Assembly: GCA_021773095.1 (NCBI GenBank)
Contig: JAJFKR010000033.1
Location: 1 to 64,000, forward strand
DNA length: 64,000 nt
Source of the DNA: Woeseiaceae bacterium
Lineage (GTDB): Bacteria > Pseudomonadota > Gammaproteobacteria > Steroidobacterales > Woeseiaceae
Direction of reading: 5' to 3'
Positions 1-64,000 of the stretch are shown here, piece after piece; within the stretch, counting starts at the first letter, position 1; each line of letters starts with the position of its first letter. Made by a program: the position numbers and the translations under genes. Under the pieces are notes generated by a model that saw only the letters and a list, made by a program, of their open reading frames with translations, was not told the DNA's origin and did not search any database.

Positions 1-59
1 GCGGATGATTCCTGCTGGCCGTTACTATTCGATAGTGGATATAGGCATCGAAAACATCT

Positions 60-1073
60 ATGAAAGCAATGCTCCTCAAGCGAATAGCAACACTGCAGGA
101 CAATCCTGAGCCACTGACGCTTGCGGATATTCCGGTTCCGAAACCGGCATCCGACGAGGTATTGATCCGGGTCAATGCCTGCGGCGTTTGCCACACGGAG
201 CTGGACGAGATTGAGGGCCGAACGTCACCGCCCAACTTACCGATAGTTCCGGGCCATGAAGTGATAGGGCGGGTTGCTGAGACAGGTAACCGTGTCACGA
301 GGCTTGAAGTCGGCGATCGTGTCGGTGTGGGGTGGATTTTCAAGTCCAGCGGCGAGGACAACGAGAACATCAGCGATCAGTTTGTTGCTACCGGCCGTGA
401 CGCGAATGGTGGCTACGCCGAGTACATGACGGCGCACGAGCGATACGCGTATCGCATTCCTGACAGTTTCAATGACTACGAAGCGGCACCGTTGTTATGT
501 GCAGGTAGCGTCGGTTATCGGGCACTAAAACTCACTAACATACGGAACGGTGACATTCTGGGCCTGACAGGCTTCGGTGGATCCGGCCATCTGGTGTTGC
601 AACTGGCCAGGTATCTGTACCCTGAAACACCTGTCTACGTTTTTGCTCGCAGCCCCGAAGAGCGCAAGTTCGCAATCGAACTGGGCGCGGCATGGGCAGG
701 CGATACAGATGATATGCCGCCGGAGCCGCCGCACGCGATTATCGATACGACGCCGGCGTGGCGTCCTGTACTTGCTGCCATGCGGTGCCTGCGCCCCGGC
801 GGGCGGCTCGTCATCAATGCAATTCGCAAAGAAGATCGGGACAAGTCACTGATGGCTGATATCGACTACTCGGCACATCTTTGGCAGGAGAAAGAACTCA
901 AAACGGTCGCTAACGTCACAGGCAATGACATCAAAGCTTTTCTGGAGATCGCCGCTGCGGCGGGTATTCGACCCGAGGCGCAGGTCTACCAACTTGATGA
1001 GGCTAATAAGGCGTTATACGACTTATATTCCGGTCATGTACGAGGCGCCAAAGTTCTCGCGATTGGCACATGA
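60..1073 (+). CDS. Zinc-dependent alcohol dehydrogenase family protein
   Basis: MDR/GroES-like N-terminus (CGVCHTELDEIEG, PGHEVIGRV), Rossmann GFGGSGHLVLQLAR. Confidence 0.9.
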   Translation: MKAMLLKRIATLQDNPEPLTLADIPVPKPASDEVLIRVNACGVCHTELDEIEGRTSPPNLPIVPGHEVIGRVAETGNRVTRLEVGDRVGVGWIFKSSGEDNENISDQFVATGRDANGGYAEYMTAHERYAYRIPDSFNDYEAAPLLCAGSVGYRALKLTNIRNGDILGLTGFGGSGHLVLQLARYLYPETPVYVFARSPEERKFAIELGAAWAGDTDDMPPEPPHAIIDTTPAWRPVLAAMRCLRPGGRLVINAIRKEDRDKSLMADIDYSAHLWQEKELKTVANVTGNDIKAFLEIAAAAGIRPEAQVYQLDEANKALYDLYSGHVRGAKVLAIGT

Positions 1074-1096
1074 GTGCATCCGTTCTCTAGAGTCCC

Positions 1097-1618
1097 CTAA
1101 AGATAGGGGGTCTCGTCGAGGTCGAACTCGGCCTCGACGCTGGCGCTCGAGGGTAATTTGGCCCTTGCCTCTCGCAGCATCTCGACGTGCTCGGCCTCCT
1201 CGTCTCGAAGCTCAGTGAACAGTTCCCGAACCTCGGTATCGGTGATGCCGGGCAAGGCCATGTCGTAGAAGTCATAGGCCTTCTTCTCAGCGGCGAGCCC
1301 GACCTCGAACGCCTGGAGGGTGGACATACCGCGGTGCGGCGCCCCCATTTCCGGAGCTTCGACATCGTACAGGTCGTCAAGCGTCAGCCGCACGGGGGCG
1401 TCACCGAACAGAGCCTTGCGCCGGGCCTCCAGCTCCTGGCCGTGCTTGGCCTCGTTCTCGGCCATCGAGGCGAAGAAGGCTCCGGCATCGTAGCCGCCCG
1501 TGCGTCCGAGCTGCGAAGCGAACATTTGATAGCGGTGACAGGCCTCCATCTCGATTAGCTTCGCGAGGTCGAGGGCGTCCATCAGGCTGAGCTTGGACAG
1601 GTCAATACGGGTGGACAT
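1097..1618 (-). CDS. Ferritin-like / rubrerythrin-type di-iron protein
   Basis: Helical protein with repeated E-x-x-H style iron motifs (ENEAKHGQE, DEEAEHVEML). Confidence 0.75.
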   Translation of the reverse strand: MSTRIDLSKLSLMDALDLAKLIEMEACHRYQMFASQLGRTGGYDAGAFFASMAENEAKHGQELEARRKALFGDAPVRLTLDDLYDVEAPEMGAPHRGMSTLQAFEVGLAAEKKAYDFYDMALPGITDTEVRELFTELRDEEAEHVEMLREARAKLPSSASVEAEFDLDETPYL

Positions 1619-1701
1619 TGAAATCGACTCCTGGTCTGGGTTTGACGTTCTGAAGCGGCCCGTCGGGCGTGCCCCAATGAATTCGTTTTTGCGGTGTTAC
1701 C

Positions 1702-2322
1702 TCAAATCAATAGGTCGATGCGCAGTTGGCGCACAATTGCGTTCGCCTCATCCAGCAGTGCGGTCGACATACTTGTCTTCTCAAAGCAGGTTGATTGAAT
1801 TGCCCATACGCGGTCTTGGCTACCAGCATCGTACAGATTCGTAATCACAACTACCTTGTGCGCCAGTTTGACTGAGTCTGGTTCGCGAATGACCCTATGG
1901 TCGTATAAGAAGTAATCGACAGGATCGCCACCTCGACACGTTGACTCAATTTCATCACGGCCTTTTACGATATCGATACTGGTATCTACACTGGCTATGT
2001 GCGTGACCAGAATTCCATCCGCTCCGACTGCTTTGCCTACCCGATTGATATCGTCCCGCAGTAGGCCGTCGCTGGCATCGAGGTATGCGTGGCTCGGAAT
2101 CGCATCAACCTGCTCTCGCCGGAGTCTCAGTACGATTTCGTTTTCGAATTGCTGTTGTTGGCTGTGGTCGTTGGAAATATCAACCACCAGCAGTCGTTTA
2201 TAGATTTTCGACGAGCGCGCCGGATCGTCATACAGTTTCACTACTTCGGTCTGCGGGGCGCAGCCGCCAGCTATAGTTGCGGCGATTGAGACCACTCCAA
2301 GCATTCGGACGACGCTTCGCAT
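1702..2322 (-). CDS. Putative lipoprotein of unknown function
   Basis: Signal peptide with lipobox (IAGGC); intact 206-aa ORF. Confidence 0.6.
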   Translation of the reverse strand: MRSVVRMLGVVSIAATIAGGCAPQTEVVKLYDDPARSSKIYKRLLVVDISNDHSQQQQFENEIVLRLRREQVDAIPSHAYLDASDGLLRDDINRVGKAVGADGILVTHIASVDTSIDIVKGRDEIESTCRGGDPVDYFLYDHRVIREPDSVKLAHKVVVITNLYDAGSQDRVWAIQSTCFEKTSMSTALLDEANAIVRQLRIDLLI

Positions 2323-2480
2323 GACTATTCTCCCGCTGATACCCTACTCGACACCAATGCTACGACCTTTAAGCACGACGATCATCGGTACTTACCCGTA
2401 GATCCTCGGTCTCTGATAACCCAGAGACGAATTTATGCGATTATCCTGTCCCAGGGACAAGACCTAGAGGAGTTATCCTG

Positions 2481-2957
2481 ATGGGATTCGCATTATCAGA
2501 AATAGAGCTCGTTAGTTCAGCCTTCCAGCAAAGAGGAAACATCTCGAAAAGTTACACCGGGGAGGGCGATGACGTTTCGCCGCCGTTGTCATGGTCGCAT
2601 GTGCCCGAGGGGACGCGATCCTTCGCTTTGATCTGCCACGACCCCGATGCGCCGCTCGTAACGCCGGGCTCCTACGGTTTCGTGCATTGGGTGCTATACA
2701 ATATCCCGGCTTCGGTGACGCAGCTTGCCGAGGGCGAAAAAAACTTCACGAAAGGCGTCAACAGCTACGGCCGTAACGGCTACGGTGGACCCATGCCGCC
2801 GGAAGGACATGGTATTCATCATTATTTTTTCTGGATACTGGCCCTGGACGTCGAGTCTGATTTCGAGACTGGACTGTCGATGGAGGAACTCCTGAAAGAG
2901 ATCGAACCGAATGTGATCGGAATGAATCGCCTGGTAGGTACTTACTGCAGAGGGTAG
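2481..2957 (+). CDS. YbhB/YbcL family (PEBP, Raf kinase inhibitor-like) protein
   Basis: DDVSPPLSW, CHDPDAP, FVHWVLYNIP and GIHHYFF motifs; RBS gaggag upstream. Confidence 0.93.
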   Translation: MGFALSEIELVSSAFQQRGNISKSYTGEGDDVSPPLSWSHVPEGTRSFALICHDPDAPLVTPGSYGFVHWVLYNIPASVTQLAEGEKNFTKGVNSYGRNGYGGPMPPEGHGIHHYFFWILALDVESDFETGLSMEELLKEIEPNVIGMNRLVGTYCRG

Positions 2958-2975
2958 TTCTTCCGACAGGAGAGC

Positions 2976-4058
2976 TTATTCGCCTAACGCTGCCAGCTGG
3001 TCGGCCTGATACTCATTGATCAGCGGTTCGACAACCTGATCTAGCCCACCTTCAACAATTTCATCGAGTTTGTAGAGGGTCAGGTTGATGCGGTGGTCGG
3101 TGACACGACCCTGGGGGTAGTTGTACGTCCGAATTCGTTCGCTGCGATCGCCGGAGCCAACGAGTAGTTTTCGCGTCGCCGCATGCTCGGCTTCCTGTTC
3201 AGCAACTTGCGTGTCGAGCAAGCGCGCCTGAAGTAACGACATCGCCCGCGCACGGTTTTTGTGCTGTGAACGCTCGTCCTGACACTCCACGACGATGCCG
3301 GACGGTAAATGCGTCAAGCGCACTGCGGAGTCCGTCTTGTTGACGTGCTGGCCACCGGCGCCGGACGCACGGTAAGTGTCAACGCGCAAGTCTGCAGGAT
3401 TGATTTCTGTTTCTTCAACTTCATCGGGCTCAGGCAAGACTGCAACGGTGCAGGCAGACGTATGTATACGGCCCTGAGACTCTGTTGCTGGCACTCGTTG
3501 CACACGATGTGCGCCCGATTCAAACTTCAGTTTTGCGAAGATGCTGTTGCCCGTGATGCGGCTGATAATTTCCTTGTAACCGCCATGATCACCTTCGCGT
3601 GCGGAAATAATCTCCAGCGACCAGCCCGATGTCTCTGCGTATCGCGAGTACATTCGAAATAAATCGCCCGCAAAAATCGCCGCTTCGTCGCCGCCCGTGC
3701 CAGCACGGATTTCGAGAAACACGTTGGCGTCGTCATGCGGGTCCGGCGGGATCAGGGACTTCTGCAGCTCCACCAGGAGAGCTTCCTGACGCGCAGTTAA
3801 TTCCTCAAGTTCTTCCCGTCCCATCTCGCGAACTTCTTTGTCAGAGTCACTCGCCATTTCTTCGGCAGCGGCGACGTCTCCAGAGAGGTTCTCGTATTCC
3901 CTGAACAGATTAACGATCGGCTCAACGCGCGCATATTCCTTCGACAGGTCCCGAAACTGATTCTGATCTCTGATCACATCCGGATCCGAGAGCAATCCCG
4001 CTATTTCCTCAAAGCGGTCGCTGACGGATTCGAGCTTAAAACGTATGGATTCTTTCAC
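2976..4058 (-). CDS. prfA: Peptide chain release factor 1
   Basis: [23 protein letters not shown] motif, full length 360 aa, downstream of hemA. Confidence 0.98.
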
Positions 4059-4061
4059 TGC

Positions 4062-5354
4062 TTAGGCTTTCTTGTCCGTGTCGAGGCTAAAAAGGGTACG
4101 CGCTGCCTCGATTAGCTCTTCATCGGAATGTTCAGCTGCTTTGCGCAGCGAGACGCTGGGGCTGTGCAGTATTTTTTTCATCAATGCAGCGGTCGCATAC
4201 TCAATAGCATCGTTCGCCGACTCACCGCGTGCCAGACGCCTAAGCGCCTGCGTGTTCACCTCGTCCCGAATGGTTTCGATTTGTTCGCGCAGCGCCGCGA
4301 TAACCGGGGCGGCCTGCTTCGATCGCTCAATGTTCTGATAGCGCCGTATCTCGTCATCCAGCAGTTTGCCGGCTTCAATCGCTGCAGCCTGGCGATTGCC
4401 TTGCCCTTGTTGAATGACCTTGTCCAGATCGTCGATGGTGTAGAGATACACATCCTCAAGGTCTGCGACGCCGGATTCGATATCCCGTGGCACAGCAATA
4501 TCGACCGCGAATATTGGTTTGCGTTTGCGCGCCTTGACGGCAGCTTTCATGTGATCGAGTCGAACGACCGGGTCGGGGCTTGCTGTTGAGCAGATCAAAA
4601 TGTCTGCCTCGGGCAAAGTGCCCTCGATTTCAGATAGCGGCAATGCAAAACCACCAAATCTTCCCGCCAGATCTTGCGCCCGATCAATGTTCCGGTTGGC
4701 AACAAACAATCGGCCGATATCGCGGCTCGACAAATGCTTGGCCAGTAATTCAACGGTGACGCCGGCGCCCACCAGCAAAGCCGTATGTTTCGTGAAGCCC
4801 GCAAAAAACTGGTTCGCCAGATTCACCGCCGCGGACGCGACCGATACCGGGCTTGCGCCAATTTCTGTGTCTGTGCGTATTTTTTTGGCCACGGCGAATG
4901 TGTGCTGCATCAGTCGGCCCAGCTGACGGCCCAGCGTGCCGGCATCCTGCGCGTAGCGGAATGCATCTTTCAGTTGTCCCAGGATCTGCGGCTCGCCGAG
5001 GACCATCGAGTCCAGGCCACAGGCCACCCGGAATATATGGCGTATCGCCGCGTCGTCATCAAGAGTGAACAGGGTCTCGCCGAAAGACGGATCGAGATTG
5101 CGATCACTGTGCAGCCACTCGCGCAGGCGGCCGCGACCATCGTCATCCGTAATGACATAAAACTCGGTGCGATTGCAGGTCGAGAGCAGCACGGCCTCAT
5201 CGACGCCGGGCAGCTCGATCATACTGCCGAGCGCACGCGCGACGTCGTTTCCCGAGAAAACAACTTGCTCGCGAATTTCGACAGGTGCCGTGTTATGGTT
5301 TAGCCCGAGTATTTGCAGCGGCATAACGTCTTTATGGCGGCGCCGAAACGACAC
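4062..5354 (-). CDS. hemA: Glutamyl-tRNA reductase
   Basis: LSTCNRTEFY, GLDSMVLGEPQILGQ, GAGVTVELLAKHL; start probably at the MPLQILGLNHNTAP methionine. Confidence 0.97.
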   Translation of the reverse strand: MSFRRRHKDVMPLQILGLNHNTAPVEIREQVVFSGNDVARALGSMIELPGVDEAVLLSTCNRTEFYVITDDDGRGRLREWLHSDRNLDPSFGETLFTLDDDAAIRHIFRVACGLDSMVLGEPQILGQLKDAFRYAQDAGTLGRQLGRLMQHTFAVAKKIRTDTEIGASPVSVASAAVNLANQFFAGFTKHTALLVGAGVTVELLAKHLSSRDIGRLFVANRNIDRAQDLAGRFGGFALPLSEIEGTLPEADILICSTASPDPVVRLDHMKAAVKARKRKPIFAVDIAVPRDIESGVADLEDVYLYTIDDLDKVIQQGQGNRQAAAIEAGKLLDDEIRRYQNIERSKQAAPVIAALREQIETIRDEVNTQALRRLARGESANDAIEYATAALMKKILHSPSVSLRKAAEHSDEELIEAARTLFSLDTDKKA

Positions 5355-5432
5355 CGAAGGATTACAAAGTTCGTATCATAAGCGAACTGAACGGCTAGTT
5401 CCTTGTCTCTGTAGGAAACGGACGAAATATTT

Positions 5433-7127
5433 ATGCTAGAGAACTGCCGATGGCGGTCAGCAAAGACGCTGATTTCGCTATCTACCCTGATAAGTATTCT
5501 GAATCTTGCACCCGCACTGGCTGATGAGAACGTCTCATCGGAGGCCAGCGCGCACATTTTGCAAGCCGAAATGGCGCTGCAGCGAGATGAGTATCTCAAG
5601 GCAACCGTCGCATATCGCAAGGCAGCGGAGCTGAGCGGTAGTGTCGAAATCGCTCGCAAGGCGACGCGCATGGGTTTTACCTATGGATTCAATGACGAGG
5701 CGCTGCTGGCGGCCAAGCGTTGGGTCAAACTTGATAAGAATAGCGATGAGGCGCGCGCCTTTTTGGGCCAATTATACTTTCGCGTCGATGATCTGCGTAA
5801 TTCCCGGCGCCAGTTCGAACGCCTGATAAAGGCCGAACCGGATGATCCTGGCAAGCGGCTGCTGTCATTACTCGGCTACCTGGCTGACGAGCGCTTACCC
5901 GAACGCGCCGACAAACTCATGCGAATTCTTGCCAAACCCTACCCGAATTCTGCGATGGCACATTACGCGGTTGCGGTGCTCGCATTGCAGGCCGAAGACG
6001 TAGAGCACGCCAAGCAAAGTGCAACTCGCTCAATGGAGCTTGATCCCGACTATATGCGGCCGAAGCTGCTCTACGCACGGGCGCTGATGTTCGAAGGGGA
6101 CAACGACAAGGCGATCGAATATCTGGCCTACATCATTGGCGACAGTCCGCGACCCGATCCTGATGCGCGTATGGAGCTTGCGCTCTTGTACATGCTCTCG
6201 GGCCGTGACGACGACGCTTTGAGCCAGGTGAACCAGGTATTGATGGAACAAAGCGGGCGTCTGGATGCGCTGCGCCTGATGGCCATTATCAATTTCCGTC
6301 TGGAACGGCTGGATGCGGCCTGGGATGATTTCGAAGATTTGCTGGCCAGCGGCGAATATCGGATGGATGCGTTGTTCTACCTGGCCCGCATCGCGGATTA
6401 TCGTGAGCAATTCGACCGTGCTGTCCGTCTGTACAAGGAAGTTCGATTTGGCTCGAATACGGTGTTTTCCCAGCGCCGAGCCAGTGCGTTACTGGCGCAC
6501 CAGCTGGACGATGTCGATGGCGCATTTCAGTTACTGGATGAATTTGCTGACGCGTCGCCGAACAACGCGGTCGATGTGGTTGCGCTCAAAGCGCAATTGT
6601 TGATATCGCTTGAGCGATACGATGAAGGTCTGGCGCTATTTGATAAAGCGATCGAATACCGCCCTGACAACGAAGACATTACTCTCGGTCGCGCGGAGTT
6701 ACTGCTGAAGATCGGTCGGGTCGACGAGGCGGTTGCTGAGTACCGTCAGGCGATAAAGCAATGGCCGGACAGTGCCGCTGCACTCAATGCGTTTGGTTAT
6801 ACGCTGGCTGATCGGACTGATCAGTATGGGGAAGCAGAAAAACTGATCCGCAAAGCGTTGAAAATCGAACCGAATAGCGCCGCGATTATCGACAGTCTGG
6901 GTTGGGTTCTCTACAAACTTGGACACCATGAAAAGGCCTTGTTCGAATTGCAACGTGCTTACGAAAAACTCGATGATCACGAGGTGGCGTCGCATATTGT
7001 CGAGGTTCTCGCAGTGTTGGAGCGAACCGACGAGGCTATCGAATTTCTCGAGTCCGCAGAAAAGAAAACCCCTGACAGCGAGTTACTGAAAAGTGTTCGT
7101 GAACGTTTTTTCTCCGAAACACCCTGA
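5433..7127 (+). CDS. Tetratricopeptide repeat protein
   Basis: Signal-like N-terminus and many TPR units (e.g. SAAIIDSLGWVLYKLGHHEKAL); upstream of lolB. Confidence 0.9.
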   Translation: MLENCRWRSAKTLISLSTLISILNLAPALADENVSSEASAHILQAEMALQRDEYLKATVAYRKAAELSGSVEIARKATRMGFTYGFNDEALLAAKRWVKLDKNSDEARAFLGQLYFRVDDLRNSRRQFERLIKAEPDDPGKRLLSLLGYLADERLPERADKLMRILAKPYPNSAMAHYAVAVLALQAEDVEHAKQSATRSMELDPDYMRPKLLYARALMFEGDNDKAIEYLAYIIGDSPRPDPDARMELALLYMLSGRDDDALSQVNQVLMEQSGRLDALRLMAIINFRLERLDAAWDDFEDLLASGEYRMDALFYLARIADYREQFDRAVRLYKEVRFGSNTVFSQRRASALLAHQLDDVDGAFQLLDEFADASPNNAVDVVALKAQLLISLERYDEGLALFDKAIEYRPDNEDITLGRAELLLKIGRVDEAVAEYRQAIKQWPDSAAALNAFGYTLADRTDQYGEAEKLIRKALKIEPNSAAIIDSLGWVLYKLGHHEKALFELQRAYEKLDDHEVASHIVEVLAVLERTDEAIEFLESAEKKTPDSELLKSVRERFFSETP

Positions 7128-7734
7128 GGACTGGCTCAAGCGATTAGCCGGGCTCGGCGTGTCCCTGGTGTTGTTGTCCGGTTGCGCCGCGACCCGGCCG
7201 AGCGTCGATTTGCCGGAAATTTCAACCTGGGAGATTCGTCAGGAGGTGCTTGGCACTCTTTCTGACTGGAAATTTCGTGGTCGTATCGCGGTAAAGACGG
7301 GGACTGAGGGATTTAACGGCAAGCTCAACTGGACGCAGACCGGTAGCCACTTCTATGCCACTGTCAGCGGCCCGCTTGGCATCGGAACCGTAGTGATCGA
7401 AGGGTCACACGGCGCGATTGTCCTGACCGACAAGGACGGCGTCAAAACGGCGTTGGTCGATCCGGAAAACGAGCTTTATTATCGCTACGGCTGGACGATT
7501 CCCGTCGCCTCATTACGATATTGGGCACTGGGAATTCCGGACCCAAATAGTCAGGCGGCGACCGCTGTCGACGAAAACGGTCATCTGGTCAGCCTTGAGC
7601 AGGGCAACTGGACCGTAGAGATATCGCGCTATCGTGAGAATGCCGGACAGCAAATGCCACGCATATTAACGGCAAGCAACCCGGATACGCGTGTACGCAT
7701 GGTGATCGACAAATGGTTGTTCTTCGATCGTTGA
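7093..7734 (+). CDS. lolB: Outer membrane lipoprotein LolB
   Basis: Lipobox LLSGC, WKFRGRIAVKTGTEGFNGKLNWTQ; position between TPR gene and tRNA-Gln/prs. Confidence 0.9.
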   Translation: MFVNVFSPKHPEDWLKRLAGLGVSLVLLSGCAATRPSVDLPEISTWEIRQEVLGTLSDWKFRGRIAVKTGTEGFNGKLNWTQTGSHFYATVSGPLGIGTVVIEGSHGAIVLTDKDGVKTALVDPENELYYRYGWTIPVASLRYWALGIPDPNSQAATAVDENGHLVSLEQGNWTVEISRYRENAGQQMPRILTASNPDTRVRMVIDKWLFFDR

Positions 7735-7789
7735 CAGTGACCAAGAGTGACAGCACACTACGCCCGAATCGTTACAACACCACCCTGAT

Positions 7790-7864
7790 TGGGGCGTAGC
7801 CAAGCGGTAAGGCATCGGGTTTTGATCCCGTGTACCGCAGGTTCGAATCCTGCCGCCCCAGCCA
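7790..7864 (+). tRNA. tRNA-Gln (anticodon TTG), CCA encoded
   Basis: TGGGGCGTAGCCAAGCGGTAAGGCATCGGGTTTTGATCCCG...GGTTCGAATCC...CCCCAGCCA cloverleaf. Confidence 0.97.
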
Positions 7865-7885
7865 TCTCTTGCCCAAGGAGGCAAC

Positions 7886-8839
7886 GTGGATCTGGCAACA
7901 ACTGCGGTATTTACGGGCAATGCCCACCCGCAACTCGCGCAGGACATCGCTCGTTACCTGAGAATTCCGCTCGCACGTGCCCAGGTTGGCCGTTTTTCGG
8001 ATGGTGAGATCAACGTTGAAATTCTCGAGAACATTCGTGGGCGAGAGACGTTTATTATTCAACCGACTTGCCCGCCAGCCTCCGAAAACCTCATGGAATT
8101 GCTGGTGATGGTTGATGCGGCCAGACGGGCTTCTGCCGCGCGAATTACAGCCGTCGTCCCCTATTTCGGGTTTGCTCGTCAGGACCGCCGCCCGCGCTCC
8201 TCGCGCGTGCCGATTACGGCGAAGCTGGTTGCGAAAATGTTTGGCACTGCGGGTGTCGATAGAGTCCTGACCATCGATTTGCACGCAGATCAGATCCAGG
8301 GCTTCTTCGATGTGGCGGTCGACAATGTTTACGCCTCGCCGATATTGCTGGGTGATGTGTGGAAACACAAATACGAAGACATGGTCGTGGTCTCACCTGA
8401 TGTGGGCGGCGTAGTTCGTGCTCGAGCTTTGGCCAAGCGTCTTGGTGATGCCGATCTTGTGATCATCGACAAGCGCCGCGATAAAGCGAATCAGTCGGAA
8501 GTCATGAATATCATTGGTGAGGTTGAGGGCAAGAACTGCGTCATGATTGATGACATGGTCGATACGGCTGGCACCTTGTGCCATGCGGCAGGCGCGCTGA
8601 AGGACAACGGTGCGAAAAGCGTCGCGGCCTACATCACGCACGCGGTTCTGTCGGGCCCGGCCGTCGGTCGAATTACCGAGTCCGCCCTGGATGAGGTTGT
8701 GGTGACTGACACAATTCCGCTCAATGAGGAGGCACAGGCTTGCTCGACGATTCGGCAGCTGTCCACCGCCGAATTGCTGGGTGAGACGATGCGACGGATT
8801 TCTGACGACGAGTCTGTTTCTTCTTTGTATGTGGACTGA
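7886..8839 (+). CDS. prs: Ribose-phosphate pyrophosphokinase (GTG start)
   Basis: [53 protein letters not shown] aaggag. Confidence 0.97.
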
Positions 8840-8870
8840 TGCGTTTCGCGGCCTGACGGCCGCCGCTACG

Positions 8871-8928
8871 CTTCGCGCGCAAGGCGCGCTCCTACCCTTC
8901 CTCTCGGAGCGCGCCCTGCGCGCGACAC
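8871..8928. repeat. Inverted pair of REP-like GTAGGAGCGCGCC...GCGCGCGA palindromes
   Basis: CTTCGCGCGCAAGGCGCGCTCCTAC (reverse copy) facing CGGAGCGCGCCCTGCGCGCGACA. Confidence 0.75.
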
Positions 8929-9048
8929 GGTGGCAATTGCTGACACCATCAGTTAATATGCGCGCCCTTGCGTGGATTGGTCGCGATTCACGCGTTTTTA
9001 ATGTCTGAAATAAATTCAGCAAAATCAAGTAATTAGTGGAGAATAGTC

Positions 9049-9753
9049 ATGAGTGACGATTTCGATCTGATTGCGGAACTCCGGGAAGATCAGGGGAAAG
9101 GTGCGAGCCGCCGCCTGCGTCTTAAGGGAAAAGTTCCAGCAATCATCTACGGTGCCGGGCGTCCGCCGCGTTCACTGTCGTTTGACCAGAACAAAGTACT
9201 GCAGCAACTCGAGAATGAGTCGTTCTATTCGAGCATCCTGAACATCAAGGTCAATGACAAAAGTCAGGCTGCGATATTGAAGGATCTGCAACGCCATCCT
9301 GCCAAGCATATGATCATACACATGGATTTCCAGCGCATCGTTGATGACGTGGAAATCAAGATGAATGTGCCGCTGCACTTTGTGGGCGAGGAGGTCGCAC
9401 CGGGCGTGAAATCGGGCGGCGGAACAGTTGCTCGCCTCATAAACGATGTGGAAATTTTATGTTTGCCGAAGCATCTGCCGGAGTTCATCGAAGTCGATAT
9501 CTCCGAGTTGGAACTCGACGAGATGTTGCACCTCACGGATATCAAACTGCCGGAAGGCGTTGAGATTCCGTTGTTGGCGCAAGGTCCCGAGAATGACCAG
9601 GCTATGGTTTCGATCCACGTGATCAAGGAAGTAGTGATCGAGGACGAGGAAGAGATAGTCGAGGGCGAAGTTGGCGAAGAGGGCGAAGAAGGCGAAGGCG
9701 CGGCAGACGATGCTGCAACCGAGGCTTCAGGCGACGAGTCCAGCGACGAGTAA
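9049..9753 (+). CDS. rplY: 50S ribosomal protein L25 / general stress protein Ctc
   Basis: LIAELREDQGKGASRRLR, VPAIIYGAG; acidic C-terminal tail; between prs and pth. Confidence 0.95.
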   Translation: MSDDFDLIAELREDQGKGASRRLRLKGKVPAIIYGAGRPPRSLSFDQNKVLQQLENESFYSSILNIKVNDKSQAAILKDLQRHPAKHMIIHMDFQRIVDDVEIKMNVPLHFVGEEVAPGVKSGGGTVARLINDVEILCLPKHLPEFIEVDISELELDEMLHLTDIKLPEGVEIPLLAQGPENDQAMVSIHVIKEVVIEDEEEIVEGEVGEEGEEGEGAADDAATEASGDESSDE

Positions 9754-9771
9754 GGCGGTCATTAAGATCAC

Positions 9772-9800
9772 AAAAAGACCGCCTTTCGGCGGTCTTTTTG
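9772..9800 (+). terminator. Rho-independent terminator after rplY
   Basis: AAAAAGACCGCC TTTC GGCGGTCTTTTT stem-loop. Confidence 0.9.
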
Positions 9801-9817
9801 TTTAAGATTGCCACGCC

Positions 9818-10396
9818 ATGGCCAACTCAATCCGAATAATCGCCGGTCTCGGCAACCCCGATGACAAGTACGAGCGCACGCTGCACAACGCCGGTTTCTG
9901 GTTTGTGGACGCAGTGGCGCGGAAATACGGCGGCGGCTTTCGCTACGAGAAGAAGTTCGATGCGGATTGCTGCAAAGTCAGTTTGCAGGGCGAGGACATA
10001 TGGCTTGTCAAACCGCAGAGCTATATGAACTTAAGTGGTGGCCCGATACGCAGCGTGCTGGACTACTACAGACTAAAAATTACGGAGTTGCTGGTGGCGC
10101 ACGATGAGATTGACTTGCCGCCGGGTACGACACGCCTGAAGCTCGGTGGAGGGCACGGCGGTCATAATGGACTTCGCGACATCATTCGGCATTGCGGCGC
10201 GGAGTTTATGCGCTTGCGGCTGGGCGTTGGTCATCCTGGTGAAAAGAACCAGGTGACGGGGCATGTTCTAAAGCGTGGTTCTGCCGATGTCGAACGCGCG
10301 GTTGAAGACAACATCGTCGACGCGATCGATGTGCTGACGCTGCTGGCTGATGGTGACCTGAATGCGGCGCAAAAAGCACTACATACTAAAGAGTAA
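9818..10396 (+). CDS. pth: Peptidyl-tRNA hydrolase
   Basis: IIAGLGNPDDKYERTLHNAGFWFVD, KPQSYMNLSG, GGHGGHNGLRD. Confidence 0.98.
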   Translation: MANSIRIIAGLGNPDDKYERTLHNAGFWFVDAVARKYGGGFRYEKKFDADCCKVSLQGEDIWLVKPQSYMNLSGGPIRSVLDYYRLKITELLVAHDEIDLPPGTTRLKLGGGHGGHNGLRDIIRHCGAEFMRLRLGVGHPGEKNQVTGHVLKRGSADVERAVEDNIVDAIDVLTLLADGDLNAAQKALHTKE

Positions 10397-10402
10397 GAAA
10401 TA

Positions 10403-11494
10403 ATGGCAATTACCTGTGGCATTGTCGGCCTGCCGAACGTTGGCAAATCGACCCTGTTTAATGCACTGACCGCGAATGAGATCGCGGCCGAGAACTATCC
10501 GTTCTGCACCATCGAGCCGAATGTCGGCATTGTGCCTGTGCCGGATCTGCGCCTCGACGCGCTGGCTGGAATCGTAAAGCCGCAAAAAATCCTGCCGACG
10601 ACGATGGAGTTTGTAGATATCGCGGGCCTGGTCGCTGGTGCCTCGCAAGGTGAGGGCCTCGGCAATCAATTCCTCGCAAATATTCGTGAGACCAATGCGA
10701 TAGCACACGTAGTGCGTTGTTTCGAGAACGACGATGTCACACATGTAACCGGCAAGATCGACCCGCTCGATGACATCGAAACCATCAACACCGAGCTGGC
10801 ACTGGCCGATCTTGAGTCGGTTGAGAAGCAGTTTGACAAAGCTTCGCGTACAGCGAAAACCGGTCAGAAAGACGCGATCGCACTTCGCGATGCTCTGGCC
10901 GGTATCAAGGCTCACCTTGACGATGGCTTGCCGGTTCGCTCGTTGGAAAAGACCGACTTGCAGAGGGATATCTTGCGTGGCGTGCACCTGATAACCGACA
11001 AGCCCGTAATGTATGTGGCAAACGTTGACGAAGACGGTTTCGAGGGTAACCCGCATCTTGATGTCGTGCGAAAATACGCAAGCGAAGAGGGTGCCGAGGT
11101 CGTCGCGATGTGTGCGTCAATCGAGGCCGAGATCGCGTTACTGGATGATGAAGACAAAGCGGTGTTTCTGTCGGATCTTGGTTTTGACGAACCGGGTCTG
11201 AATCGTGTTATTCGTCACGGATATGCGTTGCTCGGTCTACAAACCTATTTCACGGCAGGCGAGAAAGAGGTGCGAGCCTGGACTACCAGGGTCGGCGCGA
11301 CGGCGCCACAGGCCGCCGGTGAGATTCACACGGATTTTGAAAAAGGCTTTATTCGCGCCGAAGTCATGGCCTACGACGATTTCGTCACCGGCAATGGTGA
11401 GCAGGGTGCGAAAGAAGCGGGCCGACTTCGGCTGGAAGGCAAGGACTACGTAGTCCAGGAAGGCGATATAATGCATTTCCGTTTCAACGTGTAG
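10403..11494 (+). CDS. ychF: Redox-regulated ATPase YchF
   Basis: [19 protein letters not shown] and TGS-domain C-terminus ([20 protein letters not shown]). Confidence 0.98.
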
Positions 11495-11514
11495 GAGCGC
11501 GCCCAGCGCGCGAC
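11491..11514. repeat. REP-like palindrome GTAGGAGCGCGCCCAGCGCGCGAC
   Basis: Same unit as at 8871-8928; overlaps the ychF stop codon. Confidence 0.75.
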
Positions 11515-11581
11515 CTGCAGGCGGCGACCGGATAGCCTTGACACCCACCGGCCGCATCAGCACAATCTGCGACCCAAATTA

Positions 11582-11658
11582 GGTGATGTAGCTCAGTTGG
11601 TTAGAGCGACGGACTCATAACCCGTAGGTCGGTGGTTCAAATCCACCCTTCACCACCA
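11582..11658 (+). tRNA. tRNA with CAT anticodon, probably elongator tRNA-Met
   Basis: GGTGATGTAGCTCAGTTGGTTAGAGC...CTCATAA...GGTGGTTCAAATCCACC...CTTCACCACCA; tRNA-Ile2(CAT) not fully excluded. Confidence 0.9.
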
Positions 11659-11660
11659 AA
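11634..11660 (+). repeat. att-like direct repeat copy 1 (tRNA 3' end)
   Basis: GGTTCAAATCCACCCTTCACCACCAAA. Confidence 0.85.
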
Positions 11661-11695
11661 CAAGAAAGGCCACCCCGTTGGGGCGGCCTTTCTTG
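11661..11695 (+). terminator. Terminator after tRNA-Met
   Basis: CAAGAAAGGCC(A)CCCC GTT GGGGCGGCCTTTCTTG hairpin. Confidence 0.85.
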
Positions 11696-11841
11696 TTTGT
11701 GGAAGGCCGGATTTGTTTTCCGAGGAGTGTTTGCTAGTCGACGCGGCATCCCCGAACCGGCAGCTCATCTTTTTTTTCTGACGGGTACCCTATAGGGAAT
11801 GATATTAGAGCAGCCTGTGGCTTCATCTCAAGTAGACACTC

Positions 11842-11868
11842 GGTTCAAATCCACCCTTCACCACCAAA
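11842..11868 (+). repeat. att-like direct repeat copy 2
   Basis: 27/27 identical to 11634-11660. Confidence 0.9.
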
Positions 11869-12183
11869 TGAAAAAAGCCTTGCGAATCAAATAGTTAGCG
11901 GGGTTTTTCGGTTGTGGACTACGGGATCGAACTGCGATTCCACATCGGCCTGAAAACGTTGCCCCAATCGGCCTGGATTCGTCCAAGAAAATACTACGAC
12001 CGCCGAAAGAGTCCATTGTCGTTCCGTGGCCCTGTTCGCCAAGTAATTGGATTGCGGTTGCAATTGACTGGCTAGCAAAAGTATTTGGGGGCACTTTTGG
12101 GGGCATCTAATCTGAATGTCTCGCCAGATGCCCCCAATCGATTTTCTTGCCTTTGCGGCGTGCTGAATAGCAGTTATCATATT

Positions 12184-12226
12184 ACCTATTAAATAGGTTG
12201 AATAGAACTATAAAATAGGTAGAATA
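12184..12226 (+). promoter_or_regulatory. Candidate operator of the wHTH/NTase pair
   Basis: Perfect palindrome ACCTATT-A-AATAGGT (12184-12198) and direct repeats AAATAGGTTGAATA / AAATAGGTAGAATA (12191, 12213; 22-bp spacing). Confidence 0.65.
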
Positions 12227-12253
12227 AAGTATTCTCACAAGGAGGATATTTCG

Positions 12254-12601
12254 GTGGCTACACAAGCAACTCTCGAAGCCCTTTTTGGCGGCCAGGCTGC
12301 CGCCAAAGTGTTGCTCTTCATACAGAACTATGAAGAGGGGTACGCGAGTGGGATTGCCAAAACGTTCGAGATGCCAGTCAGCGAAGTCCAAAAGCAGCTG
12401 CAAAAATTCGAGGAGGCGGGTGTGTTGGTTAGTCGGATGGTCGGCACCAGTCGAATCTACACCTGGAATCCACGCGACCCGGCCCTAGATGGTTTGCGAC
12501 TGTTGCTTCAGAGCACGTTGGACCTTGGAATTCCGGATGAAAGGATAGAGAAATATTTTCGACAGCGCCGGCGACCGCGGCGCAAAGGAAAGCCGCTCTA
12601 G
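12254..12601 (+). CDS. Winged-helix DNA-binding protein (putative antitoxin/regulator)
   Basis: MPVSEVQKQLQKFEEAGVLVSRMVGTSRIYTWNP; RBS aaggagg then GTG at 12254; stop adjacent to next start. Confidence 0.75.
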   Translation: MATQATLEALFGGQAAAKVLLFIQNYEEGYASGIAKTFEMPVSEVQKQLQKFEEAGVLVSRMVGTSRIYTWNPRDPALDGLRLLLQSTLDLGIPDERIEKYFRQRRRPRRKGKPL

Positions 12602-13165
12602 ATGCCAAACATCACTGCCAGTTCGACACTTGAAGACGTTGCAGCGATTGTTTCGAGCGCTCTGGATGACGCTGGAATCGCCGCAACATTGTCAGGTGGT
12701 GCAGCAGTATCGATCTATTCGAACAATGTGTATCAATCAAAAGATCTGGACTTCGTTACCGCAGCCTTAATTACCGATTTATCTCCGGTCCTGGTAGAGC
12801 TCGGCTTTGTTCACTCAGGCGTTCCCAGAATGTCGCAATTTTCTCACCCGCTCATCGAGTGGTTCGTGGAATTTCCACCAACCCCCATTTCGTTCGGCCA
12901 TCTGTACGTGACCCACGAGCAATGTGCCACGATCAAGCTACCATCTGGCACGCTGAGAATCGTTACACCGACGCAGTCGATTATGGATCGACTAGCGGCT
13001 GCCATCGCATGGAATGATGCCCAGTCGAGAGACCAGGCGATACTGGTCGCGGCGAATAATGAAATTGAATGGGCTGATCTGCGGGTGTGGTTCAAGAATG
13101 AAGGAGAGTCTGACGCAGAGTTCGAGCGATTTCGATCTGCGGTGAAGAAGGTAGCAGATAAATAG
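12602..13165 (+). CDS. Nucleotidyltransferase-fold protein (AbiEii/DUF6036-like, putative toxin)
   Basis: LSGGAAVSIYSNNVYQSKDLDFV (GG...DxD pattern), directly abutting the wHTH gene. Confidence 0.7.
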   Translation: MPNITASSTLEDVAAIVSSALDDAGIAATLSGGAAVSIYSNNVYQSKDLDFVTAALITDLSPVLVELGFVHSGVPRMSQFSHPLIEWFVEFPPTPISFGHLYVTHEQCATIKLPSGTLRIVTPTQSIMDRLAAAIAWNDAQSRDQAILVAANNEIEWADLRVWFKNEGESDAEFERFRSAVKKVADK

Positions 13166-13407
13166 CGTAGTACCGAACGCTGGGAGGGGCTAATAAGTTG
13201 CGCATTGAGTTCGAGCAATTGAGCTCAGAGGGCAGGAATATTAAACGTAAATCACGATGCGATATGGTGACCTGGATGCGCAAGCTGATACTTCCGATTT
13301 GGTCCGGAGAAAGCCGGATAACTTGGGGGCAACAGCGGGGGCACCAACTTGAATTGATCAGTGGAAATCACAACCAAATCAGAAAGATACAGTGTTCCTG
13401 ACGTAGT

Positions 13408-13422
13408 ACCCTTCACCACCAA
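13408..13422 (+). repeat. att-like direct repeat copy 3 (core)
   Basis: ACCCTTCACCACCAA identical core. Confidence 0.85.
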
Positions 13423-13432
13423 TTCACCGTCC

Positions 13433-13469
13433 AGAGCCGCCCAGAGAAATCCGGAGTGGCTCTTTTTTT
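13433..13469 (+). terminator. Terminator-like hairpin after att copy 3
   Basis: AGAGCC...GGCTCT followed by TTTTTT. Confidence 0.65.
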
Positions 13470-13669
13470 GACCTAAATACAGTGAGTTACGGGGAAACCC
13501 CGTCCAATGCTGTCCAGGTATATTCATTGACAGCGGGGGGCATTTTGAGGGCATGTCACGACAATCCTTGGGAGTGCTTCCAGCTCTTGCTAAGCTTGAT
13601 TCATCACTTGTTAAGTCAAGAATAATAAAATAAACTTGAATTAGTTATTAATAATTCAAGGTTGTCACT

Positions 13670-14938
13670 ATGAGAAGAGATGAGTTGGCCGGTAGCCTGC
13701 GTCAGCCATATACCCAGCAACGGGGCCTCGGAGTCGAGAAGATTGACAAATCCGGCTACGAAAACGTGTGGTTCGTCGTTCCTCCGAAGCCGCCTGTTGC
13801 TATTGTTGAAAAGCTGGACCTGGTGCTGGTTCGTGATGCAATCCAGGCTATCCAGACACGGACATCGTTGTCGACGGCTGACGAAATTCAGAAAACGCTG
13901 GCTTACCTCCTGGTCCGACGGGAAGCCGTATCGTCTTCGAGAATGGAGGGTACCTGGTCTACCGTGGACGAGGTTCTGTCGCCGGCCATCTCCAGCGCTG
14001 ATCGTTCCGCCACGGCGGCTGTTCGCGGCTACGCTAATGCGTTGGCCCATGGGGTCGAGGCTGTCCAAATCGCCGGATTGGTGGCGACCACGCCGGCATT
14101 ACTGTGCAAATTGCACACACATGTGATGCAAAAAGACCCCGGCTTTGCAGGAGTCGCTGGCAGACTGCGGACGCCGGGCCAGCCAGGAGCGATCGTTCAG
14201 ATTGGCAGCTTCGGTCGCAAAGAGGATTCGATCTATAACCCGGCACCTCCGCACCACGTGGCTCGCTGCCTCGATGCAGTTCTTGGCTGGATGTCGGACG
14301 AATCAGTGCTTGAGCCTGGTGATGCTGGCATGGGTTTGTCCTTACCTGTTCGTATGGCAGTCGGTCACGCCCACTTTGAGGCTGTACACCCATTTAACGA
14401 CGGCAATGGTCGTATTGGCAGGATTTTGTGGGCGCTGCAGATGGTCGCTGCCGGCAAGCTGCCTTTGTACCTGTCAAGCTACGTGGAGACAGAACGAGCT
14501 GAGTACGGCGAGGCATTACAAGAGGCACAAAAGAAACTTAAGTATCGCCGAATCATTGAATTCGTCTGCCGCTCGGTCATCGCCAGCAGCGCGGAAGAGG
14601 GCGAGACGCAGCAGGCACTTTGTGATCTGCCCGCGGAGTGGCTTCGCCGAGGGAAGTTCCGTCGAGGATCCTCGGCCGAGCGTGCGCTCACCTTGTTACT
14701 AAGAATGCCGCTTCTAACAATCAAAGCAATGGCGAACGAACTCGAGGTGTCAGTGCAGGCCGCAAGTGACGGAATTAGACGACTTGAAAAAGCTTGTGTT
14801 GTTCGCGACCGTAGTGGTCACGGGCGGCGTAGGGTATATGCTGCCGAAGAAGTAATCAGTGTTTTGGCGCGACCTTTCGGAGCGGACCTCGATGTGGTGT
14901 TGGAGGGTGCTCGGAGCGTTCTGACAAACTCAGGCTGA
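13670..14938 (+). CDS. Fic family protein (class II, N-terminal inhibitory motif)
   Basis: HPFNDGNGRIGRILWAL Fic core; SSSRMEGT inhibitory motif; C-terminal wHTH-like domain. Confidence 0.93.
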   Translation: MRRDELAGSLRQPYTQQRGLGVEKIDKSGYENVWFVVPPKPPVAIVEKLDLVLVRDAIQAIQTRTSLSTADEIQKTLAYLLVRREAVSSSRMEGTWSTVDEVLSPAISSADRSATAAVRGYANALAHGVEAVQIAGLVATTPALLCKLHTHVMQKDPGFAGVAGRLRTPGQPGAIVQIGSFGRKEDSIYNPAPPHHVARCLDAVLGWMSDESVLEPGDAGMGLSLPVRMAVGHAHFEAVHPFNDGNGRIGRILWALQMVAAGKLPLYLSSYVETERAEYGEALQEAQKKLKYRRIIEFVCRSVIASSAEEGETQQALCDLPAEWLRRGKFRRGSSAERALTLLLRMPLLTIKAMANELEVSVQAASDGIRRLEKACVVRDRSGHGRRRVYAAEEVISVLARPFGADLDVVLEGARSVLTNSG

Positions 14939-15217
14939 CGGATACGCGGCTGTTGCCATCACGCAGCGTCCTCTCAAGTTCTGACAAGGCTGTAACAGTA
15001 CTCATTGAAATGAGCGAATCACGCTGAAAACCGACGTAACTCAGGCCCTAATCTTCAATCAGCTCTCGCCAGATCTTGATGTTCGATTTGGAAAGAGTAA
15101 ATTCCGATAATGTCTGAAGACGACCGGAAATCATGGGGGAAAGTCTGGGGGCAATTGGGCAAACGGGTAAGCACTAAAGCTATATTAATCAATAATGTAT
15201 AGAGTTCATACGGTAGC

Positions 15218-15233
15218 ACCCTTCACCACCAAA
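15218..15233 (+). repeat. att-like direct repeat copy 4 (core)
   Basis: ACCCTTCACCACCAAA identical core. Confidence 0.85.
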
Positions 15234-15238
15234 CAGAG

Positions 15239-15268
15239 AAAAAGGAAGCCAATTGGCTTCCCTTTTTT
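15239..15268 (+). terminator. Terminator-like hairpin after att copy 4
   Basis: GGAAGCC AATT GGCTTCC with flanking A/T tracts. Confidence 0.85.
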
Positions 15269-15349
15269 ATGGCTAAAGTCCTTAGCAAATAAACAATGAC
15301 AATATACGAATCGCCCCCAGACGAAATCGAAACCGGTCCTTCTCGGCGG

Positions 15350-17341
15350 TCAATCATCTCTGTCTGTCTGATTTCCTGCCGCAGTCAGGTGTTTGTTCAG
15401 AAAATTGATGGCGGCCTGAAGATATTCAACCTGATTGTCATTGTCATAAAATCCATGCGCTTCCCGACGTTTTACAAACCACTCATATTGCTTGTCATTT
15501 TGGTCCAATGCTTTTGTTAATCTCTTCGCATGTTCAAATGGTGCCCGGTCATCCATCTTTCCGTGCGCAACAAAAATCGGTCGTTCGAGCTGTGCGACCC
15601 GGTTGACCGGAGAAAATCGTTTCAGTTCGTCATCGTCCCGGCCGATCGTCTTTTCCAGGTACTCATCGCCCAGATACCGGGATTCAATATCACCTTTCCG
15701 GTACATGAGTGGCAGATCATAGATGCCCGCATTGGCTACTACGCAATTATATAGGTCCGGTGCAAGTGTTGCGCTTTGAACGGCTGAGTAAGCGCCGAAG
15801 CTACCGCCCATAATGCAGATATTGCCGGCATCGGCGCGTTGTTCATCGATAGCCCACCGGGTTCCTGCAATAATGTCTTTCTGAATCTCATTGCCCCACT
15901 GGCGATACCCCGATGACTCGAATTCGTGTCCGTAGCCGGTCGATCCTCGAAAGTTAATTTGCAGCACGGAAAACCCGTTCGTGGCCAGTGCCTGAACGTT
16001 CGCATCGTAGCCCCAGTAGTCCCGCGCGTGAGGGCCGCCATGAACCAGAACGACCAATGGCGCAACGCTCCCGGATACATTCTTGGCCGCCGTAAAGTAT
16101 CCGGCAATATTCCGACCGTCGAATGAGTTGAACTCAATCGGCTCCATGGCGGCCAGGTCTTCTGACTTGACGTCGGGCCTTGAGTCGAAAAGTTTGCCGA
16201 TCGTTTTCGCCTCGCGGTCGTACAAATGATAACTGCCAGGATCCACATCCGTTCCCGTCCGGACTATCCAATATCGACCGTCACGCGAACGGCTACGAAT
16301 GGAAACTGTGCTGCCCGAAAAATACTTGAGTAATAGTTTGAAGGTCTTCGCCTCTTCTCCTGGATTTGACAGGATCAGGTAACTTGGGTACCCGTCATCG
16401 ATCCGGACAGCAATCACACTGCGATCATCAGCGGTCATCACCAGGTTCGTGATATCGACATCTTGGTGAGTGTAAAGTTTCTCGTAGTTGTCACCAGCCA
16501 ATGAAAGGTCATACAGGCCAACCTTGTCGTCCTCGATGTTATCCAGAACGTAAACGGACTTCTTGTCGTCTGAGATCGCGATGGGTGTGAAATAACTTCC
16601 GTAATTCGTTTCCTCTATGTCGACCCATTCTTTTGCTTTGTCCGGGAGCCCCTGAATATGTATCGAAGTATCCTCGCTGTGGCTGGTGACGAGGCGCACG
16701 GTCCCGGTGTTGTCGGTATAGAACCGGCCCTCGGGAAACGGGGACCACATGATGCGCTTTTTCTCCAGGCCACTGTACACATCCAGGCGAACAGCCTTGG
16801 CCCGTTTATCATGCGCGCGCGACATTGCGACAGAAGAAATTAGTATTTGTTTCTTGTTGTCTGGCAATACATCAACGACTTCCGCCCAGGCATATTCCGC
16901 GTCCTTTCTTCGAGTACGTACGCCAACGCGCGACTCTCCAGACCGATAGCCGAAAATGAGCTCGCCTTTGCTACCATCGAAATTTGCAGCAAACAGTTCG
17001 CCAAAATACGCAGGTGCCTCCCTGCCATTGGAAGCATCGAGAACCTTGACTACGACACGCTCGTCGTTGACCCAATAATAGGCACCGACCTCATTGCTGT
17101 GCCCGAAAGAAATTCTTCCCAATACCTCAGATGATTCTCGGGATACGAAATTAATGTGGTGTTTGCCCTCCTGGAACATCCTGATTGCCAGATATTCGCC
17201 CGTCGGCGAAATCTTGATATCGGTGAAAACGGGTGTCGCAGTCAGTTCGTGCAACGTGGCCGGGTAGACAACAGGCAACCAGGCACAGCAGATGAAAAGA
17301 AGCGTTAACCGCACTTGATTTGAAGTTACAGGGTAGTCCAT
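15350..17341 (-). CDS. S9 family prolyl oligopeptidase-type peptidase
   Basis: VLVHGGPHARDYWGYD, IMGGSFGAYSAV catalytic Ser motif, VAHGKMDDRAPFEHA, AHGFYD. Confidence 0.93.
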   Translation of the reverse strand: MDYPVTSNQVRLTLLFICCAWLPVVYPATLHELTATPVFTDIKISPTGEYLAIRMFQEGKHHINFVSRESSEVLGRISFGHSNEVGAYYWVNDERVVVKVLDASNGREAPAYFGELFAANFDGSKGELIFGYRSGESRVGVRTRRKDAEYAWAEVVDVLPDNKKQILISSVAMSRAHDKRAKAVRLDVYSGLEKKRIMWSPFPEGRFYTDNTGTVRLVTSHSEDTSIHIQGLPDKAKEWVDIEETNYGSYFTPIAISDDKKSVYVLDNIEDDKVGLYDLSLAGDNYEKLYTHQDVDITNLVMTADDRSVIAVRIDDGYPSYLILSNPGEEAKTFKLLLKYFSGSTVSIRSRSRDGRYWIVRTGTDVDPGSYHLYDREAKTIGKLFDSRPDVKSEDLAAMEPIEFNSFDGRNIAGYFTAAKNVSGSVAPLVVLVHGGPHARDYWGYDANVQALATNGFSVLQINFRGSTGYGHEFESSGYRQWGNEIQKDIIAGTRWAIDEQRADAGNICIMGGSFGAYSAVQSATLAPDLYNCVVANAGIYDLPLMYRKGDIESRYLGDEYLEKTIGRDDDELKRFSPVNRVAQLERPIFVAHGKMDDRAPFEHAKRLTKALDQNDKQYEWFVKRREAHGFYDNDNQVEYLQAAINFLNKHLTAAGNQTDRDD

Positions 17342-17347
17342 CTCTCG

Positions 17348-18691
17348 CTAACTCCCGGTCGTCGGGCTTTGACCGCGGCCCAACCCAATGCGTTCCAGCA
17401 ACGCTGAGCCCTCGTCCGTCTGACGAATCGCCTCAACCATACCGGCGACGTTGGTACCGCCTTTGGTCGTGAGCAGGTCCAGCAAGTTGTCCATGCCGCT
17501 ATTCACGTCGCCGGAATTGACGATGACTTTGATTCCCGCATCCTGCAACGCTTTTGCCTGTTGCACGCCGACATTTTCGTCTTTCTCTACGCCACGTATT
17601 TTGATCAGGTAATCCTGATAGCCGTCGTTGCTGCCGATTTCATCGGCCAAGGCGATTTGCGGTGATACCGTCGCCATCTCTTCGAGTCTCTTAGCCTCAG
17701 CGGTCGACGTACCGATCGCGAGAATATCTTCTGCATTCTTCAATGAATCCTGCAGATCACCTTCGGCAACGATAATGGTTTTCTGCTTGGTAGCCTCCGC
17801 ATCGATAACTTCCTGCTGGCGCTGACCTTCAGCACGAATAACGACCGTCTGCTTGTCCTCGTCGGCCTTAACCACTTCCACGGAACGACCTATTTCGGCA
17901 GCCCGCACGTTCTTGACCATTTCAACGGCCATGTCACGTTCTGCGGTTTCCTTGCCTTGCGTTTTTATCTCTTGCAGTGCGTGCTCATCGGCAATACCCA
18001 CCGCTTGTTCTTTCTGTGCGGTTCTCAGTCCCACCAGCTCCTCAGCTTCCTGCTCTCGAACATCAACAACCTGGCGCGCCTCAATTTCTGCCGTCTCCGC
18101 GAGTTTTGTATTTTCTGCAACGACAACGCGAGACTCTCTGTCGATTACTGATTCTTTTTTCGCCATGATATTCGATACCGTCTTTGAATCCCGGCCGTCA
18201 CGAATATCCATCAATTCGATATTCTTCACATTTGTTACACCCCAGGCGACCAATTGATCGGCGACTTCGTCCGTGAACATCTTTCCGAATGTACTGCGTT
18301 CCATCATGATGTCTTCGATTTCGTGCTTCGCCAGAATCGTACGAACGGCACCTTGTAGGATCGACTCCAACTAGGCCTGAAGCTCAAGCAGATTTTGATC
18401 AAACACTGAGAGGGGCAAAATGATGCGTTGTACACCGACAACCGGCCACCAATGAGGCCACTCGTAATAGCTGTTACCTCTCGACTCCCCGTCTTCATCC
18501 TGTTCGAATTGCTTGCCGTATATTGAGGTACGGTGCCGCGATTGCACGATATGGACTTCGTTGGGCTCGACAACCCTGCGATACGCCTTGGCTAGAAGGA
18601 TCGCCAAAAACAAGAGCGATCCGGCTCCCGCCGCAACTGATCCGGCAGTAGTTAGGCCAAAACTAAGGAAGCTGGTAAGTGTTTCAATCAT
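17348..18691 (-). pseudogene. SPFH/flotillin-family protein, interrupted: N-terminal part (18371-18691) and C-terminal part (17348-18370) in the same frame, separated by one TAG
   Basis: ...DQNLLELQA-TAG-LESILQGAVRTILAKHEIEDIM...; most of the SPFH core normally between these segments is missing. Confidence 0.65.
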
Positions 18692-18801
18692 TGGTATGTC
18701 CCCTCAAGAATGGGAACAAACTACCATATGGAGCGCAGCAGAATCACGCAAATCTACAGATTGTTGCCGGTCGTGTATCGCTTCGTCTTTTCCGGCAGTT
18801 T

Positions 18802-21429
18802 TTATTGGCTCCTACTTGCGCCAGTTTGCGTAGCATCCAAAATTACACGAATTCCTTGCGCCAGTTGTGCTGAGGAATACGGTTTCGGTAATAACGGAAT
18901 TTTCTCTGCGCTTCTTGTTTCCTTATCGCTTTCTGGCTCCATCCCGGTAGTGAGCAAGACCTTGACGTCCGGCCAGGTTTCGAGGGTAACGTGCGCGAGT
19001 TCTCGACCGTTCATATCTCCCGGCATAACGATGTCGGCGAACAGAAGGTCTATTGCCTGGTCTTGTTGCAAAATGTTCATTGCGGAAGCGGCATCTTCGG
19101 CACTAAGAGTTTCATATCCGAGACGATTCAATGTACGGCAAGCAAATTGGCGTACCCTTGCACTGTCTTCCACAACGAGTATGATTTCCTCCCCCGTTGG
19201 AAGATCATCGTCCTCTTCGACTTTAATTAATAAATCATCCGCCGCTGCAACCGATGGAAACGACAGCTTGATGCTGGTGCCATTATCCGGGGCACTATCG
19301 ATGTGAAGTTTGCCGCCGCATTGTTGAACGAAATCACTCACCATCGTTAGTCCAAGTCCCGTGCCCGTCTCGACGGTTTTCGTCGTGAAGAACGGTTCAA
19401 CTGCTCGGCGCCTGGTTTCATCGTTCATTCCAATGCCATCGTCGGAAACTGTCAGTACAACAAAATCGCCGGAATCAAGATCAACCTTCCTTTGTGTCTC
19501 ATGCACCGTCTCCTGCATGGTGGAGATCACTATATTCCCTCCATCCGGCATAGCGTCACGAGCATTGGTGACCATATTAAGTACCGCACTTTCCAGGCGA
19601 TTTTTGTCAACAAGGATATTGTCGACGTCATTATCCAGCTCCATTTCTATACTAATCTCCGGAACCGATCGCTGTAAGAGTCTCTCCATGGCCACAAGAA
19701 TATTGTTGACATTCATTGAACTCACATCAAGTTCCTGACGCCGAGAATACGCCAGCAATCGCTTGATCAGGTCTGCCCCGTCCTGGGCTGCAGACAGGGC
19801 GTCCTCAAGCAGATCATTATGATCCTGGTCTTCATAAACCACGTCCTGCTTAAGAAATCTCAGATTGCCTCGAATGACCGTCAAAAGGTTATTGAAGTCG
19901 TGGGAAATACCGTCGGTCATTCGGCCGATAGCCTCAAGCTTCATGGCCTGGGTCAGCATGCTTTCCTTCTTGCGTGCATCGGTAATATCTTCATTGATCG
20001 AGATGTAGCGGGTGATTTCACCTTCCTGATTGCGGACGGGGCAGATCGTCGAAGATAGCCAGAACGGGTCGCCGTTTTTTTTCTTGTTTTGAAATACGCC
20101 CCGCCAAATGCCACCGTTTGAAACAGTTCCCCACAGTTCCTTGTAATTCTCCTTCGACGTCTGACCGGAACTCAGAAAGCGAGGGTTTTCACCGAGCACT
20201 TCCTCTTCACGATAACCGGTTACGTCGTAAAAACGGGGATTAACGTATTCTATGTTTCCGGCAGCGTTGGTAATCATGATCGACACAGGGCTTTGTTCGA
20301 CGGCGCTGGATAGTTGCTGTAGCTCCGCATTCATTTTCTCTTCAACTGACAGGTCGCGCATAATGCCGGTGAAGGAGATATTCCGCCCTTTCTGCACCTT
20401 ACTGACAGTAAGGTAAATTGGAATGAGATCACCATCCTTACGTCGTGCCTGCACTCGTCGACCCCTACCAATGATCTTGGCAATACCTGTTCGCAAGTAA
20501 TTTTCTATGGAATCATCATGTGTTTCATTGTCTGGCAAAGACATAAGCAGGGATACGTTTTGGCCCAATACCTGATTGGCCGCATAGCCGAAAATTGACT
20601 CTGCGGCCAGATTGAATGTCTGGATGACCCCCGTTTCATCGATCGTGACAATACCTTCACCTGCGTTATTCAGGATTGCTTCCAGGCGTAATTCACGATC
20701 CAGTATTTTCTCCTGTTTGCCGATCAGGCTCTGATGCATTACTTCCAGGTCTTCTGCGAGGCTCTTGAGTTCGGAAATCGTCGTGTCGACGCGGAGTTCG
20801 ACGGAATGCTCGCCAGCGGCAACACTGGTCGCCAGACTTCTCAGAGATGAAACGGGCCGGGTAAGAAACCGGCCAAAGAAAATCGCCAGCAAGATGCTGA
20901 ATATAATATAGCAACTCGCAATGAATGAACCGTACCGGTATGCAGTATTGATTTGATCCTGCACAGATAATTCGTCATAGCCTAATCTTAAAATACCGAG
21001 CGATCTGCCATCCACATCACTGAATATTTGCACTGCGATAAAATAGATCTGGTCTGCATGCTGACCGAAATCGAAATCCTCCCTAAAAATGATCGGTTCC
21101 TTAGTGCCATTCATTTCTGTTCCGATCGCCGAAGCATCGTTATTAAGAAATTCGGCAAAGATCACATCACCGCTGAATTGTGTCTCATAAAAAAAAGAGG
21201 CCTGTTTCTTTGTGTCCTGATTCTCGACGGCAGGCTTAAGTAATTCAGAATACAACAGGGTATCGTTGCGTACCTGATCGACAAATTGGGATTCAAAACT
21301 GCGTTCGACAATAAGCAGGATGCCGAAGAACAACAGCGGAGTAAGCATGATATGGACGATGATTACGCCAAGAATCATGCGACCGGTAATGCTGTGCCAG
21401 ATCCGTTTCAATTGTTCGATTCTGTCCAC
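18802..21429 (-). CDS. PAS-containing hybrid sensor histidine kinase with C-terminal receiver domain
   Basis: TM regions, HAMP-like, PAS/PAC, H-box ISHDFNNLLTVIRG, GTGLGLTMV, REC LFADIVMPGDMNG. Confidence 0.93.
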   Translation of the reverse strand: MDRIEQLKRIWHSITGRMILGVIIVHIMLTPLLFFGILLIVERSFESQFVDQVRNDTLLYSELLKPAVENQDTKKQASFFYETQFSGDVIFAEFLNNDASAIGTEMNGTKEPIIFREDFDFGQHADQIYFIAVQIFSDVDGRSLGILRLGYDELSVQDQINTAYRYGSFIASCYIIFSILLAIFFGRFLTRPVSSLRSLATSVAAGEHSVELRVDTTISELKSLAEDLEVMHQSLIGKQEKILDRELRLEAILNNAGEGIVTIDETGVIQTFNLAAESIFGYAANQVLGQNVSLLMSLPDNETHDDSIENYLRTGIAKIIGRGRRVQARRKDGDLIPIYLTVSKVQKGRNISFTGIMRDLSVEEKMNAELQQLSSAVEQSPVSIMITNAAGNIEYVNPRFYDVTGYREEEVLGENPRFLSSGQTSKENYKELWGTVSNGGIWRGVFQNKKKNGDPFWLSSTICPVRNQEGEITRYISINEDITDARKKESMLTQAMKLEAIGRMTDGISHDFNNLLTVIRGNLRFLKQDVVYEDQDHNDLLEDALSAAQDGADLIKRLLAYSRRQELDVSSMNVNNILVAMERLLQRSVPEISIEMELDNDVDNILVDKNRLESAVLNMVTNARDAMPDGGNIVISTMQETVHETQRKVDLDSGDFVVLTVSDDGIGMNDETRRRAVEPFFTTKTVETGTGLGLTMVSDFVQQCGGKLHIDSAPDNGTSIKLSFPSVAAADDLLIKVEEDDDLPTGEEIILVVEDSARVRQFACRTLNRLGYETLSAEDAASAMNILQQDQAIDLLFADIVMPGDMNGRELAHVTLETWPDVKVLLTTGMEPESDKETRSAEKIPLLPKPYSSAQLAQGIRVILDATQTGASRSQ

Positions 21430-21890
21430 AATACACCCAGCGATCTTAGTTCGGATTGACGCTCAAGTTGTTCTGACCAAATATAGGACACGGATCCCCG
21501 TGTATTGAGCAATGCCTTAACCAGCACATCAAAATCTTTATATTCATCCGGCCGCGAGTCCCCGAGCCGAAAAGCGCGTGAAAGTAACTGACGTTCATAT
21601 TCACGCTTGGACATGAAAACTATCTGTTGCAGAAATACGTCGGTCGCGAGTCGATCACCGGTATTCAGCAAAGGTTTGAGTCGTACCTGATTTTTCGTCA
21701 TTGGTACGCCCAGAAACAACTTTCGTACCTCCGCATGGGAAAGTGATTCTATTGTCGAATTTTCGCTGCAGACAAGCAACAAGCTGCGTTGCGTTGTCTC
21801 GGCGTTAACGCTTGTGCAGACCAAACACAGACATACTAATAAGGCACTGAGTTTCGCTGCTTTCCTCCGCATCAGAACATCGCATCCCAC
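21408..21890 (-). CDS. Periplasmic phosphate-binding-protein-like (PstS-like) small protein
   Basis: Signal peptide; ENSTIESLSHAEVRKLFLGVPMTKNQVRLKPL pattern; overlaps the histidine kinase start. Confidence 0.7.
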   Translation of the reverse strand: MGCDVLMRRKAAKLSALLVCLCLVCTSVNAETTQRSLLLVCSENSTIESLSHAEVRKLFLGVPMTKNQVRLKPLLNTGDRLATDVFLQQIVFMSKREYERQLLSRAFRLGDSRPDEYKDFDVLVKALLNTRGSVSYIWSEQLERQSELRSLGVLWTESNN

Positions 21891-22939
21891 TGCAGCATGA
21901 TTTGGCCAAAATTATCCCGCTGTGTACGATTACCGGAAATTTCGAGCTTAAAGGCATGCTGACCGAATGCACCCATACGAACGCCACCAAGAAGCCTGTC
22001 AGTGATGTAGTGCGGAAACAGGGTCAGATAAGCATCATTACTATCGCCAAATGTCCATTCACTGCGGCCGAAAACTGTCCATCGATCATCCAGGCTGTAT
22101 TCCGCCTGAAGGTAGCCACTAAAAAAATTATCGGTAATCGTTCCGGCCGGTTGTTGCAGGCGATTATCGACATAGAATGTCGAACCTAGTAATCGCCACG
22201 GGTGGGATTCCCAATTCCCGTACGCTCCTGCATTAATTTGGCGAATTTCTTCAAATCCCCGCCCGACGGCAGGAATCTCATTGTAATTGACATACAGACC
22301 GTATCGGGTCGGGCTGTATATCACCGGTTCAAGATAAACGTTTGCTGCGAGACTGAGATCCTGCGAGCCCGACGTCGGCTCCAGGACGTCCAGTGGTTCC
22401 AGTCTGTCGGAAAACTCAGGACCGGAGGCTACGGCCAGCGCATAACCAATCCCCTTCTTGGCGTATTCCTTGACGCCTTCAACAAGCAAACCCGTTAAAT
22501 GCATAGGCAGGATTCCGTCGTCGTCTTCGAACTCGACGACTGATGGTCGACTGATACTGGTTTCCATATAGGATCCGTGGTGGAATTGAGAATTCCAGTA
22601 ACCAACAGGATTGTGGAACCGTCCGAGCCAGACTTTGCTGTCGCCAACTCGCCAGCCTAACTGAATACGCTCAATTTCCTGTTCGTGTTTACTGAGTAGC
22701 AATTCACCGAGAAAAAGAAGCTTGCCGTGTTCGGCTGTCGCGAATAGATCGACACCGTACTTGTAATCGTCGTCATCCAGTACGGAGTCGGCTTCCAGAT
22801 CGGTGCGAAAAATTGCTCCTATGCGGGGGAATATCAGGTAATCAGCCGTAGACTCTCCGTGACTCGGTGGCGAATAGATCGTTGTTGCAGCAGCAGTCAG
22901 GACATAGAGCAATCCGCCTCCAAAATAATTACAGTTCAC
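21872..22939 (-). CDS. Putative outer-membrane porin-like protein
   Basis: Signal peptide, beta-strand-rich, C-terminal aromatic (LQWDAMF). Confidence 0.65.
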   Translation of the reverse strand: MNCNYFGGGLLYVLTAAATTIYSPPSHGESTADYLIFPRIGAIFRTDLEADSVLDDDDYKYGVDLFATAEHGKLLFLGELLLSKHEQEIERIQLGWRVGDSKVWLGRFHNPVGYWNSQFHHGSYMETSISRPSVVEFEDDDGILPMHLTGLLVEGVKEYAKKGIGYALAVASGPEFSDRLEPLDVLEPTSGSQDLSLAANVYLEPVIYSPTRYGLYVNYNEIPAVGRGFEEIRQINAGAYGNWESHPWRLLGSTFYVDNRLQQPAGTITDNFFSGYLQAEYSLDDRWTVFGRSEWTFGDSNDAYLTLFPHYITDRLLGGVRMGAFGQHAFKLEISGNRTQRDNFGQIMLQWDAMF

Positions 22940-23117
22940 TTAGTTATGCTCCCTCAATCAACCTACGTTATGTGCTGATCTACCTCATCGGCGGACATGA
23001 CGGGGCTGGCGAATGCCGAGTAATTATACTATGTTAATCGAGAGACAGCGTTTCAGTAGATCTACCTAGTCTTGCCACAGGGTTTCCATCGACCCGATCT
23101 CAACTCAGAATTCGAAA

Positions 23118-23846
23118 ATGACTGAATCCGCCAAAATACTAATTGTTGACGATGATGTTCGAATAGGCCGAACGCTGAGGCTGTATCTCAAGCGAGAAGG
23201 CTATCAGGTCCGAATCGCTACCGATGGCGAAGAAATGTGGAAATGTTTCGAAGACGATCTCCCGGATATGATCTTGCTCGATGTGATGTTGCCCGGCGAC
23301 GATGGAATAACCCTGGCGCGCGAGCTGCGGAAAATATCCGATGTGGGCATCATCATGCTGACCGGAAAAGATGACCCGGTGGATCAAATCATCGGCCTCG
23401 AAATGGGCGCGGATGATTACGTGACGAAACCATTTGACGAGAGACAATTGCTCGCCAGAATTCGCAGTTTGCTGCGCCGGCGAACAGCTCCACCCACTAG
23501 CACGAAAGCTGAATCCGGGGACGATAACCAGAAAATTCTTTTTGATGGCTGGGAAATGGATTTGTTTAGCCACGAACTGGTTTCCCCATCCGGCCACAGG
23601 ACGGAACTGACATCTCACGAATTCAGACTGCTCGAGATATTCGTACGAAATCCGGGAGGTGTCTTAAGCCGCGATCAAATTATGCAAAAACTGTACGAAC
23701 GCGACTGGTCTCTGAATGACAGAAGCGTGGATGTGCTCATCGGAAAACTGCGGAAAAAGATCGAAGAGGACTCCTCGCAACCAAAATTGATCCTGACTAT
23801 TCGTAATTTCGGCTACAAGTTTGCGGGCCGGACGACCAAAGCCTGA
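23118..23846 (+). CDS. OmpR-family response regulator
   Basis: ILIVDDDVRIGRTLRLYL, LLDVMLPGDDGI, winged helix SVDVLIGKLRKKIE...ILTIRNFGYKF. Confidence 0.96.
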   Translation: MTESAKILIVDDDVRIGRTLRLYLKREGYQVRIATDGEEMWKCFEDDLPDMILLDVMLPGDDGITLARELRKISDVGIIMLTGKDDPVDQIIGLEMGADDYVTKPFDERQLLARIRSLLRRRTAPPTSTKAESGDDNQKILFDGWEMDLFSHELVSPSGHRTELTSHEFRLLEIFVRNPGGVLSRDQIMQKLYERDWSLNDRSVDVLIGKLRKKIEEDSSQPKLILTIRNFGYKFAGRTTKA

Positions 23847-23899
23847 TATCGTTACATTGGGCTGCTTCCACAGTGCCGTGTGGTTTGTCTTCTGCGTTT

Positions 23900-23939
23900 T
23901 TACAAGCAGTTACAATAAGTAACCAATACTTACCTGATA
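23900..23939 (+). promoter_or_regulatory. Phased direct repeats, candidate OmpR-type binding site
   Basis: TTACAAGCAG TTACAATAAG TAACCAATAC TTACCTGATA, exact 10-bp period; another TTACA at 23952. Confidence 0.65.
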
Positions 23940-23985
23940 TTGTTCTGTCGGTTACACAGATTCAATAAGATTGCATCCGGGATGA

Positions 23986-24372
23986 ATGAACGGGAACCGA
24001 ATCGTGGTCAAAACTAAAGACGTAAAAAAAAGTCATACGAAAAAACTCGTCGGAATGGTTTTCGTACTCATGATCGCATTTTCCACATCCTACTCAGAGT
24101 ACGGGGATGTGGTTCTGGACCGGTATAAGGAGACTATGGCGGAAGTTGGCCTGTCACCGGTTGTTTTCCCTCACTGGACTCATCGAATACAATTCAAGTG
24201 CAAGGCTTGTCATGAAAGCATCTTTCCCATGAAAAAAGGGGCGAGCGACATCACTATGTCAGCCATTATCGACGGCGAGTTTTGTGGCAATTGCCATAAT
24301 GGAAAAATCGCCTGGGATCCGCTTTATTGCGATCGATGTCATTCACTGTCAGAAACCGACGAAAAGCAGTAG
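23986..24372 (+). CDS. c7-type triheme cytochrome c
   Basis: CKACH, CGNCH, CDRCH; FPHWTH motif before first heme. Confidence 0.85.
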   Translation: MNGNRIVVKTKDVKKSHTKKLVGMVFVLMIAFSTSYSEYGDVVLDRYKETMAEVGLSPVVFPHWTHRIQFKCKACHESIFPMKKGASDITMSAIIDGEFCGNCHNGKIAWDPLYCDRCHSLSETDEKQ

Positions 24373-24378
24373 CCCGTC

Positions 24379-24975
24379 TTGTTCAGGAATTTTCCATATT
24401 TTGGCGGCATCGTGACCCGGTTTTGCATCTGCGCGGTCCTTGTGCTCTGCGGCGTTAATCAATTTGTGCTGGCTCAGGAGTCAACACCGCAGGCAACAAA
24501 ACCTGCGGCTGATGACGTGGTTGATCCCACAGAGCCAGATGAGTTCGTAGGAGAAATGTACAAGATTGGACTTGGCTGGCATCCCACTGACCTTGAAGAT
24601 TTCCCGACGGACAAATTCGGCCTGGTTGACTGGGTGGCAACATTGGACAAGGGACTGATCCATCCACGAGGCAGTATCGCTGCAAATGCTGTGGAGGGGA
24701 TGCCTTTCGATATGAATGTACTCATGCCGTCGAAAACCGGCATGATTGCTGGCGCTCACTTCCCACATAAAACGCATACGACCTGGATGGGGTGCGATAG
24801 CTGTCATATCAAGATATTTATTCCGCTTGCCGGCTCCAACGATCTAACAATGTCCACGATTGTTGCTGGGAAAGCATGTGGCGTCTGTCATGGAAAAGTG
24901 GCATTCCCACTCAATGACTGCGCTCGATGTCATGTGCCACCATCACAGCCTGGTGATAGCGGAGCTGCTAAATAA
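24379..24975 (+). CDS. c7-type triheme cytochrome c
   Basis: CDSCH, CGVCH, CARCH; FPHKTH motif; signal peptide. Confidence 0.85.
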   Translation: MFRNFPYFGGIVTRFCICAVLVLCGVNQFVLAQESTPQATKPAADDVVDPTEPDEFVGEMYKIGLGWHPTDLEDFPTDKFGLVDWVATLDKGLIHPRGSIAANAVEGMPFDMNVLMPSKTGMIAGAHFPHKTHTTWMGCDSCHIKIFIPLAGSNDLTMSTIVAGKACGVCHGKVAFPLNDCARCHVPPSQPGDSGAAK

Positions 24976-25009
24976 TGATCAATGACATGTCTTTTTCAAG
25001 CCTCTTATC

Positions 25010-25579
25010 ATGCGCACAACATCGATTTCAATTCGCGTAGGTCTGGCTATGCTGGGTTTCGTTTGCGGTGTCGCTGCAATAGGGAACATGTCAGCGGCGC
25101 AGGTAGAGGCCGATGATGATAACTCGTCGTCAATCGAAGATGCCGAAGCAGCCTTCCTGGAGTCATTGCATTATTCACACGAAGAGTTCGTGCGATTATA
25201 TGCATCTCTTCCAAGAGATGAAGACAATAAGGTTGATTGGGAGCGGGCGACCAGTGAGGGCCTCATCGACCCCCTCGCTTCCATCGATCTTGACAGTGGC
25301 GAAGAATTTATTATGGACCTCAAGGTCGTAATCAAATTCGACGACATGCTGATCAAGGATGTTGTCTTTTCCCATGCCGTTCATACCTACTGGCTCAATT
25401 GCAGTTCCTGTCACCCAAGGCTCTTCAGGCCGGAGATTGCCGCGAATCGCATGACCATGAAAGAGATACGTGCAGGAAAATATTGTGGCTATTGTCATGG
25501 AATGGTCGCATTCCCGACAGATGTTGTAGACGCCCCCAATTTTCGTGCCAATTGTCTAAGATGCCATCGCGCTCAATGA
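25010..25579 (+). CDS. c7-type triheme cytochrome c
   Basis: CSSCH, CGYCH, CLRCH; FSHAVH motif; signal peptide. Confidence 0.85.
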   Translation: MRTTSISIRVGLAMLGFVCGVAAIGNMSAAQVEADDDNSSSIEDAEAAFLESLHYSHEEFVRLYASLPRDEDNKVDWERATSEGLIDPLASIDLDSGEEFIMDLKVVIKFDDMLIKDVVFSHAVHTYWLNCSSCHPRLFRPEIAANRMTMKEIRAGKYCGYCHGMVAFPTDVVDAPNFRANCLRCHRAQ

Positions 25580-25591
25580 GGATAATCCATA

Positions 25592-26215
25592 ATGCGAACC
25601 TACCTGATAACCCTCTTTCTAACGTCGATCTGGATATTGACCCCGGTTTCCACTCTTCTGGCCCAGGACGACGATCCAGTGGATATTCAAATCGTCATGG
25701 AAAGAGCCAATAACCTCAAAACTATGCTTGATCGCCTGCTTGTGGATTCAAATCACAGCAGTATTCAGAAGGTTATCAAAGAAGGGGGCGATTCAAGCGA
25801 GCCGCTAATTGCAGAAGCAATCAGGCTAAAATCGAACGGTGAGCAGTTGCTCGCAGAAGAAGAATATATGCAGGCTGCCATCGAGCTCCAGTCTGCCCTC
25901 GATCACGTTTTTCAGGCGATCAGGTCGGAGGATAGCCAGCATGAGCCAGCGGATGCGTTGGAGTTCAGGTTGGCAGAATATGTAGAGATAAATGACACGT
26001 TTATCTCGGCTGCGCAACGCGTTGTGAACGATGAGCCGAACAATGAAGCGTCGGGTTTACTTGAATTGGCCAAAGATGTTCGAGGTAAAGCGGACCTGCA
26101 ATCCGCCAATGGTGATCTTGCAGCGGCCGTTGAGAGTCTGCAACGATCAACTCAAATGGCGCAGCAGGCCATTATGTCGGTCAGGAATGGCAAGGTCATT
26201 GAGAGACGGCAATAA
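25592..26215 (+). CDS. Exported helical protein of unknown function
   Basis: Signal peptide ending LLAQDDD; helical heptad-like sequence; inside the cytochrome operon. Confidence 0.65.
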   Translation: MRTYLITLFLTSIWILTPVSTLLAQDDDPVDIQIVMERANNLKTMLDRLLVDSNHSSIQKVIKEGGDSSEPLIAEAIRLKSNGEQLLAEEEYMQAAIELQSALDHVFQAIRSEDSQHEPADALEFRLAEYVEINDTFISAAQRVVNDEPNNEASGLLELAKDVRGKADLQSANGDLAAAVESLQRSTQMAQQAIMSVRNGKVIERRQ

Positions 26216-26268
26216 ACAGCTCGAGATCTTGCTAACGCACGATACATTGTAGAGGGAGCACAACTATC

Positions 26269-27009
26269 ATGATATTTCGGATCAAATACGTTTTGATATT
26301 ATGCGTGTGTTTATCCGTCGGCCTGTTCGTTACAAATATCATAGGCGCAGGCTACGCGGCACAAAAAAATAGTGAAGAGGAGTCACTCAAGGAAGTACCG
26401 GACACTATCGACGGAAAGGTATCAACCTCGATAAGTGTTCCGGGTTATACCTATGTTGAGGTTGATACCGGTAGCGATAAAGTCTGGGCTGCTGTGCCCG
26501 GCACCTCCGTAAACATTGGCGACAAGGTGTCATTTTCAATCGGGATACCGATGCAGAATTTTTACAGCAAGACTCTGCAGCGCAACTTTTCCGTCATCTA
26601 TTTTGTGGATCATTTCGTTACCGATGACGGAATCACGCAAATGAGCGCGTCAGCCGCTGCTGCGCACGGTCGACCAAGCCAGAATCCGGCTACGGAGCTG
26701 ATCGAGGAAATCAATAAGGTGGAAGGCGGCAATACGATTGCCGAAATCTATGCGGCGAAGGACAAACTGAATGGCGAGACTATATCTGTGCGCGGAAAGG
26801 TTACCCGGTTCACTGCCAGTGTCCTGGGTAAGAACTGGATTCATATCCGGGATAGCAGCACCACTGATGATCTCACTGTAACCACCGCAGCGACGGCTGC
26901 TATTAATGACATCGTCATTATTGAAGGAAAACTCGAACTGGATAAGGACTATGGTTATGGCTACGTCTACCCGGTTATTCTGGAGGAGGCGAAAATAACG
27001 AAAGACTGA
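26269..27009 (+). CDS. Exported protein with probable tandem OB-fold domains
   Basis: Two similar beta-rich segments (GYTYVEVDTGSDKVWAAVPG...GDKVSF; GKVTRFTASVLGKNWIHIRDSSTTDDLTVTT). Confidence 0.65.
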   Translation: MIFRIKYVLILCVCLSVGLFVTNIIGAGYAAQKNSEEESLKEVPDTIDGKVSTSISVPGYTYVEVDTGSDKVWAAVPGTSVNIGDKVSFSIGIPMQNFYSKTLQRNFSVIYFVDHFVTDDGITQMSASAAAAHGRPSQNPATELIEEINKVEGGNTIAEIYAAKDKLNGETISVRGKVTRFTASVLGKNWIHIRDSSTTDDLTVTTAATAAINDIVIIEGKLELDKDYGYGYVYPVILEEAKITKD

Positions 27010-27018
27010 ATAATCGAT

Positions 27019-27693
27019 TTAGCCAGCAGTGTGCGCCGCCAGCCATTCCCTGGCCAGCGCCTTTGCTTCCTCAATTTGCTCGGCATCCATTGCTTGTTCA
27101 AGAACAGATATCAGTCGTTTGGCAGACTCGTCGTCGCTGGTTGCTGCGATGTTGAACCACTTGTGTGCTTGCACGTTATCCTCCGGAGCACCCTCTCCGC
27201 GAAAATGCATCACGCCAAGCTGACTTTGTGCATCGGGAAGGCCCTGTTCTGCTGCTTTCAAAAACAGATCGAACGCTTGCGGATAGTCTTTTGTGAGACC
27301 AGTTCCCGAAAAATATCGCTTGCCAATCGCGAACTGTGCAATGGCAAGGCCCTGTTGCGCCGCTTTGAGCTGCCAGGAGACACCGAATTCAACATCTCGC
27401 GTGATGCCATTCCCGACGACGTACATCCTGCCCAGATCGAATTGCGCAATTGCGAGGCCTTGCTCCGCTGCTTTGGTATACCAGAGCACCGCGTTCCTAT
27501 CGTCTCTGGCTTTGCCCTTTCCCCTGCGTTGTTTGTTGCCATAGAAGCGTCCCAGATTGTACTGGGCGTCGGCATCGCCAGACTTCGCTGCTGACCTGAG
27601 CTCAGAAATCTCGTCCGCCGTTGCCAGAGAACTCAAGCAGAGATTAATGAACAAAAATATTGATATCGGGAACCGCACCATAGCCGTCGGCAA
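27019..27693 (-). CDS. Sel1-repeat protein
   Basis: Repeated AAxQGLAIAQFxLGxxYxxGxGxxxD units. Confidence 0.92.
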   Translation of the reverse strand: MPTAMVRFPISIFLFINLCLSSLATADEISELRSAAKSGDADAQYNLGRFYGNKQRRGKGKARDDRNAVLWYTKAAEQGLAIAQFDLGRMYVVGNGITRDVEFGVSWQLKAAQQGLAIAQFAIGKRYFSGTGLTKDYPQAFDLFLKAAEQGLPDAQSQLGVMHFRGEGAPEDNVQAHKWFNIAATSDDESAKRLISVLEQAMDAEQIEEAKALAREWLAAHTAG

Positions 27694-27780
27694 TTTCTCA
27701 CTCGGATTGATTTCGGGAGAAATATCTTAGAACGATCTGGACGATGATGTCCAATATTACTCTGTAGCTGTCTGCCTCGT

Positions 27781-27820
27781 TTACATCCGTTTACATTTCA
27801 TTACAAACAGTTATTGGCTA
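27781..27820 (+). promoter_or_regulatory. Phased direct repeats, candidate OmpR-type binding site upstream of the tetraheme cytochrome
   Basis: TTACATCCGT TTACATTTCA TTACAAACAG TTATTGGCTA, exact 10-bp period; shares TTACAARCAGTTA with 23900-23912. Confidence 0.7.
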
Positions 27821-27915
27821 GTCATACGGAAATTACATGCACCCCATAGCATTACTGTCGATGGAGAAGGACATTCGTCCTACTCGGATTGGAAAACAAG
27901 GAAAGGGGAACTGTA

Positions 27916-28608
27916 ATGAAGACTTTAATCTCAGGCCAAGGGAATCGAGTGTTCACGACCCTGTTGTCGGGGTTATTGATGGGAATGGGTATCCTGTTCT
28001 CAACATCAGCGTTGGCCCAGGACAATACTACTATCGTGGGATCTCCTCACGATTTTCGTACTCAAGGCTGGGTTAACAATGGTAACAATGAAATTTGTGT
28101 GGTTTGTCATACACCGCATAATGCAATCTCCCCTCAGGACGGACCGCTGTGGAACCGCTCGCTGACGCTGTCGACATTTACGTTGTACATGCCCAACACA
28201 ACTCCTGGCAGTGATATTCAGGGTACCGGCTTCAATCAGCCGTCGGGCGTATCAAAACTTTGCTTGTCCTGCCACGACGGCACAATAGCTATCGATGCAT
28301 TTGGTGGCCTGACCGGAACGGAAACGATGGATGACATCAATGCTGCTGCAAATATCGGTGACGTGGTGGGTGGCGTCGGTGATTTGAGAAACGATCACCC
28401 GGTGGCCTTCACCTTCCCAACAACGGATGCTGAACTCTACGCTAATGTAAGCGGCGTGGTAAATGGCCAGATGCCATTGTTTGGCCCGAGCCAGGATCAA
28501 ATGGAATGTGCTTCCTGCCATGACGTGCATGCTACCAATACTTATGACCAGCTACTCAGGGTTGACAACACCGGAAGCGGACTCTGCCTGACCTGCCACA
28601 TAAAATAA
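27916..28608 (+). CDS. Exported tetraheme cytochrome c, OmcE-like architecture
   Basis: CVVCHTPH, CLSCHDGT, CASCHDVH, CLTCH; signal peptide from MKTLISGQ (start 27916 within ORF 27889-28608). Confidence 0.85.
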   Translation: MKTLISGQGNRVFTTLLSGLLMGMGILFSTSALAQDNTTIVGSPHDFRTQGWVNNGNNEICVVCHTPHNAISPQDGPLWNRSLTLSTFTLYMPNTTPGSDIQGTGFNQPSGVSKLCLSCHDGTIAIDAFGGLTGTETMDDINAAANIGDVVGGVGDLRNDHPVAFTFPTTDAELYANVSGVVNGQMPLFGPSQDQMECASCHDVHATNTYDQLLRVDNTGSGLCLTCHIK

Positions 28609-28661
28609 CCTTGGGGTTCACTACAACCGCTGTCGACTCCGACAGGACTCAGGGAACGGCA

Positions 28662-28697
28662 ACACACCCCCTTCCGGTTGGATGGGGGTGTGTTTTT
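28662..28697 (+). terminator. Strong rho-independent terminator after the tetraheme gene
   Basis: ACACACCCCC ttccggttggat GGGGGTGTGT TTTT. Confidence 0.92.
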
Positions 28698-28773
28698 ATG
28701 AGACAGTAACATCTTCATGATCAGGAAAAATTTGTACGGCGACATCCTAAGATTTTAGTAATGGGGTAAGAAA

Positions 28774-29913
28774 ATGCAACGAATGCAAAGTAGAAACTTG
28801 AACTTGAAAATTCGTTTTCTGATTGCGTTTTTTCTGTCCGCCTGCATGGCTCCGGCTTTCGCGCAGGATTCGGCGGATAGCGCAGATGACACAAGCGCAC
28901 TTTTCTATCCATCGCTGCCGGATGCTCCACGTATCCAGTACCTGACCAGCTTCTCGGTAGCCGGAGACGTCAAAGAGAAAAAGAAAAAGAAAGGCGGCTG
29001 GCTGAGCGATTTTGTTCTGGGAGAGGAGAACCCCGAGGACGATGAGGGACCGGAAAAACCCTATGGCGTGTCGCTCAATAATGGCCAGATCCACGTCGTG
29101 GATACTCGTGGAGGTGGCTATGCGATCTTCGATGTGCCCGGCAAAGATTATCGCTTCGCTCTCGGGTCAGGCTCTGCTGTAATGTCGAAACCCGTCAACA
29201 TCGAAATTGACGATGCGGGACTCAAATATGTCACTGATACCGAGAGGGGCCAGATTCTTGCTTTTGACAGCAATGACAGGTTTTTGAGGGCATACGGCAA
29301 ACGAGGAGAATTCCGGCCAACGGATGTTTTGGTTGACGAAAATCGTTTGTACGTGGTCGATATTCAGACACACCGAATCATGGTGCTAGACAAGGAAACC
29401 GGTACCGAACTCAGTTCCTTTGGCGGGCCCGGCGCAGAGCAGAATAATTTCTTTCAACCGACCAACATCGCCCTCGGCCCGGACAAGCATCTCTACATTA
29501 GTGATACGGGTAATTTCCGGGTACAAAAATTTACCCGGGATGGTGAGTTTGTGCAAAGTTTTGGGGCGGGTGTTGGCACGGCCCCCGGGGACTTCGCACG
29601 CCCAAAAGGTGTAGCTGTGGATCGTATGGGCCGGCTTTATGTTGTAGACGCAGCCTTCGAAACCGTTCAAATGTTCAGCAACCAGGGTGACCTGCTATTG
29701 TTTTTTGGCGAGCCGGCATCGACACATCGAGGTGGTCTTGACCTGCCAGCAGATATCGACATCGACTATGACAGTGTGCCTTTTTTCCAGCATTACGCAG
29801 AGCCGGGTTTCAATCTCGAATACATCATTGTGGTTGCCAATCAGTTTGGCAATAGCAGTGTCAATGTCTTTGGCTTCGGGCGCTATGAGTCGATGAGCTA
29901 TGACGACGAGTAA
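28774..29913 (+). CDS. NHL-repeat beta-propeller protein (exported)
   Basis: Repeats such as GPDKHLYISDTGNFRVQKFTRDGEFVQSFG; signal peptide ending PAFAQDS. Confidence 0.9.
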   Translation: MQRMQSRNLNLKIRFLIAFFLSACMAPAFAQDSADSADDTSALFYPSLPDAPRIQYLTSFSVAGDVKEKKKKKGGWLSDFVLGEENPEDDEGPEKPYGVSLNNGQIHVVDTRGGGYAIFDVPGKDYRFALGSGSAVMSKPVNIEIDDAGLKYVTDTERGQILAFDSNDRFLRAYGKRGEFRPTDVLVDENRLYVVDIQTHRIMVLDKETGTELSSFGGPGAEQNNFFQPTNIALGPDKHLYISDTGNFRVQKFTRDGEFVQSFGAGVGTAPGDFARPKGVAVDRMGRLYVVDAAFETVQMFSNQGDLLLFFGEPASTHRGGLDLPADIDIDYDSVPFFQHYAEPGFNLEYIIVVANQFGNSSVNVFGFGRYESMSYDDE

Positions 29914-29974
29914 TCGCACTCGCGGCGCATAAATTCTCCAGAGAGATCGGCAAGCGGATCTCTGAGATTTACTG

Positions 29975-31984
29975 ATGCGTGAAATCGTTCTTACTTGCGT
30001 TGCACTGCTCTTGATCCTGCCGCCTGAGTTTGCGTCCGCTGCTGACGAGCTGGCTATTTTCAGGCTGACAAATATACAGGCGTATATCGAACTGCTGAAT
30101 CGAAAGAACGTGTTTAATAATCAAGCAACCGGGATTGAGACTGCTGTTGACGATTTCAGATCACAAATTGAAATCGGCGCGTCCACCCGTAGTTACATCT
30201 TTCATCCAAAACTATTGCAGATCAGTCTCTCTGGGAGTCTGCTGTCCGATCGGCAGGATATTAGCCGGATGCAGTTCTCAGCAGCGACCAATAGGGCAAC
30301 GCAGTCGATCAGCCGTCAAAAACAAGTGTTACTGAATATTGACACAACGTTGCAGCTCCTCAAGGACAAGCCCTTTCCGACGACTTTTTCGTATCTGCGC
30401 GAAAATCCGGTCGTCAGAACCGGTCTGGAAGGTAGCTTTACGCAGACAACAGAAAGGTACGGCGTTGATTTTCAGTTGCGAGACGTTCTACCCGTAAGCC
30501 TTTCAATCAACGCGTTCACAGATTCATTCTTTGGAGAGTCCCTTGACCGGATAGTGGACTTTACCTCCGACCGTATAACGATAAAGTCGAGGAAAACCTT
30601 TTCCTCCGGAGACCGGTTTGCGCTGAGCTATGAGATGTCCAATCGAAGTTCCCGAAATGGGGATCCAAGGAGAACGATCCAGGAAACGCTGCGCCGATCG
30701 CGAAATTTGGCATTGACATCCAATTGGCGCCTGGGCGTCCGCGATCAGCTACATATTGACCAGGCCGCCAGCTTTAATCGGCGCGATAACCCGGATGTGA
30801 CAGATTTCAATTTTTCGCCCAGAATTCGCTGGCTACATTCCTCCACACTCCAGTCCAGGTATCTATACAGCTTCAATCAGTCTGAAAGACCGGAGTCGAT
30901 GATCAAGAACCGGACGGAAAGGGCAAGCGCTGCACTGCACTACGCACCGACGCCGAAAATGAATGGTTTCGTGCGCGCCAATGTTGATCAATCAGAGGAA
31001 AAAAACCGACTTCTGCAGAATGCTTTTGGGTTGACTTCAAGAGGTAGTTACAAGAAAGACTTGAAGATCGGTCAGCTCAATTTATCCCTTGGACTCGGTT
31101 ACGAACGCAAGGACCGGGAGTCCCTCGTAACGCAGATTGGTGTCATAGAGGAGGCCGTCGAACTGGTCGGTACAGTACCGATTAGCCTGTCGAGGGACTT
31201 CGTCATAATTGATACCGTGACGGTTCGCAATGAAACAGGCACCCAGATTCTTAGCGAAGGTATCGATTATCGCCTCATCGAGGTCGGTTCCCAGACACAG
31301 ATAGAACGATTGATCGGAGGCAGCATTCTTGATGGAGAAACCGTATTAGTCGACTACGATGCACAAACCGGCGGGACCTTCGAGTATTCACAGACAAGCC
31401 AGACAGCGAGCGCCGACTTCAAATTTGCGAAATATCATAATATTTTCTTACGCTACCGCAATAACAAGCAAACACTGGAATCTGGTTTCTCAACGCTGCC
31501 GTTTAATTCGGTCAGATCTGTGGAAGTTGGTTTGCGAGAACAGGTGCCTCTGCGCTGGATGGGGCTCCAGCTTTATGGAGAGGCAAGGTATCTTCATCAG
31601 GATGAAGATATCAACCCGTATGAGCAGAAAAGCGTTCTTGTTTCGGTACAGGCACCATTGCCGCATAGATTGAAGTTGAACTTGTCCGCATCGCGAAACT
31701 TTGTGGATAATCTGAATTCAGTTGAGGACACTGACATGACGGTATTCAATGCCAACCTCAATTGGCGAGCAAGAAGAAATCTGAACGTCCGGGCGGAAGG
31801 CTATTATGACAAGGACACAGGAGGGACAATATTACGCAGTACGACCAAAGGGAAACTGAGGGCGCAATGGCGATATCGAAAAATCATGGTTGCCATGGAT
31901 GCGATGTATGAAAAGCAACAGCAAGGAGATATCAAGAGTGATAATTACGAGATTTGGTTGCGAATAAGACGAGAGCTATTTTGA
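29975..31984 (+). CDS. Large outer-membrane beta-barrel protein
   Basis: Signal peptide (EFASAADEL), alternating beta-strand pattern over 640 aa, C-terminal Phe (RIRRELF). Confidence 0.75.
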   Translation: MREIVLTCVALLLILPPEFASAADELAIFRLTNIQAYIELLNRKNVFNNQATGIETAVDDFRSQIEIGASTRSYIFHPKLLQISLSGSLLSDRQDISRMQFSAATNRATQSISRQKQVLLNIDTTLQLLKDKPFPTTFSYLRENPVVRTGLEGSFTQTTERYGVDFQLRDVLPVSLSINAFTDSFFGESLDRIVDFTSDRITIKSRKTFSSGDRFALSYEMSNRSSRNGDPRRTIQETLRRSRNLALTSNWRLGVRDQLHIDQAASFNRRDNPDVTDFNFSPRIRWLHSSTLQSRYLYSFNQSERPESMIKNRTERASAALHYAPTPKMNGFVRANVDQSEEKNRLLQNAFGLTSRGSYKKDLKIGQLNLSLGLGYERKDRESLVTQIGVIEEAVELVGTVPISLSRDFVIIDTVTVRNETGTQILSEGIDYRLIEVGSQTQIERLIGGSILDGETVLVDYDAQTGGTFEYSQTSQTASADFKFAKYHNIFLRYRNNKQTLESGFSTLPFNSVRSVEVGLREQVPLRWMGLQLYGEARYLHQDEDINPYEQKSVLVSVQAPLPHRLKLNLSASRNFVDNLNSVEDTDMTVFNANLNWRARRNLNVRAEGYYDKDTGGTILRSTTKGKLRAQWRYRKIMVAMDAMYEKQQQGDIKSDNYEIWLRIRRELF

Positions 31985-33036
31985 CTGTGGCAACGAAATT
32001 TTCCGGATATGCAATGCCAATCGTCGTTTGCATAGCCGTCGTGCTCGCGGCTTGCGTGCCGGTTGTGCATGGGCCGATCTACGAAATGGAGGTTGCAGAG
32101 CCAGTGTGGCCGGCAGCTCCGTCCAGGCCACGATTGGCTTTCGTAATGTCTTTTTCGGGTACGGAAGAACTCGGAATCAGAAAAAACTTTTTGCAACAGC
32201 TACGAGAGTTGATCGGCGGTGCGCGGCAGGTCCGGTTGGTTCGGCCTGTGGCAATAGTCGAAAGCGCTGACAAGCAGTTGTTTGTTGCTGATCCCGGAGT
32301 GCGTGGAGTGCATCGCTTCGACCTTGAGCGAGGTGGGTATCAGCTGATTCGGGGAGAGAACGGCCAACCGTTACCATCGCCTGTCGCGCTTGCCGCCGGG
32401 TTGAGTGGTGAGGTCTATGTTACCGATTCACGTCTGGCCGCCGTATTTGTGATTGAGCCCGGCAAGAGCGTCGCCGTAAAGGTAGCTCTCGAGGCTTTAT
32501 TGGCGCGACCGACCGGGTTGGCGCTGGACCCCCCCAGCGGACGGCTCTATCTCGTTGATACGGGCAGTCATGAAGTAAAAATATTCGCTCGCGACGGAGC
32601 TCTGCTGAAGCGATTTGGTCGCCGTGGTGAAGGATCAGGTGAATTTAATTTTCCGACTATGATCTGGATGAACAGTAGTGGTGAAATACTGGTTTCAGAT
32701 TCCCTGAACTTTCGGACGCAGGTTTTCGATTCTGCTGGAAACTTTCTGCGTCAATTTGGTGAAGCCGGTGATGGCGCAGGACATCAGGCACAAGGCAAGG
32801 GCATAGCGACAGACAGTAACGGTCACGTATATGTCGTGGATTCAATGATGCACGCGGTTCAGATTTTCGATTCGTCGGGCACGTTTCTTTTCAAATTAGG
32901 CTATAGAGGGGAGGGTCCCGGAGAGTTCTGGTTACCTGCCGGCATCTTTGTCGGCGAGAGGGACACAATTTATGTGGCCGATTCCTATAACGGCCGAATT
33001 CAGGTGTTCCGGTATATTGGTGGTGATTTACCATGA
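31954..33036 (+). CDS. NHL-repeat beta-propeller lipoprotein
   Basis: Lipobox VLAAC; NHL repeats (GHVYVVDSMMHAVQIFDSSGTFLFKLG); true start probably TTG/GTG near 31981-31987. Confidence 0.9.
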   Translation: MVANKTRAILTVATKFSGYAMPIVVCIAVVLAACVPVVHGPIYEMEVAEPVWPAAPSRPRLAFVMSFSGTEELGIRKNFLQQLRELIGGARQVRLVRPVAIVESADKQLFVADPGVRGVHRFDLERGGYQLIRGENGQPLPSPVALAAGLSGEVYVTDSRLAAVFVIEPGKSVAVKVALEALLARPTGLALDPPSGRLYLVDTGSHEVKIFARDGALLKRFGRRGEGSGEFNFPTMIWMNSSGEILVSDSLNFRTQVFDSAGNFLRQFGEAGDGAGHQAQGKGIATDSNGHVYVVDSMMHAVQIFDSSGTFLFKLGYRGEGPGEFWLPAGIFVGERDTIYVADSYNGRIQVFRYIGGDLP

Positions 33037-34724
33037 AATACACAGGTCCGTTTTGTCTGATCTTGTTAATGCTTTACCTGGCCTCGGATCTGTCTATGGC
33101 GCAACAGACATTCAATATAGAAGACAGCCGCCATGACCTGGCGATAGTTTTGTCGACCGGCTATGAAGGTGAGGCTAGTGATGCACAGTGTATCTTCTGT
33201 CATCCTCCCCGCAGTCACACGCTAAAGATCGGATTGTGGAACGAGGCGCCAGCGGAGAATCTTTTTGATTACCCTTATGGCAGGCAGGGTGAAGAAGGGC
33301 CACCGGGCAAACCGGATGGTTCTTCGCTTGTATGCCTTGGTTGTCATGACGGAACTATTGCTTTGGGCGACGTACGCAGTCGTACTCAGTCGATCAGCAA
33401 TAGTCGTGGCATAAAACGTACTGACTTGTCCGACGGTCACCCTATCTCGTTTTCGTATGACTCAATCCTGGTGGACAGTAATGACGAACTTGAAAATCCA
33501 AAGGAGTTAACGCAACAGGTGAGGCTTGACTCTACAGGCAAAATTCAATGTACGAGCTGCCATGATCCCCACGACGATACCAATGGTAAGTTCCTGGTAA
33601 TGGATAACAGTTCAACAGGGCTGTGTGTCACGTGCCATAAGAAGGCGGGTTGGGATGCGTCCTTGCACAATATTTCGTCAGCGACGTGGAACCATAGAGG
33701 ACGGGATCCATGGCCATTCAGCGATTTGGGAGGATCAGTTGCAGAGCACGGTTGTTCCAATTGCCACACGCCCCACGCGGCAGGGAATGGCCAATATCTT
33801 CTCAATTACAATGTCGAAGAAGACAACTGCATGGCCTGTCACAATGGCAATGTGGCTGATACGGACATCAATGCAGAATTCAATAAAATCTCACATCACC
33901 CCATTGAGCAGACGGCTGACATTCATGCGGCGGATGAAGCGATTATTGTGAACGCGGGAGATCGTCATGTTGAGTGCGTTGATTGCCACAACCCTCATTC
34001 CGTTAGCACAGCCGAGACGAATAGTACCCATGTCACCTGGAAAAATGTTCGTGGCGTGGATGTCAACGGCGGGGAAAAAACAGAAGCTACCGCGGAATTT
34101 GAATTGTGTTTTCGCTGCCATGGTGACAGCCCGGGGAAGGCCGCAATGCCAACGCCACGCCAGCATGATCAGAATAATGTGCGACTGCAGTTTGATAATG
34201 GTAATCCATCGTTTCATCCGGTAGTCGGCCCCGGCAATAACTCAAACGCCCCGTCTCTGATAGCACCATTGAGTGAGAATAGTACTGTCGCTTGCAGTGA
34301 TTGCCACTCCAGTGATACCGATTCCATCCTCGGTGGGAATGGACCCGATGGACCGCACGGGTCGATTTACCCGTCATTGTTAATTCGCGCCTACCAGACA
34401 CAGGACAAAACGCCTGAGAGTCCGGGCGCTTATTCCTTGTGTTATATGTGTCACGATCGGAACAGTATTCTCGGTGATGAAAGCTTTGAGCAACACAGCT
34501 TGCACATCAGCGATAACAGTACTCCTTGTAGTGTCTGTCATGATCCGCATGGCATAAGCTCTGTGCAGGGGAATACAGTCAATAACTCGCATTTGATTAA
34601 TTTCGATACATCGGTCGTTTTCCCAAACAACAATAATGACCTCCATTTTGAAGATCGTGGAAGTTTTAGCGGTGCCTGTTTCCTGGCATGCCACAACCTT
34701 GAACATGACGGTCTTTCCTATTGA
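33033..34724 (+). CDS. Exported 12-heme cytochrome c (11 CXXCH + 1 CX3CH)
   Basis: CIFCH CLGCH CTSCH CVTCH CSNCH CMACH CVDCH CFRCH CSDCH CYMCH CSVCH + CFLACH; signal peptide. Confidence 0.92.
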   Translation: MKYTGPFCLILLMLYLASDLSMAQQTFNIEDSRHDLAIVLSTGYEGEASDAQCIFCHPPRSHTLKIGLWNEAPAENLFDYPYGRQGEEGPPGKPDGSSLVCLGCHDGTIALGDVRSRTQSISNSRGIKRTDLSDGHPISFSYDSILVDSNDELENPKELTQQVRLDSTGKIQCTSCHDPHDDTNGKFLVMDNSSTGLCVTCHKKAGWDASLHNISSATWNHRGRDPWPFSDLGGSVAEHGCSNCHTPHAAGNGQYLLNYNVEEDNCMACHNGNVADTDINAEFNKISHHPIEQTADIHAADEAIIVNAGDRHVECVDCHNPHSVSTAETNSTHVTWKNVRGVDVNGGEKTEATAEFELCFRCHGDSPGKAAMPTPRQHDQNNVRLQFDNGNPSFHPVVGPGNNSNAPSLIAPLSENSTVACSDCHSSDTDSILGGNGPDGPHGSIYPSLLIRAYQTQDKTPESPGAYSLCYMCHDRNSILGDESFEQHSLHISDNSTPCSVCHDPHGISSVQGNTVNNSHLINFDTSVVFPNNNNDLHFEDRGSFSGACFLACHNLEHDGLSY

Positions 34725-35743
34725 GTGAGCATATTGTGACCAGGGCCCTGATAATATTGACACTTGCGATTGCTGTGGCCTGTGCGCCGGCAACGCTAAA
34801 GGATACAGATACCCCTGCTTCTTTGGCGCAGGCGGTCTGGCCTGATCCGCCACAGGAAGCCCGGATTCGGTATCTCTACTCTTTCAGCGAACCCGTTGAT
34901 CTTGGAATCAAACCCGGGGCGTTCTCACGTTTCCTACAGGTATTTACAGGTAAGGAAAGTCAGCGAATGCTGAGGCCGTATTCCATTGCTGCCGACGATG
35001 ACATGATTGTTGTCGCCGACCCGGGGCTCAAGGTCGTTCACCTCTATATGACCAAGCGAAAGAAATATGCGGTGATTAGCAATGCTGGTGGCGAAAACTT
35101 TGTATCACCGATCGGGATCAGCCTGGGGCATGACGCCATTTACCTCACTGACTCCGCCCTCGGCAAGGTTTTCGTTTTTGATCGGCAAGGTGAACATCAA
35201 AATACAATCACGGGCTTGGTGCGTCCAACCGGGGTTGTTTTTCACTCTGACAGTCGGCGCCTTTACGTCGCCGATACGCTCGAAAATCAGATTGTCGTAT
35301 ATGACGACGGAGGCGTACTCCTGAATGCATTTGGAACAAGAGGGGGGGCGGTGGGTGAATTCAATTTCCCGTCATTTCTCACTCTGCATGGCGATATCCT
35401 TTACGTGAACGACACAATGAACTTTCGCATACAGGCATTCGATCTGGATGGATCCCCTGTTACCTCCTTTGGTAAATCCGGCGACGGGTCTGGGCAATTT
35501 GCCCTCTCAAAGGGGCTGGGTGCAGATAGGCTTGGGCACGTCTATGTTGCAGATTCCCTGTCAAACTACGTTCAAATCTTCGATTCGGAGGGCCGCTTTT
35601 TATTGTCCTTTGGTGGCATGGGGGGGGGCATCGGACATTTCAGGTTGCCGGTCGGCATTCATATTTTGAAAAACAGGATATTCGTCGCTGATTCCCAGAA
35701 TCAGCGCGTGCAGGTTTTTGAATATATCGGCGGTGGTACCTGA
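34721..35743 (+). CDS. NHL-repeat beta-propeller lipoprotein
   Basis: Lipobox AVAC; NHL repeats (GHVYVADSLSNYVQIFDSEGRFLLSFG); overlaps both neighbours. Confidence 0.9.
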   Translation: MSEHIVTRALIILTLAIAVACAPATLKDTDTPASLAQAVWPDPPQEARIRYLYSFSEPVDLGIKPGAFSRFLQVFTGKESQRMLRPYSIAADDDMIVVADPGLKVVHLYMTKRKKYAVISNAGGENFVSPIGISLGHDAIYLTDSALGKVFVFDRQGEHQNTITGLVRPTGVVFHSDSRRLYVADTLENQIVVYDDGGVLLNAFGTRGGAVGEFNFPSFLTLHGDILYVNDTMNFRIQAFDLDGSPVTSFGKSGDGSGQFALSKGLGADRLGHVYVADSLSNYVQIFDSEGRFLLSFGGMGGGIGHFRLPVGIHILKNRIFVADSQNQRVQVFEYIGGGT

Positions 35744-37500
35744 TGCGACGCGAGGCGATCCTGATTGTTAGCTTGCTGTGCGTTTCGCCCAATGGATGGG
35801 CGTCGGATATATCTGCTACAAGGCATAATTTGTCCGTCTCCGGATCGGGTTCAGTGACGAGCGGAATGGTCGATGAGGTTTGCGTCTTTTGTCATACGCC
35901 GCACCATTCTTCACAAAGCGCGCCGTTGTGGAACCGCGAACTTCCTACCGGACAAACCTACCAGTTGTACGGCAGCAGCACTCTCGATGCGTCACCCGAA
36001 AACCCGCAACTGAGATCAGGCAATCATTCCCTGCTCTGTCTTTCATGTCATGACGGTACGATTGCATTAGGCGATTTTATTAATTCGCCCCAGGAAGATA
36101 CCGGTTTTGTATTTGGCATAAATGACAGGGGCAGGCTGGGCACGGACCTGAGTAACGATCATCCGGTTTCGTTTACTTACGACAACAGTTTGTCACTCAA
36201 CGATACACGTCTGCATCAGCCGGGAATCAATGGCGCGAATATCGCGCCTCTTCCCCTGCAGGGAGGGCAATACCTTGAGTGTACGACGTGTCACGACGTA
36301 CACGACAACACACTGCAGCCGTTCCTGTATGAGCAGACATTGAATGGTGACCTGTGTCTTAAGTGCCATGATTTCACAACCTGGGACTTCTCTGTTTCAT
36401 CGCATGCCACTCAAGCTGGAAATACGCCCGGTTCCCCCGGCCCCTGGGATAACAGGAGAGCGGAATGGCGTGGTTTCAACGTCGCCGAGAACAGTTGCTT
36501 CAACTGTCACACGCCACACAGCGCTCCATCACCGAAACGTTTGTTGAAAGATGTAGAAGAGGATACCTGCTTGCAATGTCACAACGGCAGTATCGCCAAT
36601 ACGAACATTGCAGCGGAGTTCAACAAGGCTTCCAGTCACCCGATTGACTTGACGACGGATGTCCACGATCCCAGTCCAGGCGTCGAGTCAGTCGTTGTCC
36701 AGTCCCGGCATGTGGAGTGTGTTGACTGCCATAATCCACATGCAGTCAGTGCCGCCGATATTGGAAATCTGCCCGGACCACTAAACGGTGTCAGGGGGCT
36801 CGACTCGTCCGGCCTTGGCGAACTAAATCCCATTACCGAGGTGTACCAGTTGTGTTTTCGCTGTCACGGTTACAGTGGCAGTAAACCGGCACCGCCGACG
36901 GCGCGCGTGCACGAACAGACCAACGTTGCGCTGGAATTCGATACCGGCAATCCTTCATTCCATCCGATACTGGGACCGAGCGTCAATCCCAATGTGCCCA
37001 GCCTGCTCATACCCTCGGGTAGTGTTATTACCTGTATCGACTGTCACAACAGCAATACATCCAGCACGGCCGGTGGCAGTGGGCCGGACGGACCTCATGG
37101 TTCTACGTTTCCGACATTGCTTGCTCGTCGTTATGTGACAGCAGACAATACGCGAGAGAGTCCTGCCGTCTATGCGCTGTGTTTTAACTGCCATGACTAC
37201 GACAGCATTCTTAATGATGACAGTTTCGGTGAACACTCAAGGCATCTTGAGAATGGCGATGTGCCCTGCAATGCTTGCCACGACCCGCACGGTGTTTCAT
37301 CGACTCAGGCGACCTCCAGTAATGGATTTCCCAACAATACGCATTTGATCAATTTTGATACCGGTATTGTCTCGCCTACGCTGGGCAACCCCACGCCACT
37401 TTATGAGGACCTTGGTACGTTTCAGGGCACCTGCACGCTCAGTTGTCACGGTGAGCAGCACTGTCCCGGCAACAGTTGCGATATCGATGCCCGCTATTAG
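35743..37500 (+). CDS. Exported 12-heme cytochrome c (11 CXXCH + 1 CX3CH), paralogue of 33033-34724
   Basis: CVFCH CLSCH CTTCH CLKCH CFNCH CLQCH CVDCH CFRCH CIDCH CFNCH CNACH + CTLSCH. Confidence 0.92.
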   Translation: MRREAILIVSLLCVSPNGWASDISATRHNLSVSGSGSVTSGMVDEVCVFCHTPHHSSQSAPLWNRELPTGQTYQLYGSSTLDASPENPQLRSGNHSLLCLSCHDGTIALGDFINSPQEDTGFVFGINDRGRLGTDLSNDHPVSFTYDNSLSLNDTRLHQPGINGANIAPLPLQGGQYLECTTCHDVHDNTLQPFLYEQTLNGDLCLKCHDFTTWDFSVSSHATQAGNTPGSPGPWDNRRAEWRGFNVAENSCFNCHTPHSAPSPKRLLKDVEEDTCLQCHNGSIANTNIAAEFNKASSHPIDLTTDVHDPSPGVESVVVQSRHVECVDCHNPHAVSAADIGNLPGPLNGVRGLDSSGLGELNPITEVYQLCFRCHGYSGSKPAPPTARVHEQTNVALEFDTGNPSFHPILGPSVNPNVPSLLIPSGSVITCIDCHNSNTSSTAGGSGPDGPHGSTFPTLLARRYVTADNTRESPAVYALCFNCHDYDSILNDDSFGEHSRHLENGDVPCNACHDPHGVSSTQATSSNGFPNNTHLINFDTGIVSPTLGNPTPLYEDLGTFQGTCTLSCHGEQHCPGNSCDIDARY

Positions 37501-37729
37501 CGGTGGATTTCCTTCCGGTAAGGGTAGCAATAAGACAATAAGCCGAAAATTCGCTTATAACGACTGGCAATATGACTTTTTCACACTTCTACGCACCCGG
37601 GAAGCAAGTTACTATAGGGCACATAAGAAAATTAGGTAAATACCCGGATTGTCGTTGTTGCAGCATTTCGGGACTATACTAATCAGGATGACTCTGGTGC
37701 GTGAGCGCCGCTAAGGGAGGGTCTGGACG

Positions 37730-38329
37730 ATGAACGTTTTCCGTATACTACTGGCAATCTGTGGTTTATTGCTCGCCGTTTCGGCATGGGGCGGAGATGC
37801 TCAAAAAGGCCTCGACGCCTATAATTCCACCGATTATGAAACCGCACTGGCCGTCTGGCAGCCGCTGGCCGAGTCCGGCGATAGAGCGAGCCAATTCGGT
37901 CTCGGTATGATGTACGGCAATGGGTTCGGTGTTGCAATGGACGATGCGCTGGCCATCAAGTGGTATGGCATGGCAGCGGAGCAGGGTCATCCCGGCGCTC
38001 AATGCAATCTTGCCGTTATGCACCAGAATGGCTGGGGCGTGCCTCTGAACGAGGAAGAAGCCGTTCGCCTGTACATGCTTGCAGCCGAGCAGGGCACAGT
38101 GGAAGCGATGACTGCTTTGGGCCGGCATTATGCGATGGACTTTTCGGATGCCTTCGATCCGGTCGAAGCGTACAAATGGTTCACCCTTGCCATGATGATG
38201 GACGATATTGAGGCCGGTGCAAAACGCGAGATCCTTGAGGACCGAATGACCGCCGAGCAAGTGGCCGATGGCAATGCGCTTATCGATACGTGGTCAAATA
38301 GCCACTCGGAATTATTAGCCCGGCAATAG
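37730..38329 (+). CDS. Sel1-repeat protein
   Basis: GDRASQFGLGMMYGNGFGVAMDDALAIKWYGMAAEQGHPGAQ repeats. Confidence 0.92.
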   Translation: MNVFRILLAICGLLLAVSAWGGDAQKGLDAYNSTDYETALAVWQPLAESGDRASQFGLGMMYGNGFGVAMDDALAIKWYGMAAEQGHPGAQCNLAVMHQNGWGVPLNEEEAVRLYMLAAEQGTVEAMTALGRHYAMDFSDAFDPVEAYKWFTLAMMMDDIEAGAKREILEDRMTAEQVADGNALIDTWSNSHSELLARQ

Positions 38330-38370
38330 CGTGCTAGAGTAGCCGCCCTCTGCATAAAGGGCGGACAAAC

Positions 38371-39339
38371 ATGATTCGATTCAAACTACTCGCCGTACTT
38401 CTGACGGCGACTTTTCTTGTATTCCCTGCACACCTCTTAGCGGACGACACAGCGACTCAAAAAGCTGTGCTGGTTACTGGTGCCAGTTCCGGCATCGGTC
38501 TCAAGATTACCGAGTACCTGGCGGATAGAGATTTCCACGTTTACGCCGGCGCGCGCAAAGATGCCGATCTTCAGCGACTAAATGCAATGAAGAATGTCAG
38601 CTCGGTGCGACTGGACGTCACTAAACAGGATGAAATCGATGCCGCGGTGAAATTCGTAGCATCAGAGGGCCGCGGTCTTTTCGGCGTCGTGAACAACGCG
38701 GGTGTGGCTGCGATCGGCCGCATGAGTGAAATGAAGGACGAGGATATTCTCTGGATTCACGACATCAACGTGATGGGTCCGCATCGGGTCAACAAGGCTT
38801 TCCTTCCCATGCTGATCGAAAGTAAAGGACGCACAGCGATCATCGGTTCTATTTCGGGATACGTTACTGGAGCCACCAGCGGTGCCTACAGCATGAGCAA
38901 ATTTGCGGTGGAAGCGTACACAGAATCGTTGGCTGCCGATCTTGAGGAATCCGCTGTGCGTGTCGGTATTGTGGATCCGGGCGGGTACAAGTCACGCATC
39001 CGGGAAAAGGTTGTGATGTACTCAATCACCAGTAGCGACGATCTCGGTCAGCAGGTATCGAAGGAGCGAGAGGCGGAAATTCAGGCAGCGAAGGAAAACA
39101 ATGACCAGCTCAAAGAGCCTGATGAGGTTGCTGAGGCGGTTGTGCATTTTCTCACGAGTGACGCGCCGAAGTTACGCTACATGGTTGCTCCACAAAAGGG
39201 TGCGGCCGATATCACTATTCGTACGACGTTGGGGCGCGTTGTGCAACTAAACGCGGATCAGCCGTATGAGTTCACTCGCGATGAACTCGTGGCTATTCTC
39301 GATGAGCTGTTGTCGGAAGATAGCGAGGCTAAAAAATAG
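38371..39339 (+). CDS. Short-chain dehydrogenase/reductase with signal-like N-terminus
   Basis: VTGASSGIGLKI, NNAGVAA, YSMSKFAVEAY. Confidence 0.93.
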   Translation: MIRFKLLAVLLTATFLVFPAHLLADDTATQKAVLVTGASSGIGLKITEYLADRDFHVYAGARKDADLQRLNAMKNVSSVRLDVTKQDEIDAAVKFVASEGRGLFGVVNNAGVAAIGRMSEMKDEDILWIHDINVMGPHRVNKAFLPMLIESKGRTAIIGSISGYVTGATSGAYSMSKFAVEAYTESLAADLEESAVRVGIVDPGGYKSRIREKVVMYSITSSDDLGQQVSKEREAEIQAAKENNDQLKEPDEVAEAVVHFLTSDAPKLRYMVAPQKGAADITIRTTLGRVVQLNADQPYEFTRDELVAILDELLSEDSEAKK

Positions 39340-39975
39340 TTATGACGTAGCATCCGACTGAGCTTCGGGTGCTGCGTTTCTGAACGCCTCAAGCTCGTTG
39401 CAATGATCGACCGCTGCGACGAGTTTTGGGTAGTCGCCCAGTGGAATTTCGAATCGTCGTGCGTTGTACATTTGCGGTACGAGCAGCGCGTCGGCCAGCG
39501 AAACGGTGTCACCGAATACGAACGGCCCGTCGCTGACAAACTGTTCCAGCGCTTTGAATCCTTCGTGGATCCAGTGGCCATACCAGTGCGCAGCTGGGTC
39601 AGCGTTGAACTCTGTCTTGATGTACTTCAATATTCTGAGGTTCATAAGCGGGTGCATGTCGCACGCGATCATATTGCAGAACGCCCTGACCTGGCTGCGG
39701 AGTGGGTGTTCATCCGGTAGTAGCCGCACGTCAGGGTAAGTCTCTTCCAGATACTCCAGCATCGCCATTGATTGCCCGATCGCCACGCCGCCGTCCTCAA
39801 GAAATGGCACCAGCATTTGCGGGTTTTTCTGGCGGTAGGCTTCTTGCCGGTGTTCCGACTCACCGGGGGCCAGCGATACCGGTACGATCTCATGCGTCAG
39901 CCCTTTTAAGTTGAGAGCGATGCGTACGCGGTAGGCGGCGGACGAGCGCCAGTAGCTGTAGAGTTTGATGGACAC
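39340..39975 (-). CDS. maiA: Maleylacetoacetate isomerase (zeta-class GST)
   Basis: KLYSYWRSSAAYRVRIALNLKG active-site motif; aromatic catabolism context. Confidence 0.93.
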   Translation of the reverse strand: MSIKLYSYWRSSAAYRVRIALNLKGLTHEIVPVSLAPGESEHRQEAYRQKNPQMLVPFLEDGGVAIGQSMAMLEYLEETYPDVRLLPDEHPLRSQVRAFCNMIACDMHPLMNLRILKYIKTEFNADPAAHWYGHWIHEGFKALEQFVSDGPFVFGDTVSLADALLVPQMYNARRFEIPLGDYPKLVAAVDHCNELEAFRNAAPEAQSDATS

Positions 39976-40980
39976 TTAAGTTTCGTATTTTGTTACGACC
40001 TGATCGATCGTACCGAATATCGACTCACCATTCGCGTCATTCATCTCGATTCGGATGCGGTCACCGAATCGCATGAATGCGGTGCCGGGCTTGCCGTCGT
40101 TAATGGTCTCGATCGTGCGGATTTCGGCAATACAGGAATAGCCGACGCCACCGTCCACAATGTGTTTTCCCGGGCCATCGTCGAGTTTATTGGAAACCGT
40201 CCCGGAACCGATAATGCAACCCGCGCTCAGCGGCCGTGATTTTGCGGCATGTGCGACAAGTTGACCGAAGTCGAAAGTCATGTCTACGCCGGCTTCAGGT
40301 TTGCCAATCAGCTTGTCATTGAGTGTCGATAGCAGCGGCAAGTGCACTTTGGCCTCAGACCAGCTGCTCCCCAGGTCATCGGGGGTGATCGCTATCGGCG
40401 AGAAAGCGCTTGAGGGCTTGGACTGGAAGAAACCAAATCCCTTACCCAGTTCACCCGGTATCAGGTTTCTTAACGACACGTCGTTGACCAGCATGATCAG
40501 CTGAATGTGATCGACGGCATCAGCGGCCGACACACCCATCGGCACATCGTCTGTTACCACCGTGACCTCAGCTTCGAAATCGATGCCCCAGGCTTCGTCC
40601 GCCATTGGGATGTCTTCGCGCGGGCCCAGAAACGAGTCGGAGCCGCCCTGGTACATCAATGGGTCAGTCCAGAACGACGCCGGCATCTCCGCACCACGCG
40701 CCTTGCGAACGAGTTCAACGTGATTGACGTAGGCGGACCCGTCCGCCCATTGATAGGCGCGGGGCAATGGCGATGCACAGGCCGCCTGCTCGAACGCTTC
40801 GCCACCACCGGCTTCGAGCTCTTTGGCGATCGTTTCGAGTGCAGGACGTGTATTCGCCCAGTCGTCCAGTGCCGCTTGCATTGTTTGCGCAACGCTTGCT
40901 GCTGACGTGCAACGTGTTAAGTCATTGGATACAACAACGAGGCGGCCGTCACGGCCGTCTTTCAGAGATGCAAGTTTCAT
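39976..40980 (-). CDS. Fumarylacetoacetate hydrolase family protein
   Basis: FEAEVTVVTDDVPMG, GSGTVSN, FAH-type metal-binding region. Confidence 0.92.
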   Translation of the reverse strand: MKLASLKDGRDGRLVVVSNDLTRCTSAASVAQTMQAALDDWANTRPALETIAKELEAGGGEAFEQAACASPLPRAYQWADGSAYVNHVELVRKARGAEMPASFWTDPLMYQGGSDSFLGPREDIPMADEAWGIDFEAEVTVVTDDVPMGVSAADAVDHIQLIMLVNDVSLRNLIPGELGKGFGFFQSKPSSAFSPIAITPDDLGSSWSEAKVHLPLLSTLNDKLIGKPEAGVDMTFDFGQLVAHAAKSRPLSAGCIIGSGTVSNKLDDGPGKHIVDGGVGYSCIAEIRTIETINDGKPGTAFMRFGDRIRIEMNDANGESIFGTIDQVVTKYET

Positions 40981-41523
40981 TTAGCTATCGCCCCTGAATT
41001 CCAGTTCGTGCAGCCAGGCTGCGTGGCGCGGAGCTTTTTTGGTTTGGCTCCATTCTTCGAGCATCGCCGGGGCGACACGTTTTAGTTCATCAATTTGTTC
41101 CTGCGTTTGCGTATTCGCAACCAGTTCGAGTCGGTGTCCATTGGGGTCGAAGAAATAAATGGATTGAAAAATACCGTGATTCGTCGGGCCGATCACGTCC
41201 AGGCCTTCGTTCACAACGTGCTCTTTAGCCGCGAGCAATGCCTCGTAGTCTTCGACTTCGAACGCGATGTGTTGTACCCATTCAGGCGTGTTGTGATCGC
41301 GATCCATGTCTGGCTGCGTCGGTAGCTCGAAGAACGCCAGTACGTTGCCCATGCCGCAATCGAGAAAGACGTGCATGTAGGGATCCGGTTCTTTGGTCGA
41401 TGGCACCTGATCTTCCGCAAACGCAACTGTGAACTCCATGTTCAATATACGCTCATAAAACTCCACCGTTTCCTTTGCATCTTTGCAACGGTAGGCGACG
41501 TGGTGAATTCGTTTCAGATTCAT
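40981..41523 (-). CDS. VOC-family (glyoxalase/extradiol dioxygenase fold) protein
   Basis: HHVAYRCKDAKETVEFYERIL, VQHIAFEVEDYEAL, YFFDPNGHRLELV. Confidence 0.9.
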   Translation of the reverse strand: MNLKRIHHVAYRCKDAKETVEFYERILNMEFTVAFAEDQVPSTKEPDPYMHVFLDCGMGNVLAFFELPTQPDMDRDHNTPEWVQHIAFEVEDYEALLAAKEHVVNEGLDVIGPTNHGIFQSIYFFDPNGHRLELVANTQTQEQIDELKRVAPAMLEEWSQTKKAPRHAAWLHELEFRGDS

Positions 41524-41535
41524 GTTTCGTTCCTC

Positions 41536-42615
41536 TCAGGCGTCTGCCGTTACGACGCCGCGTGCAACCTGGTCGCGCTCGATCGATTCGAAAAGTGCTT
41601 TGAAGTTGCCTTCGCCGAATCCCTCGTCCTGCTTGCGCTGAATGAACTCGAAAAAGGTCGGTCCGACCATGTTGGCCGAAAAAATCTGCAACAACAAGCG
41701 CGGCTCGTCGCCATCGGTCGTACCGTCCAGCAAGATGCCGCGCGGCTGCAACTCATCGATGGGCTCGCCATGTCCGGGAAGGCGCTCTTCCAGCATTTCA
41801 TAGTAGGCCGCAGGCGGCGCTGTCATGAATTCAATGCCCTGTTTTTGTAGCCGATCCCAGCATTCAATCAGGTTGTCGCAACTGAACGCGATGTGTTGAA
41901 TGCCTTCGCCATTGAAATCCATTAAATACTCTTCGATCTGGCCGACACCCGCCGATGCTTCCTCGTTCAGGGGAATGCGAATCTTGCCATCGGGCGCGGT
42001 CATAGCTTTTGACAGCAGACCCGTGTACTCGCCCTTGATATCGAAGTAACGAATTTCGCGGAAGTTAAACAGCTTCTCGTAGTAACTGGCCCAATACTCC
42101 ATGCGACCCCGGTAGACGTTGTGCGTCAGGTGATCGATGACATCAAATCCACAGCCTTCGGGGTGCCTATCGACACCATCGAAGAAATTGAAATCTATGT
42201 CGTAGATGGAAGTTCCGTCTTCATAGCGGTCGATCAGGTAAACGGTCGCGCCGCCAATACCTTTGATGGCGGGCAAACGCAGTTCCATAGGCCCCGTCCT
42301 AATTTCAACAGGTTGCGCACCTTGTTCAAGCGCCCGTGCGTACGCCGTGTGCGCATCCTTCACCCGAAACGCCATGCCGCAGGCACAAGGACCGTGTTCT
42401 CTGGCGAAAAAGTAGGCGGGACTATCGGGCTCGTTGTTGATAATGAAATTGATATTGCCTTGCCGCCACAGGGTGACGTTCTTGGAGCGATGCTTTGCGA
42501 TTTCGCTAAAGCCCAGCAGGGCGAATGCGCTCTCGAGTACGGCCGGGTCCGGTGCGGCGAATTCTACGAACTCAAAGCCATCGAGACCCATGGGGTTTTC
42601 AAACAAGTCTGCCAT
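41536..42615 (-). CDS. hppD: 4-hydroxyphenylpyruvate dioxygenase
   Basis: [58 protein letters not shown]. Confidence 0.96.
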
Positions 42616-42746
42616 TGAACTGTCCTTTGTCTTACAAAACTTTTCGACAGTATGCGCGGAATTATGAGAAACAGTGCCCAAATTGCACCGTTTTGATAGA
42701 ATATATGAACCGAACGTTTCATATTAGTACCAAATATGGTTAGGAA

Positions 42747-43211
42747 GTGCGAATGAAGTTGTCCAGAACTGATCGACGGCTACTGAATGAATTACAAACC
42801 GATGCGACACGAAATCAAAGCGAGCTTGCCGAGATTGTCGGCATGTCCAGAACCTCTTGCTGGCGTAGGATCCGGGATTTTGAAGAGGCGGGATTGATCG
42901 AACGGCAGGTCGCATTACTCAACCCCAAAGTAGCGGGTTTTAATATTCAGGTTTTGCTACTGGTTGCAATGACCGAGCATACTGATGAGAACCGCCAGAA
43001 CTTCGAACGTCATGTGTCCTTGTTGCCGGAAGTTACCGAGTGTTTCTCCGTGTCCGGTGATCGCGACTACGTGCTGCATGTGGTCGTACAGGATATGGAC
43101 ACTTATAACGAGTTCCTCAACGCGGAGGTACTCAAACACTCTGCAGTTCGATCAGCGAGCTCCACTTTTGTCCTGCGGCGCGTAAAGTATTCGACGGTAC
43201 TGCCGCTGTGA
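42747..43211 (+). CDS. Lrp/AsnC family transcriptional regulator
   Basis: LNELQTDATRNQSELAEIVGMSRTSCWRRIRDFEEAGLI. Confidence 0.94.
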   Translation: MRMKLSRTDRRLLNELQTDATRNQSELAEIVGMSRTSCWRRIRDFEEAGLIERQVALLNPKVAGFNIQVLLLVAMTEHTDENRQNFERHVSLLPEVTECFSVSGDRDYVLHVVVQDMDTYNEFLNAEVLKHSAVRSASSTFVLRRVKYSTVLPL

Positions 43212-43239
43212 TTGTGTATATGGCTCGCCTTTGCAGGAA

Positions 43240-44079
43240 TTAATGGGCGTGGTCTGGTAGCGAATTCAGGGCATTCTTGCTTGTGCGCAGCCGGTCGACC
43301 GCAGTTTCACCGCTCGCCAGCGCCAGTGCGACATGGATTGCGTCGAGTAGTGCGAGCTGAGCGAGGCGCGAACTCATCGGCGTATAGACGCTGGTGTCCT
43401 CGATTACCTGGCAGGGGAAGAGCAAAGTCGCTTTGTTCGCCAGCTCCGACTCGGGATTGGTGATCGCGATAACGGTGGCACCGCGACCACTGGCGAGCTC
43501 TGCAGCGCGCGAAAATTCCGTCCAGCGCCCCGTGTGCGAGAGCAAGATCAGCACATCATCGGGCTCTGCTATCGATGCGAATTGCAGGATCATCGGAGTG
43601 TCGTTCAGCGACGAGCAAGGTACGCCAAGCCGAAAGAATTTATGGCATGCGTCTCTGGCAACGTGGCCCGATGCGCCAAGCCCTGCGAAGGCAATTTGCC
43701 GGGCATTCGTCATCGCTGCTACGGCTTTGTCGATGGGCATGGCGGACAGCTGCGAGCGCATCTCGATCAACGATTGAATGGACGCATCCATTACCTTAAG
43801 AACGGCGTCAGCGCTGGAATCGTCGGGACTTACATCGCGATGCACGTAGCTCGCTGGGCTGCTGAGCGACTCCGCCAGGCGTACGCCGAGATCCCTGAAT
43901 CCATTCAACCCGACGCGCCGGCAAAATCTGACGACCGTCGGTTCACTGCTGCCACTCTCTCTTGAAACGAGTGCAAGAGTCGCCCCGACTGCCTCCTTGG
44001 GGTGGGCGAGTATCCATTGGGCAACACGTTTTTCGGCGCTGCTCAGGTCGCTGACTGACTGTTGGATCGTGACAAGCAT
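43240..44079 (-). CDS. hexR: RpiR-family regulator HexR
   Basis: N-terminal HTH (SRESGSSEPTVVRFCRRVGLNGFRDL) + SIS domain; divergent to zwf. Confidence 0.9.
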   Translation of the reverse strand: MLVTIQQSVSDLSSAEKRVAQWILAHPKEAVGATLALVSRESGSSEPTVVRFCRRVGLNGFRDLGVRLAESLSSPASYVHRDVSPDDSSADAVLKVMDASIQSLIEMRSQLSAMPIDKAVAAMTNARQIAFAGLGASGHVARDACHKFFRLGVPCSSLNDTPMILQFASIAEPDDVLILLSHTGRWTEFSRAAELASGRGATVIAITNPESELANKATLLFPCQVIEDTSVYTPMSSRLAQLALLDAIHVALALASGETAVDRLRTSKNALNSLPDHAH

Positions 44080-44093
44080 GTAGTAAAGCTACA
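44079..44093. promoter_or_regulatory. Candidate HexR operator
   Basis: Palindrome TGTAG TAAAG CTACA overlapping the hexR start codon. Confidence 0.65.
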
Positions 44094-44175
44094 ACAAAAT
44101 ATAAGGAAATGCGATGTGAAATAGCTAATTTGACGAAATATATAGTAAACTTTCACTAATTCGTAAGGAAATCGC

Positions 44176-45648
44176 ATGGCTCAACTCGTTCCAGTCGACC
44201 CGTTCGACCTGATTATCTTCGGCGGCACCGGCGATCTCGCCATGCGCAAGTTATTACCTGCGCTTTACCATCGCGATTGCGACGGGCAACTGACCGCCGA
44301 TAGCCGCATCATTGCGGCCAGTCGTGGCGCACTGTCACAAGACGAGTACCTGGCGAGCGTCGAAGCGGCGCTGCGAGAAAATCTCGGAGAGGGCGACTTT
44401 GACGAGACTCACTGGAGTCAGTTCAGCAAGCGATTGCATTACGCACAAGCCGATGCATTTGATCACGAAAACTGGAACGACCTGGTCGATGTGCTTGCTG
44501 GCCGTGAAGACCGAGTCCGCGTCGCTTATCTCGCGACAGCGCCGAGTTTATTTGGCCCTTTGGCAAACGGACTAAAGACGAACGGTCTGGTCACCGACTC
44601 AAGTCGTATTGTTCTTGAGAAACCTCTGGGTCGCGATCTCGAGTCGGCACGCGAGATCAACAACGCAGTTGGCGAGTGTTTTCGCGAGAACCAGATTTAT
44701 CGCATCGATCACTACCTGGGTAAGGAAACGGTACAGAATCTGCTGGCATTGCGTTTCGGCAATTCGCTGTTTGAGCCGTTGTGGCGACGTAGCGCTATTG
44801 ACCACGTGCAGTTTACAGTTGCCGAAGACCTCGGAGTCGGTGGACGTGTTGAGTTTTACGATGGAGTGGGCGCGTTACGCGACATGGTCCAAAACCACCT
44901 TCTGCAACTGGTTTGCTTGTTCGCGATGGAGCCACCATCAAGCCTCGACCAGAATGCCGTTCGCGACGAAAAGATTAAGGTGTTGCGTTCGCTAAAACCT
45001 GTTTCGGCAGAAAATGCCCGTACGAATACCGTTCGTGGCCAATACACCGAAGGTGCTGTCAAAGGTAAGGCCGTTGCCGGATTTCGGGATGAGCTGTCGG
45101 CCAAAGACAGCACGACCGAAACATTTGTCGCACTCAAACTCGAAATCGAAAACTGGCGCTGGTCCGGTGTGCCCTTTTATCTTCGAACCGGGAAACGCCT
45201 GAAGGCCAAACACTCCGAAATTGTCGTCCAGTTCCAGGACGTTCCGCATTCGATTTTCCCGGAACAGGAATACAACGTTTCACCGAATCTGATGCGCATT
45301 CGCCTGCAGCCCGATGAGGGAGTGCAGCTGTCGGTGATGGCGAAAGAGCCAGGTCCGGGCGGATTCGATCTGCGACCAGTGTCGCTGGATCTTAGTTTCG
45401 CCGAAACGTTTGGCATTCGTTATCCGGATGCTTACGAGCGCCTGTTGATGGAAGTACTGCGCGGCAACCCGGCACTGTTCATGCGGCGCGACGAGGTGGA
45501 GGCCGCCTGGGAATGGATCGACGGCATTATCGAGGGCTGGCAGGTATCGAAGCTGAAAGTCGATTCTTACGTTTCAGGCTCCTGGGGGCCAACGGCATCA
45601 TCAATGTTACTCGATCGTGATGGTCGTGCGTGGCATCAGGAAAGCTGA
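44176..45648 (+). CDS. zwf: Glucose-6-phosphate dehydrogenase
   Basis: IFGGTGDLAMRKLLPALY, RIDHYLGKETVQNLLALRF. Confidence 0.98.
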   Translation: MAQLVPVDPFDLIIFGGTGDLAMRKLLPALYHRDCDGQLTADSRIIAASRGALSQDEYLASVEAALRENLGEGDFDETHWSQFSKRLHYAQADAFDHENWNDLVDVLAGREDRVRVAYLATAPSLFGPLANGLKTNGLVTDSSRIVLEKPLGRDLESAREINNAVGECFRENQIYRIDHYLGKETVQNLLALRFGNSLFEPLWRRSAIDHVQFTVAEDLGVGGRVEFYDGVGALRDMVQNHLLQLVCLFAMEPPSSLDQNAVRDEKIKVLRSLKPVSAENARTNTVRGQYTEGAVKGKAVAGFRDELSAKDSTTETFVALKLEIENWRWSGVPFYLRTGKRLKAKHSEIVVQFQDVPHSIFPEQEYNVSPNLMRIRLQPDEGVQLSVMAKEPGPGGFDLRPVSLDLSFAETFGIRYPDAYERLLMEVLRGNPALFMRRDEVEAAWEWIDGIIEGWQVSKLKVDSYVSGSWGPTASSMLLDRDGRAWHQES

Positions 45649-45649
45649 A

Positions 45650-46333
45650 ATGGCGGAAGTATTAAAATTCGAAAGCAAAGAGGCTGCATCCGCCGCGGCA
45701 GCAGCGCGTATCGCTGGCCGGATTAGCGCGCAACTGGATCGCGACGATAAGGCAAGCTTTGTCGTCAGCGGTGGCACGACGCCGGCACAATGCCTGGATT
45801 ACCTGTCGGGCTACTCTCTGGATTGGGACAAGGTGCTGGTTGCCTTGTCTGACGAGCGCTGGGTTTCAGGCGACCATGAGGATAGCAACGAACGACTGGT
45901 ACGGGAGACCTTGATCAAGGACGAGGCGGCTTCGCTGAACGTATTATCCGTTTATCAAGATGACCTGACCGTCGATGAGCGATGCGACTCACTGCAGTCC
46001 CAATTACCGGCGTCCGGCTTCGCCTGCTCAATGGTCGGCATGGGTACGGATGGACATTTTGCGTCGTTGTTCCCCGACTCCGACAGCTTGGGCGCTAGCT
46101 TGAATCCTGACAGCAAACGGTTTTACGTGCCGGTTCGCACGACCTCCAGCCCGCATCCAAGAATTAGCATGACCCTGAGCGCATTGTTGAAAAGCGATGA
46201 GATCTTGTTGCTGTTCTTCGGCGCAGAAAAATTCGCTGTTTACGAACAAGCCGAAGCAGGCGACAAAACCTATCCGATCGCAGCGTTACTGGCGCAACAG
46301 AACGTTCCGGTCAGCACTTACTGGGCACCCTGA
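45650..46333 (+). CDS. pgl: 6-phosphogluconolactonase
   Basis: [43 protein letters not shown]. Confidence 0.96.
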
Positions 46334-46355
46334 ACCTCACAGAGAGATTGCAGAA

Positions 46356-48161
46356 ATGAATCCCGTTATAGAAGAAGTGACGCTGCGCATTACCGAGCGC
46401 AGCAAAGACAGTCGCGCCGCCTATCTTGAGCGCATAACGGCGGCTGCGAATAAAGGTCCGGCGCGCGGAACACTATCCTGCAGCAACCTGGCGCATGGAT
46501 TTGCAGCTTGTGGTGCCGCTGACAAATCGGCGCTATCCGGCGATGTCGTACCCAATATTGCGATCGTGTCCGCGTACAACGACATGCTTAGTGCTCATCA
46601 GCCGTTTGAGGGCTACCCGGCAACGATTCGTGATGCGGCGGCCAAACACGGCGCGGTCGCACAATTTGCAGGTGGCGTGCCGGCAATGTGCGACGGGGTT
46701 ACGCAGGGGCAGGATGGTATGGACCTGTCATTGTTCAGTCGTGACGTGATCGCATTGTCGACGGCCATCGCCCTGTCTCACAACATGTTCGACGGCGTAT
46801 TGTGCCTGGGCGTTTGCGACAAGATCGTCCCCGGCCTCCTAATTGGCGCGTTGTCGTTCGGTCATTTGCCGGTCGTATTTGTGCCGGCCGGGCCGATGGT
46901 GTCCGGCCTGGGCAACAAGGAAAAGGCGCGTATTCGGGAAGAGTATGCGACAGGAAAGATCGGCCGTGATGAGTTACTCGCTGCGGAGTCGGCTGCCTAC
47001 CACTCGCCCGGAACCTGCACGTTTTATGGCACCGCAAACACGAATCAAATGCTTATGGAATTCGTCGGCCTGCAACTGCCGGGTGGCTCTTTCGTTAATC
47101 CAGGCACAGAGTTAAGAGATAAGCTGACCGCGGAAGCCGTTACTACGGTTCTCAACAAGACACATCTTGGCAATGACTACTTGCCACTGGCTAAAGTCAT
47201 TGACGAAAAAGCGATCGTGAACGGCATCGCTGGTCTTCTGGCAACGGGAGGCTCAACCAATCACACCATACACATCGTCGCTATTGCTGCCGCGGCTGGC
47301 ATCAGGATTGACTGGCAGGATTTCTCCGACTTGTCGGCCGTGATACCTCAGCTATCACGTGTGTATCCGAACGGGACTGCCGATGTGAATCACTTTCACG
47401 CAGCCGGAGGGCTCGGATTCATAATGTCCGATATGCTGGACAACGGATTGCTGCACGAAGACGTAAATACGATTCTCGGTTCCGGCCTACGACGATTTTG
47501 CCAGGAGCCGCATCTCGACAATGGCGATCTGGTTTGGAAAGGCACGCAAGAGCAGTCGCTGGACGACGACATAGTGCGGTCGTGCGCTGCGCCTTTTAAT
47601 AGTGAGGGTGGATTGCAGCTCGTTTCCGGTAACGTCGGTCGTGCGATGGTCAAAGTGTCCGCGGTGGACCTGCAGTACCAGGCGATCGAGGCGCCGGCAA
47701 AAGTATTCCGGTCACAACAGGCATTTGTTGATGCGTTTAACGACGGTGAGCTGGAACAGGATTTTGTCGCTGTATTGTCGTGCCAGGGGCCACGCGCGAA
47801 CGGCATGCCGGAACTGCACAAATTGACGCCGTATCTCGGTGTATTGCAAAACCGCGGGTTCAAGGTCGCGCTGGTAACGGATGGCCGCATGTCGGGCGCG
47901 TCCGGGAAGGTGCTCGCGGCGATACAGGTGTCGCCTGAGGCGACCTTCGGCGGCGTGATCGGAAAAATCCGCGATGGTGACATGATCACCGTCGATGCGA
48001 CGAGTGGCCTGTTGTCAGTCGCCGCCAGTGACGATATCGAGTTGCGAGAGGCCGTATTAGTTGAAGCACCGCAACAGGGTATGGGCCGTGAATTATTCGG
48101 TGTATTTCGTGAGCGGGCAGGGAGTGCCGAAGTCGGCGCCAGCCTGTTCACTGGAGCTTAG
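46356..48161 (+). CDS. edd: Phosphogluconate dehydratase
   Basis: [59 protein letters not shown]; start at ATG 46356. Confidence 0.98.
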
Positions 48162-48163
48162 CC

Positions 48164-48787
48164 ATGGATGCAAGCAAATTACTCGCCGGTAGCAGGGTCG
48201 TTCCGGTTGTTGTTTTGGCAAATGCCGATATCGCTGTGCCATTGGCGGAAGCGCTGCTCGAGGGCGGTCTTGGCGTCATCGAAGTCACGCTCAGGACGGA
48301 CGACGCGTTGCAGGGCATCGAAAAAATTGCGAAATCCGTTCCCGAGATGATTGTCGGTGCCGGCAGCCTGCGGCGTCCGGAGCAGTTCGCAGACATTGCA
48401 GCGGCGGGAGCGAGATTCGCCGTAAGTCCGGGTTCGTCGTTGCGACTACACACCGCCGCGAACGACCACAAGATGCCATTTATTCCGGGTGCAGCGACGC
48501 CTTCAGAAATGATCGCGCTTTTCGAACACGGCTATCAGCTGCAGAAATTTTTTCCGGCAGAGCTGGCGGGTGGCCGACCTTTCCTCAAGGCCGTTGGCGC
48601 ACCATTGCCCGAAGTGAGTTTCATGCCGACCGGCGGAATAACACCGGACAATGCGATGGATTACCTGAAAATGGATAACGTTGCCTGCATCGGCGGTTCG
48701 TGGATTACTCCCGCCAAGCTACAAACCAGTGGAGATCTTGACGCCATCCGGCAGATCGCAGTCGGTGCGGCCAGCCTGATGGTGTGA
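48164..48787 (+). CDS. eda: KDPG aldolase
   Basis: EVTLRTDDAL, VGAGSLRRPEQF, KFFPAELAGG, FMPTGGI. Confidence 0.97.
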   Translation: MDASKLLAGSRVVPVVVLANADIAVPLAEALLEGGLGVIEVTLRTDDALQGIEKIAKSVPEMIVGAGSLRRPEQFADIAAAGARFAVSPGSSLRLHTAANDHKMPFIPGAATPSEMIALFEHGYQLQKFFPAELAGGRPFLKAVGAPLPEVSFMPTGGITPDNAMDYLKMDNVACIGGSWITPAKLQTSGDLDAIRQIAVGAASLMV

Positions 48788-48798
48788 GAGCATGAGGA

Positions 48799-49776
48799 AT
48801 GACAGACAGAACATTACTGATCGGTGACATTGGTGGCACGAATGCGCGATTCGCGATAGCGGACCCTGAGCGCCCAGGTTTTTCCAATGCGATGACCCTG
48901 CAGTGTGCTGACTACGCTTCTGCAGACGATGCGATCCGTCATTTTCTCAGCGAGTTATCGGTCAGTGCGCCGGACGTGATTTGTCTTGCGGTCGCCGGCC
49001 CCGTCGTTGGCAACACCGTGCAGTTTACCAATAATCACTGGACGCTAAACGCTGAGGAGATTGCTTCTGACTTCAGTATTGATGACATAAGACTGCTGAA
49101 TGACTTCGAAGCGGTCGCTTATTCGATTCCGCGATTGTCTGCGGAAGACTCGGTGGTGGTCGGTTTACCGGATCGACGGCCGGCACTTGACGACGATTTT
49201 AACATCGCGATTCTCGGTCCGGGAACAGGATTGGGCACTGCCGGGCTCATACGGCGCGGGCCAGCTGTTATGCCCATCGTCGCGGAAGGCGGCCATGTCG
49301 GCTTCGCGCCGAAGTCCCAGGTGCAGGTCGATATTCTCAACGCATTACGCGGTAAATTTGATCGTGTTTCGGTTGAGCGCCTGCTGTCAGGATCGGGAAT
49401 CGAGAACATTCACTGGGCGCTGACGCGAATTCATGGTGAGCAACGGACGCAGTTATCTGCAGAGGAAATATTTGCACAAAGTGGTGCCAATGGTGACGCG
49501 CGTGCCACCGAGACGACGCAAATGTTCTTTGAAATACTGGGACAGGTTGCCGGCGATCTGGCCTTGATCCTCGGAGCCGTAGACGGTGTTTACATCGCCG
49601 GCGGAATCGCAAAACGCTATCCAGCCTTGCTGCAGAAAAGCGGCTTCCGCAACGCGTTTGATAATAAGGGTAGGTATCGTACCTACATGGAACGCATTCC
49701 AACGCTACTCATTACCCACGATGAACCGGGTTTGCTGGGCGCCGCTTATTGTGCGCTGGAGCTGTCATCTTCCTGA
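48799..49776 (+). CDS. glk: Glucokinase
   Basis: LLIGDIGGTNARFAIAD, LLNDFEAVAYSIP, ILGPGTGLGTAGLI. Confidence 0.96.
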   Translation: MTDRTLLIGDIGGTNARFAIADPERPGFSNAMTLQCADYASADDAIRHFLSELSVSAPDVICLAVAGPVVGNTVQFTNNHWTLNAEEIASDFSIDDIRLLNDFEAVAYSIPRLSAEDSVVVGLPDRRPALDDDFNIAILGPGTGLGTAGLIRRGPAVMPIVAEGGHVGFAPKSQVQVDILNALRGKFDRVSVERLLSGSGIENIHWALTRIHGEQRTQLSAEEIFAQSGANGDARATETTQMFFEILGQVAGDLALILGAVDGVYIAGGIAKRYPALLQKSGFRNAFDNKGRYRTYMERIPTLLITHDEPGLLGAAYCALELSSS

Positions 49777-50597
49777 GTGTTTTTCTCCGCGCGCGGCACT
49801 GACGTAATACCAACCTGATGACGCGGAAATGCGTCCGCGTCGATAGTCTCGAGATAGCCGTGCCAGGCGGCGTAGCCGATGACCGGTATGATGACGATCA
49901 GCCCGACAAACGCCGTCGCTACGCCTACCAGTAGTGACAGCACAACGATCGTGAGCCAAACGAACATCGCCCCCTTATTGCGCAATACGGCATTCACCGA
50001 CGTGACGATCGATGTAATGCTATCGACATCGCGATGCATGATCATCGGTAGCGAAAAGGCGCTGGCGGAGAAAGTGACAGCGGCGAATACGGCGCCTATC
50101 GTCGTGCCAAAAGCGAAAAAGCTGACGAGGTCCATTGTTGTCGTGTCGCCGTCCGTCGGAAAAAACACGCTGACCATGACCGCTGCTCGTGCCCAGACAA
50201 GAAAGATGATCATCAGCACCAGCGCGAAAACCATCTCATTCCCGAAATGTCGCTTAAACGCCGCGCGAATGCTGCGCACCATCAGGGGGCGTTGGCCGCG
50301 CTCGAGTTGGGCGCTGATGGCATAAAGACCAATACAGGTGAGTGGCGCCAAAAACACAAAACCGCCGAGCATCGCGAACATGATCCACTGACTGCCTCGA
50401 ATCCACGCCAGTAAACAAACGATGCCGATCAGGGTGGCAACGGTCAGTCCGTAGGTGAGGCTTTGTTGCGGTGCTTGCATCAGGTCATTGATGCCGGCCC
50501 GGACCCATCCAAAGGGTGCCCATGGGGATAACTTCCGGCACGGAGCGGCGAACGGTAGTTCATCGCGGTTAATCGGCGTTCGGTCTTCCTCTGTCAT
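49746..50597 (-). CDS. DUF2189-like multi-pass membrane protein
   Basis: Multiple hydrophobic segments; WVRAGINDLMQAPQQSLTYGL N-terminal pattern. Confidence 0.8.
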   Translation of the reverse strand: MTEEDRTPINRDELPFAAPCRKLSPWAPFGWVRAGINDLMQAPQQSLTYGLTVATLIGIVCLLAWIRGSQWIMFAMLGGFVFLAPLTCIGLYAISAQLERGQRPLMVRSIRAAFKRHFGNEMVFALVLMIIFLVWARAAVMVSVFFPTDGDTTTMDLVSFFAFGTTIGAVFAAVTFSASAFSLPMIMHRDVDSITSIVTSVNAVLRNKGAMFVWLTIVVLSLLVGVATAFVGLIVIIPVIGYAAWHGYLETIDADAFPRHQVGITSVPRAEKNTQEDDSSSAQ

Positions 50598-50612
50598 TGC
50601 CGATTATTGGCA

Positions 50613-51305
50613 TTAAGCAGACGGATTTTCAAGCACCCGGACGGCCACCTGTTGTCCGGTCACGGAATAAGCGATGTACTCATAAGTCAGCCCGGACTTA
50701 TCGACGTACTCCTGAAACGCTTTGAACTCGTGTTGTTGCCAACGGTGGAAATTATAGTACTCGTCGAACAGGATGATCGAACCTGTCTGTAGCCTGTGGC
50801 CTAGCAGGTCGAAAATTGTGACGGTTGATGAATACAAATCGCAGTCGACGTGCAGGAAAGCGATCGGGTCGGTATGCGATTCGAGAAAGCCCGGCAGGGT
50901 TGCGTCGAAATAACCCACGTGAAATTCGACATTATCCGGCACCTTGGGCATTTGTTTCTGTGCGAACGCGCCGATCGGATTGCCGTTCCAGTGCTCCTGA
51001 ATACCTTCAAACGAATCGAAGCCGTGCACGGCGCCATCAACCACGGATGCGATCCAGCGCATTGATTTACCTCTGCCGACGCCGAACTCCAGAGTCAGGC
51101 CGTCGGATTTGACCTGATCAAGCGCGTACCTGACCAGCTGCGGGTGCTTTTCAAAATACGGCGCGTCGACCATATTTGCACTGATGTAAGCCAGCGTGTC
51201 TTTTTTGGCCGCGAGATTCATGTCAACGAGGAGATTGGACGAGTAATGCTTGAGCATGAATCGCCTGAAAATGAACTCACTCAGGGTGCGTTTGAATAGG
51301 GGCAT
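50613..51305 (-). CDS. TylF/class I SAM-dependent methyltransferase-like protein
   Basis: LEFGVGRGKSMRWIAS, FLHVDCDLYSSTVTIFDLL, IILFDEYYNF. Confidence 0.85.
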   Translation of the reverse strand: MPLFKRTLSEFIFRRFMLKHYSSNLLVDMNLAAKKDTLAYISANMVDAPYFEKHPQLVRYALDQVKSDGLTLEFGVGRGKSMRWIASVVDGAVHGFDSFEGIQEHWNGNPIGAFAQKQMPKVPDNVEFHVGYFDATLPGFLESHTDPIAFLHVDCDLYSSTVTIFDLLGHRLQTGSIILFDEYYNFHRWQQHEFKAFQEYVDKSGLTYEYIAYSVTGQQVAVRVLENPSA

Positions 51306-51460
51306 TTGCAGGTCTCGGGATCGCTAATTTAACGCCGCGTACGGTATCACATGATTCGCCGGAAAGTGCGCTACATCCTATTTGACAAGGGCTGGGGCCG
51401 TATTGCGGTCAGGCTGCAGGAAGGTCCACCGCTCCTGAAAGTCCTTGGCCCCAAACGCTT

Positions 51461-52480
51461 TCAGGATCGCTCGTACCAACGCGCACCGTCCCTCCGATCC
51501 GCACGCAACTCACCGGTCTGCACGAGAAAATGCAAGTGCGCCAGCGCCTCGCCCGTCGCCATGATGCGGTTCTTGTCGTCAATTCTGGTTTTGTAAAGAG
51601 CCGGAAAAACATCGATTGCTCGCTGTGGATCGACGCAATACTCGCGCAGAATATCGAGCCGCTCCTCGTGCTCGCGAATCAAAGCAACGATTCGAAAATG
51701 AGCGCCGCGAAAGGGTTTGCCGTGCGCCGGTAGCACCAGCACGTCTTCCGGAATGGCAGCTTTTAATCTGCGCAGAGAGTCAAACCAGTTCCGCAACGGA
51801 TTCGCCAAGGGCTCCGTCGGCCAGACGCTGACGTTTGGAGAAATGGTGGGCAATAACTGATCGCCTGCTATCAACACATTGTGATCCCGATCATAAAGAC
51901 AGGCGTGCTCGGGTGAATGGCCACCGCCGGTGATGACTTCCCACTTGTGTTCACCGATCAGAAGTATGTCGCCGTCACTCAGTCGCTTGTAGGATTCGGG
52001 CAATGTGGTAACAAATTTACCGAAAAATCCGAACGCCGCCTGATAGCCTGCGAGTTGCTCGTCCGTATATCCTGCGTCCTTGTAAAACCGGACGCCTTCT
52101 TCAGGTGCTTCCCGGCCCGTGTCGGCGACGAGAATTCGGCACAACATGTATTCATCGCGCGGCATCCACAAATCGACGTCAAAATGGCGTGCCAGGAAAC
52201 CGGCGCAGCCAACGTGATCCGGATGCATGTGTGTCGCTATGACATGCGATGCCGGATCGCCACTCATCGCATCGTCAAAGACTTTTTGCCAGAGATCCTG
52301 CGTCTTGCTGGTGCCGACACCCGTATCAACAATCGCCCAGCGATCGCCGTCCCGGACCAACCAGAGATTGATATGATTTAACGAGAAGGGCAGCGGCATG
52401 CGCAGCCATTCGATTCCCTCAGCAATCGTCAACGTCTCACCGTTGTCCGGTCTGGCGTCAAATTCGTATTCGATACTCAT
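51461..52480 (-). CDS. MBL-fold metallo-hydrolase
   Basis: HMHPDHVGCAGFLA, GGGHSPEHACLYD, VLPAHGKPF. Confidence 0.95.
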   Translation of the reverse strand: MSIEYEFDARPDNGETLTIAEGIEWLRMPLPFSLNHINLWLVRDGDRWAIVDTGVGTSKTQDLWQKVFDDAMSGDPASHVIATHMHPDHVGCAGFLARHFDVDLWMPRDEYMLCRILVADTGREAPEEGVRFYKDAGYTDEQLAGYQAAFGFFGKFVTTLPESYKRLSDGDILLIGEHKWEVITGGGHSPEHACLYDRDHNVLIAGDQLLPTISPNVSVWPTEPLANPLRNWFDSLRRLKAAIPEDVLVLPAHGKPFRGAHFRIVALIREHEERLDILREYCVDPQRAIDVFPALYKTRIDDKNRIMATGEALAHLHFLVQTGELRADRRDGARWYERS

Positions 52481-52519
52481 ATCTCTATGGTGGCACGGCA
52501 GCCACCAAAAGCCGAGCAG

Positions 52520-55500
52520 CTAAGCAGCGGCAGGGCTGACAGCGACCAGATTCCGCAGGCGTTCGGCTACCTGCAGGCGCACGAGATCAACCGAATCGTC
52601 TTTAACCGGGCCGTATCCGCGGATATTCATATAGAGCGATACCAGTTCGGCTGCATCCTGAAGTCTGTCTTCTCGCAGGACCGGCAGAAGTTCGTCGATC
52701 AGTTGCTCGAATTCCTGGATCAGTGCTCGTTCCATTCGCCGTTCCGTGCTGTGGCCGAAAATATCGAAGGCCGTTCCGCGCAGACCGCGCAGTCCGGCGA
52801 GTATTCGGAATACTGGCAGCATCCATGCGCCAAACTCTTTCTTTCGGGGGCGGCCTCTGGCATCGGTTTTGGAATTCAAGATCGGTGGTGCGAGATGGAA
52901 TCGAAACTTTGCTTTCGTACCGAATTCGGCGCGCACTGCGTCGATAAAATCTCTTCGCGTGTGCAATCGGGCAACTTCGTACTCGTCTTTGTAGCTCAAC
53001 AACTTGAAGTAGCTTCTGGCTACTGCATCCGCCAACACGCCTTGTCCACCGATGGCGATCTCGCACGCGCGGGATTTCCCGACCAGTGCTTCGTATCGCA
53101 AAGCAAGGGCTTCGTTTTGATAATCTTGAAGGAAGTCCCGTCGTCGCGCGATGACTGCGTCGAGCGTCTCGTCGTCTGTCGTGCCGCCATTCAATGCCCG
53201 CTCGATTTGTCCTGGATCAACGACAGCCAATCGTCCCAAACTGAATGCGGCCTTGTTGTTATCAACAGCAACAGCATTTAGCTCGATCGCGCGCAGCAAA
53301 GCGCCAAGCGATACCGGGACCAGTCCGCTTTGCCATGCATAACCGAGTAGCAGTACGTTCGCGTAGATGGTGTCGCCAAGTAACACATTGGCAACATTGT
53401 TGGCGTTAAGCGTTGACAGATTTTCAGCGCCGATGGCGTCGCTTATGGCATTTATTCTGTCATCTACATGAAGATCGGCATCTCTGTGTTGAACGAAATC
53501 TGCGGTCAGCATTTCGGCGCTATTGACGACGGCCCGCGTACGATTCTTACGGTAGGTGATAGAGGCCTTCGGCGAGGAACTGACAACGAGATCACAGCCA
53601 ATGAGGGCATCAGCACGCGCCGGTTCGATACGAACCTGATTGATGACGGCCGGACTCGATGCAATGCGGATGTAGCTCAGCACCGGACCGAACTTTTGAG
53701 CAAAGCCCATGAAGTCCAATACGCTGGCGCCTTTGCCTTCAAGATGCGCGGCCATCGTAATCAATGCACCGACCGTAACAACGCCCGTCCCACCGACTCC
53801 TGTGACGAGCAGGTCAAAGCATGAATTGATCTCAGGTATCTCTGGCTCGGGAAGCGTGTCGTCCGACGACAGGATAATTGGGTTCACAGAATCCGCAGCC
53901 GCGTTGCGTGCAACATGTCCCTCGACCGTCACGAAACTCGGGCAGAAACCGTTGATGCAGGAATAGTCTTTATTGCAGGAATTCTGATCGATTTGCCGTT
54001 TGCGACCGAACGGAGTTTCTTTGGGAACAACCGACAGACAATTAGATTCGACGGAACAGTCGCCGCAGCCTTCACAGACGAGGTCATTGATAACGACAAA
54101 CTTTTTCGGGTCCTCCATCTTGCCGCGCTTCCTCCGGCGTCGCTTTTCGGTTGCACAGGTCTGCGCGTAAATGAGGATTGTTACGCCGGGTATGTCGCGC
54201 AGTTCGCGCTGCACGGTGTCCATATCCTGCCGATGCGAAATCGTCATGCCCGTCGGAAATTCGCTGGCATCAAAGAGTTCGGGTTCGTCAGAAACCAGTG
54301 CGATGCGATCGACGCCCTCGGATCGCACGGTATGCGCAATTGCATGAATCGAAATTGGTCCGTCGACCGGTTGGCCGCCAGTCATCGCGACCGCGTCGTT
54401 GTAGAGGATCTTGTACGTGATGTTGGTCTTCGCGGCAATCGCCTGTCGAATGGCCAGTGATCCGGAATGATAGAAAGTTCCATCACCCAGATTCTGGAAG
54501 ATGTGCTTACCGCCATTGAATTTCGAACGCGTTATCCAGTTGACGCCTTCGCCGCCCATTTGAATCAGACCATCGGTATCGCGGTCCATCCAGCTAGCCA
54601 TGAAATGACAGCCGATGCCGGCGAGTGCCTTTGAGCCTTCGGGCACTTTTGTTGAGGTATTGTGGGGGCAGCCGGAGCAAAAGTACGGCTTGCGTTTCGC
54701 GCCGGCGACTTCAATGATCGCACCGCGATCATCCGACAATCGTTGTGCGCGCAGTGTGTAAGTATTGCCGCCAAATTCATGATCAAGGCGCTGTGCAACG
54801 ATTGTGGCTAGTTGCAAAGGAGATAATTCGCCGACCCAGGGAATCAACCGCTTACCATTTTCATCTTCCTTGCCTACCATGCGTTTGGGTTTGCGACCGG
54901 GGTAGTCGTAAAAGTATTCTTTGAACTGACTCTCGATGATGCCGCGCTTTTCTTCAACGACGAGCACTTCGTGTTTGTTCTTTACGAACTCGAGTGCGCC
55001 ATCGTGTTCCAGCGGCCAGACCATGCCCACTTTGTATACGTCGATACTGACTTTGTCGGCATTGTTGCTATCGATGCCAATCAGTCGCAGTGCCTCCATC
55101 AAGTCAAGATGGGCTTTGCCGGTTGTTACGATGCCGAAGCGTGCATTTGCGACATCGAATATTTTCTTGTCGATCGGGTTTGCTGCGGCGAACGCGAGAG
55201 TTGCCGCTTTCTTGGCTTCCAGACGCTCTTCGATCTGCGGACCTGGAAAATCGGGCCATCGATAGTGCAGGCCATCGGCGGGTGGCTCGAAGTTTCTCGG
55301 TATTACAAACTGCGGATACGGCGGCAGTTCGACCGACATAGCTGACTCGACGGTTTCCGAGATCGCCTTGAAACCCACCCACGTACCCGAGAATCTCGAC
55401 AGCGCAATGCCGTACAGACCAAACTCGAGGTACTCGGCGACACTGGACGGATTCAGGTTGGGCATCATGAAGGTCATGAAGGCGACATCCGACTGATGCG

Positions 55501-55972
55501 GCATGGATGATGAGACACAGCCGTGGTCGTCGCCCGCAACAACCAGCACGCCGCCATGCGGGGAACTGCCGTAGGCGTTGCCGTGCTTTAGTGCATCACC
55601 GGCGCGATCGACACCTGGTCCTTTGCCGTACCAAATACCGAACACACCGTCGACCTCTCGATCCGGGTCTGTTTCCACCTGCTGCGAACCGAGAACGGCC
55701 GTTGCGGCAAGATCTTCATTCACGGCGGGCAGGAACTCGATGTTGTTTTCAGCAAGAAAAGACTGCGCCCGCCAGAGCTCCATGTCGACCGCGCCGAGTG
55801 GCGATCCGCGGTAGCCGCTGATGAAGCCGGCGGTGTTCAATCCGGCGGCCTTGTCTATGGTGCGTTGCATCAGCGCGATGCGAACCAGCGCCTGCGTACC
55901 TGTCAGAAAAACTCGTCCGGATTCGCGACGGTAGCGGTCCTTGAGTTCGTAGTTATCGAGGGGGAAAGTCAT
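52520..55972 (-). CDS. Indolepyruvate ferredoxin oxidoreductase, fused subunits
   Basis: 1150 aa; CSGCPHNTST, GEGVNWI, ferredoxin-like CEGCGDCSVESNC, VTGVGGTGVVTVGALI. Confidence 0.95.
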   Translation of the reverse strand: MTFPLDNYELKDRYRRESGRVFLTGTQALVRIALMQRTIDKAAGLNTAGFISGYRGSPLGAVDMELWRAQSFLAENNIEFLPAVNEDLAATAVLGSQQVETDPDREVDGVFGIWYGKGPGVDRAGDALKHGNAYGSSPHGGVLVVAGDDHGCVSSSMPHQSDVAFMTFMMPNLNPSSVAEYLEFGLYGIALSRFSGTWVGFKAISETVESAMSVELPPYPQFVIPRNFEPPADGLHYRWPDFPGPQIEERLEAKKAATLAFAAANPIDKKIFDVANARFGIVTTGKAHLDLMEALRLIGIDSNNADKVSIDVYKVGMVWPLEHDGALEFVKNKHEVLVVEEKRGIIESQFKEYFYDYPGRKPKRMVGKEDENGKRLIPWVGELSPLQLATIVAQRLDHEFGGNTYTLRAQRLSDDRGAIIEVAGAKRKPYFCSGCPHNTSTKVPEGSKALAGIGCHFMASWMDRDTDGLIQMGGEGVNWITRSKFNGGKHIFQNLGDGTFYHSGSLAIRQAIAAKTNITYKILYNDAVAMTGGQPVDGPISIHAIAHTVRSEGVDRIALVSDEPELFDASEFPTGMTISHRQDMDTVQRELRDIPGVTILIYAQTCATEKRRRRKRGKMEDPKKFVVINDLVCEGCGDCSVESNCLSVVPKETPFGRKRQIDQNSCNKDYSCINGFCPSFVTVEGHVARNAAADSVNPIILSSDDTLPEPEIPEINSCFDLLVTGVGGTGVVTVGALITMAAHLEGKGASVLDFMGFAQKFGPVLSYIRIASSPAVINQVRIEPARADALIGCDLVVSSSPKASITYRKNRTRAVVNSAEMLTADFVQHRDADLHVDDRINAISDAIGAENLSTLNANNVANVLLGDTIYANVLLLGYAWQSGLVPVSLGALLRAIELNAVAVDNNKAAFSLGRLAVVDPGQIERALNGGTTDDETLDAVIARRRDFLQDYQNEALALRYEALVGKSRACEIAIGGQGVLADAVARSYFKLLSYKDEYEVARLHTRRDFIDAVRAEFGTKAKFRFHLAPPILNSKTDARGRPRKKEFGAWMLPVFRILAGLRGLRGTAFDIFGHSTERRMERALIQEFEQLIDELLPVLREDRLQDAAELVSLYMNIRGYGPVKDDSVDLVRLQVAERLRNLVAVSPAAA

Positions 55973-56106
55973 CCCGCTAGTGTCGCAGAATCAAGGCGGG
56001 TATCGATTCCAATCATCCCGTAAAATGGAGTATAAATGGAATAATGTCCCGAAAACGTCAAAAAAACGGTAAAATAGTCCAACAAAATTGTCGCTGGGGA
56101 AAAATA

Positions 56107-56568
56107 GTGCTCGAGGCCAAAGATCGCCAGCTGCTGGCGGAACTGCAGCGCGACAGCCGACTGACCATGCAGGAGCTCGCCGATCGAGTCGGCATGTCAA
56201 CGTCGGCGTGCTGGCGTCGCGTAAAGGCACTTGAGAGTGAGGGCATTATCAGTCGCTATGCTGTCATCGTGGATACGAAAAAAGCCGGTTTCGGATTGTC
56301 GTCAATGGTGCACGTATCACTCGCAAGACATGAGCAAAAAAACGTCGACAACTTTGTTCGCGAAGTATCGCGGCACCCGGAAGTGCTCGAATGTTTTGCA
56401 ACCAGTGGCGAAGCAGACTTTCATTTGCGCGTCGTCGTCGAAGATATGGATGCTTACAACGCGTTTCTTGACGACTTCATATTCAAACTGCCGGGTGTTT
56501 CGCAAGTACGATCGAATATCGTACTGAAAGAAATTAAATCGGATACGGCATTGCCTTTTCGCGCTTAA
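56107..56568 (+). CDS. Lrp/AsnC family transcriptional regulator (ORF 56044-56568, GTG start probable at 56107)
   Basis: LEAKDRQLLAELQRDSRLTMQELADRVGMSTSACWRRVKALESEGII. Confidence 0.94.
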   Translation: MLEAKDRQLLAELQRDSRLTMQELADRVGMSTSACWRRVKALESEGIISRYAVIVDTKKAGFGLSSMVHVSLARHEQKNVDNFVREVSRHPEVLECFATSGEADFHLRVVVEDMDAYNAFLDDFIFKLPGVSQVRSNIVLKEIKSDTALPFRA

Positions 56569-56875
56569 GTATGATCGGTGCAGGGGAGCAGGATGTGTGC
56601 CAATATTTCATCCGGTATCATGGGGGAAGATCATTTGGCATCTGAAGCCTAACGGTTTCGGATAGGCGACAGTCGCTACCGACCACCCTGCACCGAGATA
56701 TCTATTAATAGGTTTTGGATGAGTTCCTTGCCGAATACCTTACCCCCGCTTACAGCGCCACAATTCCGTTGGCGGCGCTTCGCCGATCGCCAGTGTGTCG
56801 CGTCGGTCCCGGTATTCTTCCTTTTCGGTCTGCGGCATTACTTTTTTGCCTTATCAAGGAGACCCTTGTCAAATT

Positions 56876-57856
56876 CTAGGGAATGGTCCTGGCCAGGCGG
56901 AATCCAGTACTGTCGTTTCGGGCGGTCGGTTTGTCCCTGAAGCGGCTGGCGGAGCGAAAATACCTCGGGCTGCCGCTCCAGGCACCGCCGCGAACGACGC
57001 GAGTATCGCAGTCTTCGTGTTTTCTCTCTGATCCGTCGACCGGGGCACCTTGATAGCTGTCAACCCAACAGTCTTCTACCCACTCCCATACATTGCCGCT
57101 CGAGTCGTAAATGCCAAACTCGTTGGCGGCAAAATGGCCGACCGGCGCCGTGTGAGCGTGGCCATCAGAACAATGTCTGTTCACATAGGTATCCAATGGA
57201 TACTCGAGGGCGTAGCTAAGGTCTGACGAATTTGCATTTCCGCAATTTTCGACGAGACCAGAATCCAGCCCCCACCAATATCGCGTCGTCGAACCCGCTC
57301 TGGTGACATACTCCCACTCAGCTTCTGTCAATAACCGATACGTCTCTCCGGTCTTTCCTCCGAGCCATAGGGCATAAGCCTTAGCATCATTCCAGCTCAC
57401 GCAGACCACCGGGTGCAAATCAGACTGGGAGAACCCCGGCTTCTCCCAGCTGCCCCCTTTTCTGAGCGTCTTTTCGCCTCCAGCGAAGGAAAGGCACTCG
57501 TCTCCGGTAGCGTGCCCGCTCTCCTGCACAAATCGTGCAAACTCGCCACGAGTCACTTCATGTATTGAAACCGCCAGCTTGTAGTCGATATTCACTTGGT
57601 GAGCCGGCTGCTCGCGTTGCATCCGGGAAGCGGAATAGCCTTCACGCTTCGACTGCTCGACTTCGACCGCAATCTCCGCATCTGTTGTTCCCATCATGAA
57701 ACTACCTGGAGGGATTACCACCATTTCCGGGCAGTTCTCACAATCGCGAAACGTCGCACCCGGGTTCATTTCCGCCCCAAATGGCACACAGGCAGTTAGC
57801 GCCACCGCCACAAAACCAAGTGTGAGTGTTGAAATGCCCCGCATCGTATTGCCCAA
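56876..57856 (-). CDS. SUMF1/formylglycine-generating-enzyme-like lipoprotein
   Basis: Lipobox ALTAC; VVIPPGSFMMGT, EVTRGEFARFV, RLLTEAEWEYVTRAG, GNVWEWVEDCW, GFRLAR. Confidence 0.92.
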   Translation of the reverse strand: MGNTMRGISTLTLGFVAVALTACVPFGAEMNPGATFRDCENCPEMVVIPPGSFMMGTTDAEIAVEVEQSKREGYSASRMQREQPAHQVNIDYKLAVSIHEVTRGEFARFVQESGHATGDECLSFAGGEKTLRKGGSWEKPGFSQSDLHPVVCVSWNDAKAYALWLGGKTGETYRLLTEAEWEYVTRAGSTTRYWWGLDSGLVENCGNANSSDLSYALEYPLDTYVNRHCSDGHAHTAPVGHFAANEFGIYDSSGNVWEWVEDCWVDSYQGAPVDGSERKHEDCDTRVVRGGAWSGSPRYFRSASRFRDKPTARNDSTGFRLARTIP

Positions 57857-58140
57857 ATCACGTAGCCTCTACCGTGAGTGAAGATAGCAGTTTCGTGGAC
57901 TAATTCAAAAGTTCCACATCTCTGCAATTGGCCGCGTCAGGCCGGACATTTCCATGGTTGGTAGCGGCAACTCCTGACCCGGGGTAGTCCCTGAGTCAGT
58001 GGTAAGTCGGGGTCACGACTTTCTCCCGGGCGAAAACGTCCCGCTCATGATGGGTGCCTTTGCTCCTAAGGAAACGGTGGTCTAATGTGAGGTCGCCCAT
58101 ACGGACGTGGCAGTTTACATGGTATTTGTTGGTTGACTGA

Positions 58141-58161
58141 CTATACGGCATTGACGTATAG
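58141..58161. promoter_or_regulatory. Operator-like inverted repeat upstream of toxin-antitoxin pair
   Basis: CTATACG GCATTGA CGTATAG perfect 7-7-7 inverted repeat. Confidence 0.75.
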
Positions 58162-58163
58162 TA

Positions 58164-58493
58164 TTGACTGTGCGCCATCGCTTATTCATTGAGTCTCGGA
58201 TCTTCACCAAACTCATTGGCGAATACTTGGACGACAATGATTATTCGATGCTTCAGCAACACTTGCTGGAGCACCCCGAGGCGGGCCCCATAATTCGTGG
58301 TTCCGGTGGTGTCAGGAAGCTGCGCTGGAGCGTGTCGGGCAAGGGAAAAAGCGGTGGTGTGAGGGTTATTTACTACATTCCAGATGGCAGCTCATTTTGG
58401 ATGTTGACGATCTACAGCAAAGGCGAAGTAGACACCATTTCAGGGTCGGTGCTGAAAAAGATCAAGGAGGCAATGAAAGATGGCCAAGCGTGA
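58164..58493 (+). CDS. RelE/ParE-superfamily (HigB-like) toxin
   Basis: GSGGVRKLRWSVSGKGKSGGVRVIYYI...FWMLTIYSKGE. Confidence 0.9.
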   Translation: MTVRHRLFIESRIFTKLIGEYLDDNDYSMLQQHLLEHPEAGPIIRGSGGVRKLRWSVSGKGKSGGVRVIYYIPDGSSFWMLTIYSKGEVDTISGSVLKKIKEAMKDGQA

Positions 58494-58761
58494 TATCGGT
58501 CAGGAAATTCTAGACTCGATCAATGACATTAAGGCCGGCAATGTTGGTCGGGTACACGTGTACATTACGCCGGCTCAAATCAAAGCGGTGCGGCAGAAAG
58601 TCGGCGTGTCGCAAAGTGCATTCGCGGCAATGTTGAACGTGTCGCTGCGTACCTTGCAGGAGTGGGAGCAAGGTCGACGCCAGCCAAATGGACCCGCACG
58701 GTCTTTACTTGCGATCGCTGCCAAGCGGCCTGAAGTAATGCAAGAGGTATTTGCCGCTTAG
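58480..58761 (+). CDS. HigA-like helix-turn-helix antitoxin
   Basis: KAVRQKVGVSQSAFAAMLNVSLRTLQEWEQGRRQPNGPARSLL; overlaps toxin. Confidence 0.93.
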   Translation: MAKRDIGQEILDSINDIKAGNVGRVHVYITPAQIKAVRQKVGVSQSAFAAMLNVSLRTLQEWEQGRRQPNGPARSLLAIAAKRPEVMQEVFAA

Positions 58762-58940
58762 ACAAGCACCGATTTGATCACAGAGTAGTTTGCCAGACAC
58801 GTACTCCCTAAAGCAGGCACCAGAACGGCAAGTTTCGGACAAGAAGATCTTCAACCTAGGTGCGAAGAATGGGTCAGGACTTGCCTCTGATGAATGCCTG
58901 TCTACCTGGCGAGGCGGGACAAATAGCGGGTACGACTGGA

Positions 58941-60863
58941 CTAGTTTACCCAGACAACCTGCATCAATGAGTCAATACGGGTTTCGCCTGACTCCAGGTT
59001 GATCAGGTGACCATTGCCTGATGACGAGCATGGATGCACCAACAAGTAGCGGCCGAATGATGATGCGCCACAAGTTGCTACGCTGAAGGATCTCAATTCC
59101 TCACCATCAACAACGATGCGCATCGAATACGTTCCTATCAGGCCGGTGTCTTGACCGTAATTGCCCCTCGCAACGACAGACGACGATATCCCATCAACGT
59201 CAAACCTCAGTTCCTTTTCGGCCATAGGGTGGCCGAATTCATTAAGCGGGCTTCGAGATTCGACAAATTTCAAGAAGTCATTGTGTTCCGGCGATTGCGA
59301 CCAGACGGACCGCCCATTTTGCATTTCCCAGTAGTAGCTGACATCGGAGTCAAGAGTCTCGAAGGTGCATGGAAACTCGAATCTGTGGCACCACTTCTGG
59401 TCTTCTATGTCCCAATGGTCGTCGTTGCGAACAAACAAATATGAGTACTGATCGTCCGCCGGCATGTCGATTCCCATAACGATCGCGATACGCCCATCAT
59501 TCAGTGTGCCGGCTAGCGTGGGTAATAGGCGATTCGACTCCCGTGACGGAAAGTACTGGTCATTTGGCTTTACCGCCAGCGAGGCCCGATATGTCTCGAA
59601 ATTATCGTCAGGCAGGGGTAGTCGATGAATTTCGCCGACGCTCTCGGAAAGGTGGACGAAATGTAGCTCCTTTTCCAGGACAAAGTAGATCGTCTCAGGC
59701 GCGGTAGATACAAATAACCGGTCCGGGCACTCCGGTGCGTGGGCAAGTGATCTTGTCTGACCTGTTGCCGGATCGAAAAAGAACACGCCACAGTCTCCGG
59801 AACCTCTCTTCGTGAATGCTAAGCCTGCCACGCGAGCCCGATCAGTCGGATCCAGACCGTTCAGTTTTCGAACATACTGCCAGGCGAAGTTTGGTCGAAG
59901 CTCGCTGACGCGGCCCCACAGTACGGCGTACGGTGCCCCGTCATCGTTTGCCGGTGCATTTGCAAGCTCTTCGGATTCGAACAACTCCTCGTACACCTCA
60001 TCGCAAGTGACCTCCCGCATCGGGTTCTCGGCGTCTCCGGTAGGGACGTAGTTGGTCCAGGCGAACTTTTTGTAGTGGTATCTCGAGCCCGAAAGCGAGA
60101 CCTTGCTTAGTCCAAGCTCGGTTGCGATCCAAAGAGCATCTGAATGTACAACCATGTCGGAAACCTGGAATCCGCACGTGCCGGCTCCCAGGGTCCAATC
60201 GGCGTACATCTCGTCATTGTCAAAAAAGGCAGACAACACACCAACCCCGACCCCGGTTCCGCACTCGCCGTACCAGGCAGTCCCGATCCAGAGATTGTCT
60301 CCGAAGTAGGCGAGGTGGCTGGTCGAGCGATCGAGCAATTTGAGGGGCCGATAGTAGCGAATCGACCCTGTCTCAATGTCTTCCTCGACGATGCCCCCGA
60401 CCCCGCCATAGCCCTCTCCGCCATAAAACGATATCCCGCCCCAACGCTTCCCGCCGCCTGTCGCGCATACGCCGATCTTCTGCTGAAAATAGTGGTTCTC
60501 GGGATCCCACCAAGGTTGATTGGCTCTCAGCCATTCCTCGTCGGGCGGCGGGTCCATACAGGCATCGGCATACACAGAAGCTGTTCTTATCGGTACCTCC
60601 GATCGAGGCTGAACGGTCCAGTTGCCCTGCGCATCGACGGAGACCACAGTCGCGCCTGCCCCGTCTTCACTTCGCTCGATGGGCCCGACATAGGCCATAA
60701 GTCGGTCATCAATTACCTCCAGTGCGTAGACCTGGGGCAATAGAGATTCGTCGATCCCGCAACTCCAGCCCGCAATGGCTTGGTCAGGTAGACCCACACA
60801 AGCAACAACACAAATAGGAAGAAGTCGATCCGGCCGCATGTCCTGATTATACGCACGTGCCAA
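58941..60863 (-). CDS. Exported protein of unknown function
   Basis: Signal peptide (CVVACVGLPDQAIA); long intact ORF, possible propeller-like repeats. Confidence 0.6.
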   Translation of the reverse strand: MARAYNQDMRPDRLLPICVVACVGLPDQAIAGWSCGIDESLLPQVYALEVIDDRLMAYVGPIERSEDGAGATVVSVDAQGNWTVQPRSEVPIRTASVYADACMDPPPDEEWLRANQPWWDPENHYFQQKIGVCATGGGKRWGGISFYGGEGYGGVGGIVEEDIETGSIRYYRPLKLLDRSTSHLAYFGDNLWIGTAWYGECGTGVGVGVLSAFFDNDEMYADWTLGAGTCGFQVSDMVVHSDALWIATELGLSKVSLSGSRYHYKKFAWTNYVPTGDAENPMREVTCDEVYEELFESEELANAPANDDGAPYAVLWGRVSELRPNFAWQYVRKLNGLDPTDRARVAGLAFTKRGSGDCGVFFFDPATGQTRSLAHAPECPDRLFVSTAPETIYFVLEKELHFVHLSESVGEIHRLPLPDDNFETYRASLAVKPNDQYFPSRESNRLLPTLAGTLNDGRIAIVMGIDMPADDQYSYLFVRNDDHWDIEDQKWCHRFEFPCTFETLDSDVSYYWEMQNGRSVWSQSPEHNDFLKFVESRSPLNEFGHPMAEKELRFDVDGISSSVVARGNYGQDTGLIGTYSMRIVVDGEELRSFSVATCGASSFGRYLLVHPCSSSGNGHLINLESGETRIDSLMQVVWVN

Positions 60864-61033
60864 AGTTTCATGCGGATCTCAGAGGCAATTCCTGACCCTG
60901 AGTTAGTACTCGTACCAGGGGAAAGACAGGACTTGCCATTGACCGAAACATACGCAACTCAATAATTCCGAATATGGGTGAATGGCATTTCGGGGTCAGG
61001 AATTTTCATAACCGGCCAACAGCGACCGTCATT

Positions 61034-62680
61034 CTAGAACTCCGCGACAGCAACTGAGCGCGCTGGAAGTGTGAACGTAGCGCCCGGAGCCTGCACAGTC
61101 GGCAGGCTGTCGGCCGGGTCTGCGCTGGCATCGAATACAAACAATTCTCCGGGTGTTGAATCCGCTCCATCCAGCGTGATCTTCACCGTTCTGGCGGCGG
61201 CGTTGCGATTAACCAGCAGAACACGCACGACACCGCTTTGAGTATCCCGTGCGACGAGCGTTGCGCCCATTCCCGCATCCAGGCGCCCGTCCGGAAGTCC
61301 TGTAACTGCTAATCGTTCGGCAGTATCTGTAACGAGTTTGGCCATCAGTTCATAGGCCCGGTATAACGGGCGCGGCGTACCCGAGTTGTCGATCAGGCCT
61401 AGTGCGACTGCCGGAAAAAAGTCGTAGAAAATAGCGTTATGAGACCGATCGAGGCCGCGGGAAGCGCCAAGCGCCACGACGGTCGCAGCGTGCAGGGCTG
61501 GATCCATTGTCGCCGCATACTGTTGGTCACCGGCACGAGTTGCAAGGTCCGGCCCCCACTCCGCGAACACCAGTTCGATATCCTGGTAGTTGGTCGAATT
61601 CTCACGCGCAGTCGCAACGCGTCCGATTGCGTCGACTAACGTCAGTGGGTCGTCCGCGTAACCATGGAACGAAATGAAATCCATCGGAATATTGACCGAG
61701 TCAAAACCCTGAATGGTTGCAACCGCCGTGTCCGCACTAACGAAGCTGCCGAGCCCAATCCGAATCGCCTGTCCGTTCGTGTCTGCGGTTATACTGCGAT
61801 ACGCATCGAGTTCATTCAACGTTGCTATGGCCATGTTGAAGAATAAGTCCGGCTCTGGAACCAGCGTCGGCTCCCAGAATATTCCAAGCTCCGGCTCGTT
61901 CCAGACCTCCCAGTACTGCACAGGGCGAGGCCGCTCATCTCCGGTCCTGGTGCCGGTGCCTTCGACAACGCGCTCCACCATGCCAGCGACCGCCCGGGCG
62001 AAAACAGCCGGGTTGACCGGCTCATTGTTCGAGACGCTATTCATGAATGACACACCGCAGTCCGGTCGATTTGGCGTTTGATTGATGGACAGTGCGCGGG
62101 GCATCAGATCAATGGACAGATATGCCGTAGCGCCGAATGCGGCAGCGTTGTCGATGACGGAACGCACGTAATCGAGGTGAAAGCGGCTATCGACGATATC
62201 AGCGTCAGCAACCGGCGAGCCGTCTGTGTAAGTAAACCAATCCCGACTCGCCAGCAGCTCGATGTCTGTTGCAAACGAAGATTGGTTTTCGGGTGTCACA
62301 TTGGGGCACACCGAGGTATCGGTCAGCATGCCGAATAACTCCGTGGAGTTTTCCCAACGACCGACACCGATGCGCCAATCGGTTCCGGCACCACTTGGCG
62401 CCGCGAACCCGACCTCGTTCATTTCGGCGATCAGGTCGGGGACGTTCTCGTAATCGTATAACGCGCCCGACAGGTCGTAGTAACCAATCAGCGATTGATT
62501 CAGAGGCGCTGCAACATCGGCCGTATTAACGACAATGTTCCAATCTGCCGCAGCCGGCGGCGGAGGTGGCGGTGTTGGCTGACTTGAGCTTCCACCGGAC
62601 CCGCCGCAGCCGGCCGCTAAAATGCTGGTTAGTGCGGTCAGCACCAACGCATAGCGTGTCCTTGGTCGAACAATCGTCAT
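61034..62680 (-). CDS. Lipoprotein with GH39-like (clan GH-A) glycoside hydrolase domain
   Basis: Lipobox LAAGC, Gly/Ser/Pro linker, YWEVWNEPELGIFW (acid/base) and LVFAEWGPD (nucleophile) motifs; start probably at 62680 in ORF ending 62770. Confidence 0.75.
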   Translation of the reverse strand: MTIVRPRTRYALVLTALTSILAAGCGGSGGSSSQPTPPPPPPAAADWNIVVNTADVAAPLNQSLIGYYDLSGALYDYENVPDLIAEMNEVGFAAPSGAGTDWRIGVGRWENSTELFGMLTDTSVCPNVTPENQSSFATDIELLASRDWFTYTDGSPVADADIVDSRFHLDYVRSVIDNAAAFGATAYLSIDLMPRALSINQTPNRPDCGVSFMNSVSNNEPVNPAVFARAVAGMVERVVEGTGTRTGDERPRPVQYWEVWNEPELGIFWEPTLVPEPDLFFNMAIATLNELDAYRSITADTNGQAIRIGLGSFVSADTAVATIQGFDSVNIPMDFISFHGYADDPLTLVDAIGRVATARENSTNYQDIELVFAEWGPDLATRAGDQQYAATMDPALHAATVVALGASRGLDRSHNAIFYDFFPAVALGLIDNSGTPRPLYRAYELMAKLVTDTAERLAVTGLPDGRLDAGMGATLVARDTQSGVVRVLLVNRNAAARTVKITLDGADSTPGELFVFDASADPADSLPTVQAPGATFTLPARSVAVAEF

Positions 62681-62933
62681 CGCAATGAACCTCAGGCAGT
62701 TTTGGCCACTAATGAGAAACGCCTCAATTAGTGAAACTTCATTGCTATTGATATGACATTCGACGCGCAAAATCGATGATGCGCCTCACACCCGCGCTAT
62801 TCTAGAGTGGCGCCCCGCTGCCAGCGGTAATTTTCGGGCAACGACCACGGAACGCGAGTGACGAATATTGACCCATTTTTCGCGCTGGCGCTGAACGGCA
62901 GCTATCAATACTTGTCATTCCGGTGACTGCGAA

Positions 62934-64000
62934 TCACTTTCCTTTCACAAACGACCGGACATTGGCAATATCTCGTCGATGATTTTCAGCATTGTCGGCG
63001 ATAAGAATGAGCTCGTTGAAATACTCCACCGCAGTGGGACTGTCCCCTGTGGCCCTGGCGGACTGTCCCGCACCATGTAGGCTGTTGTATCGACCTGGTG
63101 CTCTTCGCAATGCCGACCGATAAGCCTCCAGCGCTTCCTCAAAGTGCCCTGTTTCAAATAACAGGTCACCCAACAGCTCGGCAGCCGGCAAGACTTCTCC
63201 TGGTGTAACAGCATGCTTCTCCGTCGACGCTTCAAGTGCTGCGGCTTGCCGCATTGTCCTAAGCGCTTGTTCAGTGTCGCCATGGGCATGCGCTTGCCAC
63301 GCTCGTGCCGCCATTTCCTGGATTTCGATTTGTTGCGCCCAGTATGGGATTTCGACGCCGGCACGAAGTGACTTCAGTGCTTCAATATCTGCAGTCGCAT
63401 CATCAGGCCGGCCGAGGCGGGACGCGGCCAATGCACGAGCAAAGTGTGTGATCGCAACATATGGATCGTGTGCGACTTCCCACGGAAACGTTGTAGGAGT
63501 CCGCGGCTTCAAGTTCGCCGCTGCCTTCCAGTCGCGGCGCTCCAGAGCATAGCGTGCAGGCAACGCGGCAAATGCATAAGCCGAGCCGGCCCTGCCCATC
63601 TCGCTATACGGGGGTTGCAGTTCCTCGGCGTCCCGCATTATTTCTAGCGCGGCGCTATCGTTACCCTTCTGCAGATAGGCGTACGCGAGGTAGTCCAACG
63701 CGTGCGTATAGTGGACGTTGATTTCACCGTTTTGAAGACAGAGTGCCAAGGCCGTGTCAGATGAAATAGTATTCCACTCAATGGCTTTCCCCCACTGGCC
63801 GAGTCTCGTATAGATATGCGTCATCATATGAGCGGCGTGAGGCACGCGCGGCGTGATCTTGCCGTAGTTATCCGCTGTTGCCAGCGCCTTTTCAGCGAGC
63901 CCGGGAAAGTCGTACGCATGAATGATGTAGTGATGTGCGCCGGGATGATTTGGGTTTTCGGCGAGCACGCTCTCAGCGATCAAGCCTGCGGCCTTTTGCG
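62934..64000 (-). CDS. TPR-type protein, truncated by window edge
   Basis: AHHYIIHAYDFPGLAEKAL, PHAAHMMTHIYTRLGQW; reading frame stays open to base 64000. Confidence 0.8.
   Translation of the reverse strand, partial: QKAAGLIAESVLAENPNHPGAHHYIIHAYDFPGLAEKALATADNYGKITPRVPHAAHMMTHIYTRLGQWGKAIEWNTISSDTALALCLQNGEINVHYTHALDYLAYAYLQKGNDSAALEIMRDAEELQPPYSEMGRAGSAYAFAALPARYALERRDWKAAANLKPRTPTTFPWEVAHDPYVAITHFARALAASRLGRPDDATADIEALKSLRAGVEIPYWAQQIEIQEMAARAWQAHAHGDTEQALRTMRQAAALEASTEKHAVTPGEVLPAAELLGDLLFETGHFEEALEAYRSALRRAPGRYNSLHGAGQSARATGDSPTAVEYFNELILIADNAENHRRDIANVRSFVKGK

Follow-up and report, generated by a model that had tools for sequence, protein, structure and literature searches.

Two integrase-less islets at a tRNA-Met gene of a Woeseiaceae bacterium and their possible mobilisation by a P4-type integrase

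Integrase-less islands are usually regarded as decayed elements. In the genome of a Woeseiaceae bacterium (GCA_021773095.1), copies of a tRNA-Met 3' end recur behind the tRNA gene itself, and a preliminary description of this locus read them as the boundaries of three tandem islets without an integrase. The question is whether such units are the remains of elements that once carried an integrase, or cassettes moved by an integrase encoded elsewhere. We analyzed the locus within a stretch of 64,000 nucleotides at the start of contig JAJFKR010000033.1, referred to here as the window, and compared it with related genomes, which are drafts and in many cases MAGs.

The tRNA-Met locus and its native site

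The integration target is a tRNA-Met (CAT) gene on the + strand (11582..11658), identified with ARAGORN, and the first copy of the core ACCCTTCACCACCAA lies in its 3' end, at 11645-11659. Exact matches to this core occur at 11645, 11853, 13408 and 15218, and the bacterium's own 3.4-Mb assembly contains no others. When the window was shuffled and up to two mismatches were allowed, the core matched 0.10 times on average, and never four times. The second copy (att2, 11842..11868, + strand, 27 nt, with its core at 11853) forms the left boundary of islet B. The core search also placed att3 (13408..13422, + strand) between islets B and C, and att4 (15218..15232, + strand) at the right end of the pair. 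Thus the four tRNA-Met 3'-end copies reported earlier are real, and the 27/27 identity given for 11842-11868 is borne out by direct reading of the sequence.

The number of islets, on the other hand, falls from three to two. Four repeats bound three intervals, which favors counting the first of these, 'islet A' (11660..11841, no strand assigned), as an islet. Yet this interval contains neither cargo nor the arm sites described below, starts with a native-type tRNA terminator, and resembles what is seen in relatives that are unoccupied at this site. In G263 (locus L100), the order is tRNA, terminator, palindromic repeat, second tRNA 3'-end copy (with one base changed), a terminator termed T2, and a conserved gene. 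In G220 (L113), a tRNA 3'-end copy stands directly between a palindromic repeat and T2. A terminator similar to T2 of both genomes lies at 15233..15285 (+ strand) in the window, and from its last att copy onward the window shares 87% identity with the att copy plus T2 of G220 over 63 nt. Several relatives carry a second tRNA-end copy ∼0.17–0.24 kb downstream of the tRNA. As second tRNA end and spacer are already in place in unoccupied relatives, a third islet is hardly credible, and we regard 'A' as native chromosomal DNA. Because G263 and G220 have the tRNA-end copy and T2 with nothing in between, it follows that B and C were inserted exactly between att2 and T2. The look at relatives that had been suggested earlier hence yielded an empty site, in G220 and G263, as well as a B unit in another array, in G015 (see below).

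In seven loci (L067, L068, L071, L086, L089, L100 and L113), the palindromic repeat precedes the second tRNA-Met 3'-end copy and is seemingly inserted in the T-loop. It is possible that this copy, with its repeat, represents a native decoy att site. To the right of T2 in the window, a block of 22 kb (15286-37717) separates this terminator from conserved genes starting at ∼37.7 kb. The 18.8–37.5 kb part of the block is 85–87% identical to a stretch inside the array interval of G317, and no att was found when sought at the right end of the block. Further downstream (46505-47103) lies a pair of short ORFs that overlap and match ORFs next to an integrase on contig C25 of the same genome; the pair is perhaps an insertion sequence.

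Cargo and ends of islets B and C

Islet B (11853..13407, + strand, 1555 bp) has cores on both sides, a full set of arm sites and a counterpart in G015, and consists of a terminator, left arms, two genes and right arms. The first gene (12254..12601, + strand) is an ORF for a wHTH protein of 115 aa, with a weak match to the candidate defense family PDC-M05A (PADLOC E=4e-9). The second (12602..13165, + strand) is an ORF for a putative nucleotidyltransferase (NTase) of 187 aa. Of the wHTH/NTase pair described previously, the first member has this weak match, and the label of the second comes from a GG...DxD-like motif only. Searches of the 187 aa protein against Pfam and NCBIfam gave no match, and a single-sequence structure model (pLDDT 44) was unusable and set aside.

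Islet C (13408..15217, + strand, 1810 bp) opens with ∼146 bp that share homology with autonomous elements at their integrase-promoter end, its first 127–146 bp being 75–82% identical to that end in L119, L104 and L103. Next comes a gene for a SoFic-like Fic protein of 422 aa (13670..14938, + strand; Fic_N + Fic), an earlier identification that proves solid, as PF02661, Fic_N and the SoFic model all match the ORF. Just before this gene, at 13640-13666, is an operator-like inverted repeat, CTTGAATT...AATTCAAG, and the Fic homologues of G031 and G005 have similar repeats in front of them. These homologues (68%) were considered as proof of movement of islet C and rejected, there being no att in the stretches seen.

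PF00589 has matches elsewhere in the genome and none in the islet stretch, and tblastn with eight integrases detected no remnant in the islets. The latter search also gave matches in G317 and in islet B, which were discounted as read-through of arm DNA. The earlier statement that the islets are bounded by att and lack an integrase therefore holds for B and C, and the remnants in each islet that would have spoken against it were looked for and not found.

The preliminary description had overlooked GGGGGCA repeats just inside both islet ends. On the left of islet B (12087..12135, + strand), two copies at 12087 and 12099 and an inverted copy, TGCCCCC, at 12129 correspond to +234, +246 and +276 relative to the core. 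On the right (13325..13343, + strand), a pair is located at –83/–71 from att3, the same spacing as in a 15.4-kb element of G015 and others. Islet C has a degenerate set, with a single left arm at +128 (13536..13542, + strand) and right arms GGGGGAA at –83 and GGGGGCA at –71 (15135..15153, + strand). In the bacterium's own genome, the pair GGGGGCA-N1-14-GGGGGCA occurs twice, and these are the two ends of B. With the spacing fixed at exactly 12 nt, 73 genomes of the genus contain the pair 20 times, in all cases (20/20) at att boundaries, element ends or integrase promoters, compared to one match for the reversed motif. A match on contig C76 of G014 is a further boundary, with a one-base change in the core. 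Scanning 85,462 species genomes for the right-end pattern returned nine stretches, all from records titled Woeseiaceae, Gammaproteobacteria or Proteobacteria MAGs.

Elements that do carry an integrase share this target. In G070, G232, G016, G308 and G223, autonomous elements at tRNA-Met with GGGGGCA arms have a tyrosine integrase directly after the left arms, with the domains Arm-DNA-bind_3, Phage_int_M and Phage_integrase, the P4-type make-up. Hence the P4-type integrase using the same att, for which a search had been proposed, exists in relatives and goes together with the same arms. Arm sequence tracks the integrase clade: GGGGGCA is found with the helper-type clade, even at ssrA in G001, and GGGGTA-like arms go with the integrase clade of G010 and G139. 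The left arms of B and L119 of G070 have 25 identical nt in common. No integrase-bearing element with the left-end family of B was found among relatives. In L119 (1733-1828), the integrase start is also immediately preceded by five repeats of the inverted arm TGCCCCC with a period of 12 nt.

A similar arrangement is seen in Stenotrophomonas phage S1 (NC_011589), whose integrase is 53% identical. Its arms are at –83, –71, +129, +141 and, inverted, +170, with the integrase match starting at +178. As in the islets, the right arms of this attP stand at exactly –83/–71 and are followed by a terminator and left arms. The left-arm spacing is near that of the integrase-bearing elements and islet C, whereas the left arms of B lie ∼105 nt further out. 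Unlike the islets, the phage encodes an integrase beyond its left arms; its arms are GGGGTA, and its core is a different one.

These observations suggest that B and C are probably non-autonomous integrative elements, CIME-like cassettes moved by a helper P4-type integrase. The ends of islet B, taken together, would form a P4-type attP comprising right arms, a core equal to the tRNA-Met 3' end, a replacement terminator and left arms, and those of islet C would be a degenerate version of it, with cargo where the integrase gene would otherwise be. A P4-type integrase of the GGGGGCA clade, supplied by another tRNA-Met element, would bind the cassette arms. Recombination at the core would then insert or excise cassettes one after another, producing tandem arrays, and the terminator in islet B would take over from the one displaced. 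We infer that an integrase of this clade recombines the cassettes, and mobilization may occur in trans; accretion in cis beside an integrase-bearing element is also compatible with the data.

Arrays in relatives

The longest array is found in G015 (Woeseiaceae MAG OFTM327), where eight att copies delimit seven elements of about 15.4, 22.5, 13.0, 18.5, 9.4, 5.5 and 1.3 kb, or about 86 kb in all. This array spans three contigs, whose joins are inferred from two features that cross them, an ABC-transporter operon and a unit like islet B. Further att boundaries of integrase-less arrays occur in G317 and G014. No match to PF00589 was found in the array stretches of G015, G317 and G014, even though G015 has 21 elsewhere. 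The G015 cargo includes functions for peptide uptake and amino-acid catabolism (read by eye), TonB receptors and an M81 peptidase; nitrite reductase, a molybdopterin oxidoreductase and an MFS protein for nitrate assimilation; and an aldehyde dehydrogenase with a glutamine-synthetase-like enzyme. The earlier characterization of the cargo as single toxin/defense-like modules thus applies at most to B and C, as the wider family carries mostly catabolic operons in units of up to tens of kb.

Despite this unrelated cargo, the last 130 bp before att are 83–92% identical across five G015 elements. The same ends are 67–76% identical to that of islet B and 42–49% identical to those of integrase-bearing elements, and two other right ends in G015 are degenerate. 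Left ends cluster by genome less clearly than right ends. One unit in G015 is a counterpart of islet B, with equal boundaries and 75–77% nucleotide identity. In fact, two B-like copies are present there, 97% identical to each other and both starting at att, at separate att sites. Copy 1 is cut short within the 187 aa gene and abuts the nitrate genes; copy 2 has lost its left arms. These two copies could have arisen through homologous recombination between repeated ends.

An alternative is that the units are relics, that is, integrase-bearing elements whose integrase was lost in place and which have since become fixed and vertically inherited, so that their order records old insertions. Several results are in line with this. 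The arms are degenerate in C and at several G015 ends, and the left end of C appears to derive from integrase-bearing ends. Helper-type integrases (at least 67% identity to that of G070) are encoded by 4 of the 73 genomes, G070 included, and the search of these 73 genomes found none of the GGGGGCA clade in the array-bearing G000 (the window's own genome), G015 or G014. For this reason, there is no evidence of present mobility in the strain studied here. Moreover, the divergence of islet B between G000 and G015 is comparable to that of core genes, so B may itself be inherited, although its neighbors differ. Against decay in place, no islet holds an integrase remnant, arm pairs are intact in islet B, in element e6 of G015 and in element e3 of G317, two B-like units that are 97% identical occupy two att sites, and right ends are alike despite different cargo. 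On balance, we consider the relic scenario unlikely.

A second alternative involves no site-specific recombination at all: homologous recombination between the repeated tRNA ends and end modules would have rearranged the locus. The ends do constitute repeated DNA within an array, and an 85.7-kb interval of G317 contains a block that, in the window, is flanking DNA. This interval was not counted as a cassette, because it holds the block colinear with the 18.8–37.5 kb flank. However, rearrangement predicts neither arm sites at the fixed spacing of a phage attP nor precise core boundaries with an empty site in relatives, and is very improbable.

A broader version of the cassette interpretation, in which the arrays make up a large-scale integron-like system built on a P4-type integrase, is put forward tentatively, at well under even odds. 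Operon-sized units with a genome-specific attP end module would be moved singly by a transient helper and pile up at tRNA-Met, forming a reserve of catabolic and defense-like modules.

Relation to known systems and meaning for Woeseiaceae

Cis-mobilizable elements (CIMEs) and tandem accretion have been reviewed (PMC5704250). CIMEs have att at both ends, lack integration and transfer genes, and can stand in tandem at one target (PMC5704250). B and C share these features, with cores at both ends and ORFs for the wHTH, NTase-like and Fic proteins only. Unlike CIMEs, the units here have right ends that are shared within a genome by unrelated cargo, and up to seven of them line up in arrays that lack an integrase.

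The ssrA islands of Dehalococcoides resemble the arrays in being tandem behind one RNA gene, about half of them without an integration module, and in their catabolic cargo and a conserved motif beside each repeat (PMC3146451). Those islands involve a serine recombinase and a tmRNA target, as opposed to a tyrosine P4-type integrase and tRNA-Met, and the arrays consequently do not belong with them. The microcin H47 island of E. coli is also integrase-less, and its excision and integration with the help of functions located elsewhere have been demonstrated; extensive imperfect direct repeats are a feature of its own (PMC3191183). Tycheposons are likewise tRNA-bounded units with nutrient-related cargo, and tRNA-Met is among their targets, but they contain a tyrosine recombinase (PMC10872708), which the islets lack, and the islets are accordingly not tycheposons.

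Autonomous P4-type integrative elements and IMEs have their own integrase gene, whereas neither the islets nor the arrays contain a PF00589 match. Nor are these integron cassette arrays, which have IntI beside them: none of the arrays contains an integrase, and the cores are tRNA-Met 3' ends. Set against the open-licence literature, the combination of attP geometry on integrase-less units, multi-unit arrays with operon cargo, and right ends alike within each genome appears to be new.

With intact arms at fixed spacing, an independent phage attP for comparison, helper-type integrases and arrays of up to seven units with different operons, one can test whether genes actually travel by way of non-autonomous cassettes. 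Such units can be found by their attP geometry rather than by an enzyme. If cassettes of this kind do move, searches based on integrases miss many mobile catabolic modules, and their traffic could help explain variation in gene content among the Woeseiaceae.

Follow-up and report, generated by a model that had tools for sequence, protein, structure and literature searches.

Many genomic islands carry no recombinase. CIMEs related to ICESt1 are att-flanked, lack integration and transfer genes and lie in tandem at one site; they are described as decayed ICEs or IMEs that are moved in cis with an adjacent functional element (PMC5704250). Genomic islands at ssrA in Dehalococcoides are stacked in tandem behind the RNA gene, and 15 of them have no integration module (PMC3146451). 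MITEs and CALINs, which are also recombinase-less, rely on a recombinase supplied in trans (PMC11389934). In the open-licence literature these three were the closest precedents. The locus described here lies in a window of 64 kb (the whole stretch of DNA analysed) from a Woeseiaceae genome, G000. Two of its islets, B and C, are att-flanked, tandem and without integrase or transfer genes, as CIMEs are, and like the ssrA islands they are integrase-less and lie in tandem behind an RNA gene, here tRNA-Met. Islets B and C are bounded by attL and attR, with att-like ends at the core copies starting at 11853, 13408 and 15218. The array has the following features:

11582..11658, + strand: tRNA-Met (CAT), the integration target (ARAGORN)
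11645..11659, + strand: core copy 1 (ACCCTTCACCACCAA, 15 bp), 3' end of the tRNA
11853..11867, + strand: core copy 2, junction of islets A and B
11885..11897, + strand: IHF-like box AATCAAATAGTTA at the islet B left end, offset +31
12087..12105, + strand: left arm pair of islet B, GGGGGCA at 12087 and 12099
12129..12135, - strand: inverted arm site, islet B left end
12254..12601, + strand: islet B gene 1, winged-helix HTH protein of 115 aa
12602..13165, + strand: islet B gene 2, 187 aa, directly behind the winged-helix gene
13325..13331, + strand: islet B right arm site 1, 77 bases to CCCTTCACCAC
13337..13343, + strand: islet B right arm site 2, 65 bases to CCCTTCACCAC
13377..13389, + strand: IHF-like box at the islet B right end, offset -32, 7/9 positions
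13408..13422, + strand: core copy 3, junction of islets B and C
13423..13535, + strand: islet C left end, homologous to the left end of integrase-bearing elements
13536..13553, + strand: degenerate left arm pair of islet C (GGGGGCATTTTGAGGGCA), copies at 13536 and 13547
13670..14938, + strand: islet C gene, Fic-family protein, SoFic-like, 422 aa
15135..15141, + strand: islet C right arm site 1, GGGGGAA
15147..15153, + strand: islet C right arm site 2, GGGGGCA
15187..15199, + strand: IHF-like box at the islet C right end, offset -32, 8/9 positions
15218..15232, + strand: core copy 4, islet C right end

Islet B holds two ORFs and islet C one. The first gene of islet B gave a weak PADLOC match to PDC-M05A, and a G050 island holds a homologue that is 85% identical. 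A family search with the second gene, relaxed thresholds included, matched no family; a GGAAV...SKDLDF stretch, picked out by eye, suggests that it may encode the nucleotidyltransferase of an AbiE-like pair. Islet A (11659-11867) measures 208 bp from the tRNA end to the next core and has no arm pair. At core copy 2, 27 bases are identical to the tRNA end, a longer match than those of islets B and C, and islet A is possibly a remnant left by another integrase. The window also contains intergenic GC-rich inverted repeats of REP-like type (GTAGGAGCGCGCC..) at 8873-8925 and 11491-11513.

The right ends of islets B and C each carry two GGGGG(C/A)A motifs with a 12-bp period, at the positions given in the original prediction (GGGGGCA at 13325 and 13337; GGGGGAA at 15135 and GGGGGCA at 15147). 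Between the second motif and ACCCTTCACCACCAA (starts 13408 and 15218) there are 64 bases in both islets, as had been claimed; the count is 64 to the shared A just before CCCTTCACCAC and 65 to the first base of CCCTTCACCAC. Exact matches to GGGGGMA-N5-GGGGGMA numbered three in the window, every one within islets B or C, and GGGGGCA-N4-6-GGGGGCA occurred twice in the 3.41-Mb genome, both times in these islets. With up to two mismatches, the pair had 5 matches in the window against 1.4 expected, and 3 of 100 shuffles reached 5. The left ends carry copies that the original prediction lacked: islet B has a pair at 12087/12099 with an inverted site at 12129, and islet C a degenerate one at 13536/13547. 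The right pair of islet C includes GGGGGAA.

The original prediction had been made to depend on whether the spacing held in other islets, and it came through this test. Both distances, 77 and 65 bases, recur exactly in nine further pair-bearing right ends from four genomes (five in G050, including G050:C32:24999, two in G049 and one each in G048 and G056). Counting islets B and C, identical distances are seen in eleven pair-bearing right ends of five genomes; these ends are partly kin by descent and so not fully independent. Among the same-family genomes searched, mostly metagenome assemblies or drafts (G000 itself is 89% complete), 9 of 107 contain the pair; the named pair-bearing genomes are MAGs of Woeseiaceae, including one whose label reads only Proteobacteria. 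When any gap of 50-80 was allowed across 84,980 species genomes, all 8 matches had a gap of 65; they come from the records of G049, G050 and G056 already counted, and this search therefore tested gap length and added no new ends. A profile search returned weaker right ends in G050, G048, G054, G057 and G058, with a motif at or within 1 base of 77 and/or 65, which weigh less because the profile itself favours this spacing; a weak profile match in G086 has its motif at 73. The pair has been lost at several array cores (G050 240410, G049 166187 and islet A of the window).

The sequence between motif pair and core had been described as otherwise dissimilar. This holds for most of it, with only 25 of 56 positions identical between islets B and C, but not for an IHF-like box (WATCAANNNNTTR), whose start in both lies exactly 32 bases ahead of the core. 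This offset was the best for an IHF-like box in 14 of 15 right ends. Across eight right ends, with near-copies left out, the summed IHF score was 62 of 72, a score that none of 5,000 shuffles reached, and the remaining interval has diverged to a mean identity of 47%. The order of arm pair, IHF-like box and core matches that of a lambda-type attP arm. An IHF-like box also occurs in left ends of the type seen in islet B, between +31 and +33 and with 9/9 positions in nearly all. This is weaker evidence, because the left ends concerned are homologous to one another and the box is part of a terminator-like hairpin.

To which recombinase the motif belongs is indicated by integrase-bearing elements. 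In G101, G003 and G058, GGGGGCA copies lie directly behind tRNA-Met, with an integrase gene next in line. This motif-linked integrase has Arm-DNA-bind_3, Phage_int_M and Phage_integrase domains, the P4-like arrangement, and in its N-terminal part it matches arm domains of island integrases with solved structures (3ju0, 3jtz). GGGGGCA lies within about 80 bp upstream of int in all eight family integrases that are at least 58% identical to this one; these sit at tRNA-Met or tmRNA. Specificity of the motif for tRNA-Met was ruled out by the two tmRNA cases (G105 and G066), and the motif therefore goes with the integrase rather than with its target. In more distant integrases that position is taken by different 7-mers (for example GGGTATC, GTGGTACT and TTTGTGCA), usually also as 12-bp repeats. 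Overall, 12 of 22 related integrases have an exact 7-mer that recurs at lag 12 in their upstream sequence, against 0.14 expected, with letters that vary by clade.

The same association appears in viral contigs. In a set collected by the pair alone, 17 of 25 such integrase ORFs have the pair at most 300 bp upstream, where 6% would be expected; most of these integrases share 36-57% identity with the Woeseiaceae integrase. For viral pairs that do not precede an integrase, the best of 125 offsets for an IHF-like box lies 32-33 bases past the second motif, as in Woeseiaceae. Nothing relevant to GGGGGCA as an arm site turned up among the listed titles and abstracts of open-licence papers. Upstream of the G105 tmRNA gene (G105:C1:2281211-2282107; L047 about 6212-7108), six GGGGGCA copies lie 177-182 bp apart, apparently as parts of a longer tandem repeat.

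G009, which belongs to another genus, has a complete element with an integrase, about 13.5 kb long, that extends from tRNA-Met to its right end. In that right end the outer motif lies at 77, the second motif is degenerate and an IHF box sits at -32. The element also encodes a 2087-aa SpvB/TcdB-midN/RHS-type protein (L100:3676-9939, - strand) and a second tyrosine recombinase (Integrase_1; L100:11729-12595, + strand). The ends of islets B and C share arm sites and geometry with elements that bear a P4-like (Arm-DNA-bind_3) integrase. The proposal that the motifs are arm-type integrase sites is accordingly upheld at the level of sequence comparison: the motif sits beside P4-like integrase genes, has the same geometry with or without int, and has letters that track the integrase clade.

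Islets B and C encode no integrase, recombinase or transfer family and so do not qualify as autonomous P4-like islands or IMEs. Phage_integrase had no match in the islets of the window or in G050:C26, G050:C32, G048:C76, G048:C40 and G049:C19:164-315 kb, so that a hidden integrase is ruled out for these islets and arrays. At E <= 1e-40, the motif-linked integrase had no relative in G000 (89% complete), G050 (99% complete) or G048; a helper elsewhere in G000 is ruled out at this threshold, and no motif pair lies beside the integrases that G000 has. A search for an exact empty site via the downstream S9 peptidase gene yielded none, the gene lying elsewhere in G049 with homology that ends at the gene ends.

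The original prediction had placed islets B and C in one element family. Their right ends and recombination system bear this out, but their left ends are of two types. Over 132 bp, that of islet C shares 80% identity with its counterpart in the G101 element, which bears an integrase, and on this ground islet C looks like an element of the integrase-bearing type in which int was replaced by the Fic gene. That of islet B is of a second type, common to tandem arrays in G048, G049 and G050, which precedes many different cargoes and was never seen beside an integrase.

The annotated islands of G050 have metabolic cargo (peptide uptake and nitrate assimilation). Nutrient cargo of this sort, along with the targeting of a tRNA, was the sole ground for considering a Tycheposon. 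One integrase-less island (G050:C26:227393-240410; L041 / L091) encodes a kinase/phosphatase, an MFS transporter, and pyridine nucleotide-disulphide and molybdopterin oxidoreductases, and looks like a nitrate assimilation cluster. In G049, a stretch of 115 kb behind tRNA-Met (G049:C19:165219-280787; L103-L106, L094, L044, L045) has four cores and no tyrosine recombinase, and an 86-kb interval within it may hide degenerate cores.

We consider it likely that the motif pairs are arm-type sites of a P4-like integrase that targets the 3' end of tRNA-Met, and that the integrase-less islands are mobilised in trans. The sites are well supported by the comparisons above, and the sequence also shows their fixed geometry, the tie between motif letters and integrase clade, and the lack of this integrase in the islets and in the available genome; we infer binding by the integrase, IHF bending and mobilisation in trans. 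An incoming element of the same family would supply the integrase, which would grip the arm pair through its N-terminal domain. IHF at -32 would bend the 64-bp segment so that one integrase could contact arm and core at once, which would fix the spacing, and the catalytic domain would then work at the 15-bp core. A passenger island with complete ends and no int could in this way be excised or integrated in trans. Because islets B and C have complete recombination ends and no integrase, they could be excised or integrated by the integrase of such an incoming element, and repeated insertion at the tRNA end would stack islands behind the tRNA. Neither G000 (89% complete) nor G050 (99% complete) has a helper now, and present-day mobility is therefore only a candidate property.

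A more far-reaching version is that islands with B-type ends form a true integrase-less lineage with swappable cargo, spread by any P4-like integrase that reads the arm 'address'. We put this forward tentatively, as a possibility that falls a little short of an even chance. The cargo of such a lineage would range from 1.5 to >20 kb and would include defence-like genes, nitrate assimilation and peptide uptake, and the address would be the 12-bp-period repeat upstream of each P4-like integrase.

The main rival to mobilisation in trans is that islets B and C are dead remnants, decayed in the manner of CIMEs, whose ends are immobile fossils of integrase-bearing elements. It fits islet C best, with its partly degenerate arm pairs and a left end derived from the integrase-bearing type, and it agrees with a G000 genome that has no helper and with array cores that have already lost the pair. 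However, arm pairs, IHF box and core have stayed at exact distances while the rest of the interval fell to 47% mean identity, which suggests selection for function until recently, and the B-type left end fronts many cargoes and never adjoins an integrase. On balance, we regard stranded fossils as unlikely, though a serious alternative.

Direct repeats close to att sites may also be excisionase sites, and the original prediction had named excisionase as a second candidate. The repeats adjoining att would be compatible with sites for an excisionase (RDF) or another accessory factor. This is less likely than integrase binding, since the motif occupies both ends, varies in copy number next to int and follows the integrase across tRNA-Met, tmRNA and unrelated viral contigs, and since other integrase clades carry other repeats at that place; we consider it improbable. 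That the equal spacing reflects coincidence or recent duplication of one right end, for which the mere two islets of the window left room, is hardly credible: identical distances in nine further right ends from four other genomes already refute coincidence, and the low identity of the B and C intervals (25/56) speaks against recent duplication.

In this array the ends of integrase-less islands can be linked to one particular integrase clade through arm sites, an IHF-like box and a constant geometry, so that dependence on a helper can be put to a direct test. The rule of a 12-bp repeat upstream of P4-like integrases could serve to locate arm sites, to match helpers with passengers and to mark island ends in metagenomes. 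Should the arm 'address' prove true, pairs of helper and passenger would be predictable from sequence.

In phage lambda attP, the P' arm consists of the core, an IHF site and adjacent arm sites; the islets have the same order at a similar distance, but their arm letters and arm-binding domain differ, and their right end has two sites with a 12-bp period. Arm sites together with IHF are a feature of tyrosine integrases, and whereas the Dehalococcoides ssrA islands use a serine recombinase, the proposed helper here is a P4-like tyrosine integrase. Its Arm-DNA-bind_3 domain is shared with P4-like islands (integrases of the P4, CP4 and HPI type), which, unlike islets B and C, encode their own integrase. 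In contrast to MITEs and CALINs, the islets have no inverted-repeat ends or attC arrays and are tRNA-targeted with attP-like ends. They differ from CIMEs in that neither their array nor the available genome (89% complete) has an integrase-bearing element, and in that B-type ends appear as a lineage of their own with many cargoes. Origin by decay, as in CIMEs, would suit the left end of islet C, which is homologous to that of integrase-bearing elements (whose conjugative or mobilizable nature is putative), but the left end of islet B is different. Islets B and C are best read as putative helper-dependent, CIME-like islands.
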